From assembly GCA_024279425.1 (NCBI GenBank), contig JAJRRO010000018.1, forward strand, positions 1-64,000: a DNA stretch of 64,000 bases, read 5' to 3'. The position numbers and the translations under genes are program-made. The stretch comes from Bacteroidota bacterium. GTDB taxonomy: Bacteria; Bacteroidota; Bacteroidia; Flavobacteriales; Flavobacteriaceae. Shown here piece after piece: positions 1 through 64,000 of this stretch. Positions within the stretch are counted from its first letter, which is position 1. Every line of letters starts with the position of its first letter. The notes under the pieces were generated by a model. That model did not search any database and was not told the origin of the DNA. It was given only the letters and a program-made list of their open reading frames with translations.

Positions 1-655
1 AGGGGATACCGGAGCAACAGGACCGCAGGGTCCCATTGGACTGACAGGAACCGCAGGCTCTGATGGAGCGGACGGAGCAACAGGACCGCAGGGTCCCATT
101 GGACTGACAGGAACCGCAGGTGCCGATGGCGCAGACGGAGCGACAGGACCAGCAGGAGCTGACGGAGCTACAGGACCACAGGGCCCTATTGGATTGACTG
201 GACCCTCAGGTGCCGATGGTGTAGATGGAACCAATGGACCAAACTTAGCAACGGACAATCTTATCCAAGATGCAGAAACCAGGACCTACAATTTAAATAA
301 CCAGAATCTAGGCTTCACTAATGGTAAAATCGGTGTTGGCACTACTACCCCGACCTCAACGCTGCAAATCGTAGGATCTTTTTCCTCACCCATAAGAAGT
401 ACTTCAGGGAACACCACTTTAGATAAAAACGATTTTACTTTGATTATGTCAGCAGGAGGGCTAACAATTACCTTGCCTGCTGCAAGCACATGTACCGGAA
501 GAATCTACGTTTTGAAAAACACAAGTTCTTCAAGTAATTTCACCAACACAAACTATATTAAACAAAATGGTGATACGGCAACTAAATTGAAAAAGGAGAA
601 AATTGTTTGGTTACAAAGTGATGGCACAAACTGGCAACTAATTAATAAAACATAA
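1..655 (+). CDS. Collagen-like repeat surface protein, C-terminal part (5' end outside window)
   Basis: The reading frame is open from base 2 and ends at the stop at 653-655, so the start lies upstream of the window. The first ~75 codons are Gly-X-Y triplets ([23 protein letters not shown]) like bacterial collagen-like stalks. The last ~130 residues are non-collagenous and contain [16 protein letters not shown], a motif common in Bacteroidota adhesin or tail-fibre-like proteins, followed by a Ser/Thr-rich beta-type region ending in [15 protein letters not shown]. The likely role is a surface or secreted trimeric stalk protein; this is inferred from the repeats only. No sorting domain is visible at the C-terminus. 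The TTG at 194 is internal and not a credible start. Confidence 0.75.
11..136 (+). repeat. 63-bp tandem repeat within collagen-like gene
   Basis: Two nearly identical 63-base units start at bases 11 and 74, each encoding 21 residues of Gly-X-Y triplets. The next triplets (about 137-230) are diverged copies of the same pattern. The array probably continues upstream of the window. Confidence 0.8.
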
Positions 656-770
656 GTCATGTCCTCTTTAAAAAATTCAATAATTCCATCACATATCCCA
701 TGGAACATCCTAAGTGAACGCTTTTTAAATGAAGATTGGAGCTCACAAATCAGCAAATCATATTGAAAAC

Positions 771-1943
771 ATGAGCGGTTTAAAATATAAAATATGTTTA
801 ACCACCTTACTGGTTTCGATGGCATGTATTGCCCAGGAGGCAGTCCACAACTATGGCACTATTCAAATACATAATGATGCTATGGTTGGTTTTCATATGG
901 ATTTAATCAATAATGGTAGTTTTGACCAAAACTTAGGATTGGTCGGGTTTTATGGAGAAAATACGTCGATCAAAGTTTCCGGAGCCTTCAGTCCAATATT
1001 TTATGATACCGAAATAGTAGTGGATAAAGGTCTATTTCTTGATACATCGATAGGAGTCCTAAATAATGGTAATTTAATCTCAGGACATGTAGTTACACCA
1101 AGAAATCATACTTCTGTTTTCCCAAATTTTATGAACGATGCTTTTTACATTGGTGAAAACGATGTTTCCATGGTAGACGGTTATGCGGCTATGACCAATA
1201 AGGATATCTTCACTTTCCCTGTAGGCGATGATGAAAGGTTAAGACCTTTGAGTATTAGTTCAACGGAAATGAACTCCTTCGTAAAATGTGCGTATTTCTA
1301 TGAGAATCCGAATACAACATCAATCAATGGAAAAAACTATCAAACGAACAAAAAAGCTTCGAAATATCTTTCCGTGAGTAAAAAAGAGTTTTGGCACTTG
1401 GAAGGTGACTTACCCTCCACTGTCACCCTTACCTGGGATGAATGGAGTAATATTGGCGTTTTGGCAGAATATGTAAGTGACATGAAAGTTGTTGGGTGGC
1501 ACAAAAAGCAAAAAGAGTGGGTCAATCTGGGAAATACAAATGTCGAAGGCGCAATGATTTACGGATCGGTAACTTCGGAAGTGTTTATTCCCGATGAATA
1601 TGAAATTATTACACTCGGGGGTAATGATGACAAAATGGAGAACTTCACCACCATCGAATTGGACAATTATTTTCTTACCCCAAATGGCGACGGTCAAAAT
1701 GATTTTCTAGAACTTGAAGGTCTCGAAAAATCTCCAAATAATTCCATTCAAATTTTTAACCGTTATGGCGTAATGGTATATTCAAAGAATAACTATCAAA
1801 ATGATTTCAATGGAGTATCGAACAGGAATTCGGTTATCAGTAAGGGTTCGGGATTGGATTCAGGCATCTATTTTTATTTAATTACTTTCAATGACCTGAG
1901 ACAAAAACATCAAGGTTATATGTATATTTCTTTGAATGAGTAG
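771..1943 (+). CDS. Secreted protein with type IX secretion gliding-motility-associated C-terminal domain (CHU_C)
   Basis: The ATG at 771 gives MSGLKYKICLTTLLVSMACIAQ, a clean signal peptide with cleavage near Ala-Gln. An in-frame ATG at 729 would add 14 unrelated residues, so 771 is preferred. The middle of the protein is beta-rich and unrecognised. The last ~85 residues (NYFLTPNGDGQNDFLELEGL ... IQIFNRYGVMVYSK ... GSGLDSGIYFYLITF ... GYMYISLNE) match the type B C-terminal sorting domain used by the Bacteroidota type IX secretion system. The protein is therefore probably exported across the outer membrane, attached or released. What it does outside the cell cannot be told from sequence. It follows the collagen-like gene by 115 bases and may be expressed with it. 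Confidence 0.85.
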   Translation: MSGLKYKICLTTLLVSMACIAQEAVHNYGTIQIHNDAMVGFHMDLINNGSFDQNLGLVGFYGENTSIKVSGAFSPIFYDTEIVVDKGLFLDTSIGVLNNGNLISGHVVTPRNHTSVFPNFMNDAFYIGENDVSMVDGYAAMTNKDIFTFPVGDDERLRPLSISSTEMNSFVKCAYFYENPNTTSINGKNYQTNKKASKYLSVSKKEFWHLEGDLPSTVTLTWDEWSNIGVLAEYVSDMKVVGWHKKQKEWVNLGNTNVEGAMIYGSVTSEVFIPDEYEIITLGGNDDKMENFTTIELDNYFLTPNGDGQNDFLELEGLEKSPNNSIQIFNRYGVMVYSKNNYQNDFNGVSNRNSVISKGSGLDSGIYFYLITFNDLRQKHQGYMYISLNE

Positions 1944-2104
1944 AATAAATACTTCATATCTTTGATGAAGGGTTACAATTTCAAGAAGTCATCCGAAATT
2001 TGCTATGGCCTGCTATCTTTTGAATCAATCTCAATTAAAATCTGAAAAGAGCAATTTTGGCAACATTTTTGAAATTTCACAATAGAAAATAAAAATTCAA
2101 TACT

Positions 2105-2845
2105 ATGAAACGAAGGTCTTTTATAAAGAAAAGTAGTGTTTCAGGAATGGCATTGACCATGATACCTGCCTTGGCATTTCCCAAAGAAAAAGATATTGAG
2201 TATTCGGTGATGGAACTCATGGGCAAAGAAGATATAGAACTTTATGGTGAGGGCATTAATTTAAGATTGGAAGCCCATGATGCCTTTCTAAAAATGAAAA
2301 AAGCAGCCTATAGTGATGGTATCGATTTAAAGGTCATTTCGAGTTATCGAAGTTTTGAAAGACAGGAAATAATATGGGAAAGAAAATATATGCGATACAC
2401 TGAAGATGAGGGCATGCCACCTTTAAAAGCCATAGATAAAATTATTGAATATTCAACGGTTCCAGGTACGAGTAGACATCATTGGGGTTCCGATATTGAT
2501 ATCGTCGACGGCTACAGAAAGGTTGAAGGTGATGTATTGGTTCCAGAAAAATTTGGAAGTGGCGGACCCTATGCCGATTTTAAAAAGTGGATGGATGAAA
2601 ACTCCAAGGAATTTGGGTTCTTTTTAGTCTATACGGATGAGCCTAAAAGAAGAGGGTTTAAATACGAACCTTGGCACTACAGCTATGCCCCTATTTCAAT
2701 ACCAATGTTAACCGCTTTTAGGCGAATTAATATTCTACAATTACTTCGACAAGAAGAATTTTATGGAAGTGAGCACTTCACTACGGGGTTTATCAAGAAC
2801 TATGTGCGAAACAATGTTCTGGACATTAATACAGTGCTTTTATAA
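2105..2845 (+). CDS. M15 family D-Ala-D-Ala carboxypeptidase (VanY/DdcY-like)
   Basis: 246 residues. The N-terminus MKRRSFIKKSSVSGMALTMIPALAFP is an export signal with a twin-Arg-like start. The body carries the M15B zinc-peptidase landmarks: SSYRSFERQ, then SRHHWGSDIDIVD (equivalent to SxHxxGxAxD, with the first zinc His and Asp) and EPWHYSY (catalytic Glu plus the last zinc His). The expected role is trimming D-Ala from peptidoglycan stem peptides in the periplasm. The length fits the family. The gene stands alone, with 161 bases upstream and 40 bases before the next gene. Confidence 0.85.
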   Translation: MKRRSFIKKSSVSGMALTMIPALAFPKEKDIEYSVMELMGKEDIELYGEGINLRLEAHDAFLKMKKAAYSDGIDLKVISSYRSFERQEIIWERKYMRYTEDEGMPPLKAIDKIIEYSTVPGTSRHHWGSDIDIVDGYRKVEGDVLVPEKFGSGGPYADFKKWMDENSKEFGFFLVYTDEPKRRGFKYEPWHYSYAPISIPMLTAFRRINILQLLRQEEFYGSEHFTTGFIKNYVRNNVLDINTVLL

Positions 2846-2885
2846 GCCTTTTTGTAACTTGAACCAACACTGATAATCATTAACC

Positions 2886-3653
2886 ATGACAAGAGGAAGT
2901 TGGAAAATCAGAATATTCATAGGCATTGCAATTGTGGCTTTTGCCTTTATACAACGCTGTAACAACAAAGAGGAAAATCCATATACAGGAAGAGTTCAGA
3001 ATATCAATATGACCTCAGAGCAAGAAATTGCCATAGGCTTGCAAAGTGCCCCAGAAATGGCGCAATTGCATGGAGGCCTCTATCCAGATGAACACCTACA
3101 ATCTTTTGTTGATGTAGTTGGAAATACATTGGTTGAAAACAGTTTAGCTAGAGAGACTCCCTATACATACGATTTTCATTTATTGGCCGATGACCGTACC
3201 ATAAATGCCTTTGCCTTACCGGGTGGGCAAATTTTTATTACCTATGCCCTATTTTCAAAACTAAACGAAGCCCAGTTGGCCGGAGTTTTGGGTCATGAAA
3301 TTGGCCATGTAATTGGTAGGCATTCAGCCGAACGTATCGCTGATAGCAATTTTTGGCAAACGGTTGCCATGGGTGCGACCGTAGGAGCAGATGCTGGCGG
3401 AATCGTTGGAAGTATTGGCCAAAACACCCTTTTAAAAAATGGGCGCGGCGACGAATTGGAAAGTGATGAACTTGGCGTATTATTTATGATTCAATCTGGA
3501 TACGAACCAACAGAAATGATCAAGGTCATGCAAATATTGAAAGCCGCAGCAGGGCCAAATCGTGTGCCGGAATTTCAAAGATCACATCCAGATCCTGAAA
3601 ACAGGATAGAGAAAATCAAGGAAGCCATACTGAAATACAGGGGCAAGCAATAA
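2886..3653 (+). CDS. M48 family metallopeptidase (periplasmic, membrane-anchored)
   Basis: 255 residues. A hydrophobic N-terminus (residues 8-22) is followed by Cys at about 26 in IQRC, a poor lipobox, so the protein may be a lipoprotein or simply N-terminally anchored. The zinc motif HEIGH lies in LGHEIGHVIGRHSAERIA, with the third-ligand region ESDELGVLFM downstream. NAFALPGGQIFI is typical of the family that includes BepA/YfgC and LoiP. The C-terminal RSHPDPENRIEKI is also family-typical. The likely role is quality control of outer membrane or periplasmic proteins. It lies 40 bases after the M15 peptidase gene on the same strand. Confidence 0.88.
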   Translation: MTRGSWKIRIFIGIAIVAFAFIQRCNNKEENPYTGRVQNINMTSEQEIAIGLQSAPEMAQLHGGLYPDEHLQSFVDVVGNTLVENSLARETPYTYDFHLLADDRTINAFALPGGQIFITYALFSKLNEAQLAGVLGHEIGHVIGRHSAERIADSNFWQTVAMGATVGADAGGIVGSIGQNTLLKNGRGDELESDELGVLFMIQSGYEPTEMIKVMQILKAAAGPNRVPEFQRSHPDPENRIEKIKEAILKYRGKQ

Positions 3654-3778
3654 TTACATTTAATGTAATTATTGTGATTTCCATTTTAATTCACTACATT
3701 TGGTGTTCCACCAAGTCTTTTAATCGCCTCAGATTTAACCCTTATAGCTTTGATTTACAGTTATTTAAACAAAACTAT

Positions 3779-3946
3779 ATGGGAACGCTATTACATTTTA
3801 AAGACATTTACAACGCTGCATTCGAGAATTGCAAACCAAGTTTTGTAGTATTACTCCTAAAGGCGTATTCTATTTTCTGCGTTTTAATGCTCGCTATGGC
3901 GGTTTATGCATTTATGTATAGAGCGTTTACAGGTTTCGAATTTTAG
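3779..3946 (+). CDS. Small single-pass membrane protein (DUF6747-like)
   Basis: The ATG at 3779 gives a 55-residue protein: a short amphipathic N-terminus (MGTLLHFKDIYNAAFENCKP), one long hydrophobic helix (about residues 20-45) and the ending YRAFTGFEF. The frame continues upstream to a TTG at 3674, but those residues look non-coding. I recall a family of small flavobacterial proteins (DUF6747) with the same N-terminal LHFK and C-terminal GFEF pattern; that assignment is from memory. No function is known to me. It is followed by a bidirectional terminator. Confidence 0.65.
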   Translation: MGTLLHFKDIYNAAFENCKPSFVVLLLKAYSIFCVLMLAMAVYAFMYRAFTGFEF

Positions 3947-3995
3947 ATTTTACGTATTCACTCTTTTGCTTGAACACTATTTGAAGTGGATAAAT

Positions 3996-4030
3996 AAAAA
4001 AACCGTCTCAAGTTTGAGACGGTTTTTTTT
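3996..4030. terminator. Bidirectional rho-independent terminator
   Basis: An 8-bp GC-rich stem, CCGTCTCA / TGAGACGG, with a 4-base loop is flanked by an A-run on the left and a T-run on the right. It can therefore stop transcription from both the small membrane protein gene and the convergent ankyrin gene. Confidence 0.9.
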
Positions 4031-4049
4031 GATTGATGAGAATATACGT

Positions 4050-4442
4050 TTAACTTCTCATTTCGGCATTTATAACAGCTAAGGCGTCGGCAGCATTGGC
4101 AGACTCCGCATACTTGGCAATGGAGTATCCCCTTTCACTTTTAATTCTTAAATCTGCCCCATGTTTAATAAGCAATTTCAAAATTTCCGCCTTGTTGTAG
4201 CGTGCAGCAAATATGGCCGGGGTCATACCTAACGATTTTTGGTTCACGTCCTCACCTAACTCAATTAACTTTTTCACAGTTGTAATATCCCCTTGGATTA
4301 TTGCTTTGCAAAAAGAATTGATTTCCGCCATTTCCACATAAGCAGAATTTTCAAGTAAATTAACTTCATTGTTGCTTTCGGCTGAAACGCCAGTAACCCC
4401 CAACATAACGGTGGCCATTACAAATAACATTGTTTTTCTCAT
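4050..4442 (-). CDS. Exported ankyrin-repeat protein
   Basis: 130 residues. The signal peptide MRKTMLFVMATVMLGVTGVSA is followed by a short linker and about three ankyrin units: INSFCKAIIQGDITTVKKLIELGEDVN, GMTPAIFAARYNKAEILKLLIKHGADL and GYSIAKYAESANAADALAVI. Ankyrin repeats bind other proteins; the partner is not evident. The gene is single, convergent with its left neighbour and divergent from gpmI. Confidence 0.82.
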   Translation of the reverse strand: MRKTMLFVMATVMLGVTGVSAESNNEVNLLENSAYVEMAEINSFCKAIIQGDITTVKKLIELGEDVNQKSLGMTPAIFAARYNKAEILKLLIKHGADLRIKSERGYSIAKYAESANAADALAVINAEMRS

Positions 4443-4639
4443 GATGATTGAATTTAGATTGATGAATAATTTTTGATTCTATAAATATAGACTACGTATA
4501 TGTGAAAATGTTTCAATTTTAACAGTTAAATAACTAAATTTTAACAACTTCACATGTGATTTTAGCAATAAGCAGCTCGAACAATTTAAGATTCATTAAA
4601 AAGCATTATCAATAAATAGTTATACTAACTAGATCGCAG

Positions 4640-4647
4640 TATTTTTG
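4640..4647 (+). promoter_or_regulatory. TAnnTTTG -7 element for gpmI
   Basis: TATTTTTG fits the Bacteroidota -7 consensus TAnnTTTG and lies 21 bases before the gpmI ATG, implying a short leader. No clear TTG -33 element is seen at the usual spacing. Confidence 0.6.
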
Positions 4648-4668
4648 CGTCCAAGTAACAATATAACC

Positions 4669-6186
4669 ATGAATAAGAAAGTAATTTTAATGATTTTAGA
4701 TGGTTGGGGCAAATCTCCAGACCCAAAGATTTCGGCCATCGATAATGCAAATACTCCTTTTGTGGATTCGCTATATACAAAATACCCAAATGCAAATTTA
4801 CTTACCGATGGTATGAACGTAGGATTACCTGAAGGACAGATGGGAAACAGTGAAGTTGGCCATATGAATTTAGGTGCCGGCAGAATTGTGTATCAAGATT
4901 TGGCCAAAATAAACCTCGCTGTAAAGGAAAATACTTTAAAAGACGAACAAGTCCTAATAGACACTTTTGAGTATGCCAAAAAGCACAACAAGGATGTCCA
5001 TTTCTTGGGATTGGTCAGTAATGGAGGTGTTCACAGCCATACCTCTCATCTTAAGGGTTTGATAGATGCGGGTGAAAATTACGGACTTAAAAACATGTTT
5101 GTCCATGCCTTTACGGATGGTCGCGATGTAGACCCAAAAAGCGGAAAGGGATTTTTGGAAGACCTTACACAATTCTGTTCCAACAAAAATGCAAAATTGG
5201 CCACGATTGTTGGTAGGTATTATGCAATGGACAGGGACAAACGTTGGGAACGGGTAAAAAAGGCCTATGATGTATTGGTAAATAATGTGGGCGAAAAAAT
5301 CCAAGATATTTCCATGGCCATGCAGCGCAGTTATGACAATAATGTAACAGATGAGTTCATTGATCCAATGGTCATGACCAATGCAAATGGCGAGCCATTG
5401 ACTCAAATAAAAGAAGATGATGTGGTCATCTTTTTTAATTTCAGAACGGACAGGGGAAGGGAATTGACACATGTACTCAGTCAAGAATATATGCATGAAT
5501 TGAACATGTATCCATTGAATCTGTACTATGTTACCCTGACCAATTATGATGATTCATTCAAAAACATCCAAGTTGTGTATAACAAAGAAAACATCAAGGA
5601 TACATTGGGCGAAGTTCTATCCAGAAATAACAAAAAACAAATTCGTATCGCGGAGACCGAGAAATATCCACATGTTACCTTCTTTTTCAATGGAGGGCGA
5701 GAGGTTCCTTTCGAAGGGGAAGAGCGAATATTGTGCCCTTCACCAAAGGTAGCCACCTATGATTTAAAGCCAGAAATGAGTGCTTATGAGATTAGGGATG
5801 CGATTATTCCGGAATTAGAAAAAGGCGACGCCGATTTTGTCTGCCTAAACTTTGCCAATCCAGATATGGTTGGTCATACTGGCGATATGAAGGCCGCAAT
5901 AAAAGCTTGCGAAACTGTAGACAGTTGTGCAAAATCAGTTATTACGACGGGCTTGGAAAACGGTTATTCAACCATAGTCATTGCAGATCACGGAAATTGT
6001 GATACAATGATAAATCCAGATGGATCTCCGAATACTGCCCACACTACTAATCCAGTTCCATTAATTTTAGTTGACAAGGAAATTAAAGAAATAAGAGATG
6101 GTGTTTTGGGTGACATTGCCCCAACTATTCTGAAACTAATCGGTGTAGCCCAGCCAGAATTGATGACACAAAAATCTTTGGTATAG
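4669..6186 (+). CDS. gpmI: 2,3-bisphosphoglycerate-independent phosphoglycerate mutase
   Basis: Interconverts 3- and 2-phosphoglycerate in glycolysis and gluconeogenesis in the cytoplasm. The ATG at 4669 (MNKKVILMILDGWG) gives 505 residues, normal for the family. A TTG at 4645 overlaps the predicted promoter and is rejected. Visible motifs are LDGWG (first metal Asp), GNSEVGHMNLGAGRIVYQDL (catalytic Ser), FTDGRDVDPKSG and GRYYAMDRDKRWER (substrate binding), FANPDMVGHTGD and IADHGNCD (metal ligands), and TAHTTNPVPLI. The gene is complete with no unusual residues. The map gene follows 32 bases after its stop. Confidence 0.97.
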   Translation: MNKKVILMILDGWGKSPDPKISAIDNANTPFVDSLYTKYPNANLLTDGMNVGLPEGQMGNSEVGHMNLGAGRIVYQDLAKINLAVKENTLKDEQVLIDTFEYAKKHNKDVHFLGLVSNGGVHSHTSHLKGLIDAGENYGLKNMFVHAFTDGRDVDPKSGKGFLEDLTQFCSNKNAKLATIVGRYYAMDRDKRWERVKKAYDVLVNNVGEKIQDISMAMQRSYDNNVTDEFIDPMVMTNANGEPLTQIKEDDVVIFFNFRTDRGRELTHVLSQEYMHELNMYPLNLYYVTLTNYDDSFKNIQVVYNKENIKDTLGEVLSRNNKKQIRIAETEKYPHVTFFFNGGREVPFEGEERILCPSPKVATYDLKPEMSAYEIRDAIIPELEKGDADFVCLNFANPDMVGHTGDMKAAIKACETVDSCAKSVITTGLENGYSTIVIADHGNCDTMINPDGSPNTAHTTNPVPLILVDKEIKEIRDGVLGDIAPTILKLIGVAQPELMTQKSLV

Positions 6187-6204
6187 GATATTTCTAGATT
6201 ATTT

Positions 6205-6212
6205 TACCTTTG
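6205..6212 (+). promoter_or_regulatory. TAnnTTTG -7 element for map
   Basis: TACCTTTG ends 6 bases before the ATG at 6219, so a transcript starting about 7 bases downstream would be leaderless or nearly so. Confidence 0.6.
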
Positions 6213-6218
6213 CGGGCT

Positions 6219-7037
6219 ATGATAAAGATTAAAACTCCTGAAGAAATTGAACTAATGCGCGAAAGCGCTTTGGTAGTTTCAAAAACATTAGGGATGCTGG
6301 CCTCAGAAATCAAACCTGGGGTGAATGCGTTGTATCTGGATACGTTAGCGCAGGAATTTATTAGGGAACAAGGGGCTGAACCTGGGTTTCTTGGAATGTA
6401 CGATTTTCCTAATACTTTGAACATGAGCCCCAATGCTCAAGTAGTTCATGGTATACCCACGAAAGATCCATTAAAGGATGGAGATATTATTTCCGTGGAT
6501 TGTGGAGCCCTTAAAAATGGATTTTATGGTGACCATGCCTATACCTTTGAAGTTGGTGAGGTCGCTCCGGAAATCAAAAAATTATTGCGGATCACTAAAG
6601 AATCGCTCTACTTGGGCATTCGTGAATTTAAGACAAATAATCGCGTTGGCGACGTTGCCTATGCTATCCAAAATTACTGCGAAAGTCATGGTTATGGGGT
6701 TGTTCGCGAATTGGTGGGTCATGGTTTAGGCACAAAATTGCATGAAGGCCCTGAAATGCCCAATTATGGAAAAAGAGGGAGAGGTAAAAAATTCGCTGAA
6801 GGTCTGGTAGTTGCCATTGAACCCATGATCAATAAGGGAACCAAAAGAATTAAGCAACTTAAAGATGGCTGGACCATCTTGACGGCTGACGGTCAACCAA
6901 GTGCTCATTTTGAACATAATGTTGCCATTGTAAATGGTAAACCAGAGTTGCTCTCCACTTTTCAGTACATTTATGAGGCCCTAGGTATAAAAAGTAATGA
7001 AGAGGATGAATTTCGGCAGGAAAAAATTAAACTGTAG
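6219..7037 (+). CDS. map: Methionine aminopeptidase, type I
   Basis: Removes the N-terminal Met from nascent proteins. The ATG at 6219 gives MIKIKTPEEIELMRESALVVSKTL; a TTG at 6210 lies inside the predicted -7 element and is rejected. All five metal ligands are recognisable: SVDCG (Asp), GDHAYTF (Asp), LVGHGLGTKLHEGP (His), VAIEPM (Glu) and FEHNVAIV (Glu). The 272-residue length is slightly above the ~250 of E. coli Map, owing to a charged C-terminal tail (NEEDEFRQEKIKL). Confidence 0.96.
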   Translation: MIKIKTPEEIELMRESALVVSKTLGMLASEIKPGVNALYLDTLAQEFIREQGAEPGFLGMYDFPNTLNMSPNAQVVHGIPTKDPLKDGDIISVDCGALKNGFYGDHAYTFEVGEVAPEIKKLLRITKESLYLGIREFKTNNRVGDVAYAIQNYCESHGYGVVRELVGHGLGTKLHEGPEMPNYGKRGRGKKFAEGLVVAIEPMINKGTKRIKQLKDGWTILTADGQPSAHFEHNVAIVNGKPELLSTFQYIYEALGIKSNEEDEFRQEKIKL

Positions 7038-7083
7038 AATTGTCATTCCCATTTAAGCAGAAACCTAAAACTTGCACCTATGT

Positions 7084-7103
7084 ATTCCTACCTTAATAGG
7101 AAT
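7084..7103. repeat. Short inverted repeat before methyltransferase gene
   Basis: ATTCCTA (7084-7090) and TAGGAAT (7097-7103) form a 7-bp stem with a 6-base loop, 8 bases before the ATG at 7112. There is no T-run, so it is not a normal terminator. It could be an operator or mRNA hairpin, or chance. Confidence 0.35.
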
Positions 7104-7111
7104 GCATCATC

Positions 7112-7876
7112 ATGAAAAGGCTTTTTAAATATATATTAAATATAGTACCAAGACCTTTGCTTATACAACTAAGCTACGGGATAAGTCCTATAATGGCTTT
7201 TTGGTTCAAGGGAAATACCTATACGGATCCAATAGATGGTGAAAAATTTAGAAGCTTTTTACCCTATGGTTACGAAAACCCAAGAGATAATGTTCTATCA
7301 CCTTCTACCTTATCATTGGAACGCCATAGATTATTGTGGCTGTTTCTTAAAAGTAATACCCATTTTTTCAAGACAAATATAAAAGTATTGCATTTTGCTC
7401 CGGAACAGGCATTTTATAAAAGGTTTAGGAATCTCCAAAACCTGGATTATACCACCACGGATTTGAATTCCCCACTTGCTGATGTACGGGCAGACATTTG
7501 CAATTTACCATTTAAGGACAATTCCTTTGATGTAATTCTTTGCAACCATGTGTTAGAGCATATACCAGACGACAAAAAAGCCATGCAAGAATTATATCGT
7601 ATTCTTAAGCCGAATGGCTGGGGGGTTTTTCAAATCCCACAGGATTTGAATAGAGAGCATACTTTTGAAGATAATACCATTACGGATACAAAGGAACGGG
7701 CCAAAATCTTTGGCCAATATGATCATGTTCGTATTTATGGACGTGATTATTTCGACAAACTAAGAAATATAGGCTTCGAAGTCGATGAAGTAGACTTTAC
7801 AGCCAGCCTGTCATTGAAGGAAATTGATAAGTACCGCCTCGCCAAAGGAGAAATTATTCCCTTTGTCAAGAAATGA
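7112..7876 (+). CDS. Class I SAM-dependent methyltransferase
   Basis: 254 residues. The SAM-binding core is VLHFAPEQAF (motif I region, diverged from GxGxG), TTDLNSPLADVRADICNLPFKDNSFDVILCNHVLEHIPDD (motifs II-III) and ALQELYRILKPNGWGVFQIP-like motif IV (MQELYRILKPNGWGVFQIP). This places it with Methyltransf_11-type enzymes. The N-terminus contains PRPLLIQLSYGISPIMAFWFKG, possibly membrane-associating. The substrate is unknown. Its stop is immediately next to the stop of convergent apbE, with no terminator between. Confidence 0.82.
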   Translation: MKRLFKYILNIVPRPLLIQLSYGISPIMAFWFKGNTYTDPIDGEKFRSFLPYGYENPRDNVLSPSTLSLERHRLLWLFLKSNTHFFKTNIKVLHFAPEQAFYKRFRNLQNLDYTTTDLNSPLADVRADICNLPFKDNSFDVILCNHVLEHIPDDKKAMQELYRILKPNGWGVFQIPQDLNREHTFEDNTITDTKERAKIFGQYDHVRIYGRDYFDKLRNIGFEVDEVDFTASLSLKEIDKYRLAKGEIIPFVKK

Positions 7877-8884
7877 TCATTCCAAGATTATTTTTTTAAA
7901 ACCTTCAGTAATGAACTCCCTTGCTTCCCCATTTTCATCCAAATAAATAATGTAGGCTTCGAGTTCTTTTTGTTGGGACAAAAGTTCTTTGGTCAAGTTC
8001 AGATTCATGGCCATAAATGCCGTCGCGTAGGCATCGGCTTTAGCGCAGGAATTAGCCAATACAGTTGCTCCTAGCGTATTTCCGTTTTTGGTATACCCTG
8101 TTATAGGGTCAATGGTATGAACGTATTTTTTCCCAGTAAGGGAGTCTATTCGAAACTTTCGATAGTTGCCCGAAGAGGCCAGCGCCTGATCCTTCAATTC
8201 TATTAATATCTTTAATCGCCTACCTTGTTCTATTTGGGGGTCGTCGATTCCCACAACCCATGGTTTCTTTTTTATTTGGTTAATACCCTTGGAAACCAGC
8301 TCGCCCCCTACTTCGAGTAGGTAATCGTCGATTCCTTTTTCATCCATCATTTTAGCTAGGCGATCTACGGCATACCCTTTCGCAATAGCATTAAAATCAA
8401 AATAAATATTGGGATTTACTTTTACGACCTGCTGTTTTTCGTTGATCTTGACTTTGCTAAAACCTACTAGATTCAAAAGGCTGTCGACCTTCGTACTATC
8501 CATCACAATCTTTTTTCCTGGGCCAAACCCCCAAGCATTTACTAAACTCCCTACGGTTGGATCAAAATAGCCCTTGGTGTCTGTATAAACTTCCCTTGAA
8601 AGTTTAAAAACCTCTTGAAACATATGATCCACCTTAATTTGGGAATCGCCCTGATTGATTCTAGAAATGTCAGAAGTTGGGATATAGGTAGATAAGGATT
8701 GGTTTAGGACTCTAAAAACAGAATCTATTTCATGCTGAAAGTCCAGTTCCTGGTCAGCTAGATAAATAATACTATAGGAGGTACCCAAGGCTCCACCTGC
8801 ATTAGAATTCTTAATGTACTGATCTGGGGTCAATTTACAAGAGGCCAGAAACACTACTACAAGCATGAATGCTATTTTATTCAT
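7877..8884 (-). CDS. apbE: FAD:protein FMN transferase, lipoprotein
   Basis: Attaches FMN covalently to Thr residues, including those of NqrB and NqrC. The start at 8884 gives MNKIAFMLVVVFLASCKLT, a lipoprotein signal with lipobox LASC. A start at 8905 would put seven polar residues before it. ApbE landmarks are LGTSYSIIYL, FDFNAIAKGYAVDRLAKMM, YLLEVGGELVSKG, WVVGIDDP, LASSGNYR, HTIDPITGYTKN and SCAKADAYATAFMAM. The start overlaps the preceding gene by 8 bases, and the gene closes the nqr operon, the context expected for the maturation enzyme of this complex. About 335 residues, family-normal. Confidence 0.95.
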   Translation of the reverse strand: MNKIAFMLVVVFLASCKLTPDQYIKNSNAGGALGTSYSIIYLADQELDFQHEIDSVFRVLNQSLSTYIPTSDISRINQGDSQIKVDHMFQEVFKLSREVYTDTKGYFDPTVGSLVNAWGFGPGKKIVMDSTKVDSLLNLVGFSKVKINEKQQVVKVNPNIYFDFNAIAKGYAVDRLAKMMDEKGIDDYLLEVGGELVSKGINQIKKKPWVVGIDDPQIEQGRRLKILIELKDQALASSGNYRKFRIDSLTGKKYVHTIDPITGYTKNGNTLGATVLANSCAKADAYATAFMAMNLNLTKELLSQQKELEAYIIYLDENGEAREFITEGFKKIILE

Positions 8885-9242
8885 CTTTGATCTCGATAAG
8901 TCCATTATAATCCACTATATATTCTTCATTTAAAAAAACAGGTAAACCTTGATCTACTGCATTGTATAGACCTACACCTGCATAGTACGTCCTCCCCTTT
9001 TGTTTTTGCGAATGATCCTTCATTTTAGTCATAAAATCAGAGTCGTACGTTTTTGGGTCTTGAGGAAAAACCACATTCCTCACTACAATAAAATGGAGTT
9101 GCTTATCTCTTAAACAGACAAATTGCGGGTTCTTCTTAGGCTTGCTATTAACCCCCATGAACTCATATCCTTCTGCTTGTAATTGCTTACCAACAATGTT
9201 CATTGCCAGGTTATGCAATTCTTGTTCCGTCAAAACTCTCAT
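8877..9242 (-). CDS. Conserved small protein of the nqr operon (annotated in relatives as NqrF-associated)
   Basis: 121 residues, cytoplasmic, with no signal peptide or membrane helix. It begins MRVLTEQELHNLAMNIVGKQL and contains FVCLRDKQLHFIVVRN and RTYYAGVGLYN. I have no domain name with a known function. In related genomes the homologue between nqrF and apbE is often loosely labelled as an NQR subunit F, but it has no ferredoxin or FAD/NAD motifs, so that label is not supported. It lies 67 bases after nqrF with a palindrome in the gap and overlaps apbE by 8 bases. A role in NQR assembly or flavinylation is inferred from position only. Confidence 0.8.
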   Translation of the reverse strand: MRVLTEQELHNLAMNIVGKQLQAEGYEFMGVNSKPKKNPQFVCLRDKQLHFIVVRNVVFPQDPKTYDSDFMTKMKDHSQKQKGRTYYAGVGLYNAVDQGLPVFLNEEYIVDYNGLIEIKDE

Positions 9243-9257
9243 TTCATAAGCCAGAAA

Positions 9258-9288
9258 GACCTGTCAGGTTTTAAAAACCTGACAGGTC
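9258..9288. repeat. 31-bp intergenic palindrome in nqr operon (REP-like)
   Basis: Two perfect 14-base arms, GACCTGTCAGGTTT and its complement, are separated by TAA. The element sits between nqrF and the next gene of the same operon and has no following T-run, so it is unlikely to be a simple terminator. I recall very similar CCTGTCAGG...CCTGACAGG palindromes scattered between genes in other flavobacteria. It may act in mRNA processing or 3'-end stability. Confidence 0.75.
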
Positions 9289-9309
9289 TAGATTAATAAA
9301 TCTTATATG

Positions 9310-10617
9310 TTATCCCCCGAAATCATCAAAACGAATGTGCTCATCTGGGATGCCGTAATCCTCACCCATTTTCTGAACTGCTTTGTTCATTAATGGCGGG
9401 CCACAGAAATATAGTTCAATATCCTCAGGTGATTCGTGCTTGCTTAGATAATTATCTATTACACAATTGTGTATAAACCCTACAAAACCATCGCCTGGGG
9501 CATCTATATCCTCTTTAACTTTCCAATTATCCTCTTCCATTGGCTCTGAGAGTGCCAAATAGAATTTAAAATTTGGAAATTCTTTTTCCAATCGATAAAA
9601 ATGGTCCAAATAGAATAATTCTCTTTTAGAACGACCACCGTACCAATACGTTACCTTACGGTTGGTTTTCAATGTTTTGAAAAGGTGGTATAAGTGTGAC
9701 CTCATAGGTGCCATTCCGGCACCACCACCAACATACAGCATTTCTGACTTTGACTCATTGATAAAGAATTCACCGTAAGGTCCTGAAATAACAACCTTGT
9801 CACCAGGTTTTTGAGCGAATATGTATGAAGAGGCTACTCCTGGATTGACCTCCATCCAGCCGTTTATAGACCTATCCCAGGGCGGAGTGGCAATACGTAC
9901 ATTTAACATAACCTCTCTTCCTTCTGCTGGGAAAGAAGCCATAGAATATGCTCTTTCAACAGTTTCAGGGTTTTTCATGGTCAAAGGCCAAAGGTTAAAC
10001 TTGTCCCACTCATTTTTAAATTTATCGGGAGTTTCATGCTCTTCCGGGTGAGCGGTAATATCAATATCGGCATATTTAATCTCACAAGGTGGAATCTCTA
10101 TCTGGATATATCCTCCAGCCTTATATCCCATGTCCTCCGGAATTTCAATAACAAATTCCTTAATAAATGAAGCTACATTGTAATTACGAACAACAGTTCC
10201 TTCCCATTTTTTTATACCAAATACCTCCTCAGGAATAGTAATATCCATGTCCTGTTTCACTTTAACCTGGCAGGCCAACCGTGCCCCTTCGTTCAATTCT
10301 CTTTTGGAGAAATGTGGTGTTTCAGTTGGTAGAGCTTCCCCCCCGCCTGAAAGTACATGACATTCACACTGGATACAGGTACCCCCTCCACCACAGGCAG
10401 AAGGAAGAAAGATCTTTTGGTTACCCAATGTGGAAAGTAAAGAATCTCCTGAGCCCACTTCTATCTTTTTCTCCCCGTTAATGGTGATGGTTACGGGGCC
10501 TGAAGGAGAAAGTTTTTCCTTTGTAAATAACAAAAGGGCTACCAAAATCAATAAAAGAATTAGGAACGATATTACCGTAATCAAAATTGTTCCTATTGTA
10601 CTTGTAGCTAAAATCAT
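9310..10617 (-). CDS. nqrF: Na+-translocating NADH:quinone reductase subunit F
   Basis: Electron-entry subunit that oxidises NADH. 435 residues. It has an N-terminal membrane helix (about 5-30), then a [2Fe-2S] ferredoxin domain with CGGGGTCIQC and a distant Cys in LACQVKV. The FAD domain contains RAYSMASFP (RxYS) and the NAD domain contains GGGAGMAPMRSHL and ELYFCGPPLMNKAV. It ends in RFDDFGG. The gene is separated from nqrE by only 2 bases. Confidence 0.97.
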   Translation of the reverse strand: MILATSTIGTILITVISFLILLLILVALLLFTKEKLSPSGPVTITINGEKKIEVGSGDSLLSTLGNQKIFLPSACGGGGTCIQCECHVLSGGGEALPTETPHFSKRELNEGARLACQVKVKQDMDITIPEEVFGIKKWEGTVVRNYNVASFIKEFVIEIPEDMGYKAGGYIQIEIPPCEIKYADIDITAHPEEHETPDKFKNEWDKFNLWPLTMKNPETVERAYSMASFPAEGREVMLNVRIATPPWDRSINGWMEVNPGVASSYIFAQKPGDKVVISGPYGEFFINESKSEMLYVGGGAGMAPMRSHLYHLFKTLKTNRKVTYWYGGRSKRELFYLDHFYRLEKEFPNFKFYLALSEPMEEDNWKVKEDIDAPGDGFVGFIHNCVIDNYLSKHESPEDIELYFCGPPLMNKAVQKMGEDYGIPDEHIRFDDFGG

Positions 10618-10619
10618 TT

Positions 10620-11378
10620 TTACTTGTTTATAGCGTCATTATATGAGACTTCTTTTTCGTCAATCTCTTTTTTAATTTCCCCATCCTGTTTTAAAAGCTG
10701 GTTTTTCTCTATCTTTTCTGCAGTGGTCTCCTCAACTTCAGGTACTGCTTCCTCACCGCCACCTGTCAACATTCCGCCAAAACTTTGAAAGCCTATACCC
10801 ATTAGACCTGTAATGATAAAGGTTATCCCAAGTCCTCTTAAAGGCGCCGGAACGTTTGAATATCTTATTTTCTCTCGGATTGCCGCAATGGCCAAAATGG
10901 CCAAAAACCATCCTATTCCCGAACTGACTCCATAGTTGAATGCAAGTCCAAGGGATGCGATCTCCCTAGATTGCATAAATAAAGAACCACCCAAAATTGC
11001 ACAGTTCACTGCAATCAATGGTAAAAATATACCAAGGGAATTATATAACGCTGGTGAAAATTTCTCAACTACTATCTCTACTAATTGTACCATTGTTGCT
11101 ATGGTAGCGATAAACAGAATGAAGGATAAAAAACTAAGGTTATAATCAGCATATTCCGGTCCTAACCATGCCAAAGCACCATCACGAAGTAAATACTGAT
11201 CCAACAACCAATTTAAAGGTACGGTCACAGCCAATACAAAAATAACCGCAGCACCCAAACCTACAGCTGTTGCAACCTTTTTTGATACAGCTAAATAGGA
11301 ACACATTCCCAAGAAAACTGCGAATACCATATTGTCTATAAATATGGATCTAAAAAATAATTCAATATGCTCTAACAT
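10620..11378 (-). CDS. nqrE: Na+-translocating NADH:quinone reductase subunit E
   Basis: Integral membrane subunit with about six helices; its Cys pair (e.g. GMCSY near residue 26 and AVNCAILGGSLF) binds the intramembrane iron centre with NqrD. 252 residues against about 200 in Vibrio. The excess is a C-terminal tail after the last helix, starting around GGMLTGGGEEAVPEVEE and rich in Glu and Lys, ending SYNDAINK. The tail is unlike the rest of the subunit and is probably cytoplasmic or linker-like. Confidence 0.96.
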   Translation of the reverse strand: MLEHIELFFRSIFIDNMVFAVFLGMCSYLAVSKKVATAVGLGAAVIFVLAVTVPLNWLLDQYLLRDGALAWLGPEYADYNLSFLSFILFIATIATMVQLVEIVVEKFSPALYNSLGIFLPLIAVNCAILGGSLFMQSREIASLGLAFNYGVSSGIGWFLAILAIAAIREKIRYSNVPAPLRGLGITFIITGLMGIGFQSFGGMLTGGGEEAVPEVEETTAEKIEKNQLLKQDGEIKKEIDEKEVSYNDAINK

Positions 11379-11399
11379 GATATTTTTTTTAAATAACTA

Positions 11400-12047
11400 T
11401 TAGTTGTCTTCTATTAATGCCCTGTTCCTTGAACGCTGTATCCAGATAATAATCCCAACGACTATCAATGCGGCCGGCGGTATGATCATGAATCCATTGT
11501 TTTCATATCCAGTTGCATATAAACCGGTCTTGGTAATTGGATTCCCTAAAACTGGAAAGCCAAATAATGTTCCTGAACCTAAAAGCTCTCTAAAGAACCC
11601 TACAATTATCAAAATGATACCGTAACCCAAAGAATTCCCTATTCCGTCTAAAAATGATTTCCAAGGACCATTGGCCAGGGCAAATGCCTCAAAACGACCC
11701 ATAATAATGCAGTTTGTAATAATAAGACCTACGAAAACCGAAAGCGTTTTACTTAATTCATAAGCATAGGCTTTAAGAACCTGATCCACAATAATCACCA
11801 AAGCGGCAACCACAATGAGCTGAACGATAATCCTAATTTTAGATGGAATAATATTTCGCATCAACGAAATAACTACATTACCCATTGCCAATACAAAAAG
11901 TACTGAAATGGCCATGACCACCGAAGCCTTCAACTCAGCCGTAATTGCCAATGCCGAACATATGCCTAAAACCTGAATGGTAATAGGGTTATTGTCCGCC
12001 AAGGGGTCAAGAATTAAGTTTGCATCTTTTTTTGAAAGTAGTGCCAT
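11400..12047 (-). CDS. nqrD: Na+-translocating NADH:quinone reductase subunit D
   Basis: 215 residues, multi-helix membrane protein paralogous to NqrE. Landmarks are DPLADNNPITIQVLGICSALAIT (Cys ligand of the intramembrane iron centre) and GLIITNCIIMGRFEAFA (second Cys). It starts 1 base after the nqrC stop and ends 21 bases before nqrE, consistent with tightly coupled translation of the complex. Confidence 0.96.
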   Translation of the reverse strand: MALLSKKDANLILDPLADNNPITIQVLGICSALAITAELKASVVMAISVLFVLAMGNVVISLMRNIIPSKIRIIVQLIVVAALVIIVDQVLKAYAYELSKTLSVFVGLIITNCIIMGRFEAFALANGPWKSFLDGIGNSLGYGIILIIVGFFRELLGSGTLFGFPVLGNPITKTGLYATGYENNGFMIIPPAALIVVGIIIWIQRSRNRALIEDN

Positions 12048-12048
12048 A

Positions 12049-12798
12049 TTATTTAACTCTAATCGTTTCTAAATAGTCTTTGTACAAATTCACACTTTCC
12101 CGAATCATATCGGAAACCCCATTACCTGTAATGGTTGCTCCAGCAAGCGCGTCAACTTCGTTATCATCCTTTATTTTGTTCAAAGGATCGTTATTACCTT
12201 TGGCAACTGCGATTCCTAAATATTGAGCTCCAGCCAAGATGGACTCCCCGGCAAAATCATCCATGAAATACCGTTGTTTAATATTGGCTCCTAGCCCCGG
12301 TGTTTCTCCCGCATGGTCAAAATATACGCCTTGAACCACCATTTGTTCATTAAGGGCCACAAAACCCCATATCGCATCCCAAAGACCTTTACCTCTCATG
12401 GGGATGATATAAAACTTACTTCCATCTTTATCGCCTATGAATAGAGGTAATTTCCTTACATCACCATTTTTGGCGGCTGTAGCTTGCCTTTTAAGGTCAA
12501 TCAAATATGCTTGATCATCTTTGGTGATCTTGTCGCCTTCAATAATCAATTGCTCCTTAATATATTTGGTAAATTCGCCAGCAACCTTGTCCGTTGGAAT
12601 AAAACTAACACTTCCTTCCCCTTCATTCTCATTTACGCCCATTGCATAAAGAATGTTCTGCTGCTTTTCCAATCTTTCGTTCTCTTCGATCTTATCACTC
12701 AAAGAAGAAGCTAAAAAGGCCAAAACCGTTCCAACAATAACCACCATTACGGCTGCAAAGATCACTGTATAACTATTCTTGTCTGTATTAACTGCCAT
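12049..12798 (-). CDS. nqrC: Na+-translocating NADH:quinone reductase subunit C
   Basis: 249 residues. One N-terminal membrane helix (about 10-32) precedes a periplasmic FMN_bind domain. The flavinylation motif is DALAGATITGNGV, with the Thr that receives FMN from ApbE. GLWDAIWGFVALN and GETPGLGANIKQRYF are also family-typical. Two bases separate it from nqrB and one from nqrD. Confidence 0.96.
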   Translation of the reverse strand: MAVNTDKNSYTVIFAAVMVVIVGTVLAFLASSLSDKIEENERLEKQQNILYAMGVNENEGEGSVSFIPTDKVAGEFTKYIKEQLIIEGDKITKDDQAYLIDLKRQATAAKNGDVRKLPLFIGDKDGSKFYIIPMRGKGLWDAIWGFVALNEQMVVQGVYFDHAGETPGLGANIKQRYFMDDFAGESILAGAQYLGIAVAKGNNDPLNKIKDDNEVDALAGATITGNGVSDMIRESVNLYKDYLETIRVK

Positions 12799-12800
12799 GA

Positions 12801-14081
12801 TTAAACTGTTTCTGCTTTTAATTCTGCTGCTTTGCTATCTGAGTCCTTTGGTAAGATGGTTGCATTCTTAAACCGTTTCAATCTCCTATTTACATTACCC
12901 CTAATCACATAATGATCTATGGTAGGCGCAAATACATTCATTAATAAGATGGCCAAGAACACCCCTTCTGGATAAGCCGGATTGAATACACGAATCATAA
13001 CCGATAAAAATCCAATGAAGAATCCGTATACCCATTTGCCTCTATTCGTCTGGGCCCCAGTTACGGGGTCAGTAGCCATATAAACGATTCCGAAGGCCAA
13101 GCCACCGACAAGTAAATGCTGCCAATATTCAAAACTCATTAAACCATAAAACTTGCTGGTTTCTCCAATTATTCCAGCATCAACAACCATATTGAAAATA
13201 AAGCCCATTACCAATGATCCAATAACGGCACTTAACATTATCCGCCAGCTTGCTATTTTACTGAATACCAAGAACAATCCACCCAACAGGATCAAAAAGG
13301 TAGATGTCTCACCAACGGATCCAGGAATAAATCCGAAGAACATATCCCAGAGGTCATATATTGAAGACATCTCTGTACCTTTATTCTGCGCCAAATAACC
13401 TAAAACGGTCTCTCCAGAAATGGCATCTGCAGTACCCGCTCTTTCAACGGCTTCATGTACCCAGACCTTGTCACCACTCATCCAGGTGGGATACGCAAAA
13501 AACAAGAAGGCTCTAATGGTCAAAGCCGGATTTAATATATTCATTCCCGTACCACCAAAAACTTCCTTCCCGATTACAACACCAAAAACAACGGCAACGG
13601 CCAACATCCAAAGTGGAGTATCAATAGGTACAATCAATGGTACCAATATACCAGTCACCAAATAGCCTTCTTCTACTTCATGGCCCTTTATGACGGCGAA
13701 GATAAATTCGACCAAAAGCCCTACGCCATAGGACACTGCCAACAAAGGCAATACTTTAACAATCCCGATCCAGAAATTATCCCAAGTAAGGAAGTGCTCC
13801 ATTACAGAAAAATCTGTTGGAAAATCATTTATTGCAGAAAAATGCTGGTATCCGGCATTGAACATCGAGAACAACAAAACGGGCACAAGTGCCATTATCA
13901 CCGTATTCATGGTGCGCTTTAAATCGTCGGCACCCCTCACATGGGACCCAGAATGTGTGGTTTCATCGGGTGCATACAAAAAAGTATGCAACGCGTTGAA
14001 CGCCGGGGCCATTTTCTTATCTCTATAATGATGTTTTAGAATATGGAGTCTCTTTTTAAAAGTCAGTCTTTTATCACTCAT
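12801..14081 (-). CDS. nqrB: Na+-translocating NADH:quinone reductase subunit B
   Basis: 426-residue membrane subunit (about ten helices) that carries covalent FMN and riboflavin and forms part of the Na+ path. Landmarks are HVRGADDLKRTMNTVIMAL near the N-terminus, ILVPLIVPIDTPLWM, FGGTGMNILNPALTIRAFLFFAYP and MATDPVTGAQTNRGKWVYG. The likely FMN-accepting Thr lies in DAISGETVLG around residue 223, where most NqrB proteins have SGAT; Glu replaces Ala here. The C-terminal tail is basic, then acidic. Confidence 0.96.
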   Translation of the reverse strand: MSDKRLTFKKRLHILKHHYRDKKMAPAFNALHTFLYAPDETTHSGSHVRGADDLKRTMNTVIMALVPVLLFSMFNAGYQHFSAINDFPTDFSVMEHFLTWDNFWIGIVKVLPLLAVSYGVGLLVEFIFAVIKGHEVEEGYLVTGILVPLIVPIDTPLWMLAVAVVFGVVIGKEVFGGTGMNILNPALTIRAFLFFAYPTWMSGDKVWVHEAVERAGTADAISGETVLGYLAQNKGTEMSSIYDLWDMFFGFIPGSVGETSTFLILLGGLFLVFSKIASWRIMLSAVIGSLVMGFIFNMVVDAGIIGETSKFYGLMSFEYWQHLLVGGLAFGIVYMATDPVTGAQTNRGKWVYGFFIGFLSVMIRVFNPAYPEGVFLAILLMNVFAPTIDHYVIRGNVNRRLKRFKNATILPKDSDSKAAELKAETV

Positions 14082-14084
14082 CTT

Positions 14085-15437
14085 TTAACCTATTTCTTTA
14101 TGTAATAAATCCAATCCTTCACGAATTATCTGCTGATGGGGTTGCTTGGATATGCAAACGAATTCAGTTAAGGAAAAATCCTCAGGGGCAACTTCGTACA
14201 ATCCCAATTGCTCCATTTCATCCAAATCTTTTACCATACATGCTTTCAACAACTGCATAGGAAAAATGTCCATTGGAAAAACCTCTTCATATTGCCCTGT
14301 CACCACAAATGCTCTATGTTCACCATTGGTATTGGTATTTAGATCGTACTTCTTATTAGGTTGTAACCAGGAAAAAGTCAATGCCCGAGTCGTTGAAATT
14401 TTATTGAAAATTGGCTTGCTCCAGCCAAACAATTCATAATCATCGCCTTCAGGAATGACGGAAACCGTATTATTATAAAATCCTAAATAACCATCTGGAC
14501 GGCTTTTACTTCCTGTTAGCACATCACCATTGATTACCCTAAAGTTATCCTCGTTTACCACACTACCATATAGGAAAGTGGAAATTTCAGTCCCGATTTT
14601 GGTCTTATAATATTTTGGAGACTTCACTGATGAACCGACCAAAGCAACAATGCGATCTGCATTGAATTTACCCGTAAGAATCAATTCTCCAATAATCATC
14701 AAATCTTGCGGTGAAACTGTCCAAATAAGCTCTCCCTTATTTATGGGGTCTATTTTATTGATTTGTGTACCCACAAGACCTGCGGGATGCGGTCCGGAAA
14801 CCTTGTGCAATTCTATACCATCAAGACCAGCCAACGGTGATTTTGACGTACTCCCAATAGAAACATGCACTGTTCCTTGAGTTAACTTCCCTAAGGCTGA
14901 TATTGCCGCCTGCAACTCCTTTTCCTTACCCTGAAGTACATAGTCATTATCTGCAGCCAAAGGTGCTGTTGTATATCCTGATATAAAAATAGCCTTAGGA
15001 TTAGTATCAGGATTAGCGATTATATCATACGGTCTTTGTTTTATAAAGGGCCAACAACCCGATTTCAACAAATGCCCCTTAATCTCTTGTGCTGATACCT
15101 TGGTCACATCTAGAGTGCCATGATCTTTATCAGACTGCGTTTTATCTGCAAGGATTTTAAGGGAAAGTATCCTTCTCCTTGCCCCTCTATTAATTTCAAT
15201 GAGTTCACCACCAACAGGTGAAACAAACATCATTTCCTCACAGTTCTTATTATAGAAAAGGGCCTCACCAGCTTTCACTTCTGCGCCTTCTTTTACCAAC
15301 ATTTTTGGAGTAATGCCATGAAAATCATTCAAGTTTATAGCATAAACATTGCTCAAAACGGCTTTTGAAGTAGTGTGTTCAGCAGCACCTACAAGGTTAA
15401 TATTCAATCCCTTTTTTATTCGGATGTCTTTAGACAT
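14085..15437 (-). CDS. nqrA: Na+-translocating NADH:quinone reductase subunit A
   Basis: 450-residue cytoplasmic subunit, the first gene of the operon. Landmarks are KKGLNINLVGAAEH, KAGEALFYNK, SPVGGELIEINRGARRRIL, PFIKQRPYD, GPHPAGLVGTQINKIDPINKGELIWTVSPQDL and MPIDIFP-like FPMDIFPMQLLKACMVKDLDEMEQLGLYEVAPEDFSLTEFVC. It starts 34 bases from a TAnnTTTG element on the minus strand. Length fits the family. Confidence 0.96.
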   Translation of the reverse strand: MSKDIRIKKGLNINLVGAAEHTTSKAVLSNVYAINLNDFHGITPKMLVKEGAEVKAGEALFYNKNCEEMMFVSPVGGELIEINRGARRRILSLKILADKTQSDKDHGTLDVTKVSAQEIKGHLLKSGCWPFIKQRPYDIIANPDTNPKAIFISGYTTAPLAADNDYVLQGKEKELQAAISALGKLTQGTVHVSIGSTSKSPLAGLDGIELHKVSGPHPAGLVGTQINKIDPINKGELIWTVSPQDLMIIGELILTGKFNADRIVALVGSSVKSPKYYKTKIGTEISTFLYGSVVNEDNFRVINGDVLTGSKSRPDGYLGFYNNTVSVIPEGDDYELFGWSKPIFNKISTTRALTFSWLQPNKKYDLNTNTNGEHRAFVVTGQYEEVFPMDIFPMQLLKACMVKDLDEMEQLGLYEVAPEDFSLTEFVCISKQPHQQIIREGLDLLHKEIG

Positions 15438-15471
15438 ATTATTGCAGACCTTAGGTTAACGAAATTTCGGG

Positions 15472-15479
15472 CAAAAATA
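15472..15479 (-). promoter_or_regulatory. TAnnTTTG -7 element for nqr operon
   Basis: On the minus strand the sequence reads TATTTTTG, 34 bases before the nqrA start, in the 153-base divergent space shared with the type IX plug protein gene. Confidence 0.6.
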
Positions 15480-15562
15480 GCACTTAATGGAAAGTATTCA
15501 TAATTATCGCCCATAAATTTAGGTAATACACCGATGTAAATTTGTCAGGTATGGTTTTTGCC

Positions 15563-15570
15563 TACCTTTG
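15563..15570 (+). promoter_or_regulatory. TAnnTTTG promoter for plug-protein gene
   Basis: TACCTTTG is preceded by TTTG at 15541-15544 with an 18-base spacer, which fits the Bacteroidota -33/-7 layout. It lies 20 bases before the ATG at 15591. Confidence 0.7.
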
Positions 15571-15590
15571 CCATAAAATTAAGTATTTAG

Positions 15591-16835
15591 ATGCACTTTT
15601 TTCTTAGACTAATTTTATTGTTTCTATTTGTACCTTATCTTAATGCACAGATCCAAGAAGAAATAGACCCCCCTGAAAATATTAAATCGGTTATTTTCAA
15701 AGGGGAAAAAGAAGATCAATTTCCGGTTGTTCAAATAGGTGAACCCATTTTTTTGGAATTTGATGATCTTTTGGCCAATGAACAAGACTACTACTATAAA
15801 ATAGTGCATTGCGATTATAACTGGACACCTTCTAGATTATTGAAATCGCAATATCTTAATGGTATTGACAATCAGCGAATTCTAGATTACGAAAATAGTT
15901 ACAACACATTACAGCCCTACTCGAACTACAAATTAACCATTCCCAACAACAATGTACGACTCAAAGTGAGTGGCAACTACATACTCGAAATATACAATAG
16001 TAGTTATGAACTTCAATTTTCAAGAAAGTTCGTTGTATTCAAGGATTTGGTCAAAGTGGGTGGTATTGTCAAACGCTCTAGGGACTTCTCTTTTTTGAAT
16101 GAAAAGCAAGTCGTTCAATTTAACGTCAATGCCACAAATTTTAGGTTGGTGAATCCCAAGAAAGAAGTGAAAGTAGCCATTCTACAAAATTATCATTGGC
16201 CTACCGCCCTTTACAATATTACCCCCCAATTTACCCTAGGCAACAAGTTGGTCTATAAATATGACCAAGAAACCAGCTTTTTTGGCGGTAATGAGTATTT
16301 TAATTTTGACACCAAAGACTTAAGGGCACCCAGCTCGGAAATCTCCCATATTGAACTTGGGGAATTGTACAATCATTATCTATTTTTGGATAGGGCAAGG
16401 GCAAACAGACCCTATACCTACTATCCAGATATTAATGGTGATTTTGTAATACGCACCTTGCAGGGAGACAATGTTTCGAGAGAGGCCGAGTATACCAACA
16501 TACATTTTAGCCTTCCATATTCAGAGGAACTAGGACTTGATGAGGTTTATATATTTGGAAAACACAATAACTATGCCCTGACCGAGGAGAACAAAATGAC
16601 CTACAATGAAAGAAATGGTATGATGGAGGCTTCACTAAAATTGAAACAAGGCTTTTATAACTATAAATATGTGATTCAAAGGGCAAATGGACAAATTGAC
16701 TTGAATACTATACCTGGTAATTTTCACTTCACGGAAAACAGTTACCTGATTTTGGTCTACTATAGAAATTTTGGAGACCAGTACGATAGTATAATCGGTG
16801 TTGGTTCAACCAACTCACAAAATATAAGCAATTAG
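15591..16835 (+). CDS. Type IX secretion system plug protein (DUF5103)
   Basis: 414 residues with signal peptide MHFFLRLILLFLFVPYLNA. The body has HCDYNWTPSRLLKSQYLNGID, SGNYILEIYN, LQNYHWPTALYN, YYPDINGDFVIRTLQGDN, SREAEYTNIHFSLPY and LILVYYRNFGDQYDSIIG, the pattern of DUF5103 proteins. This family was identified as the plug that closes the SprA translocon pore of the type IX secretion system on its periplasmic side. The gene is divergent from nqrA and upstream of the decayed gene, apaG and pruA. It fits with the sorting-domain protein at 771 and PorT at 27169. Confidence 0.85.
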   Translation: MHFFLRLILLFLFVPYLNAQIQEEIDPPENIKSVIFKGEKEDQFPVVQIGEPIFLEFDDLLANEQDYYYKIVHCDYNWTPSRLLKSQYLNGIDNQRILDYENSYNTLQPYSNYKLTIPNNNVRLKVSGNYILEIYNSSYELQFSRKFVVFKDLVKVGGIVKRSRDFSFLNEKQVVQFNVNATNFRLVNPKKEVKVAILQNYHWPTALYNITPQFTLGNKLVYKYDQETSFFGGNEYFNFDTKDLRAPSSEISHIELGELYNHYLFLDRARANRPYTYYPDINGDFVIRTLQGDNVSREAEYTNIHFSLPYSEELGLDEVYIFGKHNNYALTEENKMTYNERNGMMEASLKLKQGFYNYKYVIQRANGQIDLNTIPGNFHFTENSYLILVYYRNFGDQYDSIIGVGSTNSQNISN

Positions 16836-16859
16836 TTCTATTCATTTTTTAAATGGGGT

Positions 16860-17371
16860 GAATTCAAGAGAAATAAACTAGTTTCATATACACAGACACC
16901 AGATCAAATTCTGCGGAATTCCAAAACAGTTGACTCTCTAAAAATAACGGAGAATACAAAGTATTGGCTAATGCAATAAAATATAAAGATTCAGTTTTGT
17001 TGGTTGTTATGGTTTCAAAACTATTTTTTACGACATTTCCATTTCTCTCCTTCCGAACAATCAGTATTACAGAGGTGTACATCAGAAAAAGATACGATTA
17101 TACCGATCATCTGTTCTTCAGCTTTCATAATAAATCTTTGTTGTTTATCTTGCTCATTATAAGTTTCTTAGCACATTCAATTTCCAATGCTGATTGTGGA
17201 TGGATTTTGATGGTGTTTTTTTCGAATTGCCCATTTAAGGCCATGCAAAAATTCTATAATCAGGAAACTTTTAAAACAATTGTTAAATATCTATTTCTTA
17301 ATACGATTTTTTTTATTTTAGCAAGCATTTCGGTATTCTTGTTGATTACAGGAAGTTTGTTTATAGACTAG
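16860..17371 (+). pseudogene. Remnant of a DUF3667-like membrane protein gene
   Basis: From about 16940 to the stop at 17369-17371 one frame encodes KYKDSVLLVVMVSKLF, then YTDHLFFSFHNKSLLFILLI and two further hydrophobic stretches. This resembles the C-terminal part of DUF3667 proteins (YVEHLvFslHfHSFLFLL). There is no good start: the only early ATG (about 16964, really TTG/ATG-poor sequence) is inside the similarity. The upstream part (about 16860-16930) continues in another frame, so at least one frameshift and loss of the 5' half, including the N-terminal zinc ribbon, is inferred. In relatives a DUF3667 gene commonly sits between the plug gene and apaG (from memory). Confidence 0.5.
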
Positions 17372-17381
17372 GAGGAGAAGC

Positions 17382-17768
17382 ATGATAACACAGGTAACAA
17401 AAGGCATTAAAATTTCGATAAACACGAGTTTCGAAGGCACTTTTTTCAAAAATTATAAAATGCATTTTGCATTTGGCTATACCATTACCATTGAGAACCA
17501 AAGCAAGGATTCCGTTCAGTTAACTTCTCGTCACTGGCAGATTTATGATTCACTCAACGAAACTGAAATTCTTGATGGCGAAGGGGTAATCGGCAAAAAA
17601 CCAGTGATTAAACCTGGCGAGTCCCATACTTATAATTCAGGCTGTCTATTGGCATCTCCAATTGGCGCAATGAAGGGCTATTACAATATGGTGAACTTTA
17701 GCTCTACTGAAAAATTCAGAGTGTATATTCCTACCTTTAAATTCAGCGCTCCATTTGCCTTGAATTGA
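17382..17768 (+). CDS. apaG: ApaG domain protein (Co2+/Mg2+ efflux-associated)
   Basis: 128 residues, the normal ApaG length. Family landmarks are GIKISINTSFEGTF, FGYTITIENQSKDSVQLTSRHWQIYDS, VIGKKPVIKPGESHTYNSGCLLASPIGAMKGYY and FRVYIPTFKFSAP. ApaG is a fibronectin-III-like beta fold found in cobalt/magnesium resistance contexts and fused to some F-box proteins; its biochemical role is unsettled. It begins 10 bases after the decayed gene and is followed 83 bases later by pruA. Confidence 0.92.
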   Translation: MITQVTKGIKISINTSFEGTFFKNYKMHFAFGYTITIENQSKDSVQLTSRHWQIYDSLNETEILDGEGVIGKKPVIKPGESHTYNSGCLLASPIGAMKGYYNMVNFSSTEKFRVYIPTFKFSAPFALN

Positions 17769-17814
17769 TTTTTCTTTTCCCTTTTATTTAGTTTCTTATC
17801 CATTGCCAATTCAG

Positions 17815-17822
17815 TACCTTTG
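17815..17822 (+). promoter_or_regulatory. TAnnTTTG -7 element for pruA
   Basis: TACCTTTG lies 29 bases before the pruA ATG. No TTG is seen at the ideal -33 spacing. Confidence 0.5.
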
Positions 17823-17851
17823 GCCAGATTTTTAATCTTAAAAATACAGCG

Positions 17852-19480
17852 ATGGGTAAAGGTTTTTTTCAAGTCCCGACTGCACTTAATGAGCCAATAA
17901 AAAGTTATGCTCCAGGAAGTCCGGAACGAAAGGAAGTATTAGAGCAATATAAATCATATTTCAGTGACCAGGTAGACATTCCCTTTTACATTGGCAACGA
18001 AGAAATAAAGACAGGCAATACCCGCTCAATATCACCCCCTCATGATCATGATCATATTGTAGGCCAGTATCATCTCGCCGATAAAAATCATATTACAAAG
18101 GCCATTGAAAATGCACTTGATTCTAGGGATGCCTGGGCAAATTTGACTTGGGAACAACGAGCAGCTATTTTTCTGAAAGCTGCCGAATTGATTGCTGGAC
18201 CGTATAGGGCTAAAATAAACGCGGCTACTATGATTGCCCAATCAAAGACGATTCACCAAGCCGAAATTGATGCGGCCTGTGAATTTATAGATTTTCTTCG
18301 TTTTAATGTGGAATATATGTCTCAGATTTATGAAGAACAACCAGATTCTTCAGAAGGTATTTGGAATAGGGTAGAATATCGCCCGCTGGAAGGTTTTGTC
18401 TATGCCATAACGCCCTTCAATTTTACAGCCATTGCCGGAAATTTGCCTGCCAGTGCAGCCATGATGGGAAATGTTGTGGTTTGGAAACCAAGCGATAGTC
18501 AAATATTTTCAGCTAAGGTAATTGTCGATGTTTTCAAGGAAGCCGGTCTTCCTGATGGAGTAATCAATGTAGTATACGGAGATCCGATAATGATTACCGA
18601 AACAGTTTTGAATAGCCCCGATTTCAGCGGAATACACTTTACTGGGTCCACCCATGTGTTCAAGGAATTGTGGAAACAGATAGGAACCAACATCCATACC
18701 TATAAAACGTACCCAAGGATAGTAGGTGAAACAGGCGGCAAGGACTTTATATTAGCACATCCAACGGCCAAACCCCAACAAGTTGCTACTGCAATCTCAC
18801 GTGGTGCCTTTGAATTCCAAGGACAGAAATGCAGTGCAGCATCAAGGGTATATTTACCAAAATCCACCTCAAAGGAAATCTTGGATTTAGTGAAGAAAGA
18901 TGTTAATTCCTTCAACAAACCAGGGTCTCCAGAAGATATGGGCAATTTTATAACTGCGGTTATACATGAAGGCTCCTTTGACAAATTGGCAAAATACATT
19001 GACCAGGCCAAAAAAAACAAGAACGCGGAAATAGTAGTCGGGGGTAATTACGATAAATCAAAAGGGTACTTCATTGAGCCCACAGTAATTTTGACCACAG
19101 ACCCTAAATACACAACTATGGAAACTGAGTTGTTTGGACCCGTTGTTACAGTTTATGTTTATGATGATGAGGATTGGACCAAAACATTGACCTTAATAGA
19201 CCAAACCTCTGAATACGCTTTGACCGGAGCTGTTTTATCTACAGATCGCTATGCCATTGACGAAGCTACCAAGGCTTTACAGAACAGTGCCGGAAACTTT
19301 TACATCAATGACAAACCCACAGGGGCGGTTGTTGGCCAACAGCCCTTTGGGGGCGCAAGAGCTTCAGGCACAAACGACAAGGCAGGCTCAGCTCAAAATT
19401 TGTTACGCTGGGTTTCCCCAAGATTAATTAAAGAGACCTTTGTGACTCCTGAAGATTATCGATATCCGTTTTTGGGTTAG
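17852..19480 (+). CDS. pruA: L-glutamate gamma-semialdehyde dehydrogenase (1-pyrroline-5-carboxylate dehydrogenase)
   Basis: Oxidises glutamate-5-semialdehyde to glutamate with NAD+, the second step of proline catabolism. 542 residues, the long stand-alone form. Landmarks are the cofactor loop TPFNFTAIAGNLPASAAMMGNVVVWKPS, HFTGSTHVF, catalytic Glu region GETGGKDF, catalytic Cys in FEFQGQKCSAASR, ETELFGPVVTVYVY and PFGGARASGTNDKAG. There is no proline dehydrogenase (putA/prodh) domain or gene next to it. A strong terminator follows. Confidence 0.96.
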   Translation: MGKGFFQVPTALNEPIKSYAPGSPERKEVLEQYKSYFSDQVDIPFYIGNEEIKTGNTRSISPPHDHDHIVGQYHLADKNHITKAIENALDSRDAWANLTWEQRAAIFLKAAELIAGPYRAKINAATMIAQSKTIHQAEIDAACEFIDFLRFNVEYMSQIYEEQPDSSEGIWNRVEYRPLEGFVYAITPFNFTAIAGNLPASAAMMGNVVVWKPSDSQIFSAKVIVDVFKEAGLPDGVINVVYGDPIMITETVLNSPDFSGIHFTGSTHVFKELWKQIGTNIHTYKTYPRIVGETGGKDFILAHPTAKPQQVATAISRGAFEFQGQKCSAASRVYLPKSTSKEILDLVKKDVNSFNKPGSPEDMGNFITAVIHEGSFDKLAKYIDQAKKNKNAEIVVGGNYDKSKGYFIEPTVILTTDPKYTTMETELFGPVVTVYVYDDEDWTKTLTLIDQTSEYALTGAVLSTDRYAIDEATKALQNSAGNFYINDKPTGAVVGQQPFGGARASGTNDKAGSAQNLLRWVSPRLIKETFVTPEDYRYPFLG

Positions 19481-19497
19481 TACATATGTAATTAAAT

Positions 19498-19537
19498 AAA
19501 AAAGCCCTTATTCTGATTTTGGAATAAGGGCTTTTTT
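19498..19537 (+). terminator. Rho-independent terminator after pruA
   Basis: A 10-bp stem GCCCTTATTC / GAATAAGGGC with an 8-base loop, flanked by A6 and T6, begins 17 bases after the pruA stop. Confidence 0.92.
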
Positions 19538-19591
19538 ACGCAACCAATTTTGTCAATTACATCTAATGGCTGAATTAAAATTTGGCTTTTC

Positions 19592-19939
19592 GTGAAAAAA
19601 CACCTTTGTATACTACTTGTCTTCTTGACTTTATTTTCTTGCGCTGACAATGATGATGTTCGTGGGGACGCTTGCGGAATAGATAATCCCACTGAGAATT
19701 TAACTTGGTTGAAAAACGAGATAAATCAGAGGGGAGCAAATCCATCTTATATTTCCAAATATTTTTACATTGCACAAGCAACTTACAACTCCCAAACCGT
19801 ATTGGTTTATGAGAATTGCTGCCCAACATGCAATACGGTCGTAATCGTATATGACTGTGAGGGAAATTCACTTGGACAAATAAATGTTAATATTGACAGG
19901 GATGAAATAAAGAATGCCAAGATTATTTATCAAGCATAA
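19592..19939 (+). CDS. Small Cys-rich lipoprotein of unknown function
   Basis: 115 residues from a GTG start, the only start giving a full signal: (V/M)KKHLCILLVFLTLFSCADND with lipobox LFSC. The mature part is acidic and contains NLTWLKNEINQRG and a Cys cluster ENCCPTCNTVVIVYDCEGN (four Cys within about 16 residues), suggesting a disulfide or metal knuckle. I do not recognise a named family, though small flavobacterial lipoproteins with this Trp-Leu-Lys and CCP-C arrangement are common. The gene is single, after the pruA terminator. Confidence 0.75.
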   Translation: MKKHLCILLVFLTLFSCADNDDVRGDACGIDNPTENLTWLKNEINQRGANPSYISKYFYIAQATYNSQTVLVYENCCPTCNTVVIVYDCEGNSLGQINVNIDRDEIKNAKIIYQA

Positions 19940-20265
19940 TTTTGCTTGCGAAATAAATTAAAAGAGAATTCTTCTTGTAAAAAACAATTTACACATTTAT
20001 ATAAACACCTCAATTTCCTATTATTAAAAATAACAAATTTGGTTTTAACACAATATCTATGTAAATTTAACGTTAAGTAATTGTAAACTTAGGGCGACTA
20101 AGTGTCAAAGATTTAAAAAAAAGTTAGGAATGAAAGAAGAAAGCAACGATTATAGCTTATCAATGAATAGTTTGTTCGCTTTTTTAAGCAGAGTTCAAAA
20201 ATATATGAAGAACTACGCAAAAAATTGTAGGCATTCTTTTAATTCAATGCTAAGCTTATAGCCAG
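19940..20265. other. AT-rich intergenic stretch
   Basis: 326 bases with no terminator or strong promoter that I can see. The only possible gene is the 43-codon frame listed separately at 20130-20261. Confidence 0.5.
20130..20261 (+). CDS. Possible 43-residue small protein
   Basis: The ATG at 20130 has TTAGGA just upstream, a weak ribosome site. The product begins MKEESNDYSLSMNSLFAFLS and ends RHSFNSMLSL, with moderate amphipathic character and a basic middle (RVQKYMKNYAKNCR). The stop lies 4 bases before the convergent rsmG stop. There is no similarity I recognise; it could be chance. Confidence 0.25.
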   Translation: MKEESNDYSLSMNSLFAFLSRVQKYMKNYAKNCRHSFNSMLSL

Positions 20266-20901
20266 TTAGCCCTTATATTTTAAAGGCAAATACACGACTT
20301 TTTTAGTCTCAAAAAAATCTTCCGTAAAATAATCGGTCAGGTCAAAGGTCTGTGCCCTTCTGTAGTTTTTAAGCTCTTCAGACAAATCACCTCCCTTCAA
20401 ATAGAGAATCCCATTGCGCCTGCCGTGGACCGACTCTTTTTTTATTTTTCCTTTTACCCAGTGTACAAAAGTTGGCATTGCTGCAACTGCACGGCTTACT
20501 ATAAAATCGTATTGGCCATTCAGTTCTTCAACCCTGTTATTGATCGAGGTCACGTTTTTCAATTGCAATCCTTCCACTACCTCTTCGACTACCTTGATTT
20601 TTTTTCCAATAGAATCAACTAGGGTAAATTGGGATTCCGGAAAAAGGATGGCCAGAGGTATTCCAGGGAAGCCACCACCGGTGCCAACATCCAAGATAGC
20701 ACTATTGGGGTTGAATTCCTGTATCTTTGCAATACCCAAAGAATGTAGAACATGGCGTAGAAACAATTCTTCTATATCTCTTCGGGAAACCACATTTATT
20801 TTTAAGTTCCAATCTTTATACAAATCTTCCAGTAGCGTAAACTGTATTCTTTGACTTTCAGATAAATTAGGGAAATATTTAAATATAATCTCAGCTTTCA
20901 T
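20266..20901 (-). CDS. rsmG: 16S rRNA (guanine527-N7)-methyltransferase
   Basis: 211 residues from the ATG at 20901 (MKAEIIFKYFPNLSESQRIQF). A longer start at 20943 would run through the promoter. Landmarks are LYKDWNLKINVVSRRDIEELFLRHVLHSL, the SAM site ILDVGTGGGFPGIPLAI, TLVDSIGKK, INNRVEEL and FIVSRAVAAMPTFVHWV. It methylates G527 of 16S rRNA in the cytoplasm. Single gene, divergent from the desaturase. Confidence 0.95.
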   Translation of the reverse strand: MKAEIIFKYFPNLSESQRIQFTLLEDLYKDWNLKINVVSRRDIEELFLRHVLHSLGIAKIQEFNPNSAILDVGTGGGFPGIPLAILFPESQFTLVDSIGKKIKVVEEVVEGLQLKNVTSINNRVEELNGQYDFIVSRAVAAMPTFVHWVKGKIKKESVHGRRNGILYLKGGDLSEELKNYRRAQTFDLTDYFTEDFFETKKVVYLPLKYKG

Positions 20902-20919
20902 CCTTACCTTTGTATTTCG

Positions 20920-20927
20920 CAAAAATA
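20920..20927 (-). promoter_or_regulatory. TAnnTTTG -7 element for rsmG
   Basis: On the minus strand TATTTTTG lies 18 bases before the rsmG ATG at 20901. A plus-strand TACCTTTG at 20905-20912 overlaps this region and could serve the desaturase gene, but it would leave a ~100-base leader. Confidence 0.5.
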
Positions 20928-21016
20928 ACATATTCACAATCATAACCTTTCTTTAAAGGAGGTTTTGAAAAAAATAAAGCCGTTATTGTAGTATATTTAC
21001 ATAAAGCCCACAGCTG

Positions 21017-22120
21017 ATGGATACAAAGACCATACGATTTTCAAGAAAGGATTCTACGCAATTTTTCAAAACTGTGAATAAAAGGGTCAACGATTATTTT
21101 AAGGACACTAAAAAGCAGAAGACCGGAGATTGGCGATTACATGTAAAGACAATTATAATGTTCTGCGTTTTCCTTACACCATACTTTTTGATTTTAACCT
21201 TAGGTCTTCCGAATTGGGCCAATCTGTTACTCACAATAGTAATGGGAGTAGGAATGGCCGGTGTAGGTATGAATGTAATGCACGATGGCAATCACGGCTC
21301 TTATTCCTCAAAGAAATGGGTCAATAAGATTATGGGAGGGAGTATTTATATACTTGCAGGAAATGTTTACAATTGGCAAGTGCAGCACAACGTCTTACAC
21401 CATACGTATACAAATATCCCCAATCATGATGAAGATTTGGAGGCCGGACGTATTTTGAGGTTTTCCAAACATGCAAAATGGTACAAACATCATAAATTCC
21501 AACATTTTTATTCAGTGCTTCTATATGGGCTTTTGACATTTAACTGGGCTATAACCACTGATTTTCAACAAACGTATCGCTACATGAAGAGAAAACTTTC
21601 TTTTGGTAAACTACCTAATCCCGTTATACATTGGAGTACTTTGGTGGTTACTAAAATGATTTATATCACCATTTGGATTGTATTGCCCATACTGATTTCG
21701 GATATTGCTTGGTGGAAAATTTTATTGGGCTTCTTTATAATGCATTATGTTGCCGGTGTAATTCTCAGTGTTGTATTTCAATTGGCACACGTGGTCAATG
21801 AAGCTGAAACTCCATTACCGGATGAAAATGGCACGATGAAGAACACTTGGGCAATTCATCAACTGTTCACCACAGTTAACTTTGGAACGAAGAACAAGAT
21901 TATCAATTGGTTTACTGGAGGCTTGAACCATCAGGTAGAGCACCATATTTTCCCTAACATTAGTCATATTCATTACACAAATATTTCAAAAATTGTTAAA
22001 CAAACGGCAAAGGAATTTAATTTACCATACAATGAATACAAAACTACTAGAAAAGCTATAATTTCGCACTTCAAACATCTAAAGGAATTGGGTAAAAAAC
22101 CCATATTGCAATACCAGTAA
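21017..22120 (+). CDS. Membrane fatty acid desaturase (acyl-lipid/acyl-CoA type)
   Basis: 367 residues with four or more hydrophobic segments. It carries the three His boxes of di-iron desaturases: HDGNH (HxxxH), HNVLHH (HxxHH) and HQVEHH (QxxHH). It inserts a double bond in fatty acyl chains, affecting membrane fluidity. There is no cytochrome b5 domain, so an external electron donor is needed. The sequence TATATTTA at 20992-20999 is a near match to the -7 consensus, 17 bases before the ATG. The aminotransferase gene follows 13 bases after its stop, so the two may be co-transcribed. Confidence 0.93.
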   Translation: MDTKTIRFSRKDSTQFFKTVNKRVNDYFKDTKKQKTGDWRLHVKTIIMFCVFLTPYFLILTLGLPNWANLLLTIVMGVGMAGVGMNVMHDGNHGSYSSKKWVNKIMGGSIYILAGNVYNWQVQHNVLHHTYTNIPNHDEDLEAGRILRFSKHAKWYKHHKFQHFYSVLLYGLLTFNWAITTDFQQTYRYMKRKLSFGKLPNPVIHWSTLVVTKMIYITIWIVLPILISDIAWWKILLGFFIMHYVAGVILSVVFQLAHVVNEAETPLPDENGTMKNTWAIHQLFTTVNFGTKNKIINWFTGGLNHQVEHHIFPNISHIHYTNISKIVKQTAKEFNLPYNEYKTTRKAIISHFKHLKELGKKPILQYQ

Positions 22121-22133
22121 ATTTATTCGATTT

Positions 22134-23321
22134 ATGAACAACCATTTATCCGAAAGAATTAAAAGCATGTCTACTTCGGCCACTTTAGCTATGGCCGCAA
22201 AAGCAAGAGAATTAAGGGGTCAAGGTAAAGACATCATAGGATTGAGCTTAGGAGAACCTGATTTTAACATCCCTGACTTTATTAAAGATGCCGCTAAACA
22301 AGCTGTTGATGACAATTACAGTAGTTATTCCCCTGTCGATGGTTATGTAGATTTAAAACAAGCTATCTCAAATAAATTCAAAAGAGACAACAACCTTGAT
22401 TATGGTTTAAACCAAATCGTTGTTTCCACAGGGGCAAAACAGTCTTTGGCCAATATTGCCATGATAATGTTGAACAAAGGTGATGAAGTCATACTACCTG
22501 CACCTTATTGGGTTAGTTATAGCGATATTGTAAAGCTGGCTGAAGGTATCCCGGTAGAAGTACTTACGAGCATCGATACTGATTTTAAAATGACACCTAG
22601 TCAACTTGAAGCAGCAATAACCCCAAATACCAAAATGCTTTGGTTCAGTTCACCATGCAACCCCAGTGGTTCGGTATATAGCGAAGAAGAATTGAAGGGT
22701 TTGGCCGAGGTCTTAAAAAAACACCCGAATATTTTTATAGTGTCCGATGAAATATACGAACACATTAATTTTATAGGAGGTCATGTTAGCATTGCGGCGA
22801 TTGACGGTATGTACGACAGAACTATTACTGTAAATGGAGTATCCAAGGCATTCGCCATGACTGGATGGCGTATTGGTTATATTGGCGCCCCTGCTTGGAT
22901 TGCAAAATCATGTACTAAATTCCAAGGACAAAATACAAGTGGAGCCAATGCCATTGCCCAACGTGCAACTATAACTGCATTGGAAGCTCCTGTGAGCAGC
23001 ATACAGTTTATGATCGATGAATTTCACAAAAGAAGAGATTTGATCTTGCAACTTTTAGGAGAGATTGAAGGTTTTAGACTAAACATTCCCGAAGGTGCTT
23101 TTTACGTTTTCCCCGATATTTCCTATTTCTTCGGGAAAACGTTGAACGGAACTACCATAGATAATGCTTCTGACTTTGCACTGTATTTGCTTGAGCAAGC
23201 CAACGTAGCCACTGTAACAGGAGAGGCATTTGGCAATCCCAATTGCATTCGAATTTCATATGCAGCTTCCGAAGAAGAGTTACGGGAGGCTGTTTCGAGA
23301 ATCAAATCTGTTTTACAATAA
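22134..23321 (+). CDS. PLP-dependent aspartate/aromatic-type aminotransferase (class I, subgroup Ib)
   Basis: 395 residues. Landmarks are GLSLGEPDFNIPDFIKDAA, SYSPVDGYVDLKQAI, VSTGAKQSLANIAM, PAPYWVSYSDIVKLAEG, SSPCNPSGSVYSEEEL, SDEIYEHINF and NGVSKAFAMTGWRIGYIGAP with the PLP-binding Lys (SKAFAMTGWR). It most likely transfers amino groups between aspartate and 2-oxoglutarate, as in the Thermus/Bacillus AspB type; aromatic or prephenate substrates are possible. Complete and family-normal in length. Confidence 0.93.
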   Translation: MNNHLSERIKSMSTSATLAMAAKARELRGQGKDIIGLSLGEPDFNIPDFIKDAAKQAVDDNYSSYSPVDGYVDLKQAISNKFKRDNNLDYGLNQIVVSTGAKQSLANIAMIMLNKGDEVILPAPYWVSYSDIVKLAEGIPVEVLTSIDTDFKMTPSQLEAAITPNTKMLWFSSPCNPSGSVYSEEELKGLAEVLKKHPNIFIVSDEIYEHINFIGGHVSIAAIDGMYDRTITVNGVSKAFAMTGWRIGYIGAPAWIAKSCTKFQGQNTSGANAIAQRATITALEAPVSSIQFMIDEFHKRRDLILQLLGEIEGFRLNIPEGAFYVFPDISYFFGKTLNGTTIDNASDFALYLLEQANVATVTGEAFGNPNCIRISYAASEEELREAVSRIKSVLQ

Positions 23322-23347
23322 AAAAACCCGCTGACGCGGGTTTTTTT
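23321..23347. terminator. Bidirectional terminator between aminotransferase and trkH
   Basis: The stem ACCCGC / GCGGGT with a 4-base loop, flanked by an A-run and T7, starts at the aminotransferase stop and overlaps the end of the convergent trkH gene. Confidence 0.88.
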
Positions 23348-24836
23348 ATATTTTCTTCCAAAAGTAAGGGGTTAAAAGTATTAGGACTGTAAATAATTCC
23401 AATCTTCCCAGTAGCATCAGAAATCCACACCACCATTTACCCAACATTGGAAGGTCATTAAAATTACTAAGCGGATTCAGACTACCTAAAGCAGGCCCCA
23501 CATTACCTAAAGATGAAGCTGCCCCACCAATTGCCGATTCAAAATCAAGGCCCAGAAATCCCAATACCATCGAGCCTATTATAAAGGACAACATGTACAG
23601 TACAAAAAACCCAATGATATTGTAGACAATATGTTCCTTTACAGTTTTATTATTATAACGCACCGGTATGATCGCATTCGTATGCAAGGTTCTTTTAAAC
23701 TCCAATAGCCCATTTTTAATGATGAGCAGGTGACGCATAACCTTAATACCGCCCGCAGTTGAACCAGCTGATCCACCAAGAAACATCAATCCGAAAAAGA
23801 AAATCGTCAAAAAAGGCGTCCAACTACTAAAGTCGGCAGTAACAAACCCAGTTGTGGTAACCACTGCCATCACCTGAAAAAGAGCATGCCTAAACGAACT
23901 CTCTTCTGCTCCGTTGACCATTGGATGGTAGTCAGATACTGGTACATTAGCTTGAAAATACACTACTAAAGCTGCAATTATGGTAAAAACAGCAATAAAA
24001 ACCGAATAGAATTTGAATTCCTCATCTTTAATTACCCGTCGAACTTTGCCTTTAAAAGCAAAATAACTTAGAACAAAGTTACTTCCGGCCAAAAACATGA
24101 ACAATATAACAATATATTGAATCAAAGGTTGATCGTTCCAGTACGCCAAACTTGCATTTTTGGTTGAAAAACCGCCGGTCGACAAGGTGGCCAAGGAGTG
24201 GTTTATGGCATCAAAGAACGTCATTCCTGCCAACTTCAACAATAATGTCTCTGCCAACGTATAACCAACATATATGTACCACAGACGTTTTGCCGTATCT
24301 GTAATGCGAGGGTGGAGCTTGTCCGAACTTGGGCCGGGAGCTTCCGCCGCAAATAACTGCATACCTCCTATTCCGAGCAAAGGTAATATGGCAATTGCCA
24401 AAACAATAATTCCCATACCCCCAATCCATTGGGTTAAACTCCGCCACAATAAAATACCTTTTGGCAGTGATTCTATATCATTTAAAATTGTGGCACCTGT
24501 TGTTGTATACCCGGATATGGTCTCAAAAAAAGCGTTAGTCACACTGGGAATTGACCCTGAAAACAAATATGGAAGCATTCCTGACAACGACATCACTATC
24601 CATCCAAAGGTAACTATGATATACCCTTCCTTTCTTTTCACCTCTTTCTTATGCTCCCTTGTAAAATACATTGAAGACACCCCAATAAACATAGAGGTAA
24701 TAGACGCCAAAGCTATATCCAAAGTAACTCCATCATCATATATTCCGCTTACTACGGCCGCTATAAGCATAAAAAGACCATTAAAGAGCAGAAGCAGCCC
24801 CATTAAATGGAATATGATTTTGGAATTAAAGTCCAT
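23346..24836 (-). CDS. trkH: Trk-type potassium uptake protein, membrane subunit
   Basis: The start at 24836 (MDFNSKIIFHLMGLLLLFNGLFML) gives 496 residues and overlaps the trkA stop by one base (TAATG). An upstream in-frame start at 24884 lies within trkA. The protein has about ten helices and the four pore loops of the SKT family: SGYTTTGATIL, ATLSTGGFSTKN, VVTTTGFVTADF and SSLGNVGPALGS, whose Gly residues form the K+ filter. It takes up K+ with the regulatory subunit TrkA encoded directly upstream. Confidence 0.95.
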   Translation of the reverse strand: MDFNSKIIFHLMGLLLLFNGLFMLIAAVVSGIYDDGVTLDIALASITSMFIGVSSMYFTREHKKEVKRKEGYIIVTFGWIVMSLSGMLPYLFSGSIPSVTNAFFETISGYTTTGATILNDIESLPKGILLWRSLTQWIGGMGIIVLAIAILPLLGIGGMQLFAAEAPGPSSDKLHPRITDTAKRLWYIYVGYTLAETLLLKLAGMTFFDAINHSLATLSTGGFSTKNASLAYWNDQPLIQYIVILFMFLAGSNFVLSYFAFKGKVRRVIKDEEFKFYSVFIAVFTIIAALVVYFQANVPVSDYHPMVNGAEESSFRHALFQVMAVVTTTGFVTADFSSWTPFLTIFFFGLMFLGGSAGSTAGGIKVMRHLLIIKNGLLEFKRTLHTNAIIPVRYNNKTVKEHIVYNIIGFFVLYMLSFIIGSMVLGFLGLDFESAIGGAASSLGNVGPALGSLNPLSNFNDLPMLGKWWCGFLMLLGRLELFTVLILLTPYFWKKI

Positions 24837-26185
24837 TATAAGAACAACCTTTCTATTTTTGGAATGGCATTGGGTAAACAACAAACAACAACGCGGTCGC
24901 CAGCTTGGATTTTAAACCCCCCCAAAGCGATTATACCCTTGCCATCCCTAACCACACCACCAATAGTGGCAGATCTTGGAAAGTCGAGCTCGCGAATCAA
25001 TTCACCTGTAACCTTCGAAGTTGGTTTCACCACAAATTCAAGGATTTCGGCATTTATGTTGTTCAGTCTCATCAAGGCCACAACTTCACCTTTTCTTATA
25101 TGCCTGAAAATATTATTAGCCGCCAATAGCTTTTTATTGATAAGCGTATCTATGCCTATTGAATGCGAGAGTTGAAAATAATCCATATTCTCAACAAGGG
25201 CAATTGTCTTTTTTATGTGTTTGGATTTTGCCACCAAACAAGACATTATATTGGTTTCTGAATTTCCCGTCACGGCAATGAAGGCATCCATCAAATCAAG
25301 ACCTTCTTCTTCCAATAATTCTACATTCCTGCCATCACCATTAATTACCAAGGCGTTGGGAAGGTCATCGGCCAAATCAAAAGCTTTTTCTTTATCCTTC
25401 TCAATTAATTTAACATTAAACTTCTTTGCGCAAAGATCACGGGCTGATTTAAATCCGACTTTGCTTCCACCGAGAATCATGACATTCCTGATATCCTCCT
25501 TCTTTTTATCAGTAAGCTTATATAACTCATCTACGCCTTCAGTTGTTGTGATAAAATACACTTGATCACCTTCTTTAAAAATAGTATCTCCACGAGGTAT
25601 AACCGTAAATTGAGTACCTGCCCTTTGTAGTGCAATGGGCATAAAATGAAGCTCAGGAAATACTCGCGCCGCCTCTTTTACCATTTTGCCAACAAAAGGT
25701 GCTGTTTTTTGCAAAGACACACCCACCATAATCAATTTACCACCTTCAAATTCATAAGTGTCATTGAATGCAGACTTGTTCAATAACAGCCCTATTTCTT
25801 CAGCTGCCAATTCTTCGGGTGAAATAAGTTCATCTATGCCCAATTCAGAAAATCGGATAGTATCCTTGTTATCTATGAACTCAGTGTTTGAAATTCTAGC
25901 AATGGTTCTCTTAGAGCCCAATTGTTTGGCCAACATACAAAAGGTAATATTGGTAGTTTCCGAAGAAGTTACACCTATGACAAGTTCAGAATCCTGAACC
26001 CTGGCATCTTTCAAAACCGAAATAGATGTAGCATCACCTCTCAGCACCCTTATATCCAGGTGATTGTCGGCGTACGCCAAACTTTCTTTACGAGTATCTA
26101 TCAAGGTAATATCCTGAGATTCGTACGAGAGTAGTTTTGCCAAGTGAAACCCCACTTCACCAGCTCCGGCAATTATAATTTTCAT
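24836..26185 (-). CDS. trkA: Trk potassium uptake protein, NAD-binding regulatory subunit
   Basis: 449 residues: two copies of RCK_N plus RCK_C. The first Rossmann motif is IIAGAGEVGFHLAKLLSYESQDITLID near the N-terminus; the second is VMILGGSKVGFKSARDLCAKKFNVKLIE near residue 233. Each is followed by a TrkA_C domain (EFEGGKLIMVGVSLQ and EILEFVVKPTSKVTGELI). It gates TrkH in response to nucleotides. First gene of the two-gene trkA-trkH operon. Confidence 0.95.
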   Translation of the reverse strand: MKIIIAGAGEVGFHLAKLLSYESQDITLIDTRKESLAYADNHLDIRVLRGDATSISVLKDARVQDSELVIGVTSSETTNITFCMLAKQLGSKRTIARISNTEFIDNKDTIRFSELGIDELISPEELAAEEIGLLLNKSAFNDTYEFEGGKLIMVGVSLQKTAPFVGKMVKEAARVFPELHFMPIALQRAGTQFTVIPRGDTIFKEGDQVYFITTTEGVDELYKLTDKKKEDIRNVMILGGSKVGFKSARDLCAKKFNVKLIEKDKEKAFDLADDLPNALVINGDGRNVELLEEEGLDLMDAFIAVTGNSETNIMSCLVAKSKHIKKTIALVENMDYFQLSHSIGIDTLINKKLLAANNIFRHIRKGEVVALMRLNNINAEILEFVVKPTSKVTGELIRELDFPRSATIGGVVRDGKGIIALGGFKIQAGDRVVVCCLPNAIPKIERLFL

Positions 26186-26413
26186 GTAACGCTTATGTTG
26201 ATTTCACCGTTAAGACAAACAAGTCTTATATTATATTCAGAAAGAAATACCTTAAAGGGCGATTCGGCTTTTTTACAGCTCATTTGATGGAATGTTTGCA
26301 ACCAATGCAAGGCAAAATTACGTAATTTTTGGGATCGTCCTTAATTTAATAAGCAAAGACAATGTGCAATCCCCTTTAATTGGTAATTAAAAGAATAGCT
26401 GATCACTATATTG

Positions 26414-26421
26414 TATCTTTG
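26414..26421 (+). promoter_or_regulatory. TAnnTTTG -7 element for ubiE-porT
   Basis: TATCTTTG ends 14 bases before the ubiE ATG at 26436, giving a very short leader. Confidence 0.6.
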
Positions 26422-26435
26422 CACAAATTTTTTCA

Positions 26436-27164
26436 ATGGCCAATAAAGTAACTCCATATCAAGATTCCAATCTAGGGAAAAAAGAACAGGTAACCCAAAT
26501 GTTCGATACTATTTCTGAAAACTATGATGGCTTAAATAGGGTTATATCATTTGGTATTGATATTAAATGGAGAAAATGTGTAGTCGCCATCTTAAAAAAG
26601 AAAAAACCTGGAAATATTCTTGATATCGCCACAGGAACCGGAGATTTGGCTATTAACCTTGTTCAAACCGGAGCACATAAAATCGTTGGATTGGACATTT
26701 CTGTCGGTATGCTCGAAGTTGGCAAAAAAAAAGTGTTGAAAAAACAATTGGGAGGGACCATTGATCTAGTTATTGGTGATAGTGAGAACCTGCCTTTTGA
26801 AGATAGTTCTTTTGATGCTATTACCGTGGCTTTTGGGGTTCGAAATTTTGAGACCCTAGAAAAAGGTCTATCTGAGATTTATCGTGTACTAAGATCCGGC
26901 GGTACATTTGTCGTTTTGGAAACCTCTATACCCACAAACAACCCTTACAAACAAGGCTATCGTTTGTATACAAAATACATACTTCCAAAAATTGGTAAAA
27001 TCTTCTCTAAAGATGATTCTGCATATGCCTATTTAAGCGAATCAGCATCAGTTTTTCCACATGGTGTCAACTTCAACAATATTTTGACCAAAATCGGGTT
27101 TATAGATGTAGTGAATAAACCGCAAACCTTTGGGGTTGCCTCTATTTATGTAGCTACAAAATAA
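26436..27164 (+). CDS. ubiE: Demethylmenaquinone methyltransferase
   Basis: Also called menG. It methylates demethylmenaquinone in the last step of menaquinone synthesis, using SAM. 242 residues. Landmarks are VTQMFDTISENYDGLNRVISFGIDIKWRK, SAM motif ILDIATGTGDLAINL, GLDISVGMLEVGKKK, LVIGDSENLPFEDSSFDAITVAFGVRNFE and EIYRVLRSGGTFVVLETS. As Bacteroidota use menaquinone, menG is the functional name, and the quinone is the acceptor of the NQR complex at 9-15 kb. PorT follows 4 bases downstream. Confidence 0.95.
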   Translation: MANKVTPYQDSNLGKKEQVTQMFDTISENYDGLNRVISFGIDIKWRKCVVAILKKKKPGNILDIATGTGDLAINLVQTGAHKIVGLDISVGMLEVGKKKVLKKQLGGTIDLVIGDSENLPFEDSSFDAITVAFGVRNFETLEKGLSEIYRVLRSGGTFVVLETSIPTNNPYKQGYRLYTKYILPKIGKIFSKDDSAYAYLSESASVFPHGVNFNNILTKIGFIDVVNKPQTFGVASIYVATK

Positions 27165-27168
27165 ATTT

Positions 27169-27864
27169 ATGAAGCATCATCTTTTAGTTTTGATCGGCCT
27201 GGTTTTGCTAAGCCAACCGATTATGTCTCAATTTAACGAAAAACCTGTTCTAAATAAGGAGAATGAGGACAAGGCCTTGCTCAATTGGGGTTATTTTCTA
27301 GGCTTTAATCAGTACGATTTTAAGTTTGATTATAAGAATGATGCCAAGGATGTTTTGGTGAATAAATCATTTGGTTTCAATGTTGGGCTTATCGGGGAAA
27401 TGCGGATCAATGAATTTTTGGATGTACGTTTTGAACCTGGCTTGCTTTATAACTCAAGAACTTTAGGTTTTCCCGGTTTTGATGAGGAAAGGGATGCCCT
27501 AAGGGATGTAAAGTCGACCTATGTAAATTTCCCTCTTTTATTAAAAGTGAGCACCAGAAGACTTGGCAATTGGAAACCTTTTTTAATTGGCGGGGGATCC
27601 ACTTCATTGAATTTGGGGAGTAACGAAGCTAGTTTGGATGATAATGCAGGGGGCACTTTTCGAATGAAAAAGTTGGTGTACAACTATGAATTGGGATTCG
27701 GGATAGATTTTTATTTGGAGTACTTTAAATTTACGCCTTCGATACGTGGTGTATTCGCCATCAGTGACGAATTGGTCCCGGATAATGACCCAAATAGTCC
27801 GTGGACAGGAAATATCGATGCCATGCGCACCCGAGGTCTTTTTGTCAATTTCACCTTTGAATAA
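27169..27864 (+). CDS. porT: PorT/SprT family type IX secretion outer-membrane beta-barrel protein
   Basis: 231 residues with signal peptide MKHHLLVLIGLVLLSQPIMS. It has an eight-stranded-type barrel pattern with LLNWGYFLGFNQYDFKFDYK, FGFNVGLIGEMRINEFLDVRFEPGLLYN, STYVNFPLLLKVSTRRLGNWKPFLIGGGS and a terminal strand ending FVNFTFE. This matches PorT, a protein needed for type IX secretion and gliding in Porphyromonas and Flavobacterium. The location just after ubiE is the usual one for the gene in flavobacteria. Confidence 0.88.
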   Translation: MKHHLLVLIGLVLLSQPIMSQFNEKPVLNKENEDKALLNWGYFLGFNQYDFKFDYKNDAKDVLVNKSFGFNVGLIGEMRINEFLDVRFEPGLLYNSRTLGFPGFDEERDALRDVKSTYVNFPLLLKVSTRRLGNWKPFLIGGGSTSLNLGSNEASLDDNAGGTFRMKKLVYNYELGFGIDFYLEYFKFTPSIRGVFAISDELVPDNDPNSPWTGNIDAMRTRGLFVNFTFE

Positions 27865-27874
27865 AATAGATGTA

Positions 27875-28597
27875 TCAAGGCCGTCTTATCTCATTCAGAA
27901 AAATGGCGGTCGCCATGGCCACATTCAAACTTTCAGTAGTGGGGCTTCCGAATTGGGGAATACGTATTCTTGAATTAACAAAAGTTTCAATTTCGCTGGA
28001 AATTCCATTGGCTTCATTACCCAATACCAAAATACCTTTTTCAGTAAATTCAGTGGTATAAACAGATTTCCCATCCATAAAAGTCCCCAATACCGGAAGC
28101 TCGGATGCTTTCAAAAATCTACCTAGGTCAGTATATACGATATTCACCCTTGTTATTGAACCCATGGTTGCTTGTAAAACCTTGGGGTTAAAGCAATCTA
28201 CCGTATTTTCAGAACACACCAAATGAGGAATGCCAAACCAATCACAAAGTCGTATTATAGTCCCAAGATTTCCTGGATCCCGGACATTGTCCAGAGCTAA
28301 CACCCAATCATCTGAACCAACTATTTGGGGCGATGGTACTTTGAAGACCCCCAATGCTTTATTCGGGTTTTTAAGACTACTTATTTTCTTTAAATCAGTT
28401 TCTGATATCAATTCAATCAAGTCATCATCTGCATTTAACAACCGCGCATCGCAGCAATATATCCGATAAGCCTCAAAATTTGAATCCAATAGCTCTTGAA
28501 TGGTCTTTATTCCTTCAACAGCAAACATGCCTTTTTGATTCCGGTACTTTTTTTGCTGTAAGCTCTTTATAAATTTTATTTGGCTTTTTCCAACCAT
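27875..28597 (-). CDS. TrmH/SpoU family RNA 2'-O-methyltransferase
   Basis: 240 residues. An N-terminal substrate-binding domain (KFIKSLQQKKYRNQKGMFAVEGIKTIQELL) precedes the SPOUT knot: LALDNVRDPGNLGTIIRLCDWFGI (motif 1), LVLGNEANGIS (motif 2) and IPQFGSPTTESLNVAMATAIFLNEI (motif 3). It probably methylates a ribose in rRNA or tRNA; the exact target is not predictable. Convergent with porT (10-base gap) and divergent from tamL. Confidence 0.92.
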   Translation of the reverse strand: MVGKSQIKFIKSLQQKKYRNQKGMFAVEGIKTIQELLDSNFEAYRIYCCDARLLNADDDLIELISETDLKKISSLKNPNKALGVFKVPSPQIVGSDDWVLALDNVRDPGNLGTIIRLCDWFGIPHLVCSENTVDCFNPKVLQATMGSITRVNIVYTDLGRFLKASELPVLGTFMDGKSVYTTEFTEKGILVLGNEANGISSEIETFVNSRIRIPQFGSPTTESLNVAMATAIFLNEIRRP

Positions 28598-28607
28598 ACA
28601 AATGATG

Positions 28608-28615
28608 TATTTTTG
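28608..28615 (+). promoter_or_regulatory. TAnnTTTG -7 element for tamL
   Basis: TATTTTTG lies in the 24-base gap between divergent trmH-like and tamL genes and ends 6 bases before the tamL ATG, so the message would be nearly leaderless. Confidence 0.6.
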
Positions 28616-28621
28616 ATTTCT

Positions 28622-31234
28622 ATGAGGATTATCTTTTGTTTTAAGAACCCCTGGGCTAAAATAAGCTTATTATTTCTTGCCATAATGTTCTCCTCATGCA
28701 ATACGCTAAGAAGGGTCGGCGAAAATGAGTTATTACTCACCAAAAACGCAATTTACGCGGATGACCAAAGGGTTACCAATGAAGACATCCAAAGTTTAAT
28801 AGTCCAAAAACCAAATAGCACCTTATTGGGTTACCCTTTACGACTCAACCTATACAATCATGCCAAACAAGACCCTGACTCCTCATTTCAAAATTGGTTA
28901 TATAAAAAAGAGAAACGAAAGCAAAGATTGGCAAAACTTCTATCAGAAAAGCAAGTTGAAAGGCTTGGGGAATCATTTATGGTAAAAGGGTTAAGCGAGT
29001 GGCTCAAGAACGTGGGCGAACCTCCTGCGGTAATTGACACTTCAGATACGCAAAGAACCCTCGAACGTTTAAGCGCCTACTATAATAGTAAAGGTTATTT
29101 CAACAACAACACCACTTTCAAGATAGATAGTGCACGTCGACGGCAAAGGGCAAAATTAGATTACAAGGTCACCCTTGGAAAGCCATATGTCCTCGATTCT
29201 GTTTCAGATAAAATATCTTCCAAGGTTATCGATTCAATCTACCAAGAACATAAAGAAAATTCATTGATCAAGGAAGGAAATCAGTTTGATTTGGTAGATT
29301 TTGAAAACGAAAGGAAACGACTGACCACCATATTTAGGAATTCGGGAATTCGAAATTTTCAGGAAAGCTCAATCAATTATGCAATTTCCCGGGACACCAC
29401 AAAATCCGGGAACGATCAAAAAATGAATATTGCGCTCAACATTGACAATCTACGAACCCGAAGCGATAATGCCATAAACACCTCTGAATATAAAGTCGAA
29501 AAGTTCAAGGAAATAAATATATATACCGACTTTATTCTTAGTGGTGAGGAAGAGCAGAGCAACCTTGTTAAACATGGCAACTATAATATCTATTATAAAG
29601 ATCGATTGAAATTCAAACCCAAAACACTTATCGATGCCATATTCTTTGAAAAGGATAGCATATACCGCGAACTGGACCGCTCAAGTACCTATAGGCGAAT
29701 CACTAGTTTAAACGTATTTAGATACCCTTCTATTTCATTTACAACAGACAGCCTACAAACAGGGCTTAACGCTAATGTTTATTTGACCGAAAGACCAAAA
29801 TATTCTTTGGGAATGGATTTGGACGTCTCACATTCTAACATCCAACAAATAGGATTGGCCTTTAGCCCATCATTGCAAGCTCGAAACCTGTTTAAAGGAG
29901 CTGAAAACTTAAGTTTAACCGGGCGTTTAAACGTTGGGTCCTCAAACGATCAAAGTATAACGGTATCGGACAATAGATTTTTTAATTTATTGGAATTTGG
30001 GGCTGATGTCAACTTGACCTTTCCTAGAATCTGGTTCCCTTTTATTAAGACAGAAAAATTGATTCCTCGATATACCCTACCCCAAACCAGATTATCTTTA
30101 GGCACCAGTTTTCAAAAAAACATTGGTCTGGACAAACAGACCTTTAATACAATCCTGGGTTACAACTGGGCCCCTACAGATTTTAAAAGAAACGTTGTTG
30201 AGCTTTTGAACATTCAATTTGTCCGAAATGTAAATCCTACCCGGTTTTTTAATGTATATCGGAATTCTTACGATCGTCTTGACGAGATTGCGGATATATA
30301 TGACAACCCACTAGAATTTCCTACTCTGGTAGATTATTTTGAATCTAACATTGACGACGAAAATAATCCGCGCTTGAAAATCCCATCAGGCACCGAGGGA
30401 TTTATAGAGGCCATTTCAAACAGAACCGTAATCTCAACAATTGATGACTTCAATGATGTTCGCAGCATAGAGGAAAGAAGGCAGCGACTCACGGAGAATA
30501 ATCTCATTTTTGCCACCAATTATACATTCAACAAGAATAATAAGAATGGTATTACCGATAACAATTTCCACAGATTTAGGCTAAAGTTGGAGAGTGCTGG
30601 CAACCTACTTTCAGCATTTTCACATATAATTCCCTTTGAAGAGAATAGCAATAAAGACCTATTGGTTTTCGGCGTACCTTACTCACAATATTTTAAAACC
30701 GAATTCGATTATATTAAATATTGGGACTTAACACGGTCTAACGTTATAGCATTTAGGAGTTTCTTTGGCATCGCCGTTCCCTATGGCAATTCTGACAATA
30801 TTCCTTTTGTACGAAGTTACTTCGCTGGGGGATCTAATGACAATAGAGCCTGGAACCCGTATTCCCTGGGGCCTGGCAAAACCAAGGAGATCAATGATTT
30901 TAATGAGGCTAACCTAAAAATCGCCTTGAACTTAGAGTATCGATTTCCCGTAGTAGGAGATATTAAAGGAGCATTGTTCGCTGATGCTGGTAACATATGG
31001 AATGTATTCGACAATGAAAATGATCCAGACAAGGTTTTTAACGGATTTGGTTCCTTGGCAGATATTGCATTGGGGTCAGGGTTTGGTATTCGATACGATT
31101 TAACCTATTTCCTAATCAGGGTTGATTTGGGCTTTAAAACATATAATCCCGCGGAAGAAACTTCAAAAAGATGGTTCAGGGATTATAATTTTGCCAATTC
31201 CGTATTGCAAATTGGCATTAACTATCCTTTTTAG
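28622..31234 (+). CDS. tamL: BamA/TamA family outer-membrane lipoprotein (TamL)
   Basis: The ATG at 28622 gives MRIIFCFKNPWAKISLLFLAIMFSSCNTL, a lipoprotein signal with lipobox FSSC. Starting at 28580 would put 14 residues before it and overlap the divergent gene. 870 residues: POTRA-like repeats (e.g. LERLSAYYNSKGYFNNNTTFKI, RITSLNVFRYPSISFTTD) and then a 16-strand barrel with FVRSYFAGGSNDNRAWNPYSLGPG (the VRGF-like loop) and a C-terminal beta-signal ending QIGINYPF. TamL, the lipidated TamA of Bacteroidota, works with TamB in outer-membrane lipid or protein assembly. No tamB is present in this window. Confidence 0.85.
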   Translation: MRIIFCFKNPWAKISLLFLAIMFSSCNTLRRVGENELLLTKNAIYADDQRVTNEDIQSLIVQKPNSTLLGYPLRLNLYNHAKQDPDSSFQNWLYKKEKRKQRLAKLLSEKQVERLGESFMVKGLSEWLKNVGEPPAVIDTSDTQRTLERLSAYYNSKGYFNNNTTFKIDSARRRQRAKLDYKVTLGKPYVLDSVSDKISSKVIDSIYQEHKENSLIKEGNQFDLVDFENERKRLTTIFRNSGIRNFQESSINYAISRDTTKSGNDQKMNIALNIDNLRTRSDNAINTSEYKVEKFKEINIYTDFILSGEEEQSNLVKHGNYNIYYKDRLKFKPKTLIDAIFFEKDSIYRELDRSSTYRRITSLNVFRYPSISFTTDSLQTGLNANVYLTERPKYSLGMDLDVSHSNIQQIGLAFSPSLQARNLFKGAENLSLTGRLNVGSSNDQSITVSDNRFFNLLEFGADVNLTFPRIWFPFIKTEKLIPRYTLPQTRLSLGTSFQKNIGLDKQTFNTILGYNWAPTDFKRNVVELLNIQFVRNVNPTRFFNVYRNSYDRLDEIADIYDNPLEFPTLVDYFESNIDDENNPRLKIPSGTEGFIEAISNRTVISTIDDFNDVRSIEERRQRLTENNLIFATNYTFNKNNKNGITDNNFHRFRLKLESAGNLLSAFSHIIPFEENSNKDLLVFGVPYSQYFKTEFDYIKYWDLTRSNVIAFRSFFGIAVPYGNSDNIPFVRSYFAGGSNDNRAWNPYSLGPGKTKEINDFNEANLKIALNLEYRFPVVGDIKGALFADAGNIWNVFDNENDPDKVFNGFGSLADIALGSGFGIRYDLTYFLIRVDLGFKTYNPAEETSKRWFRDYNFANSVLQIGINYPF

Positions 31235-31249
31235 ACCTAATTATTTTAT

Positions 31250-31257
31250 TACTTTTG
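31250..31257 (+). promoter_or_regulatory. TAnnTTTG -7 element for fbaA
   Basis: TACTTTTG lies 38 bases before the aldolase ATG at 31296. Confidence 0.55.
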
Positions 31258-31295
31258 TCCCTCACTTTTTAAGAAATCAATAGACCTAAAAAATT

Positions 31296-32363
31296 ATGGC
31301 CCACAATATTAAACCAGGAGTTGCCACTGGCGACCAAGTTCAAGAAGTATTTAATTACGCAAAAGAAAAAGGATTTGCATTACCTGCTGTAAATGTTATA
31401 GGCTCTGATACCATAAATGGGGTATTAGAGACTGCTGCAAGCTTAAACTCACCAGTAATTATTCAATTTTCTAATGGGGGAGCCCAATTCAATGCCGGGA
31501 AAGGATTATCAAATGAAGGGCAGAATGCAGCTATTCAAGGTGCCGTGGCAGGTGCAAAGCACGTTCATCAATTGGCAGAAGCTTATGGTGCCACAGTTAT
31601 TCTCCATACAGACCATTGTGCTAAAAAATTATTGCCATGGATAGATGGCCTGCTTGATGCAAGTGAAAAACACTATGCAGAAACTGGCAAATCTTTGTTC
31701 AGTTCCCATATGATCGATCTTTCAGAGGAACCTCTAGAAGAAAACATTGAAATCTGCAAGGGCTACCTTGAAAGAATGAGCAAAATGGACATGACCTTGG
31801 AAATAGAGCTTGGAATTACGGGAGGCGAAGAAGATGGTGTTGATAATTCCGATATTGACGATTCTAAACTGTATACCCAACCGGAAGAAGTTGCTTATTC
31901 ATATGAAGAACTTTCAAAAGTTAGTCCAAGATTTACAATTGCTGCCGCATTTGGAAATGTTCATGGGGTATACAAACCTGGAAACGTAAAATTGACTCCA
32001 AAAATCTTAAGGAATTCGCAAGAATTTATTTCTGAAAAATACGGTGTTGAACATAATCATATAGATTTTGTTTTCCATGGCGGCTCAGGATCTACCGTTG
32101 AGGAAATTAGAGAAGCAATAGGGTACGGGGTTATTAAAATGAATATTGATACAGACTTACAATACGCCTTTTTAGCTGGAGTAAGGGATTATGTTCAGGA
32201 TAAAAAAGACTATCTTGAAGCTCAGATTGGCAATCCAAACGGAGCTGACGAACCCAATAAGAAATATTACGATCCTAGAGTTTGGTTACGAGAAGGTGAG
32301 AAAACCTTTATTGAACGTTTGAAAAAAGCGTTTGAAGACCTCAACAATGTAGATACGTTATAA
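31296..32363 (+). CDS. fbaA: Class II fructose-bisphosphate aldolase
   Basis: Cleaves fructose-1,6-bisphosphate to dihydroxyacetone phosphate and glyceraldehyde-3-phosphate. 355 residues, class IIA length. Landmarks are VIIQFSNGGAQFNAGKGL, the zinc His and catalytic Asp in ILHTDHCAKKLLPWIDGLL, SSHMIDLSEEPLEENI, GITGGEEDGVDN, FGNVHGVYKPGNVKL, FHGGSGSTVEEI and GVIKMNIDTDLQYAF. It is followed 40 bases later by accD on the same strand. Confidence 0.96.
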   Translation: MAHNIKPGVATGDQVQEVFNYAKEKGFALPAVNVIGSDTINGVLETAASLNSPVIIQFSNGGAQFNAGKGLSNEGQNAAIQGAVAGAKHVHQLAEAYGATVILHTDHCAKKLLPWIDGLLDASEKHYAETGKSLFSSHMIDLSEEPLEENIEICKGYLERMSKMDMTLEIELGITGGEEDGVDNSDIDDSKLYTQPEEVAYSYEELSKVSPRFTIAAAFGNVHGVYKPGNVKLTPKILRNSQEFISEKYGVEHNHIDFVFHGGSGSTVEEIREAIGYGVIKMNIDTDLQYAFLAGVRDYVQDKKDYLEAQIGNPNGADEPNKKYYDPRVWLREGEKTFIERLKKAFEDLNNVDTL

Positions 32364-32403
32364 ATATTAACCGGATAAGTTGTTCTAATTCAATATGGAA
32401 GAT

Positions 32404-33264
32404 ATGTCTTTGTGGTTTAAACGAAAAGAAAAGGGAATACAGACAGCTACCGATCAAAAAAAAGACACCCCTAAAGGTCTATGGTACAAATCCCCGACGG
32501 GAAAGATTGTAGAATCTGAAGAGCTTGCCAAAAATTTTTATGTAAGTCCGGAAGATGACTACCATGTTCGTATAGGAAGCAAAGAATATTTTGAGATTCT
32601 TTTTGACGATAATAGGTTTACGGAGCTAGATCAAAAACTAACATCAAAAGACCCATTAAAATTTAACGATACCAAGAAATATACAGATCGCTTAAAAGCA
32701 GCTCAAAAGAAAACTGGACTTAAAGATGCAGTCAAAACGGCAATGGGTAAATCTTTAGGTCAAGATATAGTTGTTTCCTGTATGGATTTTAGCTTTATTG
32801 GTGGCTCAATAGGTAGTGTTGTAGGTGAAAAAATTGCCAGGGCCATAGACCACGCTATTCAAAATGAAGTACCTTTTGTAATGATTTCGAAATCAGGGGG
32901 AGCACGCATGATGGAGGCAGCTTTATCGCTTATGCAATTAGCCAAGACCTCTGCCAAGCTAGCACAACTGGCCGAAGCCAAAATCCCTTATGTTTCGCTT
33001 TGTACCGATCCTACCACAGGAGGTACAACGGCGTCTTATGCCATGTTGGGTGATATCAATATTTCAGAACCGGGAGCCTTAATAGGCTTTGCAGGTCCTC
33101 GAATTGTAAAGGAGGCCACTGGAAAAGAATTGCCCAAAGGTTTTCAAACGGCTGAGTTTCTTCAGGAACACGGTTTTTTGGATTTTATAACCCACCGTAG
33201 GGATTTAAAGAAGAAGATAAATCTGTATATAGATTTAATTCAGAATCAACCCATACGAAAATAA
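32404..33264 (+). CDS. accD: Acetyl-CoA carboxylase carboxyltransferase subunit beta
   Basis: Transfers the carboxyl group from biotin to acetyl-CoA in fatty acid synthesis, with AccA. The ATG at 32404 ([16 protein letters not shown]) matches the usual N-terminus better than the one 9 bases upstream. Landmarks are [69 protein letters not shown] and [40 protein letters not shown]. The region where E. coli AccD has a four-Cys zinc ribbon ([20 protein letters not shown]) has no Cys at all. Confidence 0.95.
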
Positions 33265-33298
33265 AAAAGGCTCCGACAATTTAATCGGAGCTTTTTTT
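33264..33298 (+). terminator. Rho-independent terminator after accD
   Basis: The stem GCTCCGA / TCGGAGC (7 bp) with an 8-base loop, flanked by A6 and T7, starts at the accD stop. The A-run means it may also act on the convergent lipoprotein gene. Confidence 0.9.
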
Positions 33299-33310
33299 AT
33301 TTTCAATATT

Positions 33311-34174
33311 CTATCTCATAAACCTCCTTAGAAATATTTCCTCAGACTCACCATCACTATGTGTAAGTATGCCCTTGGCATCACAAGTTCCATCGCCAAA
33401 ATCAAGACTTGCTGTAGCATCGTTTCTTGAAATCTCAAGAATTCCACTTACAATAAACCTACATGATAGTTCTCTTCGTAAGGGCACAATGGTTTCTTTC
33501 ATAAAAACATTGCCCAATTTTCCCGTATACGTTCCTTTTCCAGAAATCAAGAACACATTATCTCCCCAAAAACCAGAACCATAACCCTCAATCCATTCCC
33601 TGGTCCTATTTGCAGTAAAGCTTGCGGTTGTGCCATCAGGCCAATCACCGCTAAAATCGGCTTCGGCATCCGATTGTGGGTTCCCATTTTCATTAGATCG
33701 GGTTCTTACAATTGATGCGCCACCCTCTACCGCTACTCCATTAAAGGTGAAATTCTCAAGGGATAGACCAAGTGTTTTTGTGGCCAAATCCATATCCTTT
33801 AAATAACTAAGATAAATGATTCCACCTAGCACATTGCCGTTGGGAAGTTCACAACCTTCCCCAAAATCAATGGTCTTTTCCTTACTGATACTAGTCGTGA
33901 CCGTTGTAATGGTAACACAATCAGGTAAAAAGTCAGAAATGTAATTTGCCTTGGAGGTTAATGCAATTTCATCGGTGGCATACACCTCTTCACCAATATT
34001 GATTACATCTTCCAAAATTAAATCCGTTTCATCACTTACTTTAAGTTCGGCAACGGTAATAGGTTCTACTTCCCCAGAAATATCTTGGGATTCATCTTTG
34101 TCACAGGATATTATACTAAAAATTGCCAATAACAATAATCCTGTTCTGTTCACTTCTTTGAGACTTTTTTTCAT
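33311..34174 (-). CDS. Lipoprotein of unknown function
   Basis: The start at 34174 gives MKKSLKEVNRTGLLLLAIFSIISCDKDES, with lipobox IISC. An upstream in-frame start at 34327 is rejected because it adds a low-complexity stretch and overlaps the rpsO promoter. 287 residues. The mature part is beta-rich, with SKEKTIDFGEGCELPNGNVLGGIIYLSY, RTREWIEGYGSGFWGDNVFLISGKGTYTG and ASLDFGDGTCDAKGIL. The repeated DFG(E/D)G-C pattern suggests two related lobes, each with a Cys. I do not recognise a functional family. Outer-membrane or periplasmic location is inferred from the signal. Confidence 0.8.
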   Translation of the reverse strand: MKKSLKEVNRTGLLLLAIFSIISCDKDESQDISGEVEPITVAELKVSDETDLILEDVINIGEEVYATDEIALTSKANYISDFLPDCVTITTVTTSISKEKTIDFGEGCELPNGNVLGGIIYLSYLKDMDLATKTLGLSLENFTFNGVAVEGGASIVRTRSNENGNPQSDAEADFSGDWPDGTTASFTANRTREWIEGYGSGFWGDNVFLISGKGTYTGKLGNVFMKETIVPLRRELSCRFIVSGILEISRNDATASLDFGDGTCDAKGILTHSDGESEEIFLRRFMR

Positions 34175-34282
34175 AATAACTTTTTTTTTAACATTCCCTA
34201 CTTTGACCAGTATGCTGGGAAAAGGTTTAACGTTAATCCAAAAAAAAAATGATAATGCTATAATAAAATTATATATAATCTT

Positions 34283-34290
34283 ATATTTGC
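34283..34290 (+). promoter_or_regulatory. TAnnTTTG -7 element for rpsO
   Basis: TATATTTG lies 52 bases before the rpsO ATG at 34343, in the AT-rich divergent space. Confidence 0.6.
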
Positions 34291-34342
34291 ACGCTGATTG
34301 AAAATCAATCAAATACATAAAAATCATTAAACAAATATTGGA

Positions 34343-34612
34343 ATGTATTTAACCAAAGAAATTAAGGCCGACATTTTTAAGAAACACGGCGGAAAAGAAG
34401 AGAACACAGGTTCAACTGAAGGGCAGGTTGCTTTGTTCACACATCGCATTAATCACCTTACGGGACACCTTAAAAGAAACCACAAAGATTTTAACACCGA
34501 ACGTTCATTGGTTCGATTGGTAGGTAAAAGAAGAAGTCTTTTAGATTACTTGAAAAAGAAGGATATTGTAAAATATCGCGAGCTTATCAAGGAACTAGGT
34601 ATCAGAAAATAA
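34343..34612 (+). CDS. rpsO: 30S ribosomal protein S15
   Basis: 89 residues, exact family length. Landmarks are NTGSTEGQVALFTHRINHLTGHLKRNHKDFNTERSLVRLVGKRRSLLDYLKKKD. It binds 16S rRNA early in 30S assembly. It precedes pnp, an arrangement conserved in many bacteria, but a terminator lies between the two here. Confidence 0.98.
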   Translation: MYLTKEIKADIFKKHGGKEENTGSTEGQVALFTHRINHLTGHLKRNHKDFNTERSLVRLVGKRRSLLDYLKKKDIVKYRELIKELGIRK

Positions 34613-34644
34613 GAAAAAAGGGGAAGTTAGGCTTCCCTTTTTTT
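34613..34644 (+). terminator. Rho-independent terminator after rpsO
   Basis: The stem GGGAAG / CTTCCC with a 5-base loop is extended by flanking A/T pairs and followed by T7. Confidence 0.85.
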
Positions 34645-34805
34645 ATACACTCCTAAGCCCAGGAACCAAAAAAGGGCAAATTCAAAAAGCTGCACACAGT
34701 TTTTCATTGGTCATCACACAACAACACAACACAGTCCGACCAGAATGAATGGCGGATAGACCATTGTTTAATAAATCTGATACAATCAGGTTTTAAATCG
34801 AATTT

Positions 34806-37016
34806 ATGATTCCAAAAGTATTTAAAGAGGTCATTGACCTTGGTGACGGTAGGGAGATTTCCATCGAAACCGGAAAATTAGCAAAACAGGCACATGGCTC
34901 TGTTGTTGTGCAATCAGGAAAATGTATGCTATTGTGTACAGTAGTTTCCAACTACAAGCAATCTGACCTTGATTTTTTACCCCTAACGGTAGATTATCGT
35001 GAAAAATTTGCCGCATCTGGTCGTTACCCAGGTGGTTTTTTTAAGAGAGAAGCAAGACCAAGTGATGGTGAAGTATTGACTATGCGTTTGGTGGATCGAG
35101 TTTTGCGACCACTTTTTCCAAAAGATTATCACGCTGAAACTCAGGTAATGATCCAGTTAATGTCTCATGACGAAGATGTTATGCCAGAAGCTATGGCCGG
35201 TTTGGCAGCATCCGCAGCCATTCAATTATCAGATTTCCCATTCGAATGTGCCATCTCTGAAGCCAGAGTAGGTCGTGTCAATGGAGAATTCGTTATCAAC
35301 CCGACTAGAGCACAATTAGCCGAGAGCGACATAGAAATGATGATTGGCGCTTCTGCCGATTCTGTGATGATGGTAGAAGGTGAGCTGAATGAGATTTCTG
35401 AAGAGGAAATGATCGAAGCTATCAAATTTGGCCATGAAGCTATCAAGGTACAATGTGCCGCCCAACTCAGACTTGCCGAAGCCTTCGGAAAGAAAGAAGT
35501 ACGTGAGTACGAAGGAGAAAAAGAAGATGAAGAATTGGCTAAAAAAGTACATGATCTTGCCTATGACAAAGTATATGCAGTCGCCAAAGCAGGATCTGCC
35601 AAACATGAACGTAGTGCTTCATTTCAAGAAATCAAAGAAGAAATAAAGGCCACATTTTCAGAAGAGGAAATAGAGGATTACGGCGATATGGTTTCAAAAT
35701 ATTATTCCAAAGCGGAAAAAGCGGCCATACGCGATCTAACATTAAATGAAGGTTTACGTTTAGATGGTAGAAAGACGGATGAAATTAGACCAATCTGGTG
35801 TGAAGTTGATTATCTTCCTTCCACACACGGTTCCGCTATCTTTACTAGAGGTGAAACCCAGGCGTTGGCAACTGTTACTTTAGGCACTTCTAGAGAAGCT
35901 AATAAAATAGATATGCCTTCTTATGAAGGCGAAGAGACTTTCTACCTACATTACAACTTCCCTCCGTTCTGTACTGGTGAGGCAAGACCCCTTCGTGGCA
36001 CCTCAAGAAGAGAGGTTGGTCATGGTAACTTGGCACAACGTGCATTGAAAGGAATGATACCAGATGATTGTCCCTATACTGTTCGTGTTGTTTCAGAGGT
36101 ATTGGAATCTAACGGTTCTTCTTCTATGGCAACTGTTTGTTCAGGTACAATGGCCTTGATGGATGCTGGTGTTCAATTGAAAAAACCAGTTTCAGGTATT
36201 GCCATGGGATTGATTTCTGATGGTGATTCTGGAAAATACGCTGTACTTTCAGATATCTTAGGTGATGAAGATCACTTGGGTGATATGGACTTCAAAGTAA
36301 CGGGTACGGCAGACGGAATCACCGCTTGCCAAATGGATATTAAAGTAAAAGGATTGTCTTACGAAATCTTGGTAAATGCTTTGAAGCAAGCTAGAGATGG
36401 TCGTTTGCACATTCTAACTAAATTGACGGATACTATTGCTGCGCCAGCGGCGGATGTGAAACCACATTCTCCAAAAATGGTGACACGTACTATTCCTAAC
36501 GAATTCATTGGAGCTCTTATCGGCCCAGGTGGAAAAGTGATCCAAGAACTTCAGAAAGAGACGGGTACTACCATTGTTATCAATGAAGACCCTGTAACCG
36601 AAGAAGGTATTGTTGAGATATTGGGTACTGATCAAAACGGTATCGATGCTGTATTGGCTAAAATAGATTCAATCTTATTTAAACCGCAAGTAGGTAGCGT
36701 ATATGAAATGAAAGTTATTAAGATGCTAGATTTCGGTGCTGTTGTTGAATATAACGATGCTCCCGGTAACGAAGTTTTGTTACACGTATCTGAATTGGCT
36801 TGGGAACGCACAGAAAATGTTAGCGATGTGGTTAACATGGGTGATGTTTTTGATGTGAAGTACTTAGGTACCGACCCAAGAACACGTAAGGAAAAGGTAT
36901 CTCGCAAAGCGTTGTTACCCAAACCGGAAGGATATAAAGAGAGACCACCAAGGGATAATAACCGAGGAAGGGATAATCGAAGAGATAACAGAGATCGTAA
37001 GCCAAGAAGGGATTAA
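34806..37016 (+). CDS. pnp: Polyribonucleotide nucleotidyltransferase (PNPase)
   Basis: 3'-5' phosphorolytic exoribonuclease for mRNA decay. 736 residues: two RNase PH domains, the second with [46 protein letters not shown] and [20 protein letters not shown] (catalytic Asp region). A KH domain follows ([21 protein letters not shown]), then S1 ([20 protein letters not shown] ... HVSELA). The C-terminal ~25 residues are a highly basic Arg/Asn/Asp tail ([21 protein letters not shown] region), likely an RNA-binding extension. The 193-base upstream space holds the rpsO terminator and no obvious promoter. Confidence 0.97.
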
Positions 37017-37035
37017 TCTCAAAAATCAATATGTT

Positions 37036-37071
37036 AAAAAGCCCTGACGGTACCGTCAGGGCTTTTTTTTT
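37036..37071 (+). terminator. Strong rho-independent terminator after pnp
   Basis: A 22-base perfect palindrome with arms GCCCTGACGGT and ACCGTCAGGGC is followed by T9 and preceded by A5. Confidence 0.92.
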
Positions 37072-37166
37072 AATAACAACAAAAATATTTCGTTCGTTTG
37101 TAACATTTTGATCTTTTTTACGTATAAGTATATGCAGTCTATGCAACTTGAACTTAAAAATAGTAG

Positions 37167-38030
37167 ATGAGACAGCTTAAGATTACAAAACAGGTTACCA
37201 ATAGGGAAACCGCATCTTTGGACAAGTATTTGCAAGAAATTGGCAAAGTAGACCTGATTACCGCAGATGAAGAAGTAGAATTGGCACAACGTATCAAGGC
37301 AGGCGACCAGATGGCCCTTGAAAAACTTACAAAAGCCAATCTTCGATTCGTGGTATCGGTGGCCAAACAGTACCAAAACCAAGGACTTACTTTACCCGAT
37401 TTAATCAACGAAGGAAACTTGGGGTTGATTAAAGCGGCACAACGCTTTGATGAAACAAGGGGATTTAAGTTTATCTCTTACGCCGTTTGGTGGATTCGTC
37501 AATCCATATTACAAGCATTGGCGGAACAATCCCGAATTGTTCGTTTGCCTTTGAACAAAATTGGTTCTATCAATAAAATAAACAAGACCTTTGCTTTTTT
37601 AGAGCAGGCACACGAAAGAATGCCTTCTGCCGAGGAAATTGCAAAAGAGTTGGATATGACCGTTGAGGATGTAAAGCAATCCTTGAAAAATTCGGGCCGT
37701 CATGTATCAATGGATGCTCCTTTGATTGCCGGCGAGGATTCCAACCTTTACGATGTACTTCGTAGCGGGGAATCTCCAAACCCTGATAGAGAGTTGTTGC
37801 ACGAATCTCTGCGCACAGAGATTGAACGCGCCTTGGAGACATTGACACCGAGAGAGGCGGACGTAATTCGTTTATATTTTGGACTGGCAGGTCAACATTC
37901 AATGACTTTAGAGGAAATTGGTGAAACTTTTGACCTAACCAGGGAGAGGGTTCGTCAAATCAAGGAAAAAGCCATTCGTAGGTTGAAACATACCTCTAGA
38001 AGTAAAATATTGAAGACTTATCTTGGGTAA
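37167..38030 (+). CDS. rpoD: Primary RNA polymerase sigma factor (RpoD/SigA type, short Bacteroidota form)
   Basis: 287 residues without the long N-terminal region 1.1 of E. coli sigma-70, as in other Bacteroidota primary sigma factors. Region 1.2 is [27 protein letters not shown]. Region 2 contains [67 protein letters not shown]. Region 4 contains [15 protein letters not shown] and the helix-turn-helix [30 protein letters not shown]. This is the factor expected to read the TTTG/TAnnTTTG promoters listed here. Confidence 0.96.
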
Positions 38031-38031
38031 G

Positions 38032-38047
38032 CCCGATAGCTATCGGG
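38032..38047. repeat. CCCGATAGCTATCGGG palindrome (Bacteroidota REP-like)
   Basis: A perfect 16-base palindrome directly after the rpoD stop. I recall this motif as a frequent intergenic palindrome in Flavobacteriia genomes. It has no T-run; it may mark or stabilise 3' ends. Confidence 0.7.
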
Positions 38048-38123
38048 ACAAGACACAAATTAAATGTTAAATTTTCTTAATATTGGAAAATCGGCATATA
38101 TATCGTAATTTGTGAAAGATAAC

Positions 38124-38150
38124 AACAGTTTATCATGACTGTTCGTTTTT
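38124..38150 (+). terminator. Weak hairpin with T-run
   Basis: AACAGT / ACTGTT (6 bp) with an 8-base loop is followed by CG and T6. It is either a weak terminator or the end of a short RNA. Confidence 0.4.
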
Positions 38151-38162
38151 TGATTGATGAAT

Positions 38163-38189
38163 AAACTCCGGCTGATTACCGGAGTTTTT
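38163..38189 (+). terminator. Rho-independent terminator, probably for rpoD
   Basis: AAACTCCGG / CCGGAGTTT (9 bp) with a 7-base loop and a T-run. It lies 133 bases after the rpoD stop, the nearest strong terminator for that gene. Confidence 0.8.
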
Positions 38190-38331
38190 CATTGTATAAG
38201 GTTTTTGCAATTCAATTAATTAGTTTTATGCATCGCAACAGCATAAAGATGAACTATTCAATATATATGTTACTAAACAAGCTTGATTTTGAATAAAAAA
38301 CACATATCAAGGTTCCTAAGAACACATAATT

Positions 38332-38559
38332 ATGAATACCAAAGATGAACAACCAAACAATCCACTTCACGGCATTAAACTTGCCGATATATTGATGGCT
38401 TTGGAAAACGAATATGGATGGGAAGAATTAGCTTCTAAAATCAATATTAATTGTTTCAAAAGCAATCCAACCATTAAATCAAGCCTTACATTTTTACGTA
38501 GAACCCCATGGGCAAGAGAAAAAGTAGAGCGGTTATATCTCAAATCAATAAAAAAATAG
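38332..38559 (+). CDS. VF530 family DNA-binding protein (DUF2132)
   Basis: 75 residues. The sequence [61 protein letters not shown] is the signature of VF530/DUF2132, a small helical DNA-binding family known from a Vibrio structure and many bacteria. Its target and role are not established. trmL starts 7 bases after the stop, so the two genes are probably co-transcribed. Confidence 0.88.
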
Positions 38560-38566
38560 TAAAATA

Positions 38567-39025
38567 ATGCCCTTCAACATTGTTCTTTTCGAACCCGAAA
38601 TACCAAATAATACAGGTAACATTGGTCGTTTGGCTTTGGCATCGGGCTCTAATCTCCATTTGGTGAAACCTTTCGGCTTTGAGCTGGATGACAAAAGAAT
38701 CAAACGAGCTGGGCTGGACTATTGGCCACATGTTTCCATTTTCATCTATGAAAACATTGAAGCGTTCTTTACTGAACACAAAGACAAAAATTTTGTCTAT
38801 TTTTCAAGTCATGGTAAAAAAAGTCACTGGTCCATTGATTATAGGGACGATATGTTTCTCGTTTTTGGAAAGGAATCCGTCGGACTTCCTCAAAGAATTC
38901 TCGACCGCAATCTAGACAAAATCTATAAAATACCCCTATATAGTCCTCACATAAGAAGTCTAAACTTGGCCAATGCCGTGGGTATAGTTGTTTATGAGGG
39001 CTTGAGAAATATCACAAAAAATTAA
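38567..39025 (+). CDS. trmL: tRNA (cytidine/uridine-34-2'-O)-methyltransferase
   Basis: 152 residues, a minimal SPOUT enzyme. Landmarks are NIVLFEPEIPNNTGNIGRLALASGSNLHLVKPFGFELDDKRIKRAGLDYWPH, LVFGKESVGLPQRIL and IPLYSPHIRSLNLANAVGIVVYEGLR. It methylates the ribose of the wobble base 34 in tRNA-Leu species. The start is fixed by the PFNIVLFEPEIP N-terminus. Confidence 0.95.
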   Translation: MPFNIVLFEPEIPNNTGNIGRLALASGSNLHLVKPFGFELDDKRIKRAGLDYWPHVSIFIYENIEAFFTEHKDKNFVYFSSHGKKSHWSIDYRDDMFLVFGKESVGLPQRILDRNLDKIYKIPLYSPHIRSLNLANAVGIVVYEGLRNITKN

Positions 39026-39068
39026 AGTGGCATTGATCCTGAACTACTAGAACAAAATCAAAAGGATA

Positions 39069-40031
39069 CTACAATTCGTAATAAAACGCATTTCGTAATA
39101 CTTCCAGACTTTTCGGAACAGCTATATTGGGGTCTTCCTTACCTTCGAATTCCAAGGAAATATACCCCCTATAATTGTGCTTGCGCATAAGGTCTCCTAT
39201 TTTTGGGTAATCAATATCCAAGGTGTACCATTTACCCCCACCATAATAGGTCTTGGCCTGCACCAAATAGGTTTGGGGTGCAAGCAATTCCATTTGGGCC
39301 TCCCTATTTTCCAGAAAATTTCCGGTATCCAGAGTAACCTTTAACCAAGGACTATCAATAGCGTCAACAATTCGCTTTACCCCTTCGGCAGTACGGCCCA
39401 AGCCCCAATGATTTTCAAGACCAAGTACAACCCCACAACGTTCTGCCGCCGGTATACACTTTTCAATGGCATCGATAACCCATTTATATCCATCCTCATC
39501 CGTATAACCATCCAGGGTTGGCTCTATGCCCTTATTGGCCATTAGGTCATTAAAGGATTTTGAAGTTCCCCAACGCCCCGTATTCAAACGCATGGTAGGA
39601 ATTCCTAATTTGTAGGCAAGCTCTATCTGGTAGAGGGTTTTTGAAATGTTTTCCTCCCTATACCTTTTTTCAGGACTCAGATACCCTTGATGGGTAGAAA
39701 AGCCCATCAAATCAAGCCCCGCATGAAAAGCCTGTCTTTTCAATTTTTGCAAATACCCATTTTCCTCGGAAGACATTTGAACCAGTAACAACTCTACGCC
39801 ATCAAAACCCATTTCCGCAGCTTTATCAATGCAATATTCCATGGACACATCTTCCTTTGGGCCTTCAAACCTCCAAAATGAGTAGGTAGATACGCCAATA
39901 GGGTTATGCTTGATCTTTGATTTCTTTTGGGTCAAAATTAATGAATCCGTCTTGGCCTCAGCAGCGAGTCCCATTGTAGTTGCACCCAAACTCAATGCGG
40001 CCGCTCCGTTGATAAACTTTCGTCGGTTCAT
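39069..40031 (-). CDS. Secreted sugar phosphate isomerase/epimerase-like TIM barrel protein
   Basis: 320 residues. MNRRKFINGAAALSLGATTMGLAAEA has the twin-Arg and hydrophobic core of a Tat signal, implying export of a folded, probably metal-containing protein. The body is AP_endonuc_2/xylose isomerase-like: GVSTYSFWRFEG, AAEMGFDGVELLLVQ, MRLNTGRWG, GVVLGLENHWGLG (metal Glu), LKVTLDTGNFLE (metal Asp) and GYISLEFEGKEDPN. It probably acts on a sugar or polyol; the substrate is unknown. It opens divergently from the propeller-cytochrome gene 141 bases away and likely belongs to the same catabolic locus. Confidence 0.85.
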   Translation of the reverse strand: MNRRKFINGAAALSLGATTMGLAAEAKTDSLILTQKKSKIKHNPIGVSTYSFWRFEGPKEDVSMEYCIDKAAEMGFDGVELLLVQMSSEENGYLQKLKRQAFHAGLDLMGFSTHQGYLSPEKRYREENISKTLYQIELAYKLGIPTMRLNTGRWGTSKSFNDLMANKGIEPTLDGYTDEDGYKWVIDAIEKCIPAAERCGVVLGLENHWGLGRTAEGVKRIVDAIDSPWLKVTLDTGNFLENREAQMELLAPQTYLVQAKTYYGGGKWYTLDIDYPKIGDLMRKHNYRGYISLEFEGKEDPNIAVPKSLEVLRNAFYYEL

Positions 40032-40172
40032 AGTAATCCAATATTAATAGGTTATTCCCAAATATAACCAATTCTTATTTCTGGGTCAAAAAGTTATATT
40101 CATGCGTTTGCCTAAGTTTTTCTTCTCTAGGAGGATTGGAACATTTGATTATCTTTAGGGCAAATACCAATT

Positions 40173-42812
40173 ATGACTTTGAAAAACAACCTCGTTCTCC
40201 TTATTTTTTTGGCGTTACTCAGTAATTCATGTGTAAATGATACCAAAACAAATTCTTCGGAAAAAGAAGAAACCATTAAATTCAATTTACCAAAAGACTT
40301 TGTTCTTGATGATCTTTACCAACCGAGTTCCAATGAACAAGGTTCCTGGGTGGCTCTGACCCAAGGTCCAGATGGCATTCTATTTGCTTGCGACCAATAC
40401 GGAAAGATCTATCACTTCAAAACACCGGAAATTGGTAAAACCATAAAAACAGAGGATGTGCACTCCCTTGATCTTGAAATAGGGGAAGCACACGGTCTTC
40501 TCTGGGCCCATAACAGTTTGTATGTGGCCGTAAATAAGAGATGGAAAGATGACATACCCGATGAAGAGGAAAATGGAAGTGGCATATACCGGATTACGGA
40601 TAATAATCACGACGGTAGTTTGGACAAAGTTGAAATGTTGTTAAAGCTTTCTGGTGCAGGCGAACACGGCCCCCACAGTTTTATACCCTCCCCGGATGGG
40701 AAAGAAATCTATTTCATCGCTGGTAACCATACTTTGATTCCAGAGCAACTCAAAGAGGACAGTAGGCTTCCCACGAATTGGGGCGAAGACAATCTTTTTA
40801 CGCCTTATTTGGATGCACGCGGACATGCCAACGATGTCAAGGCTCCTGGGGGATGGGTGGCCAAGTTCAACCCTGAAGGAACAGATTGGCAAATTATTTC
40901 TGCTGGATATAGAAATGCCTTTGACATCGCCTTCAACAAAGATGGTGAGTTATTTGCCTATGATGCGGATATGGAATGGGATATAGGAATGCCCTGGTAT
41001 CGCCCAACACGAATCTGTCATGTAACAAGTGGAAGTGAATATGGGTGGAGAACAGGTTCAGGAAAATGGCCTGAATATTACGGGGATGCACTTCCAGCAG
41101 TCCATAATCTGGAACAAGGTTCCCCAACAGCAGTGCTTTCAGGTACAAAGCTAAACTTCCCCGCCAAGTACAAGAACGGACTCTTAGTCATGGATTGGAG
41201 TTTTGGAACAATTTATTTTGCAGATCTAAAAGCCAAAGGTAGTAGCTATACTGTCGAAAGAACCGAGTTTCTGTCCGGTACCCCCCTACCCTTGACCGAT
41301 ATGGTAGCAGGTGCTGACGGCCATCTCTATTTCGCCACTGGAGGCCGAAGAATAAATTCCCATTTATTCAGACTTCGCTATACAGGGTCTGATGACCCTC
41401 AGGCTAAAATTGCAAGCGACACCAAAACTGAAGAACTTAGAGAACTTAGACATAACCTTGAAAAATTTCATGACCAACCATCTAAAGAGGCCATTCCATT
41501 GGCATGGGAAAATCTGGACCATGAAGACAGGTTTGTGCGATATGCCGCAAGAATCGCCTTGGAACACTTACCTGTGGATCAATGGATAAATCGATTTTTG
41601 GCCGAAAAAGAACCCAAAAAAATAATAGAAGCCAGTATCGGATTGGCAAGACAGGGCGATGCAACATTGCAATCGAAAATATTGGGTAAGTTAAACCTTA
41701 TTGCCCTTGAAACGCAGTTGGCACAACAACAACTGAACATGCTTCGAGCCTACGAACTCCTTTTTATTAGAATGGGAGAACCTAACAAACAAGACAGAGG
41801 GGCGACGGTCAAAAAATTGAATTCCTATTTCCCACATGCCAATAATGCCATGAATCGAGAATTGGGACAACTATTATTGTATTTAAAGGCAGATGGGGTT
41901 GTTGAAGGTCTTGTACAACTCCTTGAAAAACACACAAAGGAAAAAACAGTACCTACCAATAATTTTCTTTCTAAAGAAATCACCCTAAGGAGTGAGCAAT
42001 ATGGTCCATTAATCCGAGAGATCATCGAAAAAATGCCCCCAAGTGAATCCATATATTATGGGGTACTCCTTAGTCATGCAGAAACCGGATGGACCAAGAA
42101 GGCAAGAGAAAAATACTTCCAGTGGTTTTACGATGTATTTAATTCGCAAGGTGGGTTAAGTTTTAAACCTGGTATGGAAAATATCCGTTTGGCGGCCATG
42201 CAGCATATTCCAGAAAAGGAAAAAGAATATTTTCAAGAACTTTCGGGAGTATATTCCCCATCAACGGCGGTTGCAGATCTCCCCCAACCCATTGGCCCAT
42301 CAAATCACTTCACCGCCACCGAAATGAGGAGGGTCGCTTGGGGAAAAGAACTGGCCGATTATAAGACTGATTTTGACAAAGGAGAGCATGCCTTTCAGGC
42401 GGCTACTTGTATTTTATGTCACAGGGTACGTGGAGAAGGTGGTGCAGCTGGCCCCGATTTGACACAAATCTCAGACAAATTCGGGAGAGGTGACCTTTTG
42501 TTCGCCATTTACAGTCCAAATGATGCGATATCAGATCAATATGCCAATACCCTGTTTCATATGAAGGACGGAAAAAAGATTTCAGGAAGAATCAAATCGG
42601 AGACTGAGGCGGCAATCACTTTAATGCCCAATCCTTTTAATGAAAGTTATACCATTGAGGTAGAAAAATCAAATGTGGAAAAAAAGGAATTGTCCCCATT
42701 ATCACCAATGCCTCCAGGGCTGCTGAACCGATTGAATCCAACGGAGGTAAGGGATCTTTTCACCTATTTGGAAGCTGGTGGAGATAAAAACCATAAGGTC
42801 TATTCGGAATAA
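40173..42812 (+). CDS. Beta-propeller/HEAT/cytochrome c lipoprotein (membrane-bound dehydrogenase type)
   Basis: 879 residues. The lipoprotein signal MTLKNNLVLLIFLALLSNSCVN is followed by a six-bladed propeller resembling PQQ-dependent sugar dehydrogenases (SWVALTQGPDGILFACDQYGKIYHF, PHSFIPSPDGKEIYFIAGNH, YRNAFDIAFNKDGELFAYDADMEWDIGMPWYRPTRICHVTSGSEYGWRTGSGKWPEYY). A helical repeat region spans about 410-700. A C-terminal cytochrome c domain has CILCH at 746-750 and a likely axial Met in SPMPPGLL. It may oxidise a carbohydrate and pass electrons to the respiratory chain. The SGNH hydrolase gene follows 26 bases downstream. Confidence 0.85.
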   Translation: MTLKNNLVLLIFLALLSNSCVNDTKTNSSEKEETIKFNLPKDFVLDDLYQPSSNEQGSWVALTQGPDGILFACDQYGKIYHFKTPEIGKTIKTEDVHSLDLEIGEAHGLLWAHNSLYVAVNKRWKDDIPDEEENGSGIYRITDNNHDGSLDKVEMLLKLSGAGEHGPHSFIPSPDGKEIYFIAGNHTLIPEQLKEDSRLPTNWGEDNLFTPYLDARGHANDVKAPGGWVAKFNPEGTDWQIISAGYRNAFDIAFNKDGELFAYDADMEWDIGMPWYRPTRICHVTSGSEYGWRTGSGKWPEYYGDALPAVHNLEQGSPTAVLSGTKLNFPAKYKNGLLVMDWSFGTIYFADLKAKGSSYTVERTEFLSGTPLPLTDMVAGADGHLYFATGGRRINSHLFRLRYTGSDDPQAKIASDTKTEELRELRHNLEKFHDQPSKEAIPLAWENLDHEDRFVRYAARIALEHLPVDQWINRFLAEKEPKKIIEASIGLARQGDATLQSKILGKLNLIALETQLAQQQLNMLRAYELLFIRMGEPNKQDRGATVKKLNSYFPHANNAMNRELGQLLLYLKADGVVEGLVQLLEKHTKEKTVPTNNFLSKEITLRSEQYGPLIREIIEKMPPSESIYYGVLLSHAETGWTKKAREKYFQWFYDVFNSQGGLSFKPGMENIRLAAMQHIPEKEKEYFQELSGVYSPSTAVADLPQPIGPSNHFTATEMRRVAWGKELADYKTDFDKGEHAFQAATCILCHRVRGEGGAAGPDLTQISDKFGRGDLLFAIYSPNDAISDQYANTLFHMKDGKKISGRIKSETEAAITLMPNPFNESYTIEVEKSNVEKKELSPLSPMPPGLLNRLNPTEVRDLFTYLEAGGDKNHKVYSE

Positions 42813-42838
42813 CACATGATGGCAAACAGGATTCTAAA

Positions 42839-43768
42839 ATGAAAAGAAACATTCTAATTGTATTCCTTTTAGCTTGTTTTCCATTCTGGGGAAATTCTCA
42901 ATCTGATTATAGAATTTCCCCAGATGTTCAAAAAATACTGTTCCTTGGTAACAGCATTACGTATTCTGGGGAATATATATCGTTCATAGAGACCTATCTA
43001 ACGCTAAAATACCCCAATACTAAAATTGATTACATCAATGTGGGATTGCCCAGCGAAACGGTTTCTGGTCTTTCAGAACCTAATCACGCCAACGGTAAGT
43101 TTCCCCGTCCCGATTTAAAAGAGCGCTTAGTAAGGGTTTTATTGCAGACAAAACCTGATTTGGTTTTTGCCAACTATGGTATAAACGATGGCATCTATTT
43201 ACCCTTTGATGCTGATCGTTTTCATAAATTCCAAGAGGGCATTGATTGGATGCATACAGAGGTTTTAAAATCAGGTGCTAGAATCATCCATTTGACCCCG
43301 CCCATTTATGATGGTCAACAGGCCGCTGTTTATGACAACGTCATGGATATTTATTCCAATTGGCTCATTAGTCGAAGATATACCCATGCGTGGCAGGTTA
43401 TTGATATACATGGTCCTATGCAAAGAGAATTGAAGGAAAGAAAGGTTCAGGATTCCTCTTTCAAATTTTCCAAGGACGGTGTACATCCCAACGAGATGGG
43501 ACATTGGGTCATGGCACAGCAGGTCTTATTTGCTTTGGGAGAAAAAGAAGTATCTAAAAACACTACCATAGACCAAGCCATTTCGAAGTACCCAATGGGC
43601 GAAAGGGTATTGAATTTGGTAAATAAAAAACAAGCCATCACAAAAAATGCATGGTTATCTTCAATTGGCCACTCTAGACCTGGAATGTCCGAGGGGCTGC
43701 CCTTGAATTTGGCTCTTGAAAAAGCGAATCTTATTGACGCTAAAATTATGCAATCGCTAAAACCTTAA
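42839..43768 (+). CDS. Secreted SGNH/GDSL-type hydrolase
   Basis: 309 residues with signal peptide MKRNILIVFLLACFPFWGNS. Catalytic blocks are ILFLGNSITYSGEYISF (GNSIT, nucleophile Ser), VFANYGINDG (GxND) and SKDGVHPNEMGHWVMAQ (DxxH). Such enzymes remove acetyl or other ester groups from sugars and polysaccharides. It is downstream of the propeller-cytochrome gene in the same direction, so a joint role in processing a carbohydrate is likely. The last ~70 residues are an extra C-terminal segment. Confidence 0.88.
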   Translation: MKRNILIVFLLACFPFWGNSQSDYRISPDVQKILFLGNSITYSGEYISFIETYLTLKYPNTKIDYINVGLPSETVSGLSEPNHANGKFPRPDLKERLVRVLLQTKPDLVFANYGINDGIYLPFDADRFHKFQEGIDWMHTEVLKSGARIIHLTPPIYDGQQAAVYDNVMDIYSNWLISRRYTHAWQVIDIHGPMQRELKERKVQDSSFKFSKDGVHPNEMGHWVMAQQVLFALGEKEVSKNTTIDQAISKYPMGERVLNLVNKKQAITKNAWLSSIGHSRPGMSEGLPLNLALEKANLIDAKIMQSLKP

Positions 43769-43862
43769 CACATTTGCTTTTATATACTTTTCATAATCCT
43801 TTTTGGGAATAAAAAGAACCATCGCATTTCATTACCTTTACCAAAAATTATACAGCCCAAAA

Positions 43863-44522
43863 ATGACTAAAACCAAAATAGCCCCTTCCTTATTGGCCGC
43901 CGATTTCGGCAATCTTCAACGAGACGTTGAAATGGTGAACCAGAGCGAGGCAGATTGGCATCATATAGATATTATGGATGGTGTTTTTGTTCCTAATATT
44001 TCTTACGGAATGCCTGTTTTGAAAACTATACAGAAACATGCTACCAAACCTTTGGATGTTCATTTAATGATCGTTGATCCCAATAGATATATTAAAACCT
44101 TCGCCGAATTGGGAGCCAGTGTTTTAAGCGTGCACTATGAAGCGTGCAATCATTTACACCGTTCCTTACAAGCCATAAAAGCAGAGGGAATGAAAGCAGG
44201 TGTTGCCATAAATCCGCATACAAGCATAAGCCTGTTGGAAGATACCATAAAAGACATTGATGTGGTTTGTTTGATGAGTGTGAACCCTGGTTTTGGTGGA
44301 CAATCTTTTATAGAGAATACCTATGAAAAAGTGAGATCCTTAAAAGAGTTGATCAACAATAAAAGAGCTAAAACACTTATTGAGATTGATGGTGGGGTAA
44401 CTTCAAGAAATGCAAAAGCACTTGTAAACGCCGGTGCAGATATTTTGGTAGCTGGCAGCTTTGTTTTTAAAAGTGATAATCCTACCAAAACCATTCACGA
44501 ATTAAAGAAGATAACTGGATAA
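43863..44522 (+). CDS. rpe: Ribulose-phosphate 3-epimerase
   Basis: Interconverts ribulose-5-P and xylulose-5-P in the pentose phosphate pathway. The ATG at 43863 (MTKTKIAPSLLAADFGNLQRD) gives 219 residues, the family length; an in-frame start at 43803 adds 20 unrelated residues. Landmarks are HHIDIMDGVFVPNISYGMPV, LDVHLMIVDP, LMSVNPGFGGQSFIENT and LIEIDGGVTSRNA. TACCTTTA at 43833-43840 is a one-mismatch -7 element. Its stop overlaps the next start by one base (TAATG). Confidence 0.96.
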   Translation: MTKTKIAPSLLAADFGNLQRDVEMVNQSEADWHHIDIMDGVFVPNISYGMPVLKTIQKHATKPLDVHLMIVDPNRYIKTFAELGASVLSVHYEACNHLHRSLQAIKAEGMKAGVAINPHTSISLLEDTIKDIDVVCLMSVNPGFGGQSFIENTYEKVRSLKELINNKRAKTLIEIDGGVTSRNAKALVNAGADILVAGSFVFKSDNPTKTIHELKKITG

Positions 44523-45490
44523 TGGAGCATTTGGACATTATCATCGTGGGCGGCGGACCCATAGGTATCTCGTGTGGTTTAGAGGCAAAAAAGAAAGGAC
44601 TTACCTATCTCATCATTGAGAAAGGCCCAATCGTAAACTCCCTTTTCAATTACCCCATTAACATGCAGTTCTTTTCTTCTTCGGAACGGCTTGAAATCGA
44701 CAACATCCCATTCATTAGCAGTGAGGCTAAACCTAAAAGAAATGAAGCTTTAGAATATTATCGTAGGATTGTAACCTCCAATCAATTGAATATCAATTTG
44801 TTCGAGAAAGTAGACAACATACAAAAATTGGATACTACGTTTACCGTTGTTTCAGATAAAAGAACCTACACTACATCGAACATAATTATTGCCACCGGGT
44901 TTTACGATTTACCCAACTTAATCAATGTTCCTGGAGAAGACTTGCCTAAAGTTTCCCATTACTATAGAGACCCACATTTTTATGCAAGTCAAAAATTGGC
45001 GGTTATCGGGGCCAGTAATTCTGCTGTTGATGCGGCTTTGGAGTGTTATAGAAAAGGAGCGGATGTTACCCTTATCATTAGAGAACCAGAAGTGGGCCAG
45101 CGCGTTAAGTACTGGGTACGTCCTGATATAATCAACCGTATCAAAGAGGGTAGTATAAAAGTTTATTACAATTCTAAGGTAAAGGAAATACGAAAGGATG
45201 AGATTATTGTTGACACCTCTGAAGGCCTCATACATCTGGAAAACGATTTTGTTTTGGCATTGACTGGTTATACACCCAATTTTGAGTTTTTAGAGCATTT
45301 AGGTATCGACCTATCCAAGGACGAAAAGAGGTTACCTAGTTATAACCAAGAAACTATGGAGACCAATGTCCAAAATCTGTATTTGGCCGGTGTTATCTGT
45401 GGCGGAATGGAGACGCATAAATGGTTTATTGAAAATTCAAGAATACACGCCAAACTGATTCTAGCCAACATTTTGCAAAAGCAGAATTAG
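44522..45490 (+). CDS. YpdA-type FAD/NAD(P)-binding disulfide reductase
   Basis: 322 residues. FAD motif IIIVGGGPIGISCGLEAKKKGLTYLIIEKG, then NSLFNYPINMQFFSSSERLEIDNIPF, which is distinctive for YpdA (putative bacillithiol disulfide reductase). The NAD(P) motif is LAVIGASNSAVDAALECYRKGADVTLIIR, followed by FVLALTGYTPN and NLYLAGVICGGMETHKWFIENSR. It lacks the CxxC pair of thioredoxin reductase. It may keep a low-molecular-weight thiol reduced. Translationally coupled to rpe. Confidence 0.9.
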   Translation: MEHLDIIIVGGGPIGISCGLEAKKKGLTYLIIEKGPIVNSLFNYPINMQFFSSSERLEIDNIPFISSEAKPKRNEALEYYRRIVTSNQLNINLFEKVDNIQKLDTTFTVVSDKRTYTTSNIIIATGFYDLPNLINVPGEDLPKVSHYYRDPHFYASQKLAVIGASNSAVDAALECYRKGADVTLIIREPEVGQRVKYWVRPDIINRIKEGSIKVYYNSKVKEIRKDEIIVDTSEGLIHLENDFVLALTGYTPNFEFLEHLGIDLSKDEKRLPSYNQETMETNVQNLYLAGVICGGMETHKWFIENSRIHAKLILANILQKQN

Positions 45491-45627
45491 GCCTTTGGTC
45501 TTCCTTTTTTTTTAAATAAATCTTGCCATCCTTTGGCGAAATATCAGTTCTCAATATTCTTCATTTTGACTCTATTTTACCTAAGTTTTACTATATTGGG
45601 ATTCTTGAACCATAAGTAAGTGTCAAA

Positions 45628-46494
45628 ATGAAACAGGCTATCCGGAAATTACCGATTTCCAAATCAAAGTCTTTTGCGATTCATGAGTTGATTGCTCCCC
45701 ATTTTGATCCCCACTGGCACTTTCATAACGAATATCAATTGGTTGTTGTACTGGAAGGCACAGGAACACGCTTTATAGGCGACGACATCAGTCATTTTGA
45801 AGCTGGCGATATGGTTTTGACAGGTTCCAATCTTCCTCATGTCTGGAGAAATGACGAAGTCTATTTCCAAAGTTTAGGGCTGGTCACACATTGTGTGGTC
45901 ATTTACTTCTCGCTCGATTTTATGGAAGGTGAATTCCTGAACAAGGAAGAAATGAAAGATATTCGAGAGTTGTTGGAAAGGTCCCACAGGGGCTTGGAAA
46001 TCAGTGGAAAAACACGTGACATCGTAAAGGAAATCATGTGCGGTATGTTACATCTAAAAGGTTTTGATGGTGTATTGTCCCTGCTGCAAATTTTAAACAT
46101 CCTGTCATCCCAGAAACTCAAATTCATTAATAAAGAGGGATATCTAAATACAATTACTGATTCAGACTCAAAACGTATGCGCACCATTCATTCGCACATA
46201 CTAGACAATTTTAGGGGAGACATTCGATTGGAGGAAGTCGCTTCCTTGGCCAACCTCTCCCCGACGTCCTTCAGTAGGTATTTTAAGTCGCATACCAATA
46301 AGACATTTTCAAATTTCGTGGCAGAGCTTCGCATTGGAACTGCCTGTAAGTTACTACATAGCAACGACTTATCTATTTTGGGAATAGCGCACGAATGTGG
46401 ATACAAAACTTTATCCAATTTCAATAAAAAATTCAAGGAATTGATGAACGATAGCCCCTTGCGCTATCGAAAAAAGTATCAAAAAATTACGTAG
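45628..46494 (+). CDS. AraC family transcriptional regulator with cupin sensor domain
   Basis: 288 residues. The N-terminal cupin (HFHNEYQLVVVLEGTGTRFIGDDISHFEAGDMVLTGSNLPHVWRN) probably binds a sugar-like ligand. The C-terminal double helix-turn-helix is RLEEVASLANLSPTSFSRYFKSHTNKTFSNFVAELRIGTACKLLHSNDLSILGIAHECGYKTLSNFNKKFKELMNDSPLRYRKKY. It lies in the middle of the catabolic genes, convergent with the 1113-residue lipoprotein gene (7-base gap). It likely controls one or both flanking gene sets. Confidence 0.92.
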   Translation: MKQAIRKLPISKSKSFAIHELIAPHFDPHWHFHNEYQLVVVLEGTGTRFIGDDISHFEAGDMVLTGSNLPHVWRNDEVYFQSLGLVTHCVVIYFSLDFMEGEFLNKEEMKDIRELLERSHRGLEISGKTRDIVKEIMCGMLHLKGFDGVLSLLQILNILSSQKLKFINKEGYLNTITDSDSKRMRTIHSHILDNFRGDIRLEEVASLANLSPTSFSRYFKSHTNKTFSNFVAELRIGTACKLLHSNDLSILGIAHECGYKTLSNFNKKFKELMNDSPLRYRKKYQKIT

Positions 46495-46501
46495 GCCACT
46501 A

Positions 46502-49500
46502 TTATTCGCCCTTGATCCATTCGAGACTATTTTTCAACAGGGTTTTATAAGCACTTAAATTATGTGCCCTTTCGTCATGCCCTAATGTATTACCCACTAT
46601 TTTGGTCTTCACATGTTTTACCACCCAAACCACTGGAAATTCTTCCCCGGATTCAAGCCCTTTACCTATTGCGAGTACTTCTACATCAACTGCTTCAGGG
46701 TCTTTCTTCCAGCGATAGAGTTCGTCTGTTATCCTAAACTTGGAGGGCACTCCTTTCATGATAGGATGATTTGGCTTTACTACCCTCACTTCAAACTCCT
46801 GAAGCTTCTCATGGGATTCAGAGCCACCACCGACCAATTGCTTATTGTATTCAGGCCAGTCCTTCCAGTTGTACCAGGTACTGGGGTGGTAAATGAGCAT
46901 ATTCATACCTTCATTTACCCTTTTAAAAATGCCTGCACGTGTATCATCATCAATAGGCTTGTTATTGCAGATAAAAAGGGCGTCAGAATCTTTGATCAAT
47001 TCTCCCAATTGACGTGAATTTTCGGTGTATTGGACCGTTGTTTTTCCTTTTTCGCTCAATAGCTTGCCATCCACAATACCAAAAAACTTCAAGAAATCAT
47101 GGGAACCTCCCCCTCCCATCATTGCTATTTTATATGCATTGCTATCTTCGGATAGGTATGTGCCAGGTGCATCAACTATAATAACGCCTTGCATTAATCG
47201 CCAATGCCCCGGAAAAGTACAAACGAAAGGATATCTTCCCGGTTTATTGGGAAGTTGAAATACGATAGACCCTGTCTCGCCAGGTTCCAACATTTTAGTA
47301 GCACCAAGGACATATCTTGAATTTGGTACATAACCCATTTTTGCCGCATCTGAATCTTTCAGGAATATATCAACCCGCTCTCCAAAGGTTTCCAAACTTC
47401 CATCTTTAATGACCACCAGATTATGCGGCATCTGATCCACATTATTCAGCACAATCTCAACAGTTTGCCCTGCCGTAGCTCTAAGAACAGTCTTGTCATA
47501 AGCCATTTTTTGATTGACCGTATTTAAATTAAAAACCACATCAGCTTTTACTTTTCCTGCTTTACCAATACCCACATCGATATAGCGATTTCCTCCACCG
47601 TCATGGCAATGGACTGCAATGACGTTTTTACCCTTTTTAAAGAGCTTCCCTTTTTCAGTATCAAGCTTAATATACTTGTATTGCTTGCTTACCCCATCTT
47701 CTTCAATTAGCAATTGTCCATTTACATAAATTGCATAATTATCATCATGCTTGATTTTCAACACTGGTTCGGAAATTTCTTCGTTTAACACAAATTCGCG
47801 TCGCAGCCAAATATCAGAGGTGCTCCAAGCCGTTTTCGCTTCGGGAGTATCTTTACCCCCAAAAGTCGAAGGGCCATTCTCCCATGCCGAATCATCAAAA
47901 TCGGAGTTGAACCAATCATCCGATGGTTTATTTTGCGTATAACTCCATATAGCCTTTTGCTCCTCAGCCGATGGCATTAAAAGCTCAACAATCTTTGGAT
48001 CTACCACGGAATAATTTAATTCTTGATGGTAGACCTTGATAGCTGCCTGTAACCATTTATCTGAACTATTTTCGGTATTCTTAGCCGCCGCCTCTATTTG
48101 TTCGTATAACCCATTTGTTTCTGGTAATTCACCTGCCCGTAAGATTGCCGCTAACCGCAGGGCCATGTCAGCATCTTCCAATAGTCCTGATTCAGCAAGC
48201 ACTTTGCTCCCTTCAACTGATTCTGGCAATAATGCTAGCGCGGCCTTTTTTACCGCGTAGGATTCATTTTTCAATGCATTGACCGCTGTAGTCTTGGCCT
48301 TATCGTTGGCGTTCAAGGCACCAAGTCCATCAAGTGTCCAAAGCGCATGCAATGCTCCACCATTAAGACCACTTTCGTCTCTATTTTTACCATTATCCAC
48401 CAATGAAATCAACTCGGGAATCAAATCCGTTTTGCCTTCTTCTACAATTAGACGTTGGGCAGTGATCCTCCAAAACATATTATCACTTTGAAGTGCTTCA
48501 ATAAGGTCTTCATCATTTGCAGCGTCAAGTGCTTCAATATCAGAATCATCCCCATCTTCATGTTTTATGATATAAATTCTACCATGCCCTTTGTCACGGT
48601 GTTCATTTAGATGCGCATTCCCTTCTCCCTTATCATCATTCCAAATCTGATTGTCCATTCCCCTTTTATCCGGATTGTGCTGAATAACTGGGTTATACCA
48701 ATCAGCCACCCATAAATTACCATCAGGCCCGGTCTCCGAAAATACGGGAGCAGTCCAAGCATCGGTACTTGCAAAAATATTTCCGCCATCCACTTCTTTA
48801 TACCCAGCACCATCTTTAACAATTCTTGATAAATGCACCAAATGTCCGGTCGGTTCATTTACATACATTTGATTTTGATATTCTTTAGGATAGTTTCTTG
48901 CGGTATAGAAGTTGGCACCTGCGGCGGCCGTATACCCTCCGCGAACATCTACCTGTTGTAATGGAATTGTATCAACAGATAATATTTCATAGTGCCCTTG
49001 AATAAAGTCGGCGTTAAGGGCCCAGTTGGGCATTTTATCCAAATAGTCATAATGTTTTAAGGGAATACCCACATAACAACAATGATTGTTATTTGCTGTG
49101 GATCCGAATATTTCAAAACTCTCGTTAAAGCCAAGTCCCCATGTGTTATTATTAAATTGGCCTATAGGTTCAAAATAGGAACCGTCTTTGACAAAGCGAT
49201 ACACTCCCATTTTAAAATTGACCGTATTGTCACCAAACTTATTTTCGAATCCGGAATACCCCACCGATCCCCAAATATGATTATCAATACCATATCGTAA
49301 ACTTGACGGTCCTGCGTGGGTATCCCAGATTCCAAAACCATCAAAGAGCACCGTACTCCTATCCATTTTATCATCACCATCAACATCTTCAAGAAAAACC
49401 ATATTGGGAGCTTGCGCAACGATTATACCTCCCTTTACTTTGGTAATTCCAGTAGACAGACTTTGTTCAATGGCAAAATCGGTAAACTTATCTGCCTTGC

Positions 49501-49843
49501 CATCTCTATTGGTATCTTCACAAATAGTAATCCTATCACCTCCGACATCATTACTGAGGCCATGTGGATAATCTTGTGATTGTACTACCCAAAGCCTTCC
49601 TCTTTCGTCCCAGGTAAAAGCAATGGGGTTAATAATATTGGGCTCTGAAGCAAATAGCTCTACCTCAAAACCTTCTGGCACTTGAATATGCTTTTGAGAA
49701 TCTTCGGGACTAAAGGGGTTTTGTATTCGCGGTTCTTCTCCGCTGTACGTCAATTCCGGTAGTTTTTCTTTTTTCCCCGAACAGGAAATCACTACTACCA
49801 GAATCCCAATTATTGATGCTAGGCGAGTAATCGATTTTTTCAT
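46502..49843 (-). CDS. Five-domain lipoprotein: propeller, helical repeats, jelly roll, blue-copper domain, ThuA domain
   Basis: 1113 residues. The lipoprotein Cys is at 21 (VVISC). Residues ~50-430 are a PVC-type/membrane-bound dehydrogenase propeller (HIQVPEGFEVELFASEPNIINPIAFTWDERGRLWVV; GPDGNLWVADWYNPVIQHNP). ~435-605 are HEAT-like helices. ~630-760 form a galactose-binding-type jelly roll (WFNSDFDDSAWENGPSTFGG ... WLRREFVL). ~765-890 are a cupredoxin with a type I copper set: His806, Cys874, His879, Met883. ~900-1113 are a ThuA/trehalose-utilisation-like domain (YHPSTWYNWKDWPEYNKQLVGGG, HPIMKGVPSKFRITDELY, VWVVKHVKTKIVGNTLGHDERAH). It probably binds and oxidises a carbohydrate at the cell surface. 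Confidence 0.85.
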   Translation of the reverse strand: MKKSITRLASIIGILVVVISCSGKKEKLPELTYSGEEPRIQNPFSPEDSQKHIQVPEGFEVELFASEPNIINPIAFTWDERGRLWVVQSQDYPHGLSNDVGGDRITICEDTNRDGKADKFTDFAIEQSLSTGITKVKGGIIVAQAPNMVFLEDVDGDDKMDRSTVLFDGFGIWDTHAGPSSLRYGIDNHIWGSVGYSGFENKFGDNTVNFKMGVYRFVKDGSYFEPIGQFNNNTWGLGFNESFEIFGSTANNNHCCYVGIPLKHYDYLDKMPNWALNADFIQGHYEILSVDTIPLQQVDVRGGYTAAAGANFYTARNYPKEYQNQMYVNEPTGHLVHLSRIVKDGAGYKEVDGGNIFASTDAWTAPVFSETGPDGNLWVADWYNPVIQHNPDKRGMDNQIWNDDKGEGNAHLNEHRDKGHGRIYIIKHEDGDDSDIEALDAANDEDLIEALQSDNMFWRITAQRLIVEEGKTDLIPELISLVDNGKNRDESGLNGGALHALWTLDGLGALNANDKAKTTAVNALKNESYAVKKAALALLPESVEGSKVLAESGLLEDADMALRLAAILRAGELPETNGLYEQIEAAAKNTENSSDKWLQAAIKVYHQELNYSVVDPKIVELLMPSAEEQKAIWSYTQNKPSDDWFNSDFDDSAWENGPSTFGGKDTPEAKTAWSTSDIWLRREFVLNEEISEPVLKIKHDDNYAIYVNGQLLIEEDGVSKQYKYIKLDTEKGKLFKKGKNVIAVHCHDGGGNRYIDVGIGKAGKVKADVVFNLNTVNQKMAYDKTVLRATAGQTVEIVLNNVDQMPHNLVVIKDGSLETFGERVDIFLKDSDAAKMGYVPNSRYVLGATKMLEPGETGSIVFQLPNKPGRYPFVCTFPGHWRLMQGVIIVDAPGTYLSEDSNAYKIAMMGGGGSHDFLKFFGIVDGKLLSEKGKTTVQYTENSRQLGELIKDSDALFICNNKPIDDDTRAGIFKRVNEGMNMLIYHPSTWYNWKDWPEYNKQLVGGGSESHEKLQEFEVRVVKPNHPIMKGVPSKFRITDELYRWKKDPEAVDVEVLAIGKGLESGEEFPVVWVVKHVKTKIVGNTLGHDERAHNLSAYKTLLKNSLEWIKGE

Positions 49844-49932
49844 CTGTTTATTTTTTATGGTTTTTTAATGGTCAGATATAAGCTCGTATGATTGCTTCTT
49901 GGTTTATGTTTCAATACATATAATTCTATTGG

Positions 49933-50343
49933 CTATTTGTTTTTTCGATATCCAGAGTAGGGTAAATTTTGATATTCATCAATTGTACCCGCTTCCCATC
50001 CAGAAGAAGGGGCCAAGATGGCCAAAAACTCCAAAGCTTCATCACCTACATTGAAAGTTCCGTGTACAACATCGGGGTCTATGTAAACGGAGTCCCCTGC
50101 TTTCAAAATTTGCTTTTCATCCCCTACCCATTGCTCAGCCATACCTTTGAGGATATAAAGAATTTCATTCATTTCTGGATGTCTATGGAAATTGTGCATG
50201 CCTCCAACAGGCATTATCACTTTGACCATATAGGTATCGGCCTGCTTGGTAATATCAGCATTAAAATGCCAATAATGATCACGTCCTAAAACATTTTCCT
50301 TAATCGTTTCCGAATCCTTGACAAATTTCCAGTACCTACTCAT
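49933..50343 (-). CDS. Cupin domain protein
   Basis: 136 residues, one small beta-barrel. Metal-site motif NFHRHPEMNEILYILKG (HxH...E) and the second motif DPDVVHGTFN (His). No signal peptide. It is 5 bases downstream of the PEP-hydrolase-family gene and faces the same way as the Tm-1-like gene, so the three probably form one operon. The small molecule it acts on is unknown; isomerase, dioxygenase or binding roles are all possible for this fold. Confidence 0.88.
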   Translation of the reverse strand: MSRYWKFVKDSETIKENVLGRDHYWHFNADITKQADTYMVKVIMPVGGMHNFHRHPEMNEILYILKGMAEQWVGDEKQILKAGDSVYIDPDVVHGTFNVGDEALEFLAILAPSSGWEAGTIDEYQNLPYSGYRKNK

Positions 50344-50348
50344 ATCAA

Positions 50349-51212
50349 CTATTTATTCAGCGTAAGAGACGTGAATTGTCTTGTTAGATCAGTCAATGAT
50401 TGCTCTACTCCCATTCTCTCCAGAGAAGAAGCTCCCACAAACCCATGTACATCAGTTTTATCCAAAATTATCCTTACATCTTCCGGTGTATTAACCGGAC
50501 CGCCGTGTGCAAGGAAGAATGTATCGGGGTTCGATTTTCTTACCGCCTCAATAATCTCTTGTGTTTTATCAATTGCAAAATCCATTGAGCGGGTCGCTCC
50601 TGTAACTCCGATAGAACCACCTATCGTTGTACCCACATGTGAAATAATTGCATCCGCTCCCACGTCGGCCATTTGCACTGCCTCTTCAGGTTCAGCCACG
50701 TACACTATAGAGAACAAATCCATTTTAGTTGCCAATTCGACCATATCCACTTCCTTCTGAAAACCCATACCGGTTTCCTCTAGTACATTTCTGAAATGAC
50801 CATCCACAATACAATGGGTAGGGAAATTGTTCACCCCTGAAAAGCCCATGTCCTTTACTTGACCAAGAAAATGCCACATTCTTCTTCGTGGATCAGTACC
50901 ATGTACACCGCAAATAACAGGAATCTCTTTGACCACAGGTAGTACTTCGAATTCCCCTATTTCCATGGCCACTGCATTGGCATCACCATAGGCCATCAAT
51001 CCGGCCGTTGAACCGTGACCGGACATTCTGAACCTCCCCGAATTGTAGATTATAAGCAAATCAGCACCTCCTTTTTCAATAAACTTGGCACTAATACCTG
51101 TGCCGGCACCAGCTGCAATAATCGCTCTTTTTTGGTCCAATGTCGCTTGCAACCTATCTCTTACTTCTTGTTTTGTATAGGGATTTCCTATTCCTGTCCA
51201 CGGATTTGGCAT
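50349..51212 (-). CDS. Phosphoenolpyruvate hydrolase family TIM-barrel protein
   Basis: 287 residues. It starts MPNPWTGIGNPYTKQEVRDRLQATL. Family landmarks are IIAAGAGTGISAKFIEKGGADLLIIYNSGRFRMSGHGSTAGLMAYGDANA, PVICGVHGTDPRRRMWHFLGQV, GFSGVNNFPTHCIVDGHFRNVLEETGMGF, SHVGTTIGGSIGVTGATRSMD and FLAHGGPVNTPEDV. The family is related to the PEP mutase/isocitrate lyase fold. In plants and fungi the same domain is fused to a Tm-1-like domain, which is the next gene upstream here. The substrate is unproven. Confidence 0.88.
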   Translation of the reverse strand: MPNPWTGIGNPYTKQEVRDRLQATLDQKRAIIAAGAGTGISAKFIEKGGADLLIIYNSGRFRMSGHGSTAGLMAYGDANAVAMEIGEFEVLPVVKEIPVICGVHGTDPRRRMWHFLGQVKDMGFSGVNNFPTHCIVDGHFRNVLEETGMGFQKEVDMVELATKMDLFSIVYVAEPEEAVQMADVGADAIISHVGTTIGGSIGVTGATRSMDFAIDKTQEIIEAVRKSNPDTFFLAHGGPVNTPEDVRIILDKTDVHGFVGASSLERMGVEQSLTDLTRQFTSLTLNK

Positions 51213-51386
51213 CTTATGTATGTTTTACTGTTTTGTAAATATTCTTTTATTTAAGCAAAGAAGCAACATATTTTACTCGAAATCCAGCTGTTTTGCTCCC
51301 AAAAACAACTGTATCATACCGTATTCTTACCTATTTTATACTATCATAGTCATAAAACAGATAGAAAATGCAGCTTTGATAATTAC

Positions 51387-52613
51387 CTAATCGTGCATAA
51401 GTTTCAATAGTTCCGCCACGGCGATACCTGCAAATTTGGCATCGTTGATATCGGTATCCACTTCAATGACAGGTATGCTTGGATTAAGGTGTTGTCGGAT
51501 AGCATCAAATAAAACGCTGTCCACATGCGGAGCATAGAAAACCTCTCCTTTTTTACTGATTTTGGAGATTCCCTTCAATGGCAGTACTACTACTACTTTT
51601 CCTTTGGAATGGTTTAATTTTTCAGCAAAGGATTTACCGAGTCCTTTGTTTTCCTCTTCATTGGTGCGCATGAGGGTCACATTAGGATCCCAACTGAACA
51701 GTTGTCTTTGTTGATATTCTTTCGGGACAGTTTTCAAAGCGCCAAAATTGACCATATCCAAACAACCGGGAACGACTACTTGAGGTATGCCCATTTTACC
51801 TGCTGCGGTTAATCTTTCCGGACCTGCACTACAAATACCTCCAAATAAATCATCGGCCAACTCAGTGGTGGTTATATCCAAGACTGCATCAAAACAATTG
51901 TCGAGCACCAGGTCCTCCATAGTTTTCCCACCTGGCCCAACGGCATGAAAAGAAAGAACATCATACCCTTTGGCCCGTAATATTTTGGAACATTGGTCAA
52001 CACAGGGAGTGGTATTGCCGAAGATGCTTATTGCAATACTACCTTTGGTTTTTAATGGGTCTGTATCAACGACGTTCATCATTCCAAATAAGGCACCAGC
52101 AGCCTGATTGATAAGAATGCGACTAATTTTATTTAGTCCAGCTACGTCAACAATGGAAGGCATCAAAGTAATATCCTTGCTTCCTATATGTTCGGAAAGG
52201 TCTTTGGTAGCCAGCGTAGTCAAACACAACTTGGGAATGCCAAAGGAAATTTTTTTGACAGCGGATAAAAAAATATAAGTTCCACCGCCACCGCCCATAC
52301 CAATAACTCCATCGATTTTTTTTTGGGACATCAGCTCCGAAATAACCAGGGAAGCGCCCATCCCCATTTTTTCCAATGCCTGTCCCCTATCTCCATCCTT
52401 TCTCAGACTGGAAAGGGATGTTCCGGCGGCTTCTGCAATTTCAGTGGATTCGATGGTTACCGGAAAAAGTTTCGTCGTCCCCAAAATCCCGGTATTTATG
52501 GCTATGACTTTGATGTTTTGCTCAACCAAACAGCTGTGGAGAAAATCAAAGTCTTCACCCTTAGTATCAAAACAACCTATCATTAATACGGTCTTGGCAG
52601 ATGGCATCGGCAC
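51387..52613 (-). CDS. Tm-1-like ATP-binding domain protein (UPF0261)
   Basis: 408 residues. Landmarks are TVLMIGCFDTKGEDFDFLHSCLVEQ near the N-terminus, KIDGVIGMGGGGGTYIFLSAVKKISFGIPKLCLTTLATKDLSEHIG, PSIVDVAGLNKISR, ISIFGNTTPCVDQCSKIL, SFHAVGPGGKTMEDLV, VVPGCLDMVNFG and LPLKGISKISKKGEVFYAPHVDSVLFDAI. An in-frame ATG two codons in (52607) is an alternative start. The family is named after the tomato virus-resistance protein Tm-1; its bacterial function is not known. It is the first gene of a trio with the PEP-hydrolase-family and cupin genes, after a 174-base gap. Confidence 0.88.
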   Translation of the reverse strand: MPMPSAKTVLMIGCFDTKGEDFDFLHSCLVEQNIKVIAINTGILGTTKLFPVTIESTEIAEAAGTSLSSLRKDGDRGQALEKMGMGASLVISELMSQKKIDGVIGMGGGGGTYIFLSAVKKISFGIPKLCLTTLATKDLSEHIGSKDITLMPSIVDVAGLNKISRILINQAAGALFGMMNVVDTDPLKTKGSIAISIFGNTTPCVDQCSKILRAKGYDVLSFHAVGPGGKTMEDLVLDNCFDAVLDITTTELADDLFGGICSAGPERLTAAGKMGIPQVVVPGCLDMVNFGALKTVPKEYQQRQLFSWDPNVTLMRTNEEENKGLGKSFAEKLNHSKGKVVVVLPLKGISKISKKGEVFYAPHVDSVLFDAIRQHLNPSIPVIEVDTDINDAKFAGIAVAELLKLMHD

Positions 52614-53018
52614 TTAATTTAGGTATCTTTTTATGAATTTAATCTTTTAGCCCGTTCAAAAATGAATCTATTCACAAAAATCAATGAATTTTAAACTAAT
52701 TTCTATCTATTTATTGCCACGAAATAACTGTTTAATGACAAAAACGCTCTTGTGTTCAAAAAATTCAATAAAAATGAAGTTATCTTTTTTTTAACCTTTT
52801 CATCTTTATATAGCACACACCCTATTTCCCATTCTATGGGACTAGATATGTCCTCCAAACAAGACATCCGGCCTGCATTGTACCATGAAATTTTACGATA
52901 TTGTTCATCGACAGCACAATGAAAAACAACTCGAATGTCCTATGAAGTAACTTTCAAAAAATCTCTATTTAGATAAAAAACCATTAATAAGTACTTTAGC
53001 ATAAATCTATTTTTTACG
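52614..53018. other. Divergent intergenic region between Tm-1-like and Crp-family genes
   Basis: 405 bases, strongly AT-rich near 52614-52800 with a run of nine T at about 52787. There is a near-consensus -7 element TACTTTAG about 28 bases before the Crp-family start. Only frames under 30 codons are present (for example from 52836). I see no RNA gene or repeat. Confidence 0.5.
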
Positions 53019-53687
53019 ATGAAAACACTCACAAAATACTGGTTTCTAGAAGGATTCAGTCTTTTTGAAAAACTAGGAATGTCAACCATGATGCAAATGT
53101 GTGAGCTGCTTGATATGGATCAAATTGAAAAAGGGGAAATAATCGAAATAGGCAACAGAAGCAAGAAATGCATCTTCTTTTTAAAAAAGGGCTCGGTCAA
53201 GATTATTGATTCCAGGAACAATATCGTAAAGTATGTAGTAAAAATGGGGAACATTTTCGGAGAACTTTCACTCTACGACGAACAGGTGGCATCAGAGGAA
53301 AAAGCATCTGCTCTTGAAGATTCAATAATCTGCTATATAGAATCTGATATGATGGAAGAGTTAATGGAAAAACACAAATCGCTTAAAAATGGTGTTCTTA
53401 AAGTATATGGATTGCGGATTAGAAAGCTGGAAAGTAGACTCCAGGACCTCATATACAAAGACAACAAAACAAGAATAGCAGAATTTGTTAGCTTTTATGT
53501 GAAAGAATTTGGTATTGATAAACCAGATAGGATCGAGGCTAAAAACCTACTGTCACATAAAGACATTGCAAATCTCACAAATACTTCTAGACAGACCGTA
53601 AACAATTTGCTGAGCAATATGCGGAAAAATAAGGAAATCGATTATGACTCAAAATACATCTCGGTAATAAAAAGGGGGGGGGACTAA
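53019..53687 (+). CDS. Crp/Fnr family transcriptional regulator
   Basis: 222 residues. The N-terminal cyclic-nucleotide-binding-type barrel is KGEIIEIGNRSKKCIFFLKKGSVKIIDSRNNIVKYVVKMGNIFGELSLYDEQ. A long dimer helix follows (EKHKSLKNGVLKVYGLRIRKLESRLQDLI), then the helix-turn-helix LLSHKDIANLTNTSRQTVNNLLSNMRKNKEI. No Fnr-type Cys cluster is visible at the N-terminus, so iron-sulfur sensing is unlikely. The gene ends in a run of nine G (53674-53682), where slippage would change the last few residues. It stands upstream of the 53.8-64 kb genes and may regulate them. Confidence 0.92.
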   Translation: MKTLTKYWFLEGFSLFEKLGMSTMMQMCELLDMDQIEKGEIIEIGNRSKKCIFFLKKGSVKIIDSRNNIVKYVVKMGNIFGELSLYDEQVASEEKASALEDSIICYIESDMMEELMEKHKSLKNGVLKVYGLRIRKLESRLQDLIYKDNKTRIAEFVSFYVKEFGIDKPDRIEAKNLLSHKDIANLTNTSRQTVNNLLSNMRKNKEIDYDSKYISVIKRGGD

Positions 53688-53764
53688 ATTAAACGATTTA
53701 ACAAAACCATAGCTGCAAAAGCTATTTAATGAAAGTTTTTGCAGGGAATTAGACTAAAAGCACA

Positions 53765-56700
53765 ATGATGAAAATTCTTAAATTATTGAAAACTTGGTTT
53801 GTACTTTCCATATTCCTTCTTGTTTTAAAAGGGCTCTCTCAAGAAATTGAAAAATCTATTTACATTACCGCAAACACCTGGGACATTTCCAATACCGAGG
53901 TGCTTTCCCAAATTGCAAAGGATTCAAAATCCGTTCAAAACCCCATGTTGCTTATCCTAGGTAATGCCACACCCAAGAAAGCTTTTGGAAATGCACTGGA
54001 CAAACAGCTTCAAATAATCAAGGGATTTAAGAAAGATGCCATATTTCTGCCAGGAAACCATGAATGGTCCAATAAAGGACATCGAAGGGTAAAGGATATA
54101 GAAAAGCACATCAAAAAAAATAGTAAAGCAAGGTTTTATCCCCATAATGGCGAACCTATAAGACACTATGAGATCAACGAAAATATGGTAATGATCACCG
54201 TAGATTCCCAGTGGTTCCTCGAAGATTGGAACAAGGATACCTATATCAACCAAGAAACTGAAATTCATAACAGAACACTGTTTTTTTTGGAATTTGAAAA
54301 TCAAATAAAAAAGGCACAGGGCAAAATAAAGATCATTCCCATCCATCACCCCATTAAAACATATACGAGGCAAGTGTTAATAGGTAATACTGCCGGGCCA
54401 ACAGTGCAAGATTACCAAAACAAGCAATATCGGGTATTAAGAAATAGGCTAAAGACCATTGCAAGACAAAATGAAGATATCATTTTTGTATCTGGCCATG
54501 ACAAAAACCTGCAATATATAAACAACAGGGTACCCCACCTGGTCAGCGGAGCGGCAGGAACCACTAAAAATGTAAAAGATGGAGGTGATGGCAATTTCAC
54601 CACTTCCAAAAACGGTTATGCAAGGTTAGGTATTAATACGGATGGAAAAGTTACCGCACACCTTTTGACAGTACAAAATGGAGGTTCCAAATCGGTTTTC
54701 AATACCACAGTCTTAGAAGGTGGTAAGCCAAAGACCAATACATCTTTTACCTCAAGAGATACTTTTCCAAAAACACTTTCCGCATCCATATACACCAAAG
54801 CCGATACGGACAAAAATGGTTTTTATAAAACATTATGGGGAAATCCTATAGAGAATTCTACAGTAAACCTGTAAATGCCCAAGTGGTTTTATTGGACACC
54901 CTAATGGGCGGACTTACTCCTATAAAACGAGGAGGTGGTCAACAATCAAAATCGCTACGGTTGGAAGATAGTTCAGGGAAGCAATTTGTAATGCAAGCAC
55001 TTAAAAAAAGTACTATAAAGTTTTTGCAGGCCAATGCGTTTCAGGACGTTTATATTGGCAATGCGCTGAACGACAGCGCGGTGGATAAGTTTTTAGCTGA
55101 TTTTTACACTACCTCCCACCCCTATACCCCTTTTGCCATTGGCGAATTGGTGGACGCTATAGATGTTTCCCATACAAACCCAAAACTATACTACGTACCT
55201 AAACAAAATGTACTCGGTATTTTTAATGATGAATTTGGGGACGAGTTGCATATGATCGAGGAACATGTGGGTGATACCCAAATACAATTGAAAAGTTTTG
55301 GCAACCCAAAAAAGATTCTGAGTACGGCAGATGTCTTACAGGAGATACATAAGTCTGGCAAATCGCTAATAGATGAACCTTCCTATATCAGGGCACGGCT
55401 TTTTGACATATTATTGGGCGATTGGGATCGCCACGAGGATCAATGGCGGTGGGCACTATTTGAAAAAGAAGATGGTACTGAGATCTGCAAGCCCATACCC
55501 AGAGATCGGGACCAGGCATTTTCTAAATATGATGGCGCGTTGATTTCTCTTCTTACCAGAATAATTCCAGGTTTACGTAAAATGCAAACCTATGATAAAG
55601 ATTTAAGAAGTGTAAAATGGTTTGCGAGTTCCCCCTATCATTTGGACCTAACCCTAGTCAATAACTCCGATTGGGAAGAGTGGCGAAAACAAGCCAAACA
55701 TATTCAAGCGAATGTTACCGATACTGTTATAGAAAAGGCCTTCAAAGCCATTCCAGAAGAAATCAAAGGTCAAACCATTGCCGACATAAAAATGAAGTTG
55801 AAGAGCAGGCGGGACAATCTAATGAAAATTGCCAGAGATTACTATGCCTATTTGAACAAGTTCGAGGTTGTCGTAGGAACACAAAAAGCGGATGATTTTA
55901 AAATCACAAGGCTTCCGGGTGGTAAGACCACCATAGACATCCACCGGAAGGATCTGGGAATTCTCAAAAGGACATTCTCCAATAATATAACCAAAGAGAT
56001 TTGGATTTACGGACTTGATGGAAAAGACACTTTTATCGTAGATGGAAAAGGGGATGAACTTATCACCTTAAAAATAATTGGCGGCAAGAAGAATGACACC
56101 TATGATTTTAAAAACACTAATAGCGTTAAACTCTACGACTATAAGAGCAAAGAAAATACGATTGTAAATAGGCGGTCGAAAAAATGGCTCGTAGATGATT
56201 ATGGGATTAACAACTATGACTCCCACAAGGTTAAGCATAATTTCAATCAACTACTGCCAATTCTAGCGGTCAATCCTGATGATGGTTTGCGTGTTGGAAT
56301 ATTCAGTAACCATACTTACTATGGATTGCAACGTAATCCTTTTACCCAAAAGCATACAATAAGTGCGTCTTATTACACGGGTACTTCTGGATACCACTTA
56401 TCGTATAAGGGGGAATTTTCCAATATTTTCCATAATTGGAACTTTGGGATAGAAGGACTTTATACCAGCCCTAATTTCACCACCAACTTTTTTGGTTTTG
56501 GTAACGAGACCCTATATGATAAAGAGGAAGTAGAACTTGACTTCAATCGGGTTCGTATCAGGAAATGGAATGCTGTTGTTTCCTTAATCTACAGAGGTAG
56601 GAGTAGAGGCTCATTTCATATTAAACCCTTGATTGAATCCTTTGATGTTGAAAATACCCAAGAACGTTTTATTGCAGGCCTACCAACTAGCAGTGCCACT

Positions 56701-57284
56701 TTTGAAAAGCAAATTTATGGTGGTGCCGAGGTGGTCTATAAATTTAAGGATAAGGATAACTTGGTATTTCCAACCTTGGGACTGGATGTAAGTCTTACAG
56801 CGGGTTATAAAACAAATATTGATAATACGGATGCTAAAAATAGTTTTGTCTATTTTAAGCCTGAATTGGTGCTTGATCAAAAATTGACCAAAAGTGGATC
56901 TTTGGTATTGGCCACTAAAATTAGTAGGGACATTATTGTGGGCGATGATTTTGAATTTTACAATGCAGCAGAAATCGGTGGTATAAATGGTTTAAGAGGC
57001 TTTAGAAATGAACGTTTTATTGGGAAGCAATCCTTTTATCAAAACACCGATTTACGTATTCCTCTGGGAGGATTAAAAACTAGTTTTATTCCCATTCGAT
57101 TTGGGGTTTCGGGCAGTTTTGATTATGGTCGTGTTTGGCTTCAAAATGAAAACTCGAACAGATGGCACAACAGCATTGGTGGCTCCCTATGGGTTAGTGG
57201 CGTTGACGCAATCTCTGCTAATATCGGATATTTAACAGTACAGATGGGGGCAGAATAGTGTTTGCTCTTGGATTTTCATTTTAA
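53765..57284 (+). pseudogene. Metallophosphoesterase/outer-membrane barrel protein, broken by two -1 frameshifts
   Basis: Three reading segments make one ancestral ~1170-residue protein. Segment 1 (53765-about 54838) has a signal peptide (MMKILKLLKTWFVLSIFLLVLKGLSQ) and a phosphoesterase domain (FLPGNHEW, PIHHPI, SGHDKNL). Segment 2 (about 54835-57233) has GGLTPIKRGGGQQSKSLRLED, LLGDWDRHEDQWRW and a BamA-type surface-antigen barrel. Segment 3 (about 57234-57284) would end in RIVFALGFSF, the expected terminal strand. One G is missing in the G4 run at 54837-54840 and one T near 57231-57233. As written, the first frame stops at 54874 (369 residues) and the second runs 54835-57258 (807 residues). 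Sequencing error in homopolymers, true decay or recoding are all possible. Confidence 0.75.
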
Positions 57285-57312
57285 TAAAAACTACTAAAAC
57301 AATAACCATATT

Positions 57313-58926
57313 ATGAAAAAACCCATTGCAATTGCCCAAATCAACCAATTAGAAAATAAAAAACCCACGGCTGCCTTAGTAAATGGACTCGATTTGGTTA
57401 TAGTGAAGTTCAATGAAGATATCTCTGTACTCTATGGAAGATGTTTGCACAGAGGCGCACTCATGTCGGACGGCCGAATTGACGGGCATAACCTTGTTTG
57501 TGGTGTTCACGGTTGGGATTATCGTTATGACACAGGGGTTTCCGAATATAACAACAATGAAGTATTACATAAATTCAACATTAAAATAGAAGCTAATTCG
57601 CTCTATGTTGATGAAGCTGAAATAAACGCTTACTTAGAAGAATATCCGCAACCTTTTAACAGGGACGAATACCTTGGGGTTTATGCAGATACCCATCCTG
57701 AGGACACCGAACCCTACACAAGTTATATTAAGGAACTTGCAAAGAATGGACTTAAAAACTTAGGGCATCATGGCTTTTCTGCTTCCATGGGAGTGGATCG
57801 GAATACCTTGCCCAAATGGAGCGACATTCAATTTTTACCTGCACAATTGGCATCAAGGCCCTTGTTGGACCATGAAGGGGTAGCAACCAAGGTAGTCATT
57901 GGTTCAAGGGCAAAAAAACCCTTGATCCTGGACATACCGCTGTTTGTAAGCGACATGAGCTTTGGGGCCTTATCCAAGGAAGCCAAAATAGCGTTATCCA
58001 AAGGAGCTGAATTGGCGGGTACCGGTATTTGTTCCGGTGAAGGAGGAATGCTTCCCGAAGAACAGGCTAACAACAGTAGGTACTTTTATGAATTGGCTTC
58101 CGCCCAGTTTGGGTTTACATGGGACAAATTGGACAATGTACAAGCCTTTCACTTTAAAGGTGGACAGGGGGCGAAAACGGGTACAGGAGGGCACTTGCCG
58201 GGCAACAAAGTGAGTAAGGAAATTGCGAAAGTCCGTGGGTTGGAACAAGGACAAACCGCCATTTCACCGGCAACTTTTCCAGATTTTCATGGCGTTGATG
58301 ATTTTAAGTCCTTCGCCGCAAAAGTGAGAGAACGTACAGGAGGAATTCCTATTGGATTTAAGATAGCAGCCAGCCACGTGGAAAAGGACATTCAGTTTGC
58401 ACTAGATGTTGGGGTAGATTATATTATACTTGACGGTCGTGGTGGTGGAACAGGTTCTGCACCTACGATACTGCGTGATAATATCAACGTGCCCACGATA
58501 CCGGCTTTAGTTAGAGCACGTAAATATTTAGATAAAATGGGAGCAACTGATGTAACCCTAATCATTACAGGAGGCTTACGGATTGCTGAAGATTTTGGCA
58601 AAGCATTGATGTTAGGCGCAGATGCCATTGCCATATCAAATTCTGCATTGCAAGCAATAGGTTGTTTAGGAATGCGAGCCTGCGGGAGTAACAATTGTCC
58701 GGTAGGAATAGCAACTCAAAAAGAGTCTTTAAGAAGCAGACTAATTATCGATTCATCTGCCCAGCAATTACACAATTATTTTGACGCTACTAACAATCTT
58801 ATCAAAGTAATCGCCAGAGCGTGCGGTCACGATGATATTTCAAAATTCAATTATGATGATCTATCAACTTTTAGTCATGATATGCATCGATTAACGGGAA
58901 TTGGTTACGCGGGAGTGAACGCCTAA
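57313..58926 (+). CDS. Rieske-glutamate synthase-like fusion (FMN-binding, [3Fe-4S])
   Basis: 537 residues. An N-terminal Rieske [2Fe-2S] domain has Cys44/His46 (CLH) and Cys63/His66 (CGVH). From ~150 to the end is the FMN-binding glutamate synthase domain: PLFVSDMSFGALSKEAKIALSKGAELAGTGICSGEGGMLPEE, KGGQGAKTGTGGHLPGNKV, IILDGRGGGTGSAP and the [3Fe-4S] Cys set C451, C457, C462 (CLGMRACGSNNCP). There is no glutaminase domain. Such stand-alone proteins are thought to move electrons or aminate a substrate other than 2-oxoglutarate; here the Rieske domain suggests a dedicated electron supply. First gene of a six-gene operon. Confidence 0.9.
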   Translation: MKKPIAIAQINQLENKKPTAALVNGLDLVIVKFNEDISVLYGRCLHRGALMSDGRIDGHNLVCGVHGWDYRYDTGVSEYNNNEVLHKFNIKIEANSLYVDEAEINAYLEEYPQPFNRDEYLGVYADTHPEDTEPYTSYIKELAKNGLKNLGHHGFSASMGVDRNTLPKWSDIQFLPAQLASRPLLDHEGVATKVVIGSRAKKPLILDIPLFVSDMSFGALSKEAKIALSKGAELAGTGICSGEGGMLPEEQANNSRYFYELASAQFGFTWDKLDNVQAFHFKGGQGAKTGTGGHLPGNKVSKEIAKVRGLEQGQTAISPATFPDFHGVDDFKSFAAKVRERTGGIPIGFKIAASHVEKDIQFALDVGVDYIILDGRGGGTGSAPTILRDNINVPTIPALVRARKYLDKMGATDVTLIITGGLRIAEDFGKALMLGADAIAISNSALQAIGCLGMRACGSNNCPVGIATQKESLRSRLIIDSSAQQLHNYFDATNNLIKVIARACGHDDISKFNYDDLSTFSHDMHRLTGIGYAGVNA

Positions 58927-58935
58927 AAAAAAAGA

Positions 58936-59679
58936 ATGGAAAAAATGATGTATTTGGCTGTCCAATACTTGGCAGCAGCAGGAATAAGTTTTGTAGCAAA
59001 AAAGGATGACGATAGCCATACCAATGTGGGTTTTTCAATAGAAAAGACGTGTATGGAAACCCATCCGCTTTCTGAAAATGGAGATATACTTTCTTTAGGT
59101 TATAAAAATTTCAGTTTGAATTGGAACTCTAAAAGTGGTAGTATCTCTTTCCTTTTGGATGGAGCTACTCACGCGAATGTTTTGAATTGGCTTAGGGAAA
59201 CTTCAAAAACCTTTTTAAACAAGTCATACTCTTATGAATTTCACTATGACCTTCCTTACGAGATGACAGATGATTTTAAATTCAAATTAGTTGATACAAA
59301 CAGATTATCCGAATTATTGCAATTACGAATTCTTACTCAGTCAACATTGGAACAAACCCTTAAAGAAGGAAATCTAAAATCGCCGATACGGGTTTGGCCA
59401 CATCATTTTGATAGCGGAGCCTATGCAGGTTTACATAAGAACATTGCAATAGGTTTTGGGCTTGCCGTACCCGATACCATGTGTAATGAACATTATTTTT
59501 ACATCAGCGGTTATAAAGGTCATGACACCCTAAATACCGAAGGTTTTTCACCACTTTCAAAGGGCGAATGGAAAAATGATGGTTTTAAAGGGGCTATACT
59601 TCCTGCGGCAACAGTTGATAAGTCAAAAGCCGTATTGTTTTTTAAAGAAGCCATTGATAACTACAAAACAGTAACCTAA
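58936..59679 (+). CDS. Conserved protein of unknown function in Rieske operon
   Basis: 247 residues, no signal peptide or membrane helix. Features are a first half with small-domain pattern (GYKNFSLNWNSKSGSISFLLDGATHANVLNWLRE) and a His/Asp-rich second half: SPIRVWPHHFDSGAYAG, GFGLAVPDTMCNEHYFYISGYKGHD. The WPHHFD motif recalls DUF5996-like proteins, and the several His, Asp, Cys and Glu residues could bind metal, but I do not recognise the family with confidence. It starts 9 bases after the glutamate synthase-like gene and overlaps the next by one base (TAATG), so it is a fixed part of the operon. Confidence 0.8.
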   Translation: MEKMMYLAVQYLAAAGISFVAKKDDDSHTNVGFSIEKTCMETHPLSENGDILSLGYKNFSLNWNSKSGSISFLLDGATHANVLNWLRETSKTFLNKSYSYEFHYDLPYEMTDDFKFKLVDTNRLSELLQLRILTQSTLEQTLKEGNLKSPIRVWPHHFDSGAYAGLHKNIAIGFGLAVPDTMCNEHYFYISGYKGHDTLNTEGFSPLSKGEWKNDGFKGAILPAATVDKSKAVLFFKEAIDNYKTVT

Positions 59680-60344
59680 TGGCAACGCAAGCACTTTCCC
59701 TAGAGTCATTTAAAAAAATGGATTATTTAGCCGTTGAAAAATACGGTTTGCCCATTGAATTAATGATGGAAAATACAGGATTGCAACTAGCACGATTAAC
59801 TGCCTCGAAGGCAACCAGAGACTCCATAATTACTATCGGTATTGGAAATGGAAATAATGGCGGTGGTGGCTTGGCAGCTGCCAGAAGACTGGCCGCTTGG
59901 GGTTTTGATGTTTTCTTGGATATACCTGTTGATATTACCAAAACACTGCCAAAAGTCCAGTTGAAAAGGGCACTTTTATTCGGGGCAAAAATAGAAACAA
60001 TAACAGAGCCCGATATATGGGTGGATGCCTATTTGGGGTTTTCACAAAGATTGCCCCTTAGTTCAGCTTTTTTGGATAGGATAAGCATAGCAAACAATTC
60101 ATTGGCATTCAGAATCTCTTTGGATATTCCTATTGGTATTTCTGACAATTTAAGTCAACCCATGTTCAACGCAGATCAAATACTGACCTTAGCGGCCCCA
60201 AAAGACATTTTAAATGTGCTTCCAAAGAAAACGGATATTCTAATCGCAGATATTGGAATTCCTCTATCCATTTACAAAAAATTAAAGATTCCCATGCCCA
60301 GTTTTTTTGAGCATCAGATTATAAAATCCACTAACGAAAAATAA
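59679..60344 (+). CDS. YjeF N-terminal domain protein (NAD(P)H-hydrate epimerase-like, diverged)
   Basis: 221 residues, the epimerase domain only, without the ADP-dependent dehydratase half found in many bacteria. YjeF_N landmarks are MDYLAVEKYGLPIELMMENTGLQLARL, GIGNGNNGGGGLAAARRLAAWGFDV, WVDAYLGFSQRLPL and RISLDIPIGISDNL. The usual GGDG of the NADPHX site is GGGG here, losing an Asp; the catalytic-region Asp in VDAYLGF remains. It may repair NAD(P)H hydrates formed by the redox enzymes of this operon, or bind a different ligand. Coupled by overlap to the previous gene. Confidence 0.82.
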   Translation: MATQALSLESFKKMDYLAVEKYGLPIELMMENTGLQLARLTASKATRDSIITIGIGNGNNGGGGLAAARRLAAWGFDVFLDIPVDITKTLPKVQLKRALLFGAKIETITEPDIWVDAYLGFSQRLPLSSAFLDRISIANNSLAFRISLDIPIGISDNLSQPMFNADQILTLAAPKDILNVLPKKTDILIADIGIPLSIYKKLKIPMPSFFEHQIIKSTNEK

Positions 60345-60353
60345 CAACTTCTC

Positions 60354-62303
60354 ATGGAAAAAAAAGTCATTTGGCATAAAGTATTGGACAACAGAGAACT
60401 CTTAAAAGAAGGTCGTGTTATGACTGTAACAGCCGCCCATAAAGGTATCTGTCTGACACATTTTGAAGGTAAGTTTTCTGCACTTGACAACAAATGCCCG
60501 CATCAAGGAGGGCCTTTAGGCGAGGGCTCTATAGAGAACGGTTTGCTCCGCTGTCCATGGCATGGTTGGGATTTCGACCCCTGCACAGGTATTCCTCCAG
60601 GGGGCTTTGACGACGGGGTAGAAACCTTTCCAACCAAGGAAGAAAACAAAGCCATTTACGTTGGAATGAAGGAAGAAGTGAAACATGAAGCAACCGTATC
60701 TGATATCATGGTAGAAACTATGGTCAATTGGGGCGTAACTAAGGTCTTTGGAATGGTGGGGCACTCTAATCTCGGCTTTGCCGATGCCATGAAACGACAG
60801 GAAGAAAAAGGCAACCTCAATTTTTATGGCATTCGCCATGAGGGAGCTGCCGCTTTTGCGGCTTCCGCTTATGGGAAATTAACGGGAAAACCTGCAGCTT
60901 GTTTCACCATTGCAGGGCCTGGAGCTACTAATTTATATACAGGCATGTGGGATGCAAAAGTAGATAGGGCTCCTTTTTTGGCATTGACCGGACAAGTGGC
61001 CACTCAGGTCGTGGGAACGGGAAATTTTCAGGAAGTCGATTTAGTACAGGCTTTTAACACCGTCGCCGAATTCAATCAACGGGTTCAGGGCAATAGTAAA
61101 CATGCCGAACTCATGTCACTTGCCATTAAACATGCCATCTTAAAGCGGGATGTTTCCCATTTGACATTTCCAGATGAAGTACAAGAACTACAAGCTCCCG
61201 TCAATTCCAAAGCACAGCACTCCACCAACAGAATTACCCCCATGGAAATTGCCCCTCCAAAAGAAATGGCAGACAAGGCCGTAGACCTTATCCAAAATTC
61301 GAAACGTCCGTTAATTATAATGGGACATGGGGCACGGGCACATAAAAAGTCAATTGTTGCTTTTGCAGAAAGTTTAAACGCTGCTGTAGTCACTACCTTT
61401 AAAGGGAAAGGGCTGATAGCCGACAGTCACCCTCTAGGCTGCGGTGTTTTAGGGAGAAGCGGAACACCTATCGCCTCTTGGTTTATGAACGAAGCCGATT
61501 TGTTAATTGTCTTTGGTGCTTCTTTCTCCAATCACACAGGAATAACATATAAAAAACCCACGATTCAGATAGATTTTGACCCTTTAGCACTGAGTAAGTT
61601 CCATGAAGTGGATGTGGCCGTTTGGGGTGAAATCTCAAGAACATTGGAAATTTTATCTTCGGAATTGAAAGGAAAAACAAGCACAATTGACCAAAAAGAG
61701 GAAATCGAGGAGCGTTGGAACCTATGGAAAGCTGAAAAAGAAAAACGCCTCACGGAAACTTCTGAAAACGGATTGAGTTCAATAGCAATCTTTGAAGCCA
61801 TGAACAAAGTAGCTCCAAAAGATGCTGTAATGTGCGTAGATGTCGGTAACAACGCCTACTCTTTTGGACGTTATTTTGAACCGGAACAACAAGATTTTTT
61901 AATGTCAGGATACTTGGGTTCAATAGGCTTTGCACTGCCAGCGGCAATGGGTGCTTGGGCAGCCGTTGGTAATACACGACCTGTAGTGGCCGTAGCTGGT
62001 GATGGTGGATTATGCCAGTACCTCGCCGAAATAACCACTTTAGTAAAATACAATATGCCAGTGAAATTGATTGTCTTGAACAATCATGAATTAGGGAAAA
62101 TATCCAAAGAACAAAGAGCGGGCGAATTCGATGTATGGAAAACATCGCTTTCAAACCCTAATTTTTCTGAATACGCCATTTCATGTGGAGCTTGGGGTAA
62201 ACGTGTTGAAAAAGAAAAAGATATACAAACTTCAATGAAAGAATTATTTAATCATTCAGGCCCAGGTTTATTGGAATTTATTGCCGATGTAAGCCTTATT
62301 TAA
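60354..62303 (+). CDS. Rieske-thiamine diphosphate enzyme fusion (pyruvate oxidase/acetolactate synthase-like)
   Basis: 649 residues. The N-terminal Rieske domain (~1-108) has Cys48/His50 (CPHQ) and Cys67/His70 (CPWH). A full ThDP enzyme follows: PYR domain with catalytic Glu163 (IRHEGAAAFAASAYGKLTGKPAACFTIAGPGATNL), central domain (RPLIIMGHGARAHKKSI) and PP domain with the GDGG motif at 549-552 and the Asn pair at 576-577. The family decarboxylates 2-oxo acids; whether the product is an acetyl-type donor, an acid or a condensed ketoacid cannot be told. A Rieske domain on such an enzyme suggests electrons leave through it. It overlaps the K+ channel gene by one base. Confidence 0.9.
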   Translation: MEKKVIWHKVLDNRELLKEGRVMTVTAAHKGICLTHFEGKFSALDNKCPHQGGPLGEGSIENGLLRCPWHGWDFDPCTGIPPGGFDDGVETFPTKEENKAIYVGMKEEVKHEATVSDIMVETMVNWGVTKVFGMVGHSNLGFADAMKRQEEKGNLNFYGIRHEGAAAFAASAYGKLTGKPAACFTIAGPGATNLYTGMWDAKVDRAPFLALTGQVATQVVGTGNFQEVDLVQAFNTVAEFNQRVQGNSKHAELMSLAIKHAILKRDVSHLTFPDEVQELQAPVNSKAQHSTNRITPMEIAPPKEMADKAVDLIQNSKRPLIIMGHGARAHKKSIVAFAESLNAAVVTTFKGKGLIADSHPLGCGVLGRSGTPIASWFMNEADLLIVFGASFSNHTGITYKKPTIQIDFDPLALSKFHEVDVAVWGEISRTLEILSSELKGKTSTIDQKEEIEERWNLWKAEKEKRLTETSENGLSSIAIFEAMNKVAPKDAVMCVDVGNNAYSFGRYFEPEQQDFLMSGYLGSIGFALPAAMGAWAAVGNTRPVVAVAGDGGLCQYLAEITTLVKYNMPVKLIVLNNHELGKISKEQRAGEFDVWKTSLSNPNFSEYAISCGAWGKRVEKEKDIQTSMKELFNHSGPGLLEFIADVSLI

Positions 62304-62956
62304 TGAAGCAGAAAATAAACACCAGCCTAATAGATTATAAATATGTAATCGCATTGATCAGTGTGTTTAATTTTTTACTGACACCAATTCACATTGCAAT
62401 AAGTGGGTTTGACTCAGCATATGTGGTGGTAATCAATTTCACCATAGTTATTTTAGGCAGCTCATTAATAGCGTCAACAAAAATAGCAAAGTCAATTACC
62501 TATGTTCTTGGATCAGTAGTCTTATTCTTTATATGGTTGGAGTTTTCTAATGGCGATAACAGAGCCATTATGTTTACCAGGTTGGTTGTTTCCCTAGCTC
62601 TTTTTATCAATTTCTGTATGCTGTTACTCAAACAGCTTCGGAAAATCAAAAAAGTAAACCTTCAATTTATTCTAATGCCAATTTTAGGTTTTTTGTATTT
62701 GGGAATCATTGGAGGCATTCTTTTTGAAGTGATGCACTTTTTTGATTCCAGCTCGTTTACTCGTATTCAGGGATTTTCCGGTTTCAGTTTTTACTACTTC
62801 AGTTTTATAAGTATTACCACGGTTGGTTATGGTGACATTACGCCTTTAACCTCACCAGCACAGTCATTAACCCTGGTTATGAATATTATTGGCCAATTTT
62901 ACCTTGCCATTATAATAGCAGTCTTTGTTGGTAAATATATTAATGTAAAATCTTGA
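62303..62956 (+). CDS. Two-pore-helix potassium channel family protein
   Basis: 217 residues with about six hydrophobic segments. The C-terminal third is an Ion_trans_2 pore: FYYFSFISITTVGYGDITPLTSPAQSLTLVMNIIGQFYLAIIIAVFVGKYI, with the K+ selectivity filter TVGYGD. No charged S4-like helix and no RCK domain are visible, so gating is not apparent. It overlaps the Rieske-ThDP gene (TAATG) and lies 4 bases before the antiporter, so it is co-expressed with both. Confidence 0.92.
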   Translation: MKQKINTSLIDYKYVIALISVFNFLLTPIHIAISGFDSAYVVVINFTIVILGSSLIASTKIAKSITYVLGSVVLFFIWLEFSNGDNRAIMFTRLVVSLALFINFCMLLLKQLRKIKKVNLQFILMPILGFLYLGIIGGILFEVMHFFDSSSFTRIQGFSGFSFYYFSFISITTVGYGDITPLTSPAQSLTLVMNIIGQFYLAIIIAVFVGKYINVKS

Positions 62957-62960
62957 AACC

Positions 62961-64000
62961 ATGCTACAATCCTTCAGTATTATTTTTTCGATAGCTGCTT
63001 TTTTCAGTTTTGTAAATTACAAATGGTTAAGGCTACCGGCGACCATAGGACTCCTGTTGATGAGCTTGGTAGCGATGATCATCATTACTTTAAGTAAAAA
63101 CATCTTCCCTGAATTTTACATATTCTTTTGTGATATTGTCACGGGTTCAGATTTTAAAACATTACTCTTGGACGGAATTCTTAGTTTTTTACTTTTCGCA
63201 GGGGCTTTGCACGTAAACATTCAAGATCTGGAAAAAGAAAAATGGTCTATACTATTGTTCGCTACCCTTAGTGTATTGATATCAACATTTATGGTCGGTG
63301 GGTTGATTTTTGGAGCGTCAATGCTTATAGGAGTTGAACTGCCATTTGTCCATGCTTTATTATTCGGAGCTCTAATCTCCCCTACCGATCCCATTGCTGT
63401 GATGTCCATCCTTAAAAAAGCGAACATATCTAAAAGCTTGGGCATTAAAATTGAAGGTGAATCCCTATTTAATGATGGCATTGGTGTGGTTGTTTTCTCA
63501 GGAATACTTATTGTGGCCGGTATTGGAGAACATACAGCTGAAAACTCATTAGGTGTTCAGATAGGAAAATTGTTTTTGGAAGAAGCAGTGGGAGGAATAG
63601 TATATGGAGTATTATTAGGGGTTATCGGTTACGCCTTAATAAAGTCGGTAAAAGAAAATCCTCAACTAGCTGTAATGATAAGTCTTGCCATTGTGATGGG
63701 TGGATATGCCCTTGCCTCCATTATCCATGTTTCAGGTCCCTTGGCAATGGTGGTATCTGGAATGATTATAGGGAATAGATTGCATTTAGCAACCGGTAAG
63801 GGGGCCACAAGAAAAATGCTCAATGAGATATGGGAGGTATTGGATGATGTTTTCAACGGCATTCTGTTTGTCCTCATCGGACTGTCCATTCACCTTTTGA
63901 AATTTGATATGAATTATTTAACCTTAGGTCTTTTGGCCATATTCATTGTACTAATAGCCCGTTTTATATCCGTACTATTACCCTACTCCCTCCTAAAACA
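62961..64000 (+). CDS. CPA1 family Na+/H+ antiporter, N-terminal part (3' end outside window)
   Basis: The frame opens at the ATG at 62961 (MLQSFSIIFSIAAFFSFVNYKWLRLPATIGLL) and is still open at base 64000, giving 346 complete codons. Helices alternate with short loops. Motifs of sodium/proton exchangers of the NhaP/NHE type are GALISPTDPIAVMSILKKA and KIEGESLFNDGIGVVVF, the latter carrying the ion-binding Asp of the ND pair. It would exchange Na+ (or K+) for H+ across the inner membrane. It follows the K+ channel gene by 4 bases. Confidence 0.93.
   Translation, partial: MLQSFSIIFSIAAFFSFVNYKWLRLPATIGLLLMSLVAMIIITLSKNIFPEFYIFFCDIVTGSDFKTLLLDGILSFLLFAGALHVNIQDLEKEKWSILLFATLSVLISTFMVGGLIFGASMLIGVELPFVHALLFGALISPTDPIAVMSILKKANISKSLGIKIEGESLFNDGIGVVVFSGILIVAGIGEHTAENSLGVQIGKLFLEEAVGGIVYGVLLGVIGYALIKSVKENPQLAVMISLAIVMGGYALASIIHVSGPLAMVVSGMIIGNRLHLATGKGATRKMLNEIWEVLDDVFNGILFVLIGLSIHLLKFDMNYLTLGLLAIFIVLIARFISVLLPYSLLK

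Follow-up and report, generated by a model that had tools for sequence, protein, structure and literature searches.

A linked set of Rieske-fused enzymes with an exchangeable flavoprotein gene in bacteria and haloarchaea points to a possible new electron-transfer route

Genomes encoding RiTPP, a fusion of a Rieske domain with a thiamine diphosphate (ThDP)-dependent enzyme, were found to carry one or the other of two flavoproteins. Among 41 such genomes, a glutamate synthase (GltS)-type protein was present in 33 and an FMN-reductase-like flavoprotein (FMNred) in 8, with both in none and neither in none, as counted from close homologues with a threshold for close FMNred that was chosen after the score gap was seen. 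The genes of this set are linked and the ligands of their Rieske domains are conserved, and the set points to a new electron-transfer route. As a tentative reading, held at somewhat below an even chance, we propose a mobile redox module in which electrons from a 2-oxo acid on ThDP would pass through the fused Rieske domain to an interchangeable FMN protein. Co-occurrence of RiTPP with the flavoproteins does not by itself show electron transfer.

The window, i.e., the whole stretch of 64,000 nucleotides analyzed, ends in six forward-strand genes, and the ORFs (57313–64202) bore out the tight packing with gaps of 4–9 bases or one-base overlaps described in the original prediction. RiGlt (57313–58926), with an N-terminal Rieske domain and a glutamate-synthase FMN/[3Fe-4S] domain, is followed after 9 bases by the gene for a DUF5996-related protein, UNK (58936–59679), which overlaps by one base the gene for a YjeF_N-type protein (59679–60344). 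After another gap of 9 bases comes RiTPP (60354–62303), consisting of an N-terminal Rieske domain and a PoxB-like ThDP enzyme. The gene for a K+ channel-type protein with the selectivity filter TVGYGD (62303–62956; Ion_trans_2, Pfam 6.6e-10) overlaps RiTPP by one base, and that for a CPA1-like antiporter of the Na+/H+-exchanger family (Pfam Na_H_Exchanger 6.5e-48) starts 4 bases further on, at 62961, and runs past the window end at 64000. The full antiporter of 413 amino acids, ending at about contig position 64202, was found in L002, the locus record of the window's own fragment, which is included in the 84 loci compared. Downstream of the antiporter lie genes for a DUF6268 protein and a PycTM-domain protein; PycTM genes were located near RiTPP in 11 loci, L002 included. 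An anti-phage system was considered and provisionally set aside: in a PADLOC scan of ten proteins, the two PycTM-domain proteins matched 2TM effectors, Crp gave weak TIR-effector matches over its nucleotide-binding region, seven gave no match, and the pyrimidine cyclase that accompanies a PycTM effector in Pycsar was not detected among the ten.

Judging from gene order, the transcription unit probably starts upstream of RiGlt, with the genes for a Crp/Fnr-type protein (53019–53687, forward strand; Pfam cNMP_binding and HTH_Crp_2) and a phosphoesterase/Omp85-like protein. The latter is a single ORF of about 1180 amino acids in relatives and two forward-strand ORFs in the window (53765–57258): a phosphoesterase-like part (53765–54874) without Pfam match, carrying GNHE/GHD motifs that we take to be those of metallophosphoesterases, and an Omp85-like beta-barrel part (54835–57258; NCBIfam Omp85_fam 3.8e-15, below cut-off). 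This upstream order is kept in several relatives (e.g., L031, L036, L038, L051 and L052). In agreement with the Crp-family regulator noted originally, 15 loci have an upstream Crp homologue in the same orientation, and an Omp85-like homologue is present in 13; the Crp/Fnr-type protein is the probable regulator of the unit. Promoter and terminator scans gave hits at or below chance, except for terminator-like sites in L002 (8 versus 3.9), and were left out of the interpretation.

Among 299 genomes of the host family, the window's included, RiTPP was present in 29 and RiGlt in 39, of which 37 include the Rieske part. The two occurred together in 23 (expected 3.8; Fisher 9e-19), each of the 23 pairs lying on one contig at a distance of 23–8962 bp. 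The two Rieske fusions thus form a linked pair, as had been suspected from the window, rather than scattered genes with no shared neighbours, and linkage and co-occurrence rule out a chance assemblage. Nonetheless, 5 of the 10 genomes with both fusions in the phylum sample have them on different contigs. This separation would suit a quite improbable alternative, in which the Rieske domains are sensors or structural modules and not wires, the genes being co-regulated and catalytically unrelated; the GltS-type partners of two genomes (G670 and G672) and the Vibrio-group homologues, all devoid of a Rieske domain, speak in the same direction. The one-of-two partner rule argues against it, as does the invariance of the Rieske ligands across bacteria and archaea. 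The ligands C48/H50/C67/H70 of RiTPP are kept in 83/83 aligned rows, window included, and the Rieske motif of RiGlt in 73 of 75 rows (not de-duplicated), L074 and L091 being the exceptions; both window copies keep their ligands, in agreement with the intact Cys/His sets first noted there.

Full-length RiTPP was detected in Bacteroidota, Acidobacteriota, Cyanobacteriota, Chlorobiota, Calditrichota, Shewanella, one mycobacterial plasmid and haloarchaeal plasmids, and on one archaeal plasmid the RiTPP, antiporter, K+ channel and RiGlt genes all lie within 8 kb. Many hosts are marine or hypersaline, as judged from record titles and plasmid records. The best reading is a horizontally moved module spread patchily over marine bacteria and haloarchaea. 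In Haloferax larsenii, a search of the plasmid (E<=1e-60) detected no RiGlt, and a search of the 18-kb locus detected no FMNred. The locus scan yielded at least 572 confirmed candidates; as its patterns sit in the Rieske domain, this number does not equal the number of fusions. Of the candidates, 80 were kept, of which 79 match through residue 649. One of the 80, L083, ends at its contig end, and L081, a RiGlt and RiTPP locus, had been overlooked by gene calling.

The proposed link to ion balance rests on the antiporter, which is in the same strand run as RiTPP in 29/83 loci; the K+ channel is less constant (8/83). Redox-repair-type neighbours within 10 kb of RiTPP, which speak for the proposed redox module, include a third Rieske protein (FRD-Rieske; 21 loci), DUF427 (11), EgtD (6), and genes that we take to be MsrA (3) and redoxin (3); malic enzyme, near RiTPP in 5 loci, speaks for it too. 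EgtB, rhodanese, TANGO2 and YHS genes were also recognized by Pfam, and haloarchaeal loci contain genes annotated as mercury(II) reductase. Several of these neighbours are also what one would expect of a repair or protection module, in which the flavoprotein and the DUF5996-related protein detoxify an electrophile or oxidized cofactor and RiTPP serves as electron supply only when NAD(P)H supply is damaged. The YjeF homologue, the MsrQ-like character of the third Rieske protein, and RiGlt-UNK and FMNred-UNK pairs in genomes without RiTPP fit this explanation as well. We regard it as rather unlikely: each of the stress-type genes occurs in a minority of loci and none is universal.

The exclusion between the two flavoproteins was seen in each sample of RiTPP genomes. 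All 29 host-family genomes with RiTPP hold either RiGlt (23) or close FMNred (6), with both in none and neither in none (p 2e-6); with the phylum sample added, the numbers are 30 and 7 of 37, again with both and neither in none (p 1e-7), and four extra genomes, picked for a locus with neither gene, all proved to hold one of the two, a GltS-type protein in some and FMNred in the others, with both in none. At the level of the 84 loci, RiGlt is present in 47 (that of L074 being a 34% homologue only) and FMNred in 11, both together in none (expected 6.2, p 5e-5). On a quick tree of RiTPP, the flavoprotein label changes nine times, six of them forced by well-supported branches, and its scatter is close to that of shuffled labels (mean 10.3); in independent pairs, none went the same way and on average 5.5 of 6 went opposite (median p 0.03, range 0.03–0.125). 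L009, an 11.6-kb contig of a Maribacter MAG, carries the cupin, TIM-barrel and UPF0261 genes of the window (92–99% identity) beside FMNred-UNK-RiTPP, and represents the window's chromosomal place with the other flavoprotein. These observations show mutual exclusion and repeated exchange of RiGlt and FMNred in RiTPP genomes. The exclusion rests on these genomes and not on the host-family sample as a whole, in which both flavoproteins co-occur in none of 299 (expected 2.0, p 0.12, not significant by itself). RiGlt without RiTPP was found in 14 of 37 host-family genomes and FMNred without RiTPP in 9 of 15, and therefore each also serves a separate function. When the cut-off was relaxed to E<=1e-40, three of the 29 host-family genomes with RiTPP (G582, G656 and G667) had an additional FMN_red homologue, 46–51% identical, and in G128 and G673 the FMNred identity is only 58%. 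The nearest solved relative of FMNred is PDB 5MJI, an FMN_red-type 'BRAMP domain protein' (E 1.2e-35), a name for which the literature search returned nothing.

UNK accompanies whichever flavoprotein is present. Strong UNK matches were found in 33 genomes, 31 of which hold RiGlt or FMNred (expected 5.7, p 6e-26; this count omits six matches of lower strength, E 1e-15 to 1e-50), and in 25 of the 31 UNK lies within 114 bp of the flavoprotein gene (9–114 bp from RiGlt in 19/22, 9–21 bp from FMNred in 6/9). The association of this protein with the gene set is upheld. UNK is, by sequence, a putative distant relative of DUF5996: five of 30 family members match Pfam PF19459, the window's copy being without match, and the alignment revealed the conserved motifs DDSHTN and WPHHFD. 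Its predicted structure (model pLDDT 96.1) gave nothing at E<=0.001 in a Foldseek comparison with the PDB, the ten best rows having query TM-scores of 0.11–0.24, and comparison with PDB sequences gave a chance-level match only (E 0.025).

The YjeF protein belongs to the same Pfam family as the NAD(P)HX epimerase (YjeF_N/NnrE; 5.8e-22) and just missed TIGR00197 (85.9 versus 88.6). It differs from the epimerase in the NNGGDG motif, the Asp of which is replaced by Gly in 14/14 operon-type sequences, consistent with the diverged NAD(P)H-hydrate epimerase proposed originally. A housekeeping role was ruled out, a canonical bifunctional Nnr being encoded at another site of the window's genome. FRD-Rieske, which joins an MsrQ-like haem domain to a C-terminal Rieske domain with its motif kept in 21/21, was rejected as a constant part of the gene set, as it is near RiTPP in 21/84 loci and no match spanning both parts was detected in the window's genome. 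Its Ferric_reduct domain matches the model of MsrQ, the haem subunit of MsrPQ, at 3e-11, below cut-off (43 versus 130 bits); unlike MsrQ, it carries the C-terminal Rieske domain, and the next gene encodes a Cys-motif protein without family match.

In the proposed redox module, RiTPP would bind a pyruvate-like 2-oxo acid on ThDP and then decarboxylate it. Electrons would leave one at a time, probably through FAD, via its own Rieske [2Fe-2S] centre, and pass to an FMN protein as partner. This role would fall either to RiGlt, which has a Rieske domain for electron entry, or to the NADPH-dependent-FMN-reductase-like protein. The DUF5996-related protein would belong with the flavoprotein and not with RiTPP, and the MsrQ-like haem/Rieske membrane protein, where present, might join the chain to the quinone pool. 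The antiporter and K+ channel could provide charge and pH balance, the altered YjeF protein could bind a nucleotide or damaged cofactor without the normal epimerase chemistry, and the module as a whole may serve in salt or oxidative stress. With less confidence, we suggest that the loci represent a previously undescribed system of electron transfer, disseminated horizontally among bacteria and archaea, in which a Rieske-wired ThDP oxidase feeds a GltS-like or FMN-reductase-like slot, with a third Rieske-haem membrane protein in some hosts and the DUF5996-related protein as the missing catalytic or docking partner.

In our literature search, neither a Rieske-ThDP nor a Rieske-GltS fusion was the subject of any paper found, and no described pathway with this set came up, in line with the original prediction. 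The RiGlt slot and its FMNred swap, the third Rieske protein, the YjeF motif, an invariant Lys of RiTPP and the archaeal copies were not part of that prediction. Two unrelated enzyme cores, plus a third membrane protein in some hosts, each bearing a Rieske domain within one gene set, would represent an unusual wiring; if true, central-carbon oxidation would be connected with flavoproteins while bypassing free ferredoxin and NAD(P)H. Strong genetic evidence of this kind, the one-of-two partner rule, predicts mutual complementation of the two flavoproteins. DUF5996-type proteins, glutaminase-free proteins with a GltS domain and an altered-motif YjeF paralogue also gain a context from the set.

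RiGlt (Pfam Rieske 4.3e-12, Glu_synthase 1.2e-85, and a sub-threshold FMN_dh match) shares the CX5CX4C, SGEGG and GAKxGxGG motifs with GltB and ferredoxin-dependent glutamate synthase, the [3Fe-4S] motif CX5CX4C being kept in 75/75 rows. It differs from GltB in its N-terminal Rieske domain, in the lack of a glutamine amidotransferase/glutaminase domain in the Pfam search, and in a Gln replaced by His294 in 72/75 rows. Lys288 (75/75) and Arg308 (74/75) align with residues of GltB that, together with this Gln, we take to be 2-oxoglutarate ligands. The two retained positions, the antiporter in the RiTPP strand run and the many marine or hypersaline hosts would all agree with a route in which RiGlt, supplied with electrons by RiTPP, forms glutamate from 2-oxoglutarate plus ammonia, the channel and antiporter setting K+/Na+ to allow accumulation of K+-glutamate during salt stress. 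We consider this route unlikely in view of the His, the missing glutaminase domain and the absence of the channel from most loci. In addition, amination is unlikely as the function common to all loci because an FMN_red-type protein without GltS core replaces the GltS-type gene in 8/41 genomes; the 2-oxo acid oxidation/amination route suggested earlier is weakened accordingly.

RiTPP, in which Pfam recognized Rieske and TPP_enzyme N/M/C domains, resembles Escherichia coli PoxB (3EYA/3EY9, its nearest PDB entries) and Lactobacillus pyruvate oxidase (LpPOX) over the whole length of the ThDP N/M/C domains. E163 (the ThDP Glu), F225/Q226, V497, E586 and D550 align with E59, F121/Q122, V394, E483 and D447 of LpPOX. 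Arg368, kept in 82/83 rows and replaced by Leu in two other comparators, aligns with LpPOX Arg264, presumably a residue tied to FAD binding in the M domain. Lys582 is invariant (83/83) at the position of LpPOX Phe479, which we assume to be an active-site residue; Phe is also found there in PoxB, and Met and Gln in two other POX-like comparators. As this invariant Lys replaces Phe479, the substrate of RiTPP may be other than pyruvate. All NCBIfam pyruvate oxidase models score RiTPP far below their equivalog cut-offs (best 406 versus 742 bits), and it is set apart from both PoxB and LpPOX by its N-terminal Rieske domain and its gene context.

All six genes of the set that begins at 57313 are real open reading frames, with spacings of 9, −1, 9, −1 and 4 bases, and the domains named for them in the original prediction were confirmed by Pfam. 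The window takes up the first 64,000 of the contig's 145,197 bases, in a genome of 5.27 Mb, and the antiporter gene runs past its end to contig position about 64202. Downstream of the antiporter, a DUF6268 protein is followed by a PycTM-domain (2TM effector-type) protein, the last of the unit (contig 65140-65754; 3141-3755 in L002, the window's own locus). PycTM relatives were found close to RiTPP, the fusion of an N-terminal Rieske domain with a PoxB-like ThDP enzyme, in 11 loci including L002, and no pyrimidine cyclase for PycTM was detected among the proteins scanned. In one locus (L043), an HD-PycTM protein is located beside Crp on the opposite strand. The six-gene set is preceded by a Crp homologue and by a phosphoesterase/Omp85-like gene (53765-57258). 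The latter consists of two overlapping ORFs, against a single ORF of about 1180 aa in relatives (L036, L038 and L052, for example), which reflects either a frameshift, a genuine split or an error in the sequence. To the left of the operon, at 49933-52613, are a cupin, a TIM-barrel and a UPF0261 gene.

Co-occurrence of the two Rieske fusions was examined in family and phylum samples of 299 and 392 genomes, both being even draws of partial coverage. RiTPP was present in 29 family genomes and the GltS-type FMN/[3Fe-4S] fusion in 39, in 37 of which it carries the Rieske part (RiGlt). Both were found together in 23 genomes against 3.8 expected, at distances of 23-8962 bp (median 1255) in all 23 pairs. 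In the phylum sample, RiTPP was detected in 11 genomes and RiGlt including its Rieske part in 49, the GltS part alone being matched in 8 more. RiGlt was present in 10 of the 11 RiTPP genomes; in 5 of those 10 the genes were on separate contigs. RiGlt homologues lacking the Rieske domain (62-65% identity) were found on four records from the Vibrio group and Pseudoalteromonas, including L137 (Vibrio fortis) and L138 (Photobacterium); the neighbours annotated were those of the V. fortis gene, and they are different ones (LysR, GNAT, DMT).

RiGlt was present in 47 RiTPP loci, and 11 loci without it hold an FMN_red-type flavoprotein (FMNred), mostly of 252 aa; no locus holds both, against 6.2 expected (p = 4.6e-5). 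At the whole-genome level, all six family RiTPP genomes without RiGlt have FMNred at 87-100% identity to the query, in one case (G592) on a contig separate from RiTPP; at this level, it is absent from all 23 genomes with RiGlt. Eight phylum genomes were added: seven carry RiGlt without any match to FMNred at E<=1e-20, and one lacks RiGlt but carries an FMNred of 58% identity. Four more genomes, taken from the 25 tree rows without either flavoprotein label, contained RiGlt elsewhere (one, 80%), a Rieske-less GltS homologue (two, 63-64%) or FMNred (one, 58%), and never both. For close homologues, by a threshold picked once the score gap was known (84% versus 55% identity in the family), the 41 RiTPP genomes comprise 33 with the GltS type, 8 with FMNred, none with both and none with neither; at the looser E<=1e-40, 3 of the 29 family RiTPP genomes additionally hold an FMN_red homologue of 46-51% identity. 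Across all 299 family genomes, the lack of overlap between FMNred (15) and the GltS fusion (39) was not significant (0 versus 2.0 expected, p = 0.12). On a quick RiTPP tree, the flavoprotein label switches 9 times, at least 6 of these being forced by well-supported branches, and an independent-pairs test agreed (median p = 0.03). In L009, FMNred, UNK and RiTPP are flanked by the left neighbours of the window (cupin 93%, TIM-barrel 99%, UPF0261 92%); this is an exchange of the flavoprotein at the same chromosomal place, RiGlt being absent from the 11.6-kb contig covered.

UNK, the DUF5996-related protein encoded between RiGlt and the YjeF gene, has strong relatives (E<1e-50) in 33 of the 299 genomes of the family sample, a number that rises to 39 at E<=1e-15, and 31 of the 33 also have RiGlt or FMNred, against 5.7 expected (p = 6e-26). 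The UNK and flavoprotein genes are separated by 9-21 bp in 21 of the 31 and by at most 114 bp in 25, also in genomes without RiTPP. The order in G182 is RiGlt, UNK, YjeF and PycTM, that is, the window order minus RiTPP, channel, antiporter and the DUF6268 gene. From these arrangements, the flavoprotein and UNK look like an inner core, to which RiTPP and its transporters may have been added as a cassette. The structure of UNK, predicted with confidence (pLDDT 96.1, 30 sequences), gave no PDB match at E<=0.001 by Foldseek, and such absence is no proof of a new fold.

A tblastn search of 72,556 plasmid records detected the whole Rieske-ThDP fusion on five, from four haloarchaea and one Mycobacteroides abscessus (52-57% identity); the next-best match, of 37%, starts only at residue 117. 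Full-length RiGlt was found on three plasmid records, all of which also carry RiTPP. The Halorarius halobius plasmid has the order histidine kinase, RiTPP, sodium:proton antiporter, potassium channel, two small genes and RiGlt, the channel and small genes being on the opposite strand; the corresponding window-type profiles gave a match for the antiporter (2.7e-52) and none for the channel (filter TLGLGD). One gene separates the YjeF homologue from RiGlt on a Halorubrum plasmid, where RiTPP is 17 kb off, and from RiTPP on a Haloferax larsenii plasmid. Most gene types of the window are thus found together in Archaea, too; a search of five haloarchaeal stretches (L003, L004, L006, L135, L136) gave no UNK. 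In L004 and L135, both on haloarchaeal plasmids, the genes after RiGlt encode dihydrofolate reductase (of the HdrA type in L135, with a score below cut-off), an M20 peptidase and TauE, along with a gene annotated merA. Among the matches listed in the genome-contig scan, 80 RiTPP loci (61-86% identity) were kept, mostly from Bacteroidota, the other hosts being Acidobacteriota, Cyanobacteriota, Chlorobiota, Calditrichota, Rhodothermota and Shewanella hanedai. Both other sampled genomes of the window's genus lack RiTPP. This patchy presence, together with the plasmid location, suggests that RiTPP has spread by gene transfer.

A third Rieske protein, a membrane protein with a Ferric_reduct haem domain (FRD-Rieske), was found within 10 kb of RiTPP in 21 of 84 loci, and in 13 of 83 it belongs to the same-strand run. 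The haem part is similar to MsrQ, with a score below cut-off, and no match spanning both parts was found in the window's genome. A protein with a conserved Cys motif follows it in 16 of 20 cases, as in L015 (12550-14373), and is fused to it in L064 (6901-8772); in both loci the Cys-motif protein gave no Pfam match. Pfam also identified EgtB/EgtD, DUF427 and YHS proteins near RiTPP, each in a minority of loci, as are neighbours that we take to be MsrA and redoxins, and together these point to oxidative stress. In L040, L055, L058, L068 and L075, EgtB/EgtD-like, rhodanese and DUF427 genes, with presumed MsrA and redoxin genes, are grouped with RiTPP and the UNK gene. Five loci have a malic enzyme close to RiTPP, a hint of pyruvate supply.

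Amination, part of the route originally suggested, is unlikely to be the common function; what RiGlt and FMNred share is FMN, as judged by family. Accordingly, the set may be a module for electron transfer, with RiTPP connected to an FMN protein through its fused Rieske centre. As soluble-type Rieske centres have potentials above those of GltS FMN and [3Fe-4S], electrons could, as far as the sequence shows, flow in either direction. The GltS values are given as −240 mV for FMN and −280 mV for the [3Fe-4S] cluster in PMC8097209.

The operon-type YjeF proteins have Gly for the Asp of NNGGDG (14/14), and the second YjeF copy in the window's genome keeps this motif. RiGlt retains the [3Fe-4S] motif and Lys288 (both 75/75) and Arg308 (74/75), and His294 replaces a GltS Gln (72/75), presumably a 2-OG ligand. 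RiTPP matches Lactobacillus pyruvate oxidase (LpPOX) at aligned E59, F121, Q122, V394 and E483; four of the matching residues (E163, F225, Q226 and E586 in RiTPP) show no variation across the 83 rows. At LpPOX Phe479, which we take to line the substrate pocket, RiTPP has Lys582 (83/83), which suggests either one more negative charge on the substrate or a changed acceptor step; PoxB also has Phe at this position, and of two other POX-like comparators, one has Met and one Gln.
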